From contig JALONM010000041.1 in assembly GCA_025454925.1 (NCBI GenBank), forward strand, positions 1 to 33,454: a stretch of 33,454 nucleotides of DNA, given 5' to 3'. The position numbers were made by a program, and so were the translations under genes. Shown here in pieces: positions 1 through 33,454 of this stretch; the stretch's first letter is position 1; the number at the start of each line of letters is the position of its first letter. The notes under the pieces are model-generated. The model searched no databases and was not told the origin of the DNA. It worked only from the letters and a program-made list of their open reading frames with translations. The stretch comes from Cytophagaceae bacterium. Its GTDB lineage: Bacteria > Bacteroidota > Bacteroidia > Cytophagales > Cytophagaceae.

Positions 1-5
1 CTAAT

Positions 6-99
6 CCCATGATTTTCTAAGTCGGGATTACCGGCCATGGATCTACGATCCATGAGCTTTCTCCATAGTGCGCTTCGCTTCTATGGAGAAAAGCCGGTT
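6..99. repeat. 94-nt structured interspersed repeat, copy A
   Basis: This stretch matches 14612-14705 at 92 of 94 positions in the same orientation. It can fold into a three-way junction. An outer stem pairs 30-35 with 93-98. Hairpin 1 pairs 36-43 with 47-54 (8 bp, 3-nt loop). Hairpin 2 pairs 59-68 with 81-90 (10 bp), extended by GCG/CGC at 70-72 and 76-78. A conserved 24-nt unpaired segment precedes the fold. It lies between genes, beyond the terminator of the leftward T9SS gene. No transposase is present, so it may be a REP-like or other small dispersed repeat. The strand of function is unknown. Confidence 0.85.
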
Positions 100-105
100 C
101 AAAAT

Positions 106-145
106 ACAAGGAACCAATAACGAAAGTTTGTTATTGGTTCCTTGT
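106..145. terminator. 16-bp perfect hairpin after the T9SS gene
   Basis: Arms 106-121 and 130-145 are perfect inverted complements of 16 bp around an 8-nt loop. The hairpin starts 12 bases past the stop codon of the leftward gene. It has only a short U-rich stretch after it on the minus strand, so it is a probable intrinsic terminator or a stabilising 3' end rather than a textbook one. Confidence 0.7.
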
Positions 146-157
146 AGTATACAATAA

Positions 158-3100
158 CTATTCAATGCACACCTTTTGTATGGAGATTCCCTGAATATCG
201 CTGAATTCAACAAAATACATTCCCTTCGGCAAGGACATTTCATAGGCAGCTCCCGCTGACTCTCCTGCAAATTCCCGGACGCATTGACCCGATATCGTAA
301 GTACTCGAATAGCCAACAATTCAGAAAACGTTTCAATGGTAATGACACCCGCACTGGGATTGGGATATACTATTCCGAGCAGCGAATTCGAATGCAATGC
401 TTTGACCGCAGGAGAATACGATGTTTGGTTGGACAAATCAACCTCTTTGATTCGATAATAAAATTCCCCAGAAGGAAGCGTAGTTGGAAACTGATAACTG
501 AATTTACCCGATTCAAATGGCACGCGAGCCAGCGTGGCGAATTTTTTCGCATCGTTAGATACTTCTACCTCGAAGAAATCTATATTCGAAGGATTGGCAA
601 TCTTCCAGCTTACTTCCCTGTGCTGAGAAAAATCCGTAACACGTACGTCAATAAATTCTACTGGCAATGGGCATGCAATAGGAACCGTTTCTGTAATGGT
701 AACATTACTTCTTGGAGCAAAGGTAACGTCGTCAATGGCAAAGTCACGACCGCCGCCGCCGCCGACATTGTGGTTTTTAAATGCAATGGTAATATTTTTC
801 GTGGCAGAAGCTACATACGTAGATCTGAATTCGTGCCATAGATTATCGTAAGGAGCGGTAAATACTTCTACTTGTCCGTCAATTACAATTTCCATGTAAG
901 CCCGAGGTGATTGACAGGTATCCACATTTACTGAGTTTACAGAGGAGGGCCCTGTTCCGTTTGGACAATTGCAACATAATACTTTGGCCGTCTCGAGGGC
1001 TGGCGTGGCTTTGGAATATCCGATGTTCAAATGCGCAAACCACAACGAGAAATCATAGGTTTGTCCGGCCTGCACGCTGATGTTGGTCTGGTACCACATG
1101 CGATCGGCTGCAGGTGTTGACCGGTCTACCACCAGCATATTTCCGGAGCCGGTAGTATGATCTCCAATGTTAGCAAAATATGTATTCAATCCATTCGGAT
1201 TATTCGATACGGTATATTGACCAGGCATAACATTTCCCGCCACCAGATTGTAATCTGAATTAAAACCAGATACTCCATCGGAGAAAGCACTATTGGTAAT
1301 GATATTACTAAGCTTTACAAAAGCAGAGGCCGTGTAACTCAATTCTCCATTGACAATTTTTACGGTGGTAGTGTCTAATTTCGGCGTGTATATAGTGGAA
1401 TTTTGGGTGGCAGAGGTATTCGCCCATTCTCCAAATGAACCACCCTCCACCTGTGCTATAAACTTTACTAAATCTCCTCCCAAGCAAACGGAGGACGTAG
1501 TGAGTTTTAAACAATTGGAGGATTTAATGATCAACGTATCTTCTTGCTTGGAAGGAACACCAAAGGTGATATCATCTATTCCAAAATCTGCTCCATTGTA
1601 AATATTGGAACTGGTGCTCGCAATTTTAACGGTCACATTTCCAGCATAGGAACCCGAATTCCAGGCTCTCTTTAATTGTTGCCAGGCGCAAGCATTACCC
1701 GCTAAGGTTTGAGTAGCCGGAAACATAGGAATATCGCCAGCTCCCGCATTGATGTAATACTGTATGGAAGCTTGCGGATAGGAAGTATTGGTATTGATGT
1801 TGGCAAGCCAGGCAGAAAACTCATACGGAGTATTGGCATTAACGGTAAACGTTTGCGCCCACACAAATTTCAAATTCGCAGCATCCGTGGAACCGGAAGC
1901 ATTTACTGCCAAATAATTTCCATTGCCGGTGGTATGATCGGCACAACGTGCAATTTCTGGCGAACTGCTTAACGCCGTACTGCTGTTCATCACAAAATAT
2001 CTTCCCGCCTGCGATAAATCATTGCTGGAGTTATAATAGGTACTAACCGTTGCAGGTGCAACAGTTCCTGTTGTGAAGCTGCCATTCACTACCCGATTTC
2101 CAATAGAAATATCGGCACTCACTTTTACCGTGTACGTTTGAATATTGGTAGGAAAAAACTGTGGATTACTGGATGCTGGATTGTTAAATAATCCAGAAGG
2201 TGTCCATTGAATATTTCCCACGGCACCTGTCACCTGAACATTCATTCCTTTTCCAAAACAAATTGTATCCTGCGGTTTGGTAGCATTGAGAATGCGGCTT
2301 TGCACCCAAATGGTATCGTACACCACACAATTGATATCGTTGATAAATTGAGCCGTGGTAGCGGCTTTCACAGTATAATACCCTTCGCTGTTTACCCCCG
2401 TCAAAACTTCTTGTCCGGCACCTCCTGCTGCCACCAATTCAACACCATCTTTGTACCATTGGAAAAAAGAGGTATCCGAAATCAATGAGGCGGTTAATGA
2501 TTGTGAGAAAGGAGCATCAAAAATGATGGTACGCATTCCTCCATTATTAATAAAAGTATAACCCGCACTGTTTACCAGATTCGGAGTAACTGGCTTTTTA
2601 TTTCCATAACAACATTTCGAAACATCAAATTCAAATTCAGCATGAGCAAATTGTGTAGGACACACAAACGTAACATCAACATCAAAAATACCTGGTTTTT
2701 TCAAGCCGCTGATGTTTTGAACGCTGGTGCCATAATTGGTTGTAAAGGAGTTTCCTCCGGCACTCAATACGGTAGTATTAGGTAAAAAAGGACTGGCCTG
2801 ATCAAACCATGAATATTGAAGATCGGATCCACCCGTAGCCGAAAGAGAAAAATTTAAGGTATGAGAAATTCCGCCAGCGAGTGAAAGACCGATGTTGCCC
2901 GATGAACGCACCGGAACACGCACCAAATAGTGATTGGTAGTCCCGATTCTTCCAGCCAACGCATCATCCGAGGTAAAGGTGATGGGATCTGCATTTACCG
3001 GACCAGGCGCAACACTTAGCTGGAGGGTGTAGGTCTTGCCTGGGTTTACGTAAAACGACTGAAAAGCCAGGGTCAGGTAATTGATTTTGTAGGCAGAAGT

Positions 3101-3487
3101 ACTTGTAATGTCCAAATCAAAGGCGGTAGTACTCATGGCAGAAGCGGCCGAGGTAATCGTAGCATTCGCCGGCCGCACCGGCCCCGGGGCTGGAGTAATT
3201 TCCTTTACATAGGGAACATCGACCAACATGCTGATGGAATCGTTTACGTAGTTACCCGTATTGATGAATGGATAGGTACTTGGTGATATGTACTGATTCG
3301 TATATACACCCAGGCCGGGCCAGAAATAGCGCTCATTGGCTGCCGGTGTAACCTGAAAATTAATATATTGATTATTACAATAGCGATCTTTGGCGGGTTG
3401 GCCAGCGGCACATTGTCCAAACGATTGAGAGAGTTTAGCTACAATCAAAATAGCACATAATAGAGCCACTTGAATAATTCTATTCAT
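158..3487 (-). CDS. T9SS-secreted surface protein with two carbohydrate-binding-like modules
   Basis: About 1109 aa. The ATG at 3487 is chosen because a signal peptide follows at once (MNRIIQVALLCAILIVAKLS, ending near FGQ); an upstream in-frame TTG at 3511 would add eight residues ahead of it. The C-terminus carries a T9SS sorting domain (VYPNPSAG, then a GMYFVEF strand), so the product should be exported through the outer membrane and attached to the cell surface or released. Two related modules of roughly 180-200 aa each start with an N-G/S-x-F segment, share a DHTTG-G-N segment, and end in FGIDDITF or FAIDDVTF. This looks like galactose-binding or CBM-like jelly-roll folds. The N-terminal half resembles Ig-like and PKD-like adhesin modules. 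I see no catalytic domain, so the substrate is unknown. It lies alone, 160 bases downstream of the queD-lpxB operon. Confidence 0.85.
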   Translation of the reverse strand: MNRIIQVALLCAILIVAKLSQSFGQCAAGQPAKDRYCNNQYINFQVTPAANERYFWPGLGVYTNQYISPSTYPFINTGNYVNDSISMLVDVPYVKEITPAPGPVRPANATITSAASAMSTTAFDLDITSTSAYKINYLTLAFQSFYVNPGKTYTLQLSVAPGPVNADPITFTSDDALAGRIGTTNHYLVRVPVRSSGNIGLSLAGGISHTLNFSLSATGGSDLQYSWFDQASPFLPNTTVLSAGGNSFTTNYGTSVQNISGLKKPGIFDVDVTFVCPTQFAHAEFEFDVSKCCYGNKKPVTPNLVNSAGYTFINNGGMRTIIFDAPFSQSLTASLISDTSFFQWYKDGVELVAAGGAGQEVLTGVNSEGYYTVKAATTAQFINDINCVVYDTIWVQSRILNATKPQDTICFGKGMNVQVTGAVGNIQWTPSGLFNNPASSNPQFFPTNIQTYTVKVSADISIGNRVVNGSFTTGTVAPATVSTYYNSSNDLSQAGRYFVMNSSTALSSSPEIARCADHTTGNGNYLAVNASGSTDAANLKFVWAQTFTVNANTPYEFSAWLANINTNTSYPQASIQYYINAGAGDIPMFPATQTLAGNACAWQQLKRAWNSGSYAGNVTVKIASTSSNIYNGADFGIDDITFGVPSKQEDTLIIKSSNCLKLTTSSVCLGGDLVKFIAQVEGGSFGEWANTSATQNSTIYTPKLDTTTVKIVNGELSYTASAFVKLSNIITNSAFSDGVSGFNSDYNLVAGNVMPGQYTVSNNPNGLNTYFANIGDHTTGSGNMLVVDRSTPAADRMWYQTNISVQAGQTYDFSLWFAHLNIGYSKATPALETAKVLCCNCPNGTGPSSVNSVNVDTCQSPRAYMEIVIDGQVEVFTAPYDNLWHEFRSTYVASATKNITIAFKNHNVGGGGGRDFAIDDVTFAPRSNVTITETVPIACPLPVEFIDVRVTDFSQHREVSWKIANPSNIDFFEVEVSNDAKKFATLARVPFESGKFSYQFPTTLPSGEFYYRIKEVDLSNQTSYSPAVKALHSNSLLGIVYPNPSAGVITIETFSELLAIRVLTISGQCVREFAGESAGAAYEMSLPKGMYFVEFSDIQGISIQKVCIE

Positions 3488-3647
3488 AATATTGTGTTTT
3501 GGGGCAAACAATACCTGTCTAGGCTCTAATAATTACAATTGTAACCCTGTTTAGTTACTTTTTTATTATTTAGTTATGAAGATAAAACTGCAGGCAACAC
3601 CAATGGCTTGTCTTAGAAAATAAAATAAGAAGTTCTGTGGATGAGAC

Positions 3648-3878
3648 TTATAATGCAGCTTCTTTCAATGCCTGCGCCCAGGTATAATGAGAGAACGCTT
3701 TGAGTTGTGCATGGTGCTTGTCGCAAAGCCAATGCAAGCCGCGAGGATGCCCTGTAAAACCAGGCTCTTCAAATCGTTTATTAAATTCTTTATCGTCTTC
3801 CGATAAAGCAAACTGAAGCAATCCCCCTTCATCGGTATCGAGTCGCTTATGACAAATATCACAGATGGGTGGACGCAT
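3648..3878 (-). CDS. small conserved hypothetical with zinc-finger-like cysteines
   Basis: 76 aa, not assigned to a named family. It has CxxC at residues 6-9 (CDICH) and a second cluster CDKHH near residue 52, giving a Cys/His set that could bind one zinc ion. There is no signal peptide or membrane segment, so it is probably cytoplasmic. The ATG at 3878 lies 6 bases after the lpxB stop codon, so it is the third gene of the queD-lpxB operon. A role in lipid A synthesis is not implied by sequence, only by position. The coding call rests on operon spacing and the ordered Cys/His pattern. Confidence 0.7.
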   Translation of the reverse strand: MRPPICDICHKRLDTDEGGLLQFALSEDDKEFNKRFEEPGFTGHPRGLHWLCDKHHAQLKAFSHYTWAQALKEAAL

Positions 3879-3884
3879 GGATGG

Positions 3885-5003
3885 TTACATTTTCAGGAAT
3901 GAAAAAACAGATTGGGCCGCTTTCCCGGAAGCTCCAGGCTTACCAAGTCGTTCCTGAATAAGTGAATATCCATTCAGCACCTGAATACGACCCGATTCGC
4001 TTGCTAAATACCGCAACTGTTGCTCGACCTTGTCTGGGGTATATTCTCCCTGAAGCAACTCGGCCACCACTTGTTTATCAGCAATCAAATTCGGTAAGGA
4101 AACAAAGGGAATCGTTACAAGCCTTTTAGCAATCTGATAGGTAAGCCAGTTGGTTTTATACACTACAACCTGAGGAACCTTGAATAAGGCCGTTTCGAGA
4201 GACGCTGTGCCACTGGTAACTACAGCAAGCGAAGCATGACTGAGCACATTATACGTGTCGTCGGTAATTACCCGGATGCCTTGCTGCCTGCATGCATCGT
4301 AGTACGCATCGGGAAGATTTCCCACCGCCGCAACAATGGATTGATATTCCGGGAAGCGCTGGGCAACCACCAGCATGGTATGCAGCATTACCTGCACTTC
4401 TTGCTTCCTGCTTCCTGCCAGGACCGCCAGAATCGGACGATTATCCAAGTCATACCGTGAACGAAATTCCGGATCTGCCACGTGCTGATGCACGGCATCG
4501 TTTACTGGATTTCCTACATACGTAACCTCCATTTCAAACTTTTTATAAAAGTCCGGCTCAAACGGCATCACCACGAGCATGAGATCTACGTATTTTTTGA
4601 TTTTGTAAGCCCGCTTCTGGTTCCAGGCCCAAATCTTGGGCGAAATATAATAGATGACTTTAATGTTTTTCTCTTTCAGAAATTTGGCCATCTTCATGTT
4701 AAATCCGCCAAAATCTACCAGAATAACCGCCTCAGGCTGATAATGAAGAATATCTTCCTGCACGGCACGCATTACCGCTAGTATTTTGCGGATGTTTAAA
4801 AACACCTCCACAAAACCCATCCAGGAAATTTCAGAATATGATTTGTAAAGCTCTACTCCAGCCTCCTGGCTATAGTTACCGCCTATGCCCCGAAGCTGAA
4901 GGCCTGGGGCTGTACGTTTTAATTCTTTAACCAGATTAGAGGCATGCAAATCTCCGGAACGTTCGCCAGAGATTATGTACAATTTAGTAGCAGTGGGTAG
5001 CAC
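3885..5003 (-). CDS. lpxB: lipid-A-disaccharide synthase
   Basis: About 372 aa, the usual LpxB length. LpxB joins UDP-2,3-diacylglucosamine and lipid X (2,3-diacylglucosamine 1-phosphate) to make the lipid A disaccharide at the inner face of the inner membrane (GT19 family). The N-terminus has the family motif IISGERSGDLHASNL; further motifs are GIGG, VDFGGFN, YISPKIWAW, GNPVND, LAGSRKQEV and VTSGTASLETAL. There is no ATG. Translation must begin at GTG 5003 or TTG 5006, two to five bases after the queD stop codon, which suggests translational coupling to queD. The presence of the gene shows a lipid A-containing outer membrane. Confidence 0.96.
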   Translation of the reverse strand: MLPTATKLYIISGERSGDLHASNLVKELKRTAPGLQLRGIGGNYSQEAGVELYKSYSEISWMGFVEVFLNIRKILAVMRAVQEDILHYQPEAVILVDFGGFNMKMAKFLKEKNIKVIYYISPKIWAWNQKRAYKIKKYVDLMLVVMPFEPDFYKKFEMEVTYVGNPVNDAVHQHVADPEFRSRYDLDNRPILAVLAGSRKQEVQVMLHTMLVVAQRFPEYQSIVAAVGNLPDAYYDACRQQGIRVITDDTYNVLSHASLAVVTSGTASLETALFKVPQVVVYKTNWLTYQIAKRLVTIPFVSLPNLIADKQVVAELLQGEYTPDKVEQQLRYLASESGRIQVLNGYSLIQERLGKPGASGKAAQSVFSFLKM

Positions 5004-5008
5004 CAAAA

Positions 5009-5431
5009 TTATTCCCCAAGATATTCAACAAAATTTCTGGGAGTCTCATACAAGGTAATTTTGTACAAGCGCGCATACGACGATAGCAAGGGAATTTCAG
5101 GAGCCAAAATTTTCCATATCTCCATCGCCAACAACTCCGTACTGGCCATTTTTCCACTCATAAAATCCACGTCGAGATTGAGATTCTTATGATCCAGTTT
5201 TGAAATTACTTTAGAACGAATGAGGGTACTCAATTTTTTTAAGTCCACTACAAAACCCGTATCAGGATCCGGCTCCCCTTTAACAGTTACAATCAATTCA
5301 AAATTGTGACCGTGCCAGTTGGCATTGGCGCAAGGCCCAAACATCTCCACATTCTTCTGCTCCGACCAATTGGGGTTATACAGTTTGTGTGCCGCATTAA
5401 AATGCTCTTTTCTGGACAAATAAATGGCCAT
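5009..5431 (-). CDS. queD: 6-carboxytetrahydropterin synthase / 6-pyruvoyl-tetrahydropterin synthase family
   Basis: 140 aa. QueD converts dihydroneopterin triphosphate to 6-carboxytetrahydropterin in the queuosine/7-deazaguanine pathway; the PTPS fold also serves pterin synthesis. Zinc ligands His15, His40 and His42 are present (AAH and WHGHNF), with the catalytic Cys34 in FGPCANANWHGH, Asp80-His81 in the DHKNLN motif and a substrate-binding Glu129 near the end. Queuosine is the likely pathway, but a pterin role cannot be excluded, because no other que gene is in view. It is the first gene of the leftward operon with lpxB and the small zinc-finger-like gene. A promoter-like TATATTTG lies 24 bases upstream of the ATG. 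Confidence 0.93.
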   Translation of the reverse strand: MAIYLSRKEHFNAAHKLYNPNWSEQKNVEMFGPCANANWHGHNFELIVTVKGEPDPDTGFVVDLKKLSTLIRSKVISKLDHKNLNLDVDFMSGKMASTELLAMEIWKILAPEIPLLSSYARLYKITLYETPRNFVEYLGE

Positions 5432-5885
5432 TTCTTCCTTTCATTGATAGGCTGCAAATATACAAAACGATCTTAATCGTAAAGCTAATTTATATCAGTC
5501 TTCCGGGCTTTCGGATTTTATTTCTAAAGGATTCCTAATCTGGATTTTTTCCCATATTACTACTTATCCACAAATCAACAATACAGAAAAAAGTTCATTG
5601 CTTATCAAATACAAAATATAACTTAAAGAAGCACTTTTTACCTTTTATAAGTTTTTATATTGTTTTTCCCATACCTATACGATCAAAAATGTGTATAACC
5701 ATGTGAATATCTACATCTTAAAAATAGATCAGGTATACCGGTTTTGCACCATATCAACGAGGTATACTAAACAACATGGAATGAATCGGAGACCACAAAC
5801 GACACCTAATTCCAAAAGATGAATCCGTTTTTTTACAACATGGAACTATTCCCTTATTTTTATTCGTTACTGAAAAAAAAGAACT
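5432..5885. other. AT-rich divergent intergenic region with DnaA-box-like sites
   Basis: No gene is seen in these 454 bases between the leftward queD operon and the rightward rhodanese gene. The region is very AT-rich and contains TTATCCACA at 5564-5572, TGTGTATAA (reverse of TTATACACA) at 5690-5698 and a one-mismatch site TGTGAATAT at 5702-5710. I saw no other perfect TTATNCACA site when scanning the window. Two short direct repeats are also present: AGGTATAC at 5731 and 5760, and ACAACATGGAA at 5771 and 5835. The region could be a replication-related or DnaA-regulated site, but the leftward rRNA operon at the window end argues against a chromosome origin here. Confidence 0.5.
5455..5462 (-). 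promoter_or_regulatory. queD promoter -7 element
   Basis: On the minus strand this reads TATATTTG, a full match to the Bacteroidota -7 consensus TAnnTTTG. It would start transcription about 20 bases before the queD ATG at 5431. The upstream -33 box is poor (TTTA with 17-bp spacing), so the call is moderate. Confidence 0.5.
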
Positions 5886-6299
5886 ATGCAATACACTACA
5901 CGCTATTGGTTATTATTCATACCACTTCTTTTGGCTGCCTTTACCTACGCACCTGAAAAATTATTGGATCCGGCTGTTCTTGCCAAACAAATTAAAACCT
6001 CAGCCACCACCGATAAACCGGTAATCTTAAACGTAGGTCCCTCCGGCCCTATCAAAGGCTCTATTCTGATTGGAAATGCCGAAGACCCTGCCAATAAAGT
6101 TCGGTTGCAAAATCAACTGAAACAAATTCCCAAAACTCAGAAAGTGGTTTTGTATTGTGGATGCTGTAAACTCGAAGATTGCGTGAACATCTCAGAGGCC
6201 AACAAAATCTTGAGTGCCTCAGGCCACGATTATAAAATTCTTAATCTTCCAACCGATTTTTACACCGACTGGTTAAGTCCGGGCTATCCTATGGAATAA
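5886..6299 (+). CDS. exported rhodanese-like protein
   Basis: 137 aa. An N-terminal signal peptide (hydrophobic residues 8-20, cleavage near TYA) precedes a single rhodanese-like domain. The segment VVLYCGCCKLEDCVNI occupies the position of the rhodanese active-site loop: Cys91 follows the beta-strand as in sulfurtransferases, but the usual C-x5 loop is replaced by a cluster of four cysteines (91, 93, 94, 99). Canonical rhodaneses carry one catalytic Cys; I recall CGCC-type loops in other exported bacterial rhodanese-like proteins. The role could be periplasmic sulfur transfer, thiol redox chemistry or metal binding; the substrate is unknown. No clear promoter match is seen upstream. Confidence 0.8.
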   Translation: MQYTTRYWLLFIPLLLAAFTYAPEKLLDPAVLAKQIKTSATTDKPVILNVGPSGPIKGSILIGNAEDPANKVRLQNQLKQIPKTQKVVLYCGCCKLEDCVNISEANKILSASGHDYKILNLPTDFYTDWLSPGYPME

Positions 6300-6354
6300 T
6301 GGATTACAGCGCTCCGCATTCCTTTTTCCAGCAAGTAATTACAGGTTGCGAAGG

Positions 6355-6444
6355 TCTTGGGCGTGCCCCTCGCAGCCTTCGGCTGCATCGGGTCGGGCTA
6401 TTCGCTTTGGCGCCTGCGGCGCCCCGCTGCTATCCCTCACGCAA
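6355..6444 (+). repeat. GC-rich structured repeat, family 2 copy 1
   Basis: This stretch matches the reverse complement of 14795-14896 at its conserved parts: a 5' segment CTTGGGCGTG, a central CGGGCTAT and a 3' end CTATCCCTCACGCAA. The ends pair (GCGTG 6361-6365 with CACGC 6438-6442). Two inner hairpins are visible: 6372-6377 with 6381-6386, and 6409-6414 with 6418-6423. An extra hairpin (6446-6452 with 6456-6462) follows just outside. It fills the 215-base gap between the rhodanese and TPR/PD40 genes. I recall similar GGGCGTG...CACGC repeats in other Bacteroidota, but cannot cite a source. Confidence 0.8.
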
Positions 6445-6514
6445 CTTGGCGCTTCGCGCCAACAACATACATGTACCCTTGAAACTCTGACCAAACACAT
6501 ACGTAATATCCAGT

Positions 6515-7783
6515 ATGCGCCTTTTTATTTTTTTTTATCTGAGCCTCTTTACCACACTGGCCGTTGCACAGGGTAAAATGGTGCGCAGCAAATACCACGA
6601 AGCCGATTTGGCCTTTGACCAATCGGACTATGTAAGCGCAGGCAGCAAATACAAAAAAATCGCCACTAAATTCCCTGCCGATCGCTATGCGCGCTATCGA
6701 TATGCAGAATGCCTGCGCTATACCTATCAGTTTGAAGAAGCGGAAACCATATATGCTCAGCTATTATCCGAAGATAAAGACGACATTCCTCTCACTCGTT
6801 TTTATTACGCACTTACCCTGAAGGCCCAACAAAACTGGGACGACGCAGCGCAGGAGTTTAGAGAATTCCTACAGGAATTTCAAGCCACTGATCTTGAATC
6901 CGAACTCGTAAAACGCATGGCAGAACTTGAGCTAAAAAGTTGCCCACCCAAAACAATCCATAATCAGGCTTCAACGACTGCCATAAGCGCAGATATACAT
7001 TCCTACCCTTTCCCTTCCTATCTTTCCTGGAACCCCGCCGATCAAAAACTACATGTATACAACACAAGCCGCTACCACCATCAAACCGAAATTTTTTTGT
7101 TGCAGAATTTTCAACAACAAGCTTCCGGTTTTTCCGAAATAAAAGTCACCAAGCCAGTATTACCACTCGAGCAGGAACCCCGGTATTTTTATTTACACAA
7201 AAAAAAATACCTCACTCATTCCGCCCCTTCAAGTGCTGATCCTGCCAAGGCTTACCTGGTAAAAAAAATCAGTGTTTCGAATTGGATAGACAGCTCACAA
7301 AACTGGTCCGAACCGGTGCTGTTAAATGCACAAATCAACTATCCTAATTCCGATAATGGATTTCCCTTTGTTAGTGCAGACGGCAAAAGAATGTATTTTG
7401 TATCCAACAGAGAAGGAAGCAAAGGCAGTACAGATATATGGTACAGCGAAAGCCAAGGCGATGATAATTGGTCGGAAGCCATTTGCCTCCCCTTCAATAC
7501 CGAATTAACCGAGAGTCATCCCAGCTTTATAGAAATAGGAGAATGCGGATACTTAATCTTCTCTTCCAATGGGCTAGAACATGGAAAAGGGGGAATGGAC
7601 CTTTACCTGGCCACCGATACTTCTAACTATGATTTTACAAAACCCTTGAATGGAATTAATCAAAGCGGCAATGATTATCAACTTTTGATTTGCGGCAACC
7701 TGGCTGTATTTTACAGAGGCAACAGCCTCCATTATTCCCCTATCGACAAGCAAAAATTCCCTGCTTTTCTGTTATCAGAATAA
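6515..7783 (+). CDS. exported TPR and PD40 (beta-propeller) protein
   Basis: 422 aa. A signal peptide (MRLFIFFYLSLFTTLAVAQ) is followed by TPR-like helices at about residues 25-140, then a PD40/WD40-like propeller region. Typical PD40 strands are seen: FVSADGKRMYFVSNREG with DIWYSE, and LIFSSNG with HGKGGMDLYLA. The N-terminal architecture resembles the T9SS-associated PorE family and other OmpA-PD40 proteins, but the chain ends without an OmpA peptidoglycan-binding domain or a sorting domain. It is therefore probably a periplasmic or outer-membrane-associated scaffold, not PorE itself. It converges with the histidine kinase gene, with 17 bases between the stops. Confidence 0.8.
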   Translation: MRLFIFFYLSLFTTLAVAQGKMVRSKYHEADLAFDQSDYVSAGSKYKKIATKFPADRYARYRYAECLRYTYQFEEAETIYAQLLSEDKDDIPLTRFYYALTLKAQQNWDDAAQEFREFLQEFQATDLESELVKRMAELELKSCPPKTIHNQASTTAISADIHSYPFPSYLSWNPADQKLHVYNTSRYHHQTEIFLLQNFQQQASGFSEIKVTKPVLPLEQEPRYFYLHKKKYLTHSAPSSADPAKAYLVKKISVSNWIDSSQNWSEPVLLNAQINYPNSDNGFPFVSADGKRMYFVSNREGSKGSTDIWYSESQGDDNWSEAICLPFNTELTESHPSFIEIGECGYLIFSSNGLEHGKGGMDLYLATDTSNYDFTKPLNGINQSGNDYQLLICGNLAVFYRGNSLHYSPIDKQKFPAFLLSE

Positions 7784-7800
7784 AATACTAGGGGAACCTT

Positions 7801-8865
7801 TTATTGGCCTTTAAGCGATTCGTCTTTAATTACCTTTCCTCGCTTCAACCTGAAACTAAAAGCAGTACCCACGCCGGGTTCCGATTGCACCTGTACCTTC
7901 GACTGATGCGCTTCCACGATGTGTTTGACAATGGCCAGCCCCAATCCGGTTCCTCCTTTGTCTCGGGCTCTACTTTTTTCTACACGGTAAAACCGCTCAA
8001 AAATGCGACTGAGGTGCTTTTGTTCAATGCCCGGTCCATCATCAATGACCAACACTTCTACCTCATCCTGGTCAATGGTAAATCGAACTTCCGTTACGCC
8101 TTCATCTTTTCCGTATTTAACAGCATTGATGATCAAATTGGTCATGACCTGACCGATGCGCAACTTATCGGCGTATACATAACAAGATTTGGGAGAATAT
8201 TCATAAAACTTCAATACACTGCCCTTTCTCGCAGCGGTGTCTTCCAATTGATCAAAAATATCTTCGGTGAGTTTATGCAAATCAAAGCTTTGAAAATGCA
8301 TTTTAATTTCACCGATCTCCAATTGAGAAATGGTAATTAAATCCTGCACCAGAATGTTTAACCCATCCATACTGCTGGCGGCTTTTTGCAAAAACCGGTC
8401 ACGCACTGCTATATCGTCTACGGCACCGTCTATAAGCGTATGGATAAAGCCCTGGGCTGCGAAAATAGGTGTTTTTAACTCGTGCGAAACGTCTGCCAAA
8501 AACTCTCTCCGAAACGTTTCCAGTTTTTTTAACTCATCTATTTCTTTTTGTTTCTGGTTGGCGAAATCCAGGAGTTCATCGCGCATTTTCTCCAATACCG
8601 TGTAAGGCTTGGTAGGGTCGTGAGGCACCCGTTGCAGCCGGAAATCTTTATTCTTAAACTTTTCCAGTAATTCGTTCAAATGACCGATTTCTCTAAAGAC
8701 AAACCGGTCTAGCATCAACCAGCTAATGCCCAATATAAGCAGCCAGGCAAACAGACCTACCCACACCGCTTGCTCTCCATGACCCGAAATTCGCAACACC
8801 AGAAGCAATGCCGCGGTACACACGATACTTAATAAAATGGAAAGATTGCGGGCGTTAAAAAACAT
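7801..8865 (-). CDS. sensor histidine kinase, PhoR-like
   Basis: 354 aa. Two transmembrane helices near residues 9-26 and 35-52 leave only a very short extracytoplasmic loop, so sensing is probably intramembrane or cytoplasmic. The HisKA box FLADVSHELKTP has the phosphoacceptor His128. The catalytic ATPase domain shows NLIINAVKYG (N box), DDGPGI (G1), FERFYRV (F box) and GGTGLGLAIV (G2). It begins 8 bases after the stop of the response regulator gene, and the two are surely partners. The short-loop architecture is common for PhoR-like kinases in this phylum; a phosphate role is possible but not shown by sequence. Confidence 0.93.
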   Translation of the reverse strand: MFFNARNLSILLSIVCTAALLLVLRISGHGEQAVWVGLFAWLLILGISWLMLDRFVFREIGHLNELLEKFKNKDFRLQRVPHDPTKPYTVLEKMRDELLDFANQKQKEIDELKKLETFRREFLADVSHELKTPIFAAQGFIHTLIDGAVDDIAVRDRFLQKAASSMDGLNILVQDLITISQLEIGEIKMHFQSFDLHKLTEDIFDQLEDTAARKGSVLKFYEYSPKSCYVYADKLRIGQVMTNLIINAVKYGKDEGVTEVRFTIDQDEVEVLVIDDGPGIEQKHLSRIFERFYRVEKSRARDKGGTGLGLAIVKHIVEAHQSKVQVQSEPGVGTAFSFRLKRGKVIKDESLKGQ

Positions 8866-8873
8866 GGTGGTAC

Positions 8874-9554
8874 TTAGGGATTGCAGAATTTATAGCCGAT
8901 TCCTTTAACAGTGACGATAAATTCCTCTCCTATTTTTTCCCGGACCTTCCGCACGTGAACATCGACTGTTCGGGGCACCACATAAACATCGGTACCCCAG
9001 ATATGTTTTAATAAATCTTCTCTGGAAAAGACTACATCCGGACGCAAGGACAAAAAGTACAAGAGTTCAAATTCCTTTTTGGGAAGAATAATTTTTTCGT
9101 CGTTTTTACTAACCGTATAACTGCTTCTATCGATAATCAAATTGGCAAAACTCACCATGAGTTGCTCCTGTACCTGCTTATTCTCACGTTTAAAATAAGC
9201 ATTCACACGACTGATCAGTGCTCGCGGTTTGATGGGTTTATTCAAATAATCATTGGCCCCAGCCTCAAAGGCGGCAATTTCAGAAAATTCCTCGCTGCGG
9301 GCAGTTAAGAAAACGATATAGGTTTCTTCCAATGCTGAAATCTGGCGCATCCTCCTGCAGGTTTCAATGCCATCCAAACGAGGCATCATAACATCCAGAA
9401 GTACCATCTGTGGCTGAAAGTCCTTGGCTATTTCCAATGCTTTCAGGCCATCCGCAGCACGCTTTACTTCATACCCTTCCTTCTCCAGATTATACTCCAG
9501 CAAATCCAGAATATCCTCCTCATCGTCTACCAGCAATATTTTATTCTTAGACAC
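8874..9554 (-). CDS. response regulator, OmpR/PhoB family
   Basis: 226 aa. The receiver domain has the acidic pocket DDEED at residues 10-14, phosphoacceptor Asp54 (VLLDVMMP), Thr84 and Lys106 (NKPIKP). The C-terminal winged helix (about residues 130-226) has the PhoB-type pattern KEFELLYFLSLRP...VFSREDLLKHIWG...RTVDVHVRKVREKIG and ends with IVTVKGIGYKF. It binds DNA when phosphorylated by the neighbouring kinase. The ATG at 9554 lies 10 bases after the stop of the thioredoxin-like gene, so the three genes form one leftward transcription unit. Targets are unknown. Confidence 0.95.
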   Translation of the reverse strand: MSKNKILLVDDEEDILDLLEYNLEKEGYEVKRAADGLKALEIAKDFQPQMVLLDVMMPRLDGIETCRRMRQISALEETYIVFLTARSEEFSEIAAFEAGANDYLNKPIKPRALISRVNAYFKRENKQVQEQLMVSFANLIIDRSSYTVSKNDEKIILPKKEFELLYFLSLRPDVVFSREDLLKHIWGTDVYVVPRTVDVHVRKVREKIGEEFIVTVKGIGYKFCNP

Positions 9555-9564
9555 GAATCGTAAA

Positions 9565-10914
9565 TTAGGGAGCCAATAATTCTTCTAACTTTTGTTCCAA
9601 TTCTGCTCCTCGCAGATTGGTGGCCACCACTTTTCCGTCCTTATCCAACAAAAAGGTAGCTGGTATGGATTTTACTCCATACAATTTGGCAGCCGATGAA
9701 TTCCAGCCTTTCAAATCAGAAACATGTGATTCCCACAGCAATTGATCTTGCTGAATGGCTGCCACCCAGCGCTCCCGGTTATCATCCAAGGATACACTAA
9801 ACACTGTAAATCCTTTTTCTTTGTATTTGGCATAAGCACGCACCACATTCGGGTTTTCTTTACGGCAAGGTCCACACCAGGAAGCCCAGAAATCCAACAA
9901 TACTACTTTGCCGCGTAAGGAAGACAAACTCACTTCGCGTCCCATAAAATCTTTCAGCTTTATTTCAGGAACCAACTCTCCTACTTTGGGTGGAGATTTG
10001 GGAATTACCGACATATAATAGGCAGCATGTTTACTGGTTGGAAATTCGCGGGCATACTGTTCAGTGATTTTGCGGGCAAACTCAACATTCTGGTTGTAAA
10101 TGCCTCTGATAACCGAAATATAAAATACCTCCTTGTTTGGATTGGGTTTTTCAAAACGATTCATCAGATTGGCCACTCCTGCATCCAGACCCATATTGGA
10201 ATAATAACGCTGCATGCACATATATACTTTGGACGTAAGCATGTCACCGCGGGTATATTCAGGATCCTGCAATTCTTGCTTGCTAAAAAAATTCATGGCC
10301 GAAACTGTATCGTGGGTAGCAAACATTTCTGAAACCTTAGCCATAAAAGTTCCTTTATTGTTGGCACTGAGGGATTTTAAATTCGTTTTTAAAACAACAT
10401 TTAAGCTGTCCAATCTTTTTTGAAGTCCCTGAATCAATACATTGTACTGATCCGGATTAGAAGCGCGCAATCCTGCATTGTTCTGTGCTTCTGTATTCAG
10501 CTTATTAAACTCTTCATTAAACGAATTATTAAACTGTTGATATTTTACGAACAACGAGTTTTCCAGGGAATTTGAGACGCTTATTTTAGTTTTCGCATCC
10601 GCAGTAGCATCGCAGGTCAGCACCAGGTTGGATTGGTCGTTGATGAAATCGAAAAACGTTTTATCATTAACGCCTACCCGGTACATTCCGCGTGGCAATG
10701 TATTTTTTAAGTTAAATATAAAGGCTCCTGCCACTTGCTTGCAGGAATCTATCTTAACCGATTCTGGTCCAAATAATTCATATAAGAATATGTGGCTGTA
10801 CACCTCCACCCCTTTCATGGTGCCTTTTATCACCTGTGGTTTTGCCATAAGAACACTCGTCATACAAAGAAAAATCGTAATGACCAGATGTGTTACTAGT
10901 TTCATAGTATTCAT
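9565..10914 (-). CDS. exported thioredoxin-fold (TlpA/ResA-like) protein with DUF4369-like N-terminus
   Basis: 449 aa. A signal peptide (residues about 1-24, MNTMKLVTHLVITIFLCM then ending near MAK) sends it to the periplasm. The N-terminal beta-rich region (PQVIKGTMKG...PRGMYRVGV) resembles DUF4369, followed by a long helical linker. The C-terminal TlpA-like domain has LLDFWASWCGPCRKENP with the redox pair Cys347/Cys350, and the cis-Pro loop KSIPATFLLDKDGKVV. Such proteins reduce or exchange disulfides in the cell envelope; the partner is unknown. It is the first gene of a probable operon with a response regulator and kinase. ATG codons at positions 1 and 4 are both possible starts. Confidence 0.9.
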   Translation of the reverse strand: MNTMKLVTHLVITIFLCMTSVLMAKPQVIKGTMKGVEVYSHIFLYELFGPESVKIDSCKQVAGAFIFNLKNTLPRGMYRVGVNDKTFFDFINDQSNLVLTCDATADAKTKISVSNSLENSLFVKYQQFNNSFNEEFNKLNTEAQNNAGLRASNPDQYNVLIQGLQKRLDSLNVVLKTNLKSLSANNKGTFMAKVSEMFATHDTVSAMNFFSKQELQDPEYTRGDMLTSKVYMCMQRYYSNMGLDAGVANLMNRFEKPNPNKEVFYISVIRGIYNQNVEFARKITEQYAREFPTSKHAAYYMSVIPKSPPKVGELVPEIKLKDFMGREVSLSSLRGKVVLLDFWASWCGPCRKENPNVVRAYAKYKEKGFTVFSVSLDDNRERWVAAIQQDQLLWESHVSDLKGWNSSAAKLYGVKSIPATFLLDKDGKVVATNLRGAELEQKLEELLAP

Positions 10915-10955
10915 TTTTAAAAAACCTGCTCTATCACCGATGCGAAGGAAGAATA

Positions 10956-11789
10956 TTAATCCTCAAACGATATCGGGTATTTCAAATTGGAATATTTTTT
11001 TAAGTCAATCTTTACCGCTCCTACAAACATATCGGCTTCAATGCGCAATGGTAAGCGGTTCAAATCATCACTTAAATACAAACGAATGGAATTTTCACCT
11101 TCAAACAAACCATTTTCGGGCATGATGGGGGCCAACTTTAGGGCGTTGATTTCGCCAAACTCGGTATCTATCTTCTCTCTGCCTTTAAAGCGGACTTTTA
11201 GATTATACAGCTTGTCTTCAAAAAAAGCATCAATCGGAATAATGTCACCTACTTTTAATTTATTGTAATCGATGGCACGCATGTAATATACACCGCTAAC
11301 TATATCCTGAAGGGCTTCTACTTTTACTTCGTATTCTTTGTGTCCCTTGTTGCCTTTTTTCTTCTCCCAATCCACCACTGCTTTATCGGCTCCATATTGG
11401 AATTGCACCACCTCCGTTAAGCGATAGTTTCCTTCTTCAATTTGGCGCGTGGCCTTTTGGGATACTTTAGTCGCCGTATCAAAATAAGTCGTCCAGGAAT
11501 CACGGATTCTCAATCCCAGATCGAATGTTCCACTGGTGCGACCAGTACAGGTAGCCTTGTAACAAACCTTGTTGTTTACCAGGTACAGTTGCTCAAACAA
11601 TTCTACCTTGGCATGTCCGGCGGTAATAAATCCGTAGTGCACGCGAAACTCAAAAGTTTCCTTGGGAATAAAATTCGTAGGAATTAAGGCCACTTCCACC
11701 TGATGTTGGTCCGTCTGAAAAGAGGAAAGGGAGAGCACCACTACCAAAGCAGACACCAACTTTTTCCATGTAATAGACATCTTCATCAT
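10956..11789 (-). CDS. DUF3108 family exported protein
   Basis: 277 aa. A signal peptide (residues about 8-24, KKLVSALVVVLSLSSFQ) is followed by a DUF3108-like beta-rich domain; recognisable segments are EFRVHYGFITAGHAKVEL near the start and IRLYLSDDLNRLPLRIEADM near the end. Proteins of this family are periplasmic or outer-membrane-associated and of unknown function. The start MMKMS has three close ATG codons; the first is used here. A TAACTTTG box lies 17 bases upstream, so it probably has its own promoter despite following the aminotransferase gene by only 54 bases. Confidence 0.85.
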   Translation of the reverse strand: MMKMSITWKKLVSALVVVLSLSSFQTDQHQVEVALIPTNFIPKETFEFRVHYGFITAGHAKVELFEQLYLVNNKVCYKATCTGRTSGTFDLGLRIRDSWTTYFDTATKVSQKATRQIEEGNYRLTEVVQFQYGADKAVVDWEKKKGNKGHKEYEVKVEALQDIVSGVYYMRAIDYNKLKVGDIIPIDAFFEDKLYNLKVRFKGREKIDTEFGEINALKLAPIMPENGLFEGENSIRLYLSDDLNRLPLRIEADMFVGAVKIDLKKYSNLKYPISFED

Positions 11790-11805
11790 ACCTAGCTATT
11801 TCACT

Positions 11806-11813
11806 CAAAGTTA
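11806..11813 (-). promoter_or_regulatory. -7 element upstream of the DUF3108 gene
   Basis: On the minus strand this reads TAACTTTG, a full match to TAnnTTTG, placing a transcript start about 13 bases before the ATG at 11789. No good -33 box is visible at 19-21 bp upstream. Confidence 0.5.
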
Positions 11814-11843
11814 AGGATTTAAACGATTTTTGAATACCGTCCG

Positions 11844-12884
11844 TTATAGATGGCTCAACAATTCCATAAGTCGCTGATGATCAGAGTTCTGAACGGCAGG
11901 AAAGTTGGCTATACGGAAACTATTTTCCTTCCAGGTACCATACCCGTTTCCCAACATAAATCCGGCTTTTTTAGTTTCAGATTTAACCCTTTCTATCCAT
12001 TTCGACTCGCCACCTATTGCCATGACTGTAGGAGCCTGCAGGTTTTCGTTTGTACAAAGCAAGCTCCATCCTTTATGTATCAAAAAATCGTACCAATCTT
12101 TTTTTCGCTGGTCCAAACGAGCATGTACCTTATTTATATTTCCTAAACTGTTCATGGCTTTCCCCACTAAAAAAATACCCAGTACATTGGGGGTATGCGT
12201 GGTTTGCCAGTTGTTTGCCTGCTCTACGGCAGCGGCAAAGGCATTGTAATGTTTGTCTTTATTTAAGGTAAAAGCGCGTGCCGCAGCGGCCGGCGAAAAA
12301 ACAACCACGCACATTCCGGCAGGTAAACCCAGGCACTTTTGTACCGAAGCAAACCAAATATCAGCATGGCGCCATGGCAAGGATATTCCACCCATCGAAG
12401 AAGTAGCATCCACGGCAATCAGCTGACCATTGGAAGCCTCCCTGAGTTGACGCACAAAAGTGTCCGGAAGATAAGTCCCATTAGAAGTCTCGGTATGTGT
12501 TATGCAAACTAAATCCGAAGAAGTGAAATGAACGGTAGGTGTTTCGGAAAGGCCAAACGGAAAAGCCTCAGCCCTTGGGGAAAGTAATTTGCCATACTCA
12601 AACCATTTCTGCCCGAAAGCGCCGTTAAAATAATGCGCAGAACTCTTTATTGGTAAACTTTGTAAAATAATTTCCCAGGTTTCGGTGGCAGATGAAGTAA
12701 AAAATATTCCGTACTCTTCCGGCACCTCCAAACGCTGCCGGAGCTGTTCTACCGTATTCCGGAGCATGGCAGCAAACTCAGCGCTGCGATGATTGACAGA
12801 TAAAATTCCGCAATCACAGGCTTCCTCCATCCATGTGGGCATCTCTTTCCACAACGCAGACGGACCTGGATAAAAACTAATCAT
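11844..12884 (-). CDS. class V aminotransferase (SerC / alanine-glyoxylate aminotransferase-like)
   Basis: 346 aa, PLP fold type I. Key positions: ISFYPGPSA at the N-terminus, NHRSAEF near residue 31, FFTSSATETW (cofactor phosphate loop), VDATSSMGG with PLP-binding Asp159, and Lys183 in ASVQKCLGLPAG as the Schiff-base lysine. The layout fits the phosphoserine/alanine-glyoxylate aminotransferase branch, but the sequence departs from the standard SerC pattern, so I do not assign serC. Its ATG overlaps the aroQ stop by 4 bases (ATGA), so the two are translationally coupled. That suggests an amino-acid role, but the substrate remains open. Confidence 0.85.
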   Translation of the reverse strand: MISFYPGPSALWKEMPTWMEEACDCGILSVNHRSAEFAAMLRNTVEQLRQRLEVPEEYGIFFTSSATETWEIILQSLPIKSSAHYFNGAFGQKWFEYGKLLSPRAEAFPFGLSETPTVHFTSSDLVCITHTETSNGTYLPDTFVRQLREASNGQLIAVDATSSMGGISLPWRHADIWFASVQKCLGLPAGMCVVVFSPAAAARAFTLNKDKHYNAFAAAVEQANNWQTTHTPNVLGIFLVGKAMNSLGNINKVHARLDQRKKDWYDFLIHKGWSLLCTNENLQAPTVMAIGGESKWIERVKSETKKAGFMLGNGYGTWKENSFRIANFPAVQNSDHQRLMELLSHL

Positions 12885-13303
12885 ATGCCCATTAAATAGT
12901 GCAACGCAAGTTCATACCCTTTCAACCCAAGACCGGCAATTACGCCCTTGCAAACTTTACTCATATAACTCTTATGACGAAATTCTTCCCGGGCATGTAC
13001 ATTGCTGATATGCACTTCCACCACCGGCGACTTTACCGCAGCTATAGCATCGGCAAGGGCCACCGAAGTATGTGTATAGGCTCCTGCATTAAAAATAATA
13101 CCCTGGTATAAAAAACCTACCTCGTGGATTTTATCCAACAAAGCCCCTTCATGATTCGATTGAAAATACTCCAATTCTACTTGGGGATACTTTCTTTTCA
13201 ATTCCTCAAAATATTGTTCAAAAGTGGTGGAACCATAAATCTCCGGTTCCCTTTTACCCAATAGGTTTAAATTCGGTCCGTTTAAAATTAAGATCTTCAT
13301 CAA
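12881..13303 (-). CDS. aroQ: type II 3-dehydroquinate dehydratase
   Basis: 140 aa, the typical length of the small dodecameric type II enzyme. It removes water from 3-dehydroquinate to give 3-dehydroshikimate in the shikimate pathway. Family motifs are all present: ILNGPNLNLLGKREPEIYG (with the catalytic Tyr in the flexible loop), QSNHEGALLDKIHE, NAGAYTHTSVALADA (active-site His) and VVEVHISNVHAREEFRHKS. It is divergent from xerD and first in a two-gene unit with the class V aminotransferase. A good promoter lies 20 bases upstream of the ATG. Confidence 0.97.
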   Translation of the reverse strand: MMKILILNGPNLNLLGKREPEIYGSTTFEQYFEELKRKYPQVELEYFQSNHEGALLDKIHEVGFLYQGIIFNAGAYTHTSVALADAIAAVKSPVVEVHISNVHAREEFRHKSYMSKVCKGVIAGLGLKGYELALHYLMGI

Positions 13304-13323
13304 CGTAATGCGTATGGTAGATC

Positions 13324-13354
13324 CAAAGTTACGTAATAATCAATAGCATACAAC
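13324..13354 (-). promoter_or_regulatory. aroQ promoter (Bacteroidota type)
   Basis: On the minus strand, GTTG at 13354-13351, then 19 bp, then TAACTTTG at 13331-13324. This matches TTTG-N19-TAnnTTTG with one mismatch in the -33 box. The start point would lie near 13320, giving aroQ a leader of about 17 bases. Confidence 0.7.
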
Positions 13355-13385
13355 GCACCTGGTAGACTATCATGTTCCAAAATTG

Positions 13386-13393
13386 TACCTTTG
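13386..13393 (+). promoter_or_regulatory. xerD promoter -7 element
   Basis: TACCTTTG is a full match to TAnnTTTG. It sits 5 bases before the ATG at 13399, so the transcript would be nearly leaderless. No good -33 box is seen at 19-21 bp upstream, so this is tentative. Confidence 0.4.
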
Positions 13394-13398
13394 GAATT

Positions 13399-14310
13399 AT
13401 GTGGGAAATATATCAACAGCAATTCAAAGCATACCTGCAACTTGAAAGGTCACTGGCCGAGAATTCAGTAGAAGCCTACCTGCAGGATGTAGAAAAGTTA
13501 AAGCAATACCTGCAACCCATAGGTATATCGTCTGTTTCGGCAATACAGTTGCAAGACCTGGAAGCTTTCCTTCTATTTTTGCATGAACTGGGTTTGTCGC
13601 CATATTCCCAGGCACGCATAGTATCCGGACTAAAATCATTTTTCAGGTTTCTATTGACAGAAGAAATTATCAGTCGCGATCCCTCGGAGCTCCTAGAAGG
13701 CCCCAAGTTGGGTCGCAAACTGCCCGATGTACTCAGCCTGCACGAAATAGAAGAACTTTTCCAGAGCATCGATCATTCCACCCCCGAAGGCATGCGAAAC
13801 CGCAGCATGCTTGAAACCCTGTACAGCAGCGGACTTCGCGTTTCCGAGCTTTGCCAGTTGCGAGTCAGCAATGTTTACATGGAAGAAGGTTTTTTAAAAG
13901 TAGTTGGCAAGGGAAATAAAGAACGTTTTGTGCCCATAGGCAGCGATGCTCTGCGCTATTTAAAAATCTATCTTCAGGAAATCCGGAACCATATGCCCGT
14001 GGCGGCCGGTCACGAAAACATGGTGTACCTCAACCGGCGAGGCAAAAGTTTAAGTAGGGTAATGGTATTTATGATCATCAAGGAGGCCGCTACCAAAGCA
14101 GGAATACGAAAAGTAGTGAGTCCGCATACCTTTCGCCATAGCTTTGCTACGCATCTTATCGAAGGTGGTGCCGACCTGCGAGCCGTGCAGGAAATGCTGG
14201 GGCATTCGTCCATTACTACCACCGAAATTTACACCCACCTCGACCGCGAATACCTGAAAGAAGTAATCCATACCTTTCACCCACGCAGCCAGTCCAAACC
14301 AAGATTGTAG
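13399..14310 (+). CDS. xerD: tyrosine recombinase XerD
   Basis: About 303 aa. The ATG at 13399 (MWEIYQQQFKAYL) is preferred to the in-frame ATG at 13372, because it gives the usual XerD N-terminus and because a -7 promoter box lies between the two. The N-terminal SAM-like core-binding domain (residues about 1-90) is followed by the catalytic domain with Arg147 (SSGLRVSEL), Lys171 (VGKGNKERFVP), His243 and Arg246 (PHTFRHSFATHL), His269 (MLGHSSI) and nucleophile Tyr278 (EIYTHLD). It resolves chromosome dimers at dif; no dif site was recognised here. It is divergent from aroQ. Confidence 0.94.
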   Translation: MWEIYQQQFKAYLQLERSLAENSVEAYLQDVEKLKQYLQPIGISSVSAIQLQDLEAFLLFLHELGLSPYSQARIVSGLKSFFRFLLTEEIISRDPSELLEGPKLGRKLPDVLSLHEIEELFQSIDHSTPEGMRNRSMLETLYSSGLRVSELCQLRVSNVYMEEGFLKVVGKGNKERFVPIGSDALRYLKIYLQEIRNHMPVAAGHENMVYLNRRGKSLSRVMVFMIIKEAATKAGIRKVVSPHTFRHSFATHLIEGGADLRAVQEMLGHSSITTTEIYTHLDREYLKEVIHTFHPRSQSKPRL

Positions 14311-14317
14311 CGATTTG

Positions 14318-14426
14318 TACATTTTCTTAGGAGAAAAGTATTCTTCGGTAAATCAGAATCGAATGGTGGTGATTGGTGCGCGCTCCTGCGCTTCAGTAGG
14401 GCTATCGCAAAGGGTAAGAAAATGTA
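14318..14426. repeat. 109-bp element bounded by 12-bp perfect inverted repeats
   Basis: TACATTTTCTTA at 14318-14329 is the exact reverse complement of TAAGAAAATGTA at 14415-14426. The 85 bases between include a GC-rich segment with GGGCTATCGC near 14399-14408, which resembles the core of repeat family 2 in this window. It starts 8 bases after the xerD stop codon. It may be a MITE-like remnant, a degenerate family-2 copy or a long terminator stem; only one copy is seen. Confidence 0.55.
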
Positions 14427-14524
14427 AAAGAAAATTATCTGCCTACGCGGATATTCCAAATCCTCGGTGGTTCCGACGTTGTTCTGATCTTGATTTTATG
14501 CCTGCGTATGCAGTTGAACCCTAA

Positions 14525-14554
14525 TTTGTCAATAGAAATTCTTCTATTGACAAA
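14525..14554. other. 13-bp perfect hairpin downstream of xerD
   Basis: TTTGTCAATAGAA at 14525-14537 pairs perfectly with 14542-14554 around a 4-nt loop ATTC. There is no U-tract on either strand, so it is not a typical intrinsic terminator. It could stabilise a 3' end or be a protein-binding palindrome. Confidence 0.6.
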
Positions 14555-14611
14555 CGACTAATAAAATCAAGGGCTTCAGAAGGAATCGAATAGCAGAAAT
14601 TCTTTTCTAAG

Positions 14612-14705
14612 CCCATGATTTTCTAAGTCGGGATTACCGGCCATGGATCTGCGATCCATGAGCTTTCTCCATAGTGCGCTTCGCTTCTATTGAGAAAAGC
14701 CGGTT
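14612..14705. repeat. 94-nt structured interspersed repeat, copy B
   Basis: Second copy of the repeat at 6-99, same orientation, two differences in 94 bases. One change falls in the 3-nt loop of hairpin 1 and keeps the fold. The other breaks one pair of hairpin 2. Outer stem and hairpin 1 are intact. It lies in the gene-free stretch between xerD and the xylanase gene. Confidence 0.85.
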
Positions 14706-14794
14706 AAAATGCTAGCATGCTGTATCCGCCGCATATCGTTTTTTAGAATTAGGATTCGCCAGCCAGGGAACTTTTATTACTTGTAATTTCCCTT

Positions 14795-14896
14795 TTGCGT
14801 GAGGGATAGAGCGGTTGGCGCCGCAGGCGCCTAGCGATAGCCCGGCCCGTAGTGGCTAGGCGCCTTAGGCGCCACCACGCAGGGACACGCCCAAGA
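14795..14896 (-). repeat. GC-rich structured repeat, family 2 copy 2
   Basis: Inverted copy of the element at 6355-6444. The ends (TTGCGTGAGGGATAG and GGGACACGCCCAAG on the plus strand) and the central CGGGCTAT core are conserved. Inner hairpins lie at 14817-14822 with 14826-14831, and at 14859-14864 with 14868-14873, the latter extended by 14852-14855 with 14875-14878. The second hairpin differs almost entirely in sequence from its counterpart in copy 1 but stays base-paired, which suggests that the structure is what is kept. Confidence 0.8.
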
Positions 14897-15046
14897 TAAA
14901 ACCTTGAGTTTGATTATTTCATTCCTCTATATTTCCCCACTCGATTGTTTACAAATTCTTTCTTCTCTTGTCTCTCGATTTGTTTACCGATCTGCTTGCA
15001 TCTGTGTTAGCAAAGTATCATGTACTATACCTATAACCCAAACATC

Positions 15047-17911
15047 ATGAATAAAATTATTTACGTATTCTTAGCCTTGTGTTTGCGCCTCGTCATGGCG
15101 CAAAATACACCTCCCTCGTGCGTTATTACCAGTCCGTTTAGTAATGCCTACTACCAGGCTGGAACCACAGTGCAAATCAATGTGTATGCTTCTAATACCG
15201 GCGGAAGCCGCAGTGGCAGTGTGAGTAAAGTGGAGTTTTTTAATGGTACGGTAAAACTTGGAGAGGCTCTGAGCGGAACCAACAACACGTATACATTTTT
15301 ATGGAATGGTGTTCCGGCGGGCACGTACACCCTTCGCGCCAAAGCCACGAACAACTACGGTGTAAGTTTTACTTCTGCGGGTGTAAAATTTATGGTAGGC
15401 ACTGCACCGGTAGCGCCCAAAGGCATGAGCGCCTGCAAAGGCAAATACCTCGCCAACATTGCCACTACGAATGGAGCGACGTTCCCTTCTTCTTACAACA
15501 CCTATTGGAATGGAGTAACGGCAGAGAATCAATGCAAGTGGGGCTCAATTGAAGGAACACGCAACGTAATGAATTGGGGCGGAGCCGACGTGGCTTATAA
15601 TTATGCCAAAAACAACCACATGATGTTCCGCTACCATGCCCTTGCCTGGGGGAATCAATATCCGCAATGGATCACGTCTTTGTCGCCTACTGAGTTTCAA
15701 CGTGAGATGGAAGAATATATGAGCAAAATTGCTGAACGATACCCGGATGCGATTGATCAGTTTGATGTATTAAATGAACAACTTCCCAATCATGCACCGG
15801 GAACGAATTATTTTAAAAACGGACTTGGTGGCACTGGCGCAACGGGCTACGATTGGCAAATCTGGCTGTTCACCAAAGCGCGTCAGTACTTTCCCAATTC
15901 AAAATTAATCCTGAACGATTACGGATTGGAAAACAATGCAGGATCTGTCAATGAAATGTTAGGATTAGTAAAAGCCTTACGCGATCGTGGATTGATCGAT
16001 GGATTCGGCACGCAGGCTCATTGGTTTAGTTTGGAATTTGGTTTACAAAACAATCCGAATGGATTGCGTTCTATTTTAGATCTCATGGCTCAAGGCGGTG
16101 TTCCAATATATGTAACGGAATTGGATGTAAAAGGAGGAACCGCACAAACAGAATCTGGACAGTATACTTCGTTAAGCAATCTGTTTCCTGTATACTGGAA
16201 CCATCCGGCGGTGGCAGGCATTACGTATTGGGGTTATGTAAACGGTCGCACCTGGGTAGATGGCAGCGGCCTGGTAAACCAGGATGGAAGCGAGCGCCAG
16301 GCGATGCGCTGGTTAAAAAGTTTCATGGCCGGATTGCCCGACAAAGGATATCCGTTTTGTTCGAGTAATGTGCCTGCCTGTTCAGCCAGCATAACCACAG
16401 TGGCCAATTCATTTTGTGCAGGTTCCAGTTTAGTACTCACTGCAACTTCCGGTAGTTCTTACAAATGGTTTAATGGAAGCACACAAGTAGCCACTACCGC
16501 CAGCTATACGGCTACCAGTGCAGGAACCTATTCGGTAGAAGTGACATTTGCCAATGGTTGCAGAGCTACTTCAGCAGCCAAGACCCTTACTGTAACACCC
16601 GCCACTACTTGGTATAGAGATGCCGACGGCGATGGAAAAGGAGATGTGTCACAAACCCTGAGTGCCTGCACTCAACCGATGGGTTATGTAGCGACCGCTG
16701 GAGACGCGTGCCCGAATGATGCGAACAAAGACACGCCCGGCTTATGTGGATGCGGAATTGTGGAAGGCACATGTGTCAATACGCCACCGGTGCTTTCGTT
16801 TACACGTCCTCTAACCAACGCCACGCTGGCGGCTCCTGCCACGCTGGTGGTGAATGTGGCGGCCACCGATGCCGACGGCATTGCCAACGTTCAGCTGGCA
16901 CTTAACAATGTGGCGGTGCGCACCGAATTCGTTGCTCCCTACGACTGGAATCATTTGGCGCAGGATCCAGCCTTGCAAAACCTGGGCGCTGGAACGCATG
17001 TGCTGAAAGCCATTGCTACCGACAGCAGAGGCGCCAGCAGCGAAACTTCAATAACGATAACCGTTCAGGCGGCCGATCCTTGCCTTACTGCTGCATTACC
17101 TTCCGTAAGCATCAGCAGTCCATCGAACAACACTGCATTCACCGAAGGACAAACCATTGCCTTGGCCGCTACCGCCAGCAGTGGAAGCTCGATTACGAAG
17201 GTAGAATTTTTTCAGGGTACTACTTTGATAGGAATGGATGCCAGCGCTCCGTATACCTTTGCGACCAATAGTCTGAGGGCAGGAACATATGCCTTGAGCG
17301 CGAAAGTAAGCGACCAATGCGGCAGAAGCGCTGTTTCATCCCCAATCAATGTTACCATAACAGGCCTGGTTTCTCAGGATCCCATTTTGGGTCCTTCCTG
17401 CGGAAGAGCATTACAAAGCCTTACGTTTGAACTGAGTGCCGCTGCAAAAACCAATGCTACGACTGTAGCCTGGTGGTTTACCGGCTCGTCCTCTTCGGTA
17501 ATGCCTGCTGCCGATAAAATGTCCGCCACGATCGTATTGTCGCAATATTTTAGCATGGGAGAAGTATGCGCCGGTGTAAACACCTCCACAGCTCCTTACT
17601 ACAAGCAATATTGCAAACCGGTAAGCACCTGTGTGCTGCGCACAGCGGAGGCTAGCGAAGCTCGTGCCGCCTCGCTGAACATCTATCCGATGCCATCGGT
17701 GGGAGAACAACTGGTGATTGATGCTTCGGCTTTCCAGGAGATTCCTGCTTCCATCGAAATCCTTAACGAGCATGGGCAGGTAGTACTAACGTCGAAAGCT
17801 ACCGAAGTGCTGACGAATCTTAGTCTTTCCAAGCTTTCACAGGGCCTGTACACGCTTAAAGTACTTGTACAAGGCTCGGTATACTACGAAAAATTGCTGA
17901 TTCAACGCTAA
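15047..17911 (+). CDS. T9SS-secreted GH10 endo-beta-1,4-xylanase
   Basis: About 954 aa. The ATG at 15047 begins a clean signal peptide (MNKIIYVFLALCLRLVMAQ); the in-frame ATG at 15020 adds nine residues. Order: Ig-like domain (about 20-118), GH10 barrel (about 125-430), Ig-like/PKD-like module, a Ca-binding TSP3-like segment (WYRDADGDGKGD ... ACPNDANKDTPGLCGCG, about 522-569), two Big_9-like Ig domains (one begins SPSNNTAFTEGQTIALAAT), and a T9SS sorting domain (NIYPMPSVGE to the end). GH10 hallmarks: TAENQCKW, HALAWGNQYPQW, acid/base Glu244 in DVLNEQL, nucleophile Glu358 in VTELDV. It should cut xylan outside the cell. No other xylan genes are nearby. Confidence 0.95.
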   Translation: MNKIIYVFLALCLRLVMAQNTPPSCVITSPFSNAYYQAGTTVQINVYASNTGGSRSGSVSKVEFFNGTVKLGEALSGTNNTYTFLWNGVPAGTYTLRAKATNNYGVSFTSAGVKFMVGTAPVAPKGMSACKGKYLANIATTNGATFPSSYNTYWNGVTAENQCKWGSIEGTRNVMNWGGADVAYNYAKNNHMMFRYHALAWGNQYPQWITSLSPTEFQREMEEYMSKIAERYPDAIDQFDVLNEQLPNHAPGTNYFKNGLGGTGATGYDWQIWLFTKARQYFPNSKLILNDYGLENNAGSVNEMLGLVKALRDRGLIDGFGTQAHWFSLEFGLQNNPNGLRSILDLMAQGGVPIYVTELDVKGGTAQTESGQYTSLSNLFPVYWNHPAVAGITYWGYVNGRTWVDGSGLVNQDGSERQAMRWLKSFMAGLPDKGYPFCSSNVPACSASITTVANSFCAGSSLVLTATSGSSYKWFNGSTQVATTASYTATSAGTYSVEVTFANGCRATSAAKTLTVTPATTWYRDADGDGKGDVSQTLSACTQPMGYVATAGDACPNDANKDTPGLCGCGIVEGTCVNTPPVLSFTRPLTNATLAAPATLVVNVAATDADGIANVQLALNNVAVRTEFVAPYDWNHLAQDPALQNLGAGTHVLKAIATDSRGASSETSITITVQAADPCLTAALPSVSISSPSNNTAFTEGQTIALAATASSGSSITKVEFFQGTTLIGMDASAPYTFATNSLRAGTYALSAKVSDQCGRSAVSSPINVTITGLVSQDPILGPSCGRALQSLTFELSAAAKTNATTVAWWFTGSSSSVMPAADKMSATIVLSQYFSMGEVCAGVNTSTAPYYKQYCKPVSTCVLRTAEASEARAASLNIYPMPSVGEQLVIDASAFQEIPASIEILNEHGQVVLTSKATEVLTNLSLSKLSQGLYTLKVLVQGSVYYEKLLIQR

Positions 17912-17950
17912 GGCAGCGCCGCACGGTGGTACTTGCCGAGCAAAAAAAAG

Positions 17951-17992
17951 AAATCCGGATTTTTACAGAACAGGCTGTATAAATCCGGATTT
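17951..17992. terminator. bidirectional terminator between xylanase gene and pfkB
   Basis: Arms 17951-17967 and 17976-17992 pair over 17 positions with one mismatch around an 8-nt loop. The plus strand continues with a run of T to 17996, and the minus strand continues into a run of T as well. It separates two convergent genes. Confidence 0.85.
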
Positions 17993-18033
17993 TTTTCAAG
18001 CACCACATTATGGATTGATGACAGCGCTTTTCT

Positions 18034-18966
18034 TTATTTGGCTTTAAGCCATTTGAATAATTCTTCTACATCTGTTTTCTTGCAGAGGCCGGTGCCGGTA
18101 TTCATGGTGGCTGCTGTTCCGCAAGCAATGCCGTAGCGCAAGGCATCGTGAAGATCCCAATTTCTGGCCATTGAATACACCACGCCAGCTACCATACTAT
18201 CCCCCGCGCCTACGGTAGAACGTTTGCGCACACTTGGTGCGGCCACGTGGTAAATCCCTTCTTTGGAAACCATCATGGCGCCGGAGGGTCCGAGAGAAAC
18301 CACCAACACATCAATTTTGCCTGAATGCACCAATTCCTGGGCAGCGTCCTCTTGTTCTTTTTGGGTATTCAAATCGCGACCCACCATTTCGGCAAGTTCA
18401 TTTAAATTCGGTTTTAGCATGTGTACGCCTATGCTCATGGCTTGGCGCAAGGAGTCGCCGCTGGTATCGAGAATAAGGCGCGCATTTTTTTCTCTGGATA
18501 GCTTTGCTATCTGCACAAAAAAATCGGATGGCACTCCTTTGGGTATACTACCGCTTACGACCATGTAATCGATTGGACGATTAACATCCTGAACCAAATC
18601 CAAACATTGTCTCCATTCTTTTTCATACAACTCCGGACCGGGCATTCCGAATCGAAATTGTTGGTTACTGGTCGTTTCCACTACTGTAAAATTTTCCCGT
18701 GTCCAGTTCACGCACTCTACTGGCAATTGAGAAATATATTCCAGGTTTAGCAATTTCTGTAACAAGTCACCGGTAGGACCTCCTTTGGTGTATATGGCGG
18801 TTGACTCCCCTCCTAGTTTTTTTATGGCTCTGGAAACGTTAATACCTCCGCCTCCCGCTTCAAACTTAGCTTCTGCACAACGCAATTTATGTTCTGCCAC
18901 CACATGATCCACTTCTGTACTCTTATCGACAGCCGGACTTAAGGTTAGGGTAAAAATAGACTTCAT
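18034..18966 (-). CDS. pfkB: 6-phosphofructokinase II (PfkB, ribokinase family)
   Basis: 310 aa. The protein resembles E. coli PfkB closely along its length: TLTLSPAVD, KLRCAEAKFEAGGGGINVSRA, RFGMPGPEL, VVSGSIPKGV, KPNLNELAEMV, VVSLGPSGA and the catalytic TVGAGDSMVAG with Asp256 at the same number as in E. coli. It phosphorylates fructose 6-phosphate to fructose 1,6-bisphosphate with ATP in glycolysis. 1-Phosphofructokinase or tagatose-6-phosphate kinase remain alternatives within the family, but the E. coli PfkB resemblance favours phosphofructokinase. It is a single leftward gene. A leftward terminator-like hairpin at 19206-19234 lies 240 bases upstream and could act as an attenuator. Confidence 0.92.
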   Translation of the reverse strand: MKSIFTLTLSPAVDKSTEVDHVVAEHKLRCAEAKFEAGGGGINVSRAIKKLGGESTAIYTKGGPTGDLLQKLLNLEYISQLPVECVNWTRENFTVVETTSNQQFRFGMPGPELYEKEWRQCLDLVQDVNRPIDYMVVSGSIPKGVPSDFFVQIAKLSREKNARLILDTSGDSLRQAMSIGVHMLKPNLNELAEMVGRDLNTQKEQEDAAQELVHSGKIDVLVVSLGPSGAMMVSKEGIYHVAAPSVRKRSTVGAGDSMVAGVVYSMARNWDLHDALRYGIACGTAATMNTGTGLCKKTDVEELFKWLKAK

Positions 18967-19199
18967 GTATACTAATCAATTATTGGTAAAAGCGTGGCCA
19001 ATGATAATCGGGTAAGGCGCTTAGCCTACGCTGTCAGACCATGAAAGTACTAATAATTACCAGATTAAAAAAAGCACTATTCCGCAGAATTCCGTCTTCC
19101 CTTTTCAAACGCAGCCGGCTTTATGATAATAAGCCTATTTTAACCCCATTGGTACTACCATGGAAAGCCGGTAGTCGGTGAAGATCGTTAGAATTGTAC

Positions 19200-19234
19200 A
19201 AAAAAAAACTACGGCTCTTTACGAACCGCAGTTT
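19200..19234 (-). terminator. leftward intrinsic terminator or attenuator
   Basis: On the minus strand, 19234-19223 pairs with 19217-19206 over 12 bp around a 5-nt loop, followed by a run of U (19208-19200). Two pairs are G-U on the minus strand and would be A-C mismatches on the plus strand, so the structure belongs to a minus-strand transcript. Confidence 0.8.
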
Positions 19235-19288
19235 CCTAACTAACCTAAACCTTACTATGTAAGTGTATTAAATAAAAGACTGCCCTTG

Positions 19289-19320
19289 TTTGGGGCAGAA
19301 CTTTCATCTTAATACTTTTG
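19289..19320 (+). promoter_or_regulatory. ksgA promoter (Bacteroidota type)
   Basis: TTTG at 19289-19292, 20 bp, TACTTTTG at 19313-19320: a full match to TTTG-N19-21-TAnnTTTG. The start point would be near 19324, about 18 bases before GTG 19342. The alternative TTG codon at 19318 lies inside the -7 box and so cannot be the start from this promoter. Confidence 0.85.
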
Positions 19321-19341
19321 CATATTACAAAGGTAAGCGCC

Positions 19342-20121
19342 GTGAACAAAGTCCGTCCCAAAAAAAATTTAGGTCAACATTTCCTAAACGATTCCAATAT
19401 TGCCCACGACATCGTGAAAGCCTTACCAGAGGAGGGTATTGAAGGTGTTCTGGAAATTGGACCTGGCATGGGCGTATTGACCCAGTTCTTAATTCCGGTA
19501 TTTGATAAAAAACTATGGGTAATAGAGCTCGACAAAGAGTCGGTTTCCTACCTCAACATACATTATCATGGCCTTCACGGTCGCATTCTGAACGAAGACT
19601 TTCTAAGGTGGGATCCGGCCAGGACCTTTGAGAAGAAACGCTTTGCTATTATTGGCAATTTCCCGTACAACATCTCTTCGCAGATTTTTTTTAAAGCACT
19701 GGATCACCGCGACCAGGTGCCTTTGCTGGTAGGCATGCTTCAAAAAGAAGTAGCCGAGCGTTTATGCTCCGGTCCGGGCAATCGCGATTATGGGATATTG
19801 AGTGTGTTGCTGCAAGCCTGGTATGACATGGAATATTTGTTTACCGTTCCCGCGCACGTATTTACACCACCGCCGAAAGTAACTTCAGCGGTGATCCGCA
19901 TGAAGCGAAACAATCGCCAAGACCTGGGAGTGGATGAAAAATTATTCAAACGCATTGTTAAACAATGTTTTTCGATGCGGAGAAAAACACTTCGCAACAA
20001 TTTAAAATCGATGGCGCTGCCTGAAGATTTCTTACTTGATGCGTACTTTAACAAGCGCGCCGAAGAGTTGTCGGTGGAAGAATACCTGGAGTTAACCAAA
20101 AAAATAGCCGCTGTATTGTAA
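19342..20121 (+). CDS. ksgA: 16S rRNA (adenine1518/1519-N6)-dimethyltransferase
   Basis: 259 aa from GTG 19342; no ATG is available, and the promoter position excludes the upstream TTG. KsgA (RsmA) dimethylates two adjacent adenines in the 3' terminal hairpin of 16S rRNA during late 30S assembly. Motifs: KKNLGQHFLND at the N-terminus, SAM-binding EIGPGMG at 38-44, acidic IELDKE, NEDFL and the target-base motif NFPYNISS at 106-113; the C-terminal helical domain includes FSMRRKTLRNNLK. The stop codon directly abuts the ATG of mgtE, so the two genes are one transcript and probably coupled in translation. Confidence 0.96.
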   Translation: MNKVRPKKNLGQHFLNDSNIAHDIVKALPEEGIEGVLEIGPGMGVLTQFLIPVFDKKLWVIELDKESVSYLNIHYHGLHGRILNEDFLRWDPARTFEKKRFAIIGNFPYNISSQIFFKALDHRDQVPLLVGMLQKEVAERLCSGPGNRDYGILSVLLQAWYDMEYLFTVPAHVFTPPPKVTSAVIRMKRNNRQDLGVDEKLFKRIVKQCFSMRRKTLRNNLKSMALPEDFLLDAYFNKRAEELSVEEYLELTKKIAAVL

Positions 20122-21459
20122 ATGTTTGAATTAACAGACGAATATATTCATCAGCTTCGCGAAGCTATCCTGGACGATAACAAGCAATTTGTAGAAAGTC
20201 GTTTGGAGGAATTGCTTCCACAAGATATTGCCAGCGTTGTTCCGGAATTGGAAATGGCACAGGCCCGGTATATTTTCAATTTATTGGATCAAAAGCACCA
20301 GGCTCTTGTTATTCGTGAATTGGATGAAAATTTCAGGGTGGAGTTTTTAGAAACCTTCAGCGCCGAAGAAATTGCCAACTACCTAAATCTCATTGACTCT
20401 GATGATGCTGCCGACATTCTCAATGAACAAGAGAATCCGGAAGAAATCATCGAAAAAATTACCGACGAAGCCAAGGCCAAAGATCTAAAAGATTTGTTGC
20501 ATTACGACGACGATGTGGCCGGTGGATTAATGCAGAAAGAGCTTATTCGCGCCAACTTGAATTGGTCGGTAAACAAGTGCGTGGAGGAAATGCGCGAACA
20601 GGCCAAGCGCGTTGGCAAGCTTTACTCTGTCTATGTGGTAGACGATTCCGATAAACTGCTGGGCAGGGTTTCGGTCAAAAAAATGTTGCTCTCGGAAGAA
20701 GAAACCATGGTGTCCGATATTTATGATTCGGAAATCATTTCGGTGGATGCGTTTATGAAAGCCAATGAAGTAGCCGAGCTGATGAAGAAATATGATTTGG
20801 TGGCGGTACCGGTAGTGAATAATTATGGGAAATTATTGGGGCGCATTACCATTGATGACGTGGTGGATGTGATCACCGAAAAAGCTGAAATAGACATGCA
20901 GGTGATGTCGGGGATTACTTCTCCGGTAGAGGAAGAAGATAGCATCTGGGATCTTACACGCTCACGGCTTCCCTGGTTACTGGTGGGATTGGCCGGTGGT
21001 ATTCTGGGCGCACAATTCCTGGGATTATTTGAAGGCATGCTTAGCAAAGTAACGGCCATGGCATTTTTTATTCCCTTGATTACGGCCACCGGAGGCAATG
21101 TAGGCATACAATCCTCTTCCCTTATTGTACAAAGTCTGGCCAGAGATCCCAATTTTAACGATTTCTCCTTCCATCGTTTCGGCAAAGGTTTTTTGCTGGC
21201 CTTTATTAACGGACTGGCCATAGCGCTGGTCGTCGGACTGGTAAACCTTCTGTTAATGAACGACCTCAAACTTTCCATGGTAGTTTCGGTGGCCTTGTTC
21301 CATGTGGTAATCTTTTCCTCTTTTTTAGGCACCATTACTCCACTTATCCTGCATCGATTTGGTGTAAACCCGGCTGTGGCTTCCGGCCCTTTCATTACTA
21401 CCTTAAACGATCTACTCGGTCTTGGCGTCTATTTTATTATCGCAGCCGCCTTGTATTGA
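20122..21459 (+). CDS. mgtE: magnesium transporter MgtE
   Basis: 445 aa, the normal MgtE length. Order: N-terminal superhelical MgtE_N domain (about 1-125), two CBS domains (about 130-255, with VYVVDDSDKLLGRVS and AVPVVNNYGKLLGRITIDDVVDV), a plug helix, then five membrane helices from about residue 285. Channel-type motifs are visible (PLITATGGNVGIQSS and PFITTLNDLLGLGVYF). The CBS/N domains sense cytoplasmic Mg2+ and close the pore when it is high. It begins at the base after the ksgA stop. Pairing of ksgA with a Mg2+ channel may reflect the Mg2+ need of ribosomes, but this is inference. Confidence 0.95.
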   Translation: MFELTDEYIHQLREAILDDNKQFVESRLEELLPQDIASVVPELEMAQARYIFNLLDQKHQALVIRELDENFRVEFLETFSAEEIANYLNLIDSDDAADILNEQENPEEIIEKITDEAKAKDLKDLLHYDDDVAGGLMQKELIRANLNWSVNKCVEEMREQAKRVGKLYSVYVVDDSDKLLGRVSVKKMLLSEEETMVSDIYDSEIISVDAFMKANEVAELMKKYDLVAVPVVNNYGKLLGRITIDDVVDVITEKAEIDMQVMSGITSPVEEEDSIWDLTRSRLPWLLVGLAGGILGAQFLGLFEGMLSKVTAMAFFIPLITATGGNVGIQSSSLIVQSLARDPNFNDFSFHRFGKGFLLAFINGLAIALVVGLVNLLLMNDLKLSMVVSVALFHVVIFSSFLGTITPLILHRFGVNPAVASGPFITTLNDLLGLGVYFIIAAALY

Positions 21460-21548
21460 GCAATACAGCGCATAGCCCTGTATTTTTCTGCATTAGTATA
21501 TAAACTTAGGTATCGATTTAGTAACTTGAGTGAAAGTTTGTCAGTTGT

Positions 21549-21932
21549 ATGATATTCGGCATTGGGACAGATATTATTGAAGTAGACAGAATTCGAAAGA
21601 GCATCGAAAGCAGTTCTTTCCTAGACAAAATATTTACGGAAGCAGAACGGGCTTACTGTGGATCAAAGATAAATGCCGCCGAACATTTCGCCGTCCGGTA
21701 TGCCGCCAAAGAAGCCTTCTTTAAAGCACTCGGCACCGGATACCGCTTAGGAATGGCATTCCACGAGATTGAGATCTGTCACGACGATCTAGGAAAACCT
21801 CATATTCAATTGCATGGAGAAACACAAAAGTTCCTTCAGGAAAAAGGAAACTTCCATATTCACATTTCTTTATCCCATGTAAAACAAACCGCCTTGGCAA
21901 TGGTGATGATTGAACATCACACCAAGAGCTAG
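21549..21932 (+). CDS. acpS: holo-[acyl-carrier-protein] synthase
   Basis: 127 aa. AcpS transfers the 4'-phosphopantetheine arm of CoA to a serine of apo-ACP for fatty-acid synthesis. Metal-binding residues are Asp8 (GTDIIEVDRI) and Glu55 (RYAAKEAFFKALGTG), and the C-terminal HISLSHVKQTALAMV strand is typical. It is 89 bases after mgtE in the same direction. The gap could hold its own promoter, but no full TAnnTTTG box is present. Confidence 0.96.
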   Translation: MIFGIGTDIIEVDRIRKSIESSSFLDKIFTEAERAYCGSKINAAEHFAVRYAAKEAFFKALGTGYRLGMAFHEIEICHDDLGKPHIQLHGETQKFLQEKGNFHIHISLSHVKQTALAMVMIEHHTKS

Positions 21933-22046
21933 CTGCTGTAACAGCCCGGCTGGGAGCATGTGCCTTTTACCTACTAGTACTCGTTGGATGTGTTGATGGG
22001 AATCTGAAATTAGAAGTTTTTATTCTACTCTTAAACCTAAACCCAT

Positions 22047-22373
22047 ATGCTTACTACTGAAATACTGAAAGAAGCAATTTCCTTAGCACAGCAAAAAAGT
22101 AAAGAGGAATTGAGTGCACACTTCGAAGATAAAGGAGTAAGTAAAGAGACTATACAATTGCTCCTGGATGAAATAAAGAAATTTGAATACCTGAAGCGTC
22201 GTAAAAAAGGAATACAATTATTGGCCAGTGGATGCCTATTGTTGTTGATGGGATTTATATTAACAGTCGTTCTTTTCCATCGTGGCGGTGCGTTTGATGC
22301 TATTATGTATTCATTTTCCGTAGTTGGCATAGGATTGTTGTTTTGGGGGATGATAGAATTTTTGGGTTGGTAA
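22047..22373 (+). CDS. small membrane protein with two transmembrane helices
   Basis: 108 aa, not assigned to a named family. The N-terminal half is charged and helical (residues 1-54, rich in Lys and Glu, possibly coiled coil), followed by KRRKKG, then two hydrophobic segments at about 56-78 and 84-106. Both termini are predicted to face the cytoplasm by the positive-inside rule. It begins 114 bases after acpS and ends 39 bases before the tape-measure-like gene, so the latter pair may be co-transcribed. Confidence 0.75.
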   Translation: MLTTEILKEAISLAQQKSKEELSAHFEDKGVSKETIQLLLDEIKKFEYLKRRKKGIQLLASGCLLLLMGFILTVVLFHRGGAFDAIMYSFSVVGIGLLFWGMIEFLGW

Positions 22374-22412
22374 AATCTACCGGCAAAAAACTAAAATGTA
22401 AATACGATTTGA

Positions 22413-25010
22413 GTGGCACCTGCTTCCGTCATAGAAAACTTACAGTTTGAATTCCAAACAGGCAACGAAAAAGGAACCAGCTTTTTACAAGACGTATCAG
22501 ATTTTGCCCAACATCATTTGGTAGGAGTCATAGAAGAAGTGCTGGATGAGCTTGAGCTGGATGGATACCTGGTCGTTCCTTCAATTGAAATTCATCTCGA
22601 GGTAATCGATTGGAGTAACCGTGATTTATTGAAACATAAACTGCGCACAGCATTACTAAATCAGCTGCACTTTGAAATAGTAAGTAAATCCCATCTCATT
22701 TTACCGTTGAATGAATCGGGAGAAGACGGAAACGATTCTTCAACACAGAAGACCAAATGGCAAGAAGACCGTTGGGCTCATTACCTGGTGTATGGCCATT
22801 TTCCCTGGTGGGATGCGGCAACTCAGGATGTTTCGTTTTCATTAGAAAAAGATTTAAAGCGCTACCTGGAACGCTCTCCCAATGCCTTTCTTTCCTTTCT
22901 TCAATCACAAAAAAAGGAACCTTATACCTTACGGATCATCTTTCAACGACTCAAAACTATTCTTGGTCAATTGTATTCCGGAGTTTTACAAAAAATACTC
23001 TCCCTCCCTTTACGACTGGAGCAAATAGAAGAATTGAGCAGGCTGCATAACTATGTTAAGGATTTGCAACAGGTAGAAGCCCGGCATATGGAGCAATCGG
23101 TTTGGATCGTGTTGATTCAAACGAATACTTTCAATGCAGATGAACTGATCGAAGCATTGGCAAAATTGTATCAATGGCCTACAGAGCTTGTATGGAAAGT
23201 TTTGCTGAACCAATCAGTCCTCTTAGAAACGCAATCCCCCTGGCTGTTTGCCTACTTGCAACAAGCCACTTGTAAGGTTTCTGAGCTTCCGGAATTCTTA
23301 AAAAATAAACTTCCGGAATGGTATGAAAAAGCGTTGCGCACCGTCCAAGCACTTACACCATACCTCTCTTTATCAAAAGAGAAATTGATTCAATTGCTTT
23401 TTGAAAATTCTTTTCAAAAAAGAAATATCCAGGGGCTGCTTTTAGCCTTGGAAATGGCCGAAGGGAAAAACTCTTCCCATGAAATCCTAAAGGCCCTGGA
23501 GTCCTTTTGGAATGCGGAGTTGCATGCCGATTTCAAAAACGAATATGCGTACACTCAACTCAGCCAATTGTTATCAGAACAAAAAATTCTGGAAGAAGAA
23601 ACCGAAAAGCTTCCGGAATTGGATTGGATTTTACGATATCTGAAAACAGGGAGCTTGCCTTGGGTGCAACGCAACAGCACATTGGAGGAGTTGGAAGCAT
23701 TTATCATGGGGGTATACGATGCACAACCAGCCTTTTTTATCCAGTATTTCAAAAAAGTCGATGTATATCGCTTTCCACAAATTTGGTCGCGAATTCAAAA
23801 GCAGTTTTCTCCAGCATTGGTGGAGGTATTTCGCAAATCCTTATCCATTGAAGCTTTTGAAGATAAACAACACTACAAAGAGCACCGGGAAAAAATACTC
23901 GCATTGTTGTTTACCCAAGGACTTATTCCATGGAAAGACTTGCTCGACAACAATATTGACCATGCTCTCGAAGTACTGATAACCTTTTACAGGGAAGATC
24001 CGGTATTTTTCCGAAGAGCATTACGCGAAAGTAAATTATTAGAACATCCAGATAGTAAATCGAAAGTAATTTTTATTCTGGGAGAAAGAGCCTGGCAGTT
24101 TTTAGAAGAGCAATATGGTGAAATTTCGTCTCAGTCTGGCGAGCTCACTGCCTTAAAACTCGAAGACTTGTTGAGTAATTTTAATGAGTTGGCATTTCAA
24201 TTAGAGTACTTCTTCCAGCACCGGCGTTTTAGTCGAGCGGTTATTCCAAGCATCGAAAAGATTTTGAGTGAATTAATCAGCATCAAAACGAATGAGTCCA
24301 AACTAATGCTGGCAGCATTTTATCAGCGATATCCGGATTCAATCCAAATGTTGTTGCCGTCGTCCCAACTGGAGCTTTTAAAAACCTTATTGGCAGGATT
24401 CACCCAAGAAGATGGTTCCGATGAAGAAGAGGAAGAACTTCCTGAAATTCTTAAAAAGAAAACAGGCAGCAGCGATCCTGAATTGGAAAAATTATTGCCG
24501 ACGGGAACTACGTTGTATATTAAAAATGCAGGATTGGTAATTTTACATCCGTTCATTAATCGGTTTTTCAATCTTCTGAAGCTGACTGAAAAGAAAAAAT
24601 TTATCGACTCCGAGGCTCAGGAAAAAGCAGTACACATGCTTCAGTATTTGATTTTTGAAAAAAAGGATACTCCTGAATTTGAATTGACCTTAAATAAAAT
24701 TCTTTGCGGCATGGCTCCTGTAATGCCGGTGATGAAGGAAATTGAAGTAAGCACAGAAGAACACGAATTATCGCTAAGTTTATTAAAAGGCGTTATTGAA
24801 AACTGGCCAATTTTAAAAAACACAAGTATAGAAAATTTCAGGGCTAGTTTTTTACTGCGGGAAGGGAAACTTACGAAGGAGCCGGATGGATGGCGCTTGA
24901 GGGTGGAAGAAAAAGGATTCGACATCCTGATGAAGCAACTTCCATGGTCTATTAATACCATTAAACTTCCGTGGATGAATGAAGTCATTCATGTAGATTG
25001 GCAGTCGTAA
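22413..25010 (+). CDS. contractile injection system tape measure-like protein (lone copy)
   Basis: 865 aa from GTG 22413; no ATG is near. The pattern fits the CIS tape-measure family (CIS_TMP, Afp14-like). An N-terminal IENLQFEFQTGNEKG segment leads into an amphipathic helix region. HFPWW (129-133) and the repeat-like LKTGSLPWV near 415 match the family's TG-x-LPW units. The C-terminal block has NAGLVILHPFINRFF near 705-720 and LNKILCGMAP near 760. In known systems this protein sets tail length and helps to assemble the inner tube. Here no sheath, tube, baseplate, ATPase or fibre gene is nearby: both neighbours are ordinary genes. No signal peptide is seen. The family call is by eye and good; the function in isolation is unknown. 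Confidence 0.82.
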   Translation: MAPASVIENLQFEFQTGNEKGTSFLQDVSDFAQHHLVGVIEEVLDELELDGYLVVPSIEIHLEVIDWSNRDLLKHKLRTALLNQLHFEIVSKSHLILPLNESGEDGNDSSTQKTKWQEDRWAHYLVYGHFPWWDAATQDVSFSLEKDLKRYLERSPNAFLSFLQSQKKEPYTLRIIFQRLKTILGQLYSGVLQKILSLPLRLEQIEELSRLHNYVKDLQQVEARHMEQSVWIVLIQTNTFNADELIEALAKLYQWPTELVWKVLLNQSVLLETQSPWLFAYLQQATCKVSELPEFLKNKLPEWYEKALRTVQALTPYLSLSKEKLIQLLFENSFQKRNIQGLLLALEMAEGKNSSHEILKALESFWNAELHADFKNEYAYTQLSQLLSEQKILEEETEKLPELDWILRYLKTGSLPWVQRNSTLEELEAFIMGVYDAQPAFFIQYFKKVDVYRFPQIWSRIQKQFSPALVEVFRKSLSIEAFEDKQHYKEHREKILALLFTQGLIPWKDLLDNNIDHALEVLITFYREDPVFFRRALRESKLLEHPDSKSKVIFILGERAWQFLEEQYGEISSQSGELTALKLEDLLSNFNELAFQLEYFFQHRRFSRAVIPSIEKILSELISIKTNESKLMLAAFYQRYPDSIQMLLPSSQLELLKTLLAGFTQEDGSDEEEEELPEILKKKTGSSDPELEKLLPTGTTLYIKNAGLVILHPFINRFFNLLKLTEKKKFIDSEAQEKAVHMLQYLIFEKKDTPEFELTLNKILCGMAPVMPVMKEIEVSTEEHELSLSLLKGVIENWPILKNTSIENFRASFLLREGKLTKEPDGWRLRVEEKGFDILMKQLPWSINTIKLPWMNEVIHVDWQS

Positions 25011-25042
25011 ATAATATTGGAGATGAATGAAAATGTTCATCA

Positions 25043-27787
25043 TTATTGCTTCACCACCCGAATTGATTTTTGTTGAGAGGTTGTTCGAATGTGAAGGATG
25101 TATTGGCCTGGACTTAGTTTTTGCCCTAAAGTATACCATTGATTCAACTGGAATACGGGCAGACTATATACCGTTTCTCCCAAACTATTATACACCGTTA
25201 ATGCAGCAGTACCTTCAGAAGCGAAGCTACCCAAAACCTGAAATTCTTCCGAAGATGGATTGGGAAATACGGTAAGTTCTAAAGAACCTGTATTCCATTC
25301 GACCATCACAAAGTTGGTAAATCGTCCAACTCCCGACTCATCGGCCTGGAGCAGGCGGTAATAAGATATACCTTGCAAGGGTGATGCATCAAGGAATTCA
25401 TAGTGTTGTTTGGTATTGGAATTACCAGCCGCTTTATGAACACCGATGCTTACAAAATCTCGCCCATTGTGCGAGCGCTGAATTTCAAATTTATCAGATC
25501 CATTTTCAAACAAAGTAGCCCAGGAAACCAGCACTCCTTTTTCTGGAATAGATTGTGCATCCAAATATTGATAGGAAACTGGTAAAGCCTCGTACAAGTC
25601 TGCCTGCCAGAGCCCTCTTCCATAAGTCGCCGCCCTGATTTTCCCAGAAGGGTAATGAATTTCCAACTCCCTTACTTCTACATTAGGCAACCCATTATCG
25701 TAAGCTACCCAGTTTGTCATGCCTGCATTTCGATAAAATACACCGTTGTTGGTTCCCACATATAATCCATTATCGCTGCCGTTGTGATAGACAATACAAT
25801 TCATGCTGCCATTGAGCATGCTGGTATAATTTATCCAATTGATGCCTCCATCCGATGATGTAAAAATTCTACCACCAGTACAGGCCGCCGCCACCTGCAA
25901 ATGGTTGGAAGGATGAACGCTTAAATAGTTGATACTTCCGGAAGGCACGTTGGATGTGTTCCAATTAAGACCTCCGTTCAAACTGCGGTAAAGTGTTCCT
26001 CCTTTACTGGCATAGATAACATTTGAATTGGAGGGTGCCAGGGCTATTTCTTCAAAATTGGCACCACTAAGTTCTGTAAGCGCCACCCAGGTACTTCCGC
26101 CATCGGTGCTTTTAAAAACATTTCGATACCCCACATGCAACACGTTGGGGGCATTATGGTCAATCACAAATGGAGTTACCCATTCGCCATCCGTTTCAGG
26201 TGCAATTAAAGATACCCTGGAATTTCCACCATCGGTACTTTTGTATAAACTTCCCATTTGAGAAGTTCCATACACAATGCTATGATCGCTGGGATCGAAA
26301 AATGATTCCATTCCATCTGCACCCAGCCAATCTACCCAGCCGGCAGGCCTTCGAATGCTGGTGCCATTATCCTGTGCCCCTGCTGTAACCAAATGATTGC
26401 TGGTAGTAGCAGATCCCAACCTGTAAAACTGCCGTATGCCCAGGCCAACAGATAAATCTATCCAATTATCTCCTTCGTCATTAGATTTATAAATTCCACC
26501 GTCCGTCCCAGCATACACCACTTCATCTCTATATTCTAGCACATGCACATCGGCATGGTTATAGCCACGTGAATTGGGTAAACTCCATTCTGTTTGGGCT
26601 TCGAAAGACAGGCCACCATCAACCGATCGCCAGACGATAATGCCTCCAATCCAGATTTTATTAGGATCGGTAGGACTTACACACATTGCCATATCATAGC
26701 CCGCCTGCCCTCCAGGCTCATCACCGTAAGGAGAATAACCAAAATAGTTAGTGCCGGAAGCTGCATCGCCAGTAACTTGTACCTGAAAACTTAATCCAGC
26801 ATCGGAGGATCGGTATAAGTAACCAAATTCATCCCCTCTGGCGGATACCATGTAGACCAGGTTAGGATTGGCGGGAGTAACGGAAATAAAACTTCTATCG
26901 GAGGCTACTATACCATTGTTGATTTGCTGAAATGCAAGGCCTCCATTGGTGGAACGGAAAAAATCTTTTCCGCAGGCGTACATTACCGTGGGATCATTGG
27001 GCTTAAATTCGATATCGTGAATGGGAGCATTGGTAATCAAAGTCCAAGTGGCACCTTGATTTACACTTCTATACAAACCAGTAGAAGTGCCTGCGAAAAG
27101 AGTAGAAGGAATGCTCGGATGTATCACGATGCAGTTCACCATTCCATTAATACCCATGTTGGCAGTATTCCACGACTCTCCACCATCATTGGAACGCATT
27201 AAGCGGGCGGCACTGCAACCGAGGTATACGATATCGTGATTAGAATAGTCTACTTCAATTGCCGACACCTGCAACGAAGAAAAATCATCGGTAAGCACCT
27301 CCCAGGTATTCCCTCCATTTTTGGTTTTCCAACAACCACCGCCCGGAGAACCTACATAAATAATTCTATCGTTGGTAGGATCAATTTCTATGGCCATTAA
27401 TCTTCCGACTCCCGGATTCCATCCGCTGCTGCGATTCCAGGCTTTTGGGCCTAATTCTTCCCAATTACTGGCCGTGATGCGTGATTTTGGATCTATTGAA
27501 ACACTGCGCAGGTAACGTTCATATTCTTGCCATTCCTTTTCGGCACTGATTCGATTTCCATTGGAATCTACTCGAAACTGCTGAAGGTATTTCCAACGTT
27601 GGTATTGTTTGTATCCAGTACCTTTTCCTTTGCTTTTATGTTGGTAAAAGGAATCAAGGGTAGAAACCACTTCATAATAATTCCTGGATTCATCATTCAT
27701 AAGATCCCACCAGAGCTGAGCGTTAGCTGGCAGGAAGAATACGCATGAAAAAATCAAAACTAAATAATATGTAATTCTACGAATCAT
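25043..27787 (-). CDS. T9SS-secreted protein with BNR/sortilin-type repeats
   Basis: About 914 aa. The ATG at 27787 starts a signal peptide (MIRRITYYLVLIFSCVFFLP then ANAQ); an upstream in-frame codon at 27823 adds 12 residues. The middle (about 110-720) is built of some ten BNR-type Asp-box units of the form S-x-D-G-G-x-x-W (for example KTKNGGNTW, RSNDGGESW, KSTDGGSTW, TSSDGGINW), as in VPS10/sortilin and sialidase-like propellers. The C-terminus is a T9SS sorting domain (VFPNPSSEEFQV to the end), preceded by an Ig/FN3-like region. No catalytic residues of a known hydrolase are visible, so it may bind surfaces or glycans. It converges on the tape-measure-like gene, with 32 bases between. Confidence 0.87.
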   Translation of the reverse strand: MIRRITYYLVLIFSCVFFLPANAQLWWDLMNDESRNYYEVVSTLDSFYQHKSKGKGTGYKQYQRWKYLQQFRVDSNGNRISAEKEWQEYERYLRSVSIDPKSRITASNWEELGPKAWNRSSGWNPGVGRLMAIEIDPTNDRIIYVGSPGGGCWKTKNGGNTWEVLTDDFSSLQVSAIEVDYSNHDIVYLGCSAARLMRSNDGGESWNTANMGINGMVNCIVIHPSIPSTLFAGTSTGLYRSVNQGATWTLITNAPIHDIEFKPNDPTVMYACGKDFFRSTNGGLAFQQINNGIVASDRSFISVTPANPNLVYMVSARGDEFGYLYRSSDAGLSFQVQVTGDAASGTNYFGYSPYGDEPGGQAGYDMAMCVSPTDPNKIWIGGIIVWRSVDGGLSFEAQTEWSLPNSRGYNHADVHVLEYRDEVVYAGTDGGIYKSNDEGDNWIDLSVGLGIRQFYRLGSATTSNHLVTAGAQDNGTSIRRPAGWVDWLGADGMESFFDPSDHSIVYGTSQMGSLYKSTDGGNSRVSLIAPETDGEWVTPFVIDHNAPNVLHVGYRNVFKSTDGGSTWVALTELSGANFEEIALAPSNSNVIYASKGGTLYRSLNGGLNWNTSNVPSGSINYLSVHPSNHLQVAAACTGGRIFTSSDGGINWINYTSMLNGSMNCIVYHNGSDNGLYVGTNNGVFYRNAGMTNWVAYDNGLPNVEVRELEIHYPSGKIRAATYGRGLWQADLYEALPVSYQYLDAQSIPEKGVLVSWATLFENGSDKFEIQRSHNGRDFVSIGVHKAAGNSNTKQHYEFLDASPLQGISYYRLLQADESGVGRFTNFVMVEWNTGSLELTVFPNPSSEEFQVLGSFASEGTAALTVYNSLGETVYSLPVFQLNQWYTLGQKLSPGQYILHIRTTSQQKSIRVVKQ

Positions 27788-27859
27788 TGAGTTTGTGCCT
27801 CTACACAACACGAATATAAGCAATTAGCGGATATATTATCAATTATTTAAACCATATAA

Positions 27860-27897
27860 TTTATAAAAAAAATAATATTAGGTATTTCTACCTAATA
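27860..27897 (-). terminator. intrinsic terminator of the MBL-DUF1653 operon
   Basis: On the minus strand, 27897-27889 pairs perfectly with 27884-27876 (9 bp, 4-nt loop), followed by a long U-rich run (about 27875-27860). It lies 106 bases past the stop of the DUF1653 gene. The rest of the 27788-28003 gap is AT-rich, and I see no gene in it. Confidence 0.8.
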
Positions 27898-28003
27898 AGG
27901 TCTATTAAAATCTCACTCTTTTAATTATTAATAGAAATAAAAATGGATTTATTAAAAACACAAGCCTATCAACTTGCGATAAAAACGGTACGTAATAATA
28001 ATG

Positions 28004-28219
28004 TTATAGGGCTTTAAATCGAGGAACCTTATTTCCATTAATCTCTACCAATTCCATAAACATGTCTAAAGGACGCACCCATAGTTGAGGTGAATGCACC
28101 GATTTATACAGCACCAATTCTTGTTCTGTTTCCGAATGCTTCACTACGTGAAGCACCTCATACAAATTCCCTTTGTAATGCTGGTATTGGCCTGGTTGTG
28201 GATGCTTGGTAGAACTCAT
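28004..28219 (-). CDS. DUF1653 family protein
   Basis: 71 aa, matching the DUF1653 pattern by eye: PGQYQHYKGNLYEVLHVVKHSETEQELVLYKSV...LWVRPLDMFMELVE. The fold is small and beta-rich, probably cytoplasmic; function is unknown in this family. Its ATG overlaps the stop of the MBL gene by 4 bases (ATGA), so the two are translationally coupled. Confidence 0.9.
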   Translation of the reverse strand: MSSTKHPQPGQYQHYKGNLYEVLHVVKHSETEQELVLYKSVHSPQLWVRPLDMFMELVEINGNKVPRFKAL

Positions 28220-29067
28220 TTAAAAAAATCATTTTCCTTGAAACAAATATCGGTTCGAATGCCCTTTTCTGTGAGCTTCAGTGTGCAAGCCTGTACGAGT
28301 GGATCATGCTGAAAGAGTAGAATACGCTGCTGGTGCAAGGAGTTATCCAAATAAACTTTTTTCTCTTCCATACTCACCAAAGGCCTGGTATCGTAAGCCA
28401 TAATGTATGGAATGGGCAAATGCGCGGACGATGGCAACAAATCCGCTACAAATGCATATTCCTGTTCTTTATAGGTAAAACGAGGGAGCATTTGCGATTC
28501 CGTATGACCGTTGACCCAATCAAAAGTAAGTTCTGGAAAGGGAGAAACGTTTTCCTCCATAAAGTGCAGCACATTCCATTCTTGTAGTGGTAAAATATTT
28601 TCTGACAAGAATGAAGCTTTCTCTCTGGAATTAGGTTGAGTAGCCCAGTTCCAATGCGACTTATTTGTCCAATACCGAGCCTTGGGGAACGTTGGAACGA
28701 GTTGATCAAGGTGTTCATGATAGGTCACCGCACCTCCGCAATGATCGAAATGTAAATGGGTATGCACTACATCCGTAACCTCTTCCGGACTAAAGCCAGC
28801 TTTGGCCAGCGAACCAATTAGAGTATCGTTGCCATGCAAATAATAAAAGTCAAAAAAACGAGCATTTTGTTTCGTACCAATGCCGGTATCCACCAATATG
28901 AGTCTGTTATCTGTTTGAATCAGCAAACAGCGCATAGCCCAGGTGCACATATTGTTGGTGTCTGCCGGATTGAGTTTGTTCCAGATGCTTTTCGGTACTA
29001 CCCCAAACATGGCACCTCCGTCTAGCTTAAAATATCCAGTTTCTAGTAACCAAAAGTTTTGTATCAT
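28216..29067 (-). CDS. MBL-fold metallo-hydrolase
   Basis: 283 aa. The signature HTHLHFDHCGG gives metal ligands His104, His106, Asp108 and His109; further ligands follow at NGHTESQ (His) and in VADLLPSS (Asp). LVDTGIGTKQ precedes the motif. The sequence is close to the lactonase-like/AttM branch of the MBL superfamily, but substrate assignments in this superfamily are unreliable. There is no signal peptide. It is the first gene of an operon with the DUF1653 gene. The 170-base gap upstream is not clearly promoter-like. Confidence 0.92.
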   Translation of the reverse strand: MIQNFWLLETGYFKLDGGAMFGVVPKSIWNKLNPADTNNMCTWAMRCLLIQTDNRLILVDTGIGTKQNARFFDFYYLHGNDTLIGSLAKAGFSPEEVTDVVHTHLHFDHCGGAVTYHEHLDQLVPTFPKARYWTNKSHWNWATQPNSREKASFLSENILPLQEWNVLHFMEENVSPFPELTFDWVNGHTESQMLPRFTYKEQEYAFVADLLPSSAHLPIPYIMAYDTRPLVSMEEKKVYLDNSLHQQRILLFQHDPLVQACTLKLTEKGIRTDICFKENDFFK

Positions 29068-29261
29068 CGTAGGTTATAAAGGACTTGGTTATTTGTTGCG
29101 CTCCCTATCTAAGTTTTTTAGCTGAGATTCGCCAAAAGTTGTAAACCCTAAACGAGCTGGCATCAATCCGGCATAAGTATTGCAACTGACCGATTGAATA
29201 TCCATCATTATTCGATCCATACATTAAAAGTAGTATATTGGACTTTGATAAACGTTACCCT

Positions 29262-30440
29262 GTGAATAATTTTTTTACCATACTTCTTAGTGTTGTCTGC
29301 TTATCGGCCACTGCTCAACACAGTCTTCGGTTTGGCGCACTTACAGATGCCGGCATTCCGTATCATACCTTTCAGAAAAGCCGGGGGGTATTAGGAGGCA
29401 AAGGTTTTAACTTTCAATCTAACTGGGGGCTTTGTTTACAATATAAAGCCTTCAATCGAATAGGCCTGGAAGTAGGGATCACTCAAAATTACACCCGTTG
29501 GAAAATTCAAGACAAGGAGTTCGAGCGACGGAACGACGGATACAAAGCACTTACTACCAATCACAATTCCTATTGGGGCTACTACGCAGGACTGTATATT
29601 TACCAACCTGTATCCGATGAAACTTCGTTTTTTTTAGGTGGGGCTATGAATTGGAATTCCGTTGGAAAGTACCAGAATAGTATCACGGAAAATTTTTACA
29701 TAGAGAGAGACGGTAGTTTTATAAGTGAAGATGTAACGACCAGCGTTTCGTATTTAGGAAACAATACCTCCTATTTTGGTGAACTTGGAATGGAACAGAA
29801 AATTGGCGATCGAAGCACTTTATCATTAGGTCTAAAATTAAATTTAGGACAGGCCTTACTGTCCTCAGGTTCTTATCGCGTTTACGATGTCATCAATCAA
29901 AAAGAATTGGTGAATGACCAATTCTCATCCAAAGGAACTTTTGGAGGAATCACTGTTAAATATTCATTTACCTTATTGGAAAAGAAGAAGCGAGTTCCTC
30001 CGCCAAAAGTTAAACCACAACAAGTGGCCGACAATAAGCCTAAACCCACAGATACACCACCCGCGAATCAACCGAAGCCTAAGCCAGCACCAGCCAAAGT
30101 AGAAGGCCGTGAGGTAAAGCTGGCGCAAAAAATTACCGTGCGCCATCCGACAGTGCGTGTGCAAGTATGGGATCATCAGGAAGTGGATGGCGACAGAATA
30201 TCGCTTAAACTAGATGAGATGTGGATTATGCAAAATTATACGCTAACAGAAAAGAAAAAAGAAGTAGTGATCTCATTAAAACCAGGTGCTAACTTCTTTA
30301 CTCTGCATGCTCTTAATTTGGGTAAACTTTCGCCCAATACTGCTGCCATGCTCATCATTGATGGAACTCAAGAATATAAGATCGTTCTTGAATCTACCAT
30401 GACGCAAAGTGGAACCATTGAAATTAACTACGTACCATGA
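29262..30440 (+). CDS. outer-membrane beta-barrel protein with Pro-rich linker and C-terminal shared domain
   Basis: About 392 aa from GTG 29262, which starts a signal peptide MNNFFTILLSVVCLSATAQ; a TTG at 29238 would add eight residues ahead of it. Residues about 20-245 look like an outer-membrane beta-barrel of the OmpA-like/porin family T type (alternating aromatic strands, LRFGALTDAGI, GLCLQYK, GTFGGITVKYSFTLL). A proline/lysine-rich linker (about 248-285) leads to a C-terminal domain (about 296-392) that also ends the next protein: DGDRISLKLDE, YTLTEKKK, LKPGANFFTLHALN, SPNTAAMLI and DGTQEY. The stop overlaps the start of the lipoprotein gene (ATGA). Known related C-terminal modules are common in this phylum, but I cannot name a function. 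Confidence 0.82.
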   Translation: MNNFFTILLSVVCLSATAQHSLRFGALTDAGIPYHTFQKSRGVLGGKGFNFQSNWGLCLQYKAFNRIGLEVGITQNYTRWKIQDKEFERRNDGYKALTTNHNSYWGYYAGLYIYQPVSDETSFFLGGAMNWNSVGKYQNSITENFYIERDGSFISEDVTTSVSYLGNNTSYFGELGMEQKIGDRSTLSLGLKLNLGQALLSSGSYRVYDVINQKELVNDQFSSKGTFGGITVKYSFTLLEKKKRVPPPKVKPQQVADNKPKPTDTPPANQPKPKPAPAKVEGREVKLAQKITVRHPTVRVQVWDHQEVDGDRISLKLDEMWIMQNYTLTEKKKEVVISLKPGANFFTLHALNLGKLSPNTAAMLIIDGTQEYKIVLESTMTQSGTIEINYVP

Positions 30441-31240
30441 AAACCCTATTAAGAAGTCTTCTGTTTTTAGTAATTGGCCTGGTACTTACAACATGTCAAA
30501 AGAAAAAATTCGATTTTGAATTTGTAGATTCTAAATGTAAGAATTTCAAAATCGATTATGCTCGTGTACAAAACATCAGTGACCCTTCTTGCACCTTCGA
30601 CAATCCGCCTCAAACCACAGGGCAATTAGTGGTTACTTTTGACTATAAAGGTGACAAGGATTGTATTAAAAGTCTCGCGATTGAAGCGCTGTTTTATAAT
30701 AATAGTTCGAATACCATCAGTGGGGTTGGTTACGAAACGTCTTTACCTTCTTCAGCACTGACGATCACTGAAAACACGGTTCAATTTACCTTTCGATATA
30801 CATTTGCGTCCACCGCAGACGCCGATAATATGAACTACTTAGTAATCAAGATGGCTACTGTAAATGAAGTAGAAAAGAAAAGTAATACTATTTTGGCTCG
30901 GTATAATTCATCCTGCTTTGTTCCTGACCCCTCCACGTACACCAATGAAGGGAGCATTGATGTAGATGTGTTCACCCAAACGCTCTATTTATATGATAGT
31001 GCCGCAGACGACGGAGATATAATTTCAGTATATGTAAATAATACGCTGGTGGTAGATCGATATCGATTAACTAAAGACCAGGGCGCCTTTAATATTTCCG
31101 TGAGTAGTGGTGATAGGATTGTATTTTATGCTATGAACCAAGGCTCCAGTGGACCTAATACCCTTGGCTTTATCTTGAATGGAACTACCAAGGAGGTTAA
31201 TCTTGAAACAAATCAAGGATTCGCTTATTCGTTATTCTAA
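30437..31240 (+). CDS. lipoprotein with a C-terminal domain shared with its upstream neighbour
   Basis: 267 aa. A lipoprotein signal (MKTLLRSLLFLVIGLVLTTC) has lipobox LTTC with Cys20, so the product should be lipid-anchored, probably at the outer membrane. The middle (about 30-160) is beta-rich with several Cys, perhaps an Ig-like fold. Residues about 170-267 align with the last 97 residues of the upstream barrel protein: DDGDIISVYVNN, YRLTKDQG, SSGDRIVFYAMN, GPNTLGFILNGT. The ATGA overlap of the two genes points to a fixed pair. No function known. Confidence 0.8.
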   Translation: MKTLLRSLLFLVIGLVLTTCQKKKFDFEFVDSKCKNFKIDYARVQNISDPSCTFDNPPQTTGQLVVTFDYKGDKDCIKSLAIEALFYNNSSNTISGVGYETSLPSSALTITENTVQFTFRYTFASTADADNMNYLVIKMATVNEVEKKSNTILARYNSSCFVPDPSTYTNEGSIDVDVFTQTLYLYDSAADDGDIISVYVNNTLVVDRYRLTKDQGAFNISVSSGDRIVFYAMNQGSSGPNTLGFILNGTTKEVNLETNQGFAYSLF

Positions 31241-31284
31241 AGAATAAAAACGCTTAGAATGCCCTTTTGTAATTCACTTGATTA

Positions 31285-31329
31285 TACGCATAAAAAAACC
31301 GGACATTTCTCCGGTTTTTTTTATGCGTA
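31285..31329. terminator. bidirectional terminator between the lipoprotein gene and dapA
   Basis: Arms 31285-31303 and 31310-31329 pair over 19 bp with a single bulged base and include a GC core (CCGGA/TCCGG) flanked by A7 and T8 runs. It separates two convergent genes and has a T-run on either strand. Confidence 0.93.
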
Positions 31330-31352
31330 TGAATATGCCAATCATTATTTCA

Positions 31353-32228
31353 TTACATCATTTTTAACACCGCTTCAATTTTCTTTCTTAAATCTGTTGA
31401 AGCTTTAGACAAAGGCATACGTACGTTCGATGTACATACTCCTTGTATTTCCAATACCTGCTTAATGCCCACTGGATTCCCTTCCTCATAGAGCAAAGGA
31501 TTCAAATCAACGAAATATTTGGCAACTTCAGAGGCCTCTTTAAATTTATTGTCTAAGGCCAATTGAACCATTTGCGAAAATTTACCAGGAAAAGCATTAG
31601 CCAATACAGACATAACCCCTTGCGCACCTATCGAAATCATAGGGACCGTAATTAAATCGTCACCTGAAATCAAATTAAACTCAGGTGACACATACTTGGC
31701 TATCTCTAAAGCCTGCTCAATATTTCCAGAAGCTTCTTTAATGCCAGCAATATTGGGCACGGAAGACAAACGAATGGTTGTTTTAGCAGCTATATTGGAA
31801 GCTGTCCTCCCTGGTACATTGTACAAAATAACCGGCACAGGACAAGCTTCGGCCAGCATTTTATAATGTTGAAATATTCCTTCCTGAGATGGCTTATTGT
31901 AATAGGGACTTACAGATAACACCGAATCGATACCCTCGAAATTCATTTTTGAAATAAAGGAAAGTAATTCTTGTGTATTGTTTCCACCTATTCCAAATAC
32001 AATGCGTTTGCGCCCTTTATTGATCGAATGGATGAATGATAGTACTTCGAGCTTTTCTTCTTTAGTAGTTGTAGCCGATTCGCTGGTAGTGCCATTTACT
32101 AGTAAATAGTCCACTCCTTGAATGCAATTTTCAACTAACTTTTGGTAGGCATTATAATCTATACTTCCATCGTCTTTAAAGGGAGTGATCAGTGCTACTC
32201 CTGTTCCGCGTAAGGCATTCGTACCCAT
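31353..32228 (-). CDS. dapA: 4-hydroxy-tetrahydrodipicolinate synthase
   Basis: 291 aa from ATG 32228, which gives the family start GTGVALITPF; an in-frame upstream codon at 32249 adds seven residues. DapA condenses pyruvate with aspartate semialdehyde in the lysine/diaminopimelate pathway. Schiff-base Lys164 (AGIKEASGN), Tyr136 (YNVPGRT) and the NGTTSESAT loop are present; the loop has Ser where many DapA enzymes have Gly (TTGE), a mild change. It is a single leftward gene converging with the lipoprotein gene through the terminator. Confidence 0.95.
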   Translation of the reverse strand: MGTNALRGTGVALITPFKDDGSIDYNAYQKLVENCIQGVDYLLVNGTTSESATTTKEEKLEVLSFIHSINKGRKRIVFGIGGNNTQELLSFISKMNFEGIDSVLSVSPYYNKPSQEGIFQHYKMLAEACPVPVILYNVPGRTASNIAAKTTIRLSSVPNIAGIKEASGNIEQALEIAKYVSPEFNLISGDDLITVPMISIGAQGVMSVLANAFPGKFSQMVQLALDNKFKEASEVAKYFVDLNPLLYEEGNPVGIKQVLEIQGVCTSNVRMPLSKASTDLRKKIEAVLKMM

Positions 32229-32352
32229 ATTCTTATTGTTAAAGCACAAAGTTCACAAAAACAATAAATATATGAAATCAAAATACAGTAATGGGAAAGT
32301 ATTTTATCAACAAAAGAAATTGATTCTGATGCAGAGCAACGATAAAGAGAAA

Positions 32353-32631
32353 TTATCTTTTTTTGGAAATTCTATTAAAGCTAATGGCTCTTTGCTCTTG
32401 GCATTTAAACTTTGAGAACGAAAAGCCACGTCTTTGAAGGTGTTTGAGTTTATTACCCGAGACTCTTTTCCTCCAGCGTTTAAATGAATTGGGTAACAAA
32501 TACGAACGCATCAATTCTATTACATCTTTTTCTTGAAGACCAAACTGCAGGAATATCGCCTCAAATGGAGTCCTATCTTCCCATGCCATTTCAACAATTC
32601 TATCAAGATCAGAAACAGGAATGTTTTTCAT
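32353..32631 (-). CDS. TIGR03643 / DUF2805 family protein
   Basis: 92 aa. The N-terminal 60 residues have the family pattern: IVEMAWEDRTPFEAIFLQFGLQEKDVIELMR and then SFKRWRKRVSGNKLKH. This looks like a small helix-turn-helix-type fold with a basic tail, so nucleic acid binding is possible. Function is unknown in this family. It stands alone, 124 bases upstream of dapA in the same direction. Confidence 0.9.
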   Translation of the reverse strand: MKNIPVSDLDRIVEMAWEDRTPFEAIFLQFGLQEKDVIELMRSYLLPNSFKRWRKRVSGNKLKHLQRRGFSFSKFKCQEQRAISFNRISKKR

Positions 32632-32870
32632 GATTACTTATAACCACTCAAGCTCAAAAAAGATTAGTTAGAAGTCTGTTATTTTTCAATGATACGGGAT
32701 TGATAAAGAGTGGGATGTTTTCAGGCGCAAAGACTTGGTTGTGTTTTCCGGTACAATCAGCGCAGCGTCATTAATGAAGAGGTTGATTAAGAAGTAATGC
32801 TTCAAGGGCTTGTACCCCATACCGACTACCTAAAGGGGGCTGGGTGGGTAAAAAGGCTATAAAATAAAAA
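32632..32870. other. intergenic region upstream of the TIGR03643 gene and beyond the rRNA terminator
   Basis: I see no gene, tRNA or repeat in these 239 bases. They lie between the end of the rRNA transcript and the ATG of the TIGR03643 gene. Confidence 0.6.
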
Positions 32871-32902
32871 CACCCTTGTCTGTGTATTCACAAACAAGGG
32901 TG
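32861..32902 (-). terminator. rRNA operon terminator
   Basis: On the minus strand, 32902-32889 pairs with 32884-32871 over 14 bp (one U-G pair) around a 4-nt loop, followed by a U-rich run (TTTTTATTTT). It lies just past the 5S gene and ends the rRNA transcript. Confidence 0.88.
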
Positions 32903-32916
32903 CTTTAAAAAAAGGT

Positions 32917-33023
<107 letters not shown>

Positions 33024-33104
33024 TTATCGTTAAAGTCTTTCGTTATTGAAACAATAACGGTTGAATCATAATGATGGAGAGTAAAATACTAAGAGAAAGT
33101 CCAC

Positions 33105-33454
<350 letters not shown>

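What the first reader, a model, noticed from the sequence alone, without database searches (positions are those of the whole stretch)
22047..25010. Lone contractile-injection-system tape-measure gene with a small membrane-protein partner
The 865-aa product has the pattern of CIS tape-measure proteins (TG-x-LPW units and the C-terminal NAGLVILHPF / LNKILCG block). In described systems this gene lies inside a cluster with sheath, tube, baseplate, spike and AAA+ ATPase genes. Here its neighbours are acpS and a BNR protein, with only a 108-aa two-helix membrane protein 39 bases upstream. Either the CIS locus of this genome is split, or the gene is an orphan that has been reused, perhaps with the membrane protein. 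The family call is by eye; the missing cluster is seen directly in this window.
Basis: partly seen in the sequence, partly recalled or inferred. Interest (0 to 1): 0.7.

Follow-up and report, generated by a model that had tools for sequence, protein, structure and literature searches.

The report
Tape-measure gene of a split injector
The gene encodes the length ruler of a phage-tail-like injection machine whose other parts are encoded elsewhere in the same bacterial genome, an arrangement that seems to have arisen several times in this order and that surveys looking only for intact gene clusters can overlook.

Summary
Observation confirmed. ORF 22413-25010 (+), 865 aa, is a contractile-injection-system (CIS) tape-measure protein (TMP): Pfam CIS_TMP, E 2.1e-101, the only CIS_TMP gene found in the 4.52-Mb genome. 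No other CIS gene was recognised in this 33-kb contig. It is not an orphan. Contig C58 of the same genome carries sheath, two tubes, CIS_tube, spike, PAAR, gp25, baseplate J and an Afp12-like gene; C89 carries a lone Pvc16_N gene. Afp15-like AAA+ ATPase genes, two of them beside eCIS_core genes, lie on further contigs. So the CIS is split. In the nearest relatives (Sporocytophaga-type) TMP still sits between Afp12-like and ATPase genes. On a 51-row sheath tree of this order (Cytophagales), TMP lies away from the sheath cluster in 22 of 47 scored genomes, with at least 5 state changes, one origin rejected. The 108-aa membrane protein is not a conserved partner. Split CIS genes are in print for Cardinium (PMC3486910). 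New variant of a known kind, moderate interest.

The parts
22413..25010 (+). CIS tape-measure protein, 865 aa (Afp14/Cis14 type), GTG start
   Evidence: Pfam CIS_TMP E 2.1e-101; only CIS_TMP gene found in the genome; among the loci then held its best BLAST hit is the TMP of G006, whose sheath is also nearest
24393..25007 (+). conserved C-terminal part of the TMP (last 205 aa), confidently folded from about residue 40 of this piece
   Evidence: AlphaFold2 with 36 rows: pLDDT 89.7, pTM 0.82; Foldseek PDB: none at E<=0.001; VIA-align: 0 of 997 chains at Z>=2
22047..22373 (+). 108-aa protein with two hydrophobic stretches, 39 bp upstream; neighbour, probably not a CIS component
   Evidence: no Pfam match over cut-off and no NCBIfam match; not in other TMP loci scanned; weak homologues in genomes without a TMP match
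21549..21932 (+). acpS-like gene, unrelated neighbour
   Evidence: in 9 relatives the roughly 1.5-kb flanks hold no homologue of the 108-aa gene or the TMP
25043..27823 (-). convergent BNR/sortilin-repeat protein with T9SS sorting tail, unrelated neighbour
   Evidence: Pfam

Best explanation
The gene is the tape-measure gene of this bacterium's contractile injection system, moved out of the structural cluster. Shown: the family, the single copy, a CIS structural cluster in the same genome, and linked order (Afp12-like, TMP, AAA+ ATPase) in the nearest relatives and in outgroups. Inferred: the protein is made in trans, joins the baseplate hub, and sets the length of the tube that polymerises around it, as reported for Afp14 (recalled); the globular C-terminal part docks at one end and the variable middle spans the tube. 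Inferred: its own locus lets a protein needed in few copies per particle be expressed apart from sheath and tube. The 108-aa neighbour is a bystander of the insertion site.
For: CIS_TMP over both ends of the profile. C58 cluster: Phage_sheath_1C 3.4e-15 over its cut-off (Phage_sheath_1 1.4e-5, below its cut-off), gp19 1e-44 and 2.3e-32, CIS_tube 1.5e-17, PAAR 7.2e-24, gp25 7.9e-23, Baseplate_J 1.8e-5 over its cut-off. Pvc16_N on C89. C19, C58, C89 and C37 stretches are 42-43% GC with tetranucleotide r 0.96-0.98 among themselves, against 0.83-0.90 with stretches of G006, G022 and G005. G000 and the G006/G011/G015 sheaths form one group (99% SH-aLRT); the best BLAST hit of the TMP was G006's, 51% over 172 aa. 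G022 is one 8.98-Mb contig with TMP at 6.88 Mb and sheath at 1.10 Mb, so detachment is not only an assembly effect. 18 genomes have a TMP with no recognised CIS gene in the fetched flanks and 4 have TMP with a few CIS genes away from the sheath.
Against: No expression or structural data. G000 is a draft, and no Afp15 orthologue could be assigned: 11 matches to the G006 ATPase, 8 of them strong, best identity 40%. The TMP C-terminal tree is poorly resolved and does not itself join G000 with G006. Promoter and terminator scans found nothing above chance near the gene.
Confidence: 0.9

Rival explanations
1. Orphan tape-measure gene reused for another task with the 108-aa membrane protein, for instance as a membrane-tethered coiled-coil scaffold.
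For: 39-bp spacing on the same strand; no other CIS gene recognised in 33 kb.
Against: A CIS with no other TMP found is in the genome; both ends of the family profile are kept; the pair was seen in no other TMP locus scanned and the membrane protein has weak homologues where no TMP is found.
Confidence: 0.04
2. Assembly or binning artefact: the TMP belongs to another organism or was joined wrongly into C19.
For: Draft of 135 contigs; the TMP gene has 40.1% GC against 42.9% for the contig.
Against: Composition of C19, C58 and C89 agrees; completeness 99.84, contamination 0.22; TMP and sheath lie far apart on one contig in G022 (8.98 Mb, one contig), G077 (4.9-Mb contig), G132 (887-kb contig) and G071 (57 kb apart).
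Confidence: 0.03
3. Relic of a decaying CIS: the TMP was cut off when the system broke up and the rest is being lost.
For: No Afp15 orthologue at the cluster end; Pvc16_N also dislocated.
Against: The structural genes on C58 are open frames of lengths like those of relatives as far as the contig goes; 17 of 18 lone TMPs are single open frames (and, for five; G218's is in two); 4 eCIS_core matches are present.
Confidence: 0.05

Closest known systems
CIS_TMP family PF19268 (Afp14/Pvc14/Cis14 tape-measure proteins)
   Same: Both ends of the profile match; a single copy here; C-terminal block kept
   Different: Gene is outside the structural cluster; 865 aa against 463 profile positions, with an expanded middle
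T6SSiv of Amoebophilus asiaticus and AFP-like system of Cardinium hertigii (Amoebophilaceae)
   Same: Same order by inference; CIS genes in several genome regions. PMC3486910 (passages read) states 16 AFP-like genes in five genome regions in Cardinium cEper1; G132's contig length (887130) equals that chromosome, and its TMP is 0.35 Mb from the sheath
   Different: Those are reduced genomes of intracellular symbionts; here the genome is 4.5 Mb, and 13 of the 18 lone-TMP genomes are of other families, 3.0-9.0 Mb
Sporocytophaga-type CIS clusters; AlgoCIS of Algoriphagus machipongonensis
   Same: Much the same structural gene set in the same phylum; the Sporocytophaga TMP (L217) follows the Afp12-like gene by 7 bp and is followed by the ATPase at 114 bp
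   Different: One cluster with TMP inside (for AlgoCIS from recall; passages of PMC8894135 speak of an 18-ORF gene cluster)

Membership tests
CIS_TMP (PF19268) | Profile match over the curated cut-off | tested here: met
   340.9 bits against 27.8
CIS_TMP (PF19268) | Both the N-terminal and the C-terminal part of the profile present in one intact frame | tested here: met
   profile 3-234 and 25-463, no stops inside
CIS_TMP (PF19268) | Sets tube length in an assembled particle | not testable with these tools
   needs deletion and microscopy; for Afp14 known from Rybakova 2015 (recalled; its title was seen in a reference list)
eCIS/T6SSiv-type CIS | Sheath, tube, spike, PAAR, gp25 and baseplate J genes in the genome | tested here: met
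   C58; the spike was named by BLAST to relatives and place, not by Pfam
eCIS/T6SSiv-type CIS | TMP and Pvc16 genes within the structural cluster | tested here: not met
   TMP on C19, Pvc16_N on C89, sheath on C58
eCIS/T6SSiv-type CIS | Dedicated Afp15-type AAA+ ATPase | tested here: inconclusive
   11 matches in the genome, 8 strong, best identity 40%, none on C58 or C19
eCIS/T6SSiv-type CIS | eCIS_core (DUF4157) cargo-type proteins in the genome | tested here: met
   4 matches, on C16, C37, C34 and C9
T6SSiv (membrane-anchored) as against eCIS (released) | Mode of action | not testable with these tools
   no membrane-complex or lysis test was made
Orphan, reused TMP | No CIS elsewhere in the genome | tested here: not met

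The most novel reading that the evidence does not exclude
In much of the Cytophagales the CIS is a distributed kit: a structural cluster, an unlinked tape-measure gene, sometimes an unlinked Pvc16 gene, and several separate loader-ATPase/cargo islands, comparable to orphan vgrG islands of T6SS. Repeated release of the TMP from the operon decouples particle length and number from sheath and tube expression, so that length control can evolve or be regulated on its own.
Probability: 0.3. Interest if true: 0.6.

Novelty: new variant of a known kind. Interest (0 to 1): 0.42.

Why it matters
CIS surveys define systems by linkage. [quoted passage not shown] PMC12210884 (one methods section read) takes the best-scoring contig per genome. 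Systems like this one can be missed or scored as lacking a TMP; I did not test how often. The recurrent relocation also gives natural cases in which the ruler gene can be expressed apart from the parts that it measures.

Tried and rejected
Membrane-protein partnership: searched in 98 genomes, 6 with a match at E<=0.01 including the own genome. The two best others, G008 (69% complete) and G028, have no CIS_TMP match; their roughly 3.2-kb loci were compared with the window's proteins only, and just the 108-aa match showed. Rejected as a conserved partner.

Conserved site of relocation: 156 neighbour ORFs of 22 TMP loci (the 18 lone, G071 and G101 of the partial ones, and the unresolved G081 and G150) were compared. 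Seventeen match rows at E 1e-5: several are between near relatives (G019/G143; G132/G144/G218; G081/G218); the rest are scattered single pairs, among them BNR proteins near G000 and G094 (24.9%), a 73% pair of G094 and G144, a 53% pair of G077 and G105 and a 44% pair of G101 and G144. No common landing site seen.

GxxPW motif count as a length ladder: counts do not follow TMP length over 55 TMP frames. Dropped.

Phage origin: tblastn against 50,697 phage records, no match at 1e-5. No PDB sequence relative at E 0.1. PADLOC: no hit for the TMP or the 108-aa protein; the ATPase resembles IetA-type AAA proteins. A first scan of genome contigs with the single TMP found no relative.

Promoters and terminators: counts at chance level.

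Trees and scoring: 53 genomes went into the script. G317 (partial sheath) and G066 (several sheaths) were then left out, giving 51 rows; G018 (sheath in two frames) and G276 (159-aa sheath piece at a contig end, TMP linked) were fetched but never entered. G049, G081, G150 and G029 are in the tree but not scored; G049 and G066 have TMP plus ATPase on another, short contig than the sheath. G063 and G114 were scored as linked although their TMP is rearranged. G101 was scored D, but an Afp12-like gene lies 3.1 kb from its TMP, so I count it as partial (18 lone + 4 partial); with the 18 lone rows against the 25 linked rows the count is still 5. G054 is a loose case: its TMP is about 10 kb from the Pvc16_N end of its cluster, on the other strand, with unrelated genes between. 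G105, G139, G168 and G183 have under 5 kb on one side of the TMP. TMP C-terminal tree: 49 rows, 6 changes, 26 of 46 inner branches open.

Full report
What is there. The window is the entire contig C19 (33,454 bp) of a 135-contig, 4.52-Mb genome, 99.84% complete and 0.22% contaminated. ORF 22413-25010 (+), 865 aa, matches CIS_TMP (PF19268) at E 2.1e-101. The two stretches cover the N-terminal and the C-terminal parts of the profile and the frame is open throughout. It is the only CIS_TMP gene found in the genome. The 108-aa ORF 22047-22373 has no Pfam match over a cut-off and no NCBIfam match.

The rest of the machine. Contig C58 (63,841 bp) carries, from about 47.1 kb to its end: a GH18 protein, a 342-aa protein, sheath, two gp19-type tube proteins, CIS_tube, a spike protein (named by BLAST to relatives and position), PAAR, gp25, baseplate J (1247 aa), a 244-aa protein and a 931-aa Afp12-like protein ('Afp12-like' is by position and size, with no Pfam hit). 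The contig ends 270 bp later. Pvc16_N, which in G006 lies between the GH18 and the 342-aa genes, is on C89 in G000 with no other labelled CIS gene in the 20 kb read there. C19, C58, C89 and C37 agree in composition. Since C19 is bounded, the gene is at least 8.4 kb from any C58 gene.

Loader ATPases and cargo. A search with the Afp15-type ATPase of G006 gives 11 matches in G000, none on C19 or C58; 8 have E below 1e-56, the other three lie in frames of 683 and 909 aa and are probably other AAA proteins. The ATPase on C37 lies 25 bp upstream of an eCIS_core plus Het-C protein, and the one on C9 diverges from an eCIS_core protein. Two more eCIS_core proteins lie on C34 and C16, not beside these ATPases in the stretches read; the one on C16 also has a transglycosylase (SLT) domain. 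Their role as CIS loaders and cargo is inferred from the families; Pvc15 as a loader is from PMC11495950 (abstract and passages read).

Relatives. Of 59 genomes of the relatives set, own genome included, 14 have CIS_TMP; all 14 have a sheath C-terminal-domain match and a Pvc16_N match. In G006, G011, G015 and G018 of the same family TMP lies about 12 kb from the sheath and is followed within about 120 bp by the ATPase. Named loci identify this type as Sporocytophaga, order Cytophagales (L217, whose contig length equals that of G006's). In G022, a single 8.98-Mb contig, TMP is at 6.88 Mb and the sheath at 1.10 Mb.

Order-wide sample. In a sample of 390 genomes of the order, 103 have a CIS_TMP match, 102 over the cut-off; the list of places was capped. 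The sheath search took 80 of the 103: 68 with long, unclear or double TMPs and 12 with short ones; 78 of 80 had a sheath. The 23 left out were 21 with frames of 452-667 aa, one broken and one below the cut-off. I read loci of 55 of the 80 and entered 53; the others were not scored. Result: 18 TMPs with no recognised CIS gene in the fetched flanks, and 4 with a few CIS genes but away from the sheath (G071, G101, G106, G109). Five of the 18 are in family f21, that of Cardinium; the other 13 are in genomes of 3.0-9.0 Mb. The 12 genomes added for short TMPs have TMP and sheath on one contig and strand within 21 kb in 12 of 12, by the coordinates. Four more of the 80 have short frames: G062, G189 and G352 are also within 19 kb on the same strand, while in G362 the two are 17 kb apart on opposite strands.

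History. On a 51-row sheath tree (quick method) the away/linked state needs at least 5 changes. G000 groups with the linked G006/G011/G015 at 99% SH-aLRT. Holding all 22 away rows together is rejected (AU p 6.6e-106), with the caution that the group was named by trait and long branches are present. If the linked order cannot be rebuilt, 9 separate away clades are implied. On the poorly resolved TMP tree the count is 6. Neighbours of these TMPs are mostly not shared. The G006 order (Afp12-like, TMP, ATPase) equals that of outgroups such as G129, G175 and G185, so the detached state in G000 is best read as derived; this is inference.

Outside the order. Of 423 named loci found with a 6-row C-terminal alignment the best 80 were kept; 61 have over 5 kb on both sides of the TMP. 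No core CIS gene was labelled in 6 of these 61: 4 of 11 Cytophagales, 2 of 6 without a named order, and 0 of 44 of other orders (the split by order is my tally). Ten further loci without a core gene have shorter flanks and are not counted. Five of the six have the contig length of a genome already counted above, so they are not independent. The sixth, L233, is a 176-aa stand-alone C-terminal domain in a genome that has a sheath.

The 108-aa protein. It is not found in any other TMP locus scanned. Of 98 genomes, 6 match at E<=0.01 including the own genome; the two best others, G008 and G028, have no CIS_TMP match. In nine relatives the roughly 1.5-kb flanks of the acpS homologue hold neither the 108-aa gene nor a TMP. 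I read it as part of the local gene set.

How it works. Shown: sequence family, copy number, co-occurrence, order in relatives. Inferred: a ruler inside the tube supplied in trans. At about 0.15 nm per residue (a recalled helix value) 865 aa would span roughly 130 nm at most; this is no measurement. The C-terminal 205 aa fold confidently, apart from the first 30-40 residues, into a mixed globular domain (pLDDT 89.7, pTM 0.82) with no PDB neighbour found. Its invariant residues in 36 rows (K, L, W, R, D, W) make it the likely docking part.

What is known. Split CIS gene sets are in print for Cardinium: 16 AFP-like genes in five genome regions (PMC3486910, passages read). G132 of this survey has the same chromosome length. 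For A. asiaticus I read passages on expression only (PMC8831229); the Cardinium papers PMC12560110 and PMC12342168 (passages read) mention the T6SSiv without its gene order. I found no paper on relocation of the tape-measure gene in other Cytophagales with the searches; that is not proof that none exists, since most subscription papers, the 2017 Science paper among them, are not held. Hence: new variant of a known kind.

Noticed in passing
L194:5442-9783 (C37) and L195:2-3805 (C9); also L189, L190, L191, L192, L193: Several Afp15-like AAA+ ATPase genes scattered in the same genome; two sit directly beside eCIS_core cargo-like genes. They look like loader/cargo islands unlinked to the CIS cluster.
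   Followed up: partly
L069:10690-11238 (G000 C89): Pvc16_N gene, next to the 342-aa gene in G006, has no labelled CIS gene near it in this genome.
   Followed up: yes
L004:12126-13940, L115:10604-12466 and other loci labelled GH18 (14 ORF labels): A GH18-type protein lies near CIS genes in several fetched loci (Pfam run on two only); the G000 one has hydrophobic C-terminal stretches by eye. It may be a CIS accessory.
   Followed up: partly
window 24393-25007: The C-terminal domain of the TMP folds confidently but has no Foldseek match at E<=0.001 and no chain at Z>=2 in the second look; a candidate new fold.
   Followed up: partly
L233:10007-10537: Stand-alone 176-aa CIS_TMP C-terminal domain with no recognised CIS gene in about 10 kb on either side, in a Bacteroidetes MAG that has a sheath elsewhere.
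   Followed up: partly
L189:4748-6902 (G000 C93): IS66-like transposase genes (by eye) lie between two AAA+ ATPase genes; a possible cause of dispersal.
   Followed up: no
G354:C1:480953-482074: CIS_TMP match with three stops inside, in a genome with no sheath match: probably a decayed CIS.
   Followed up: no
L113:9698-17711 and L152: In G063 and G114 the TMP is divergent from Pvc16 and sits between Pvc16 and the Afp12-like gene: a rearranged but still linked order.
   Followed up: partly
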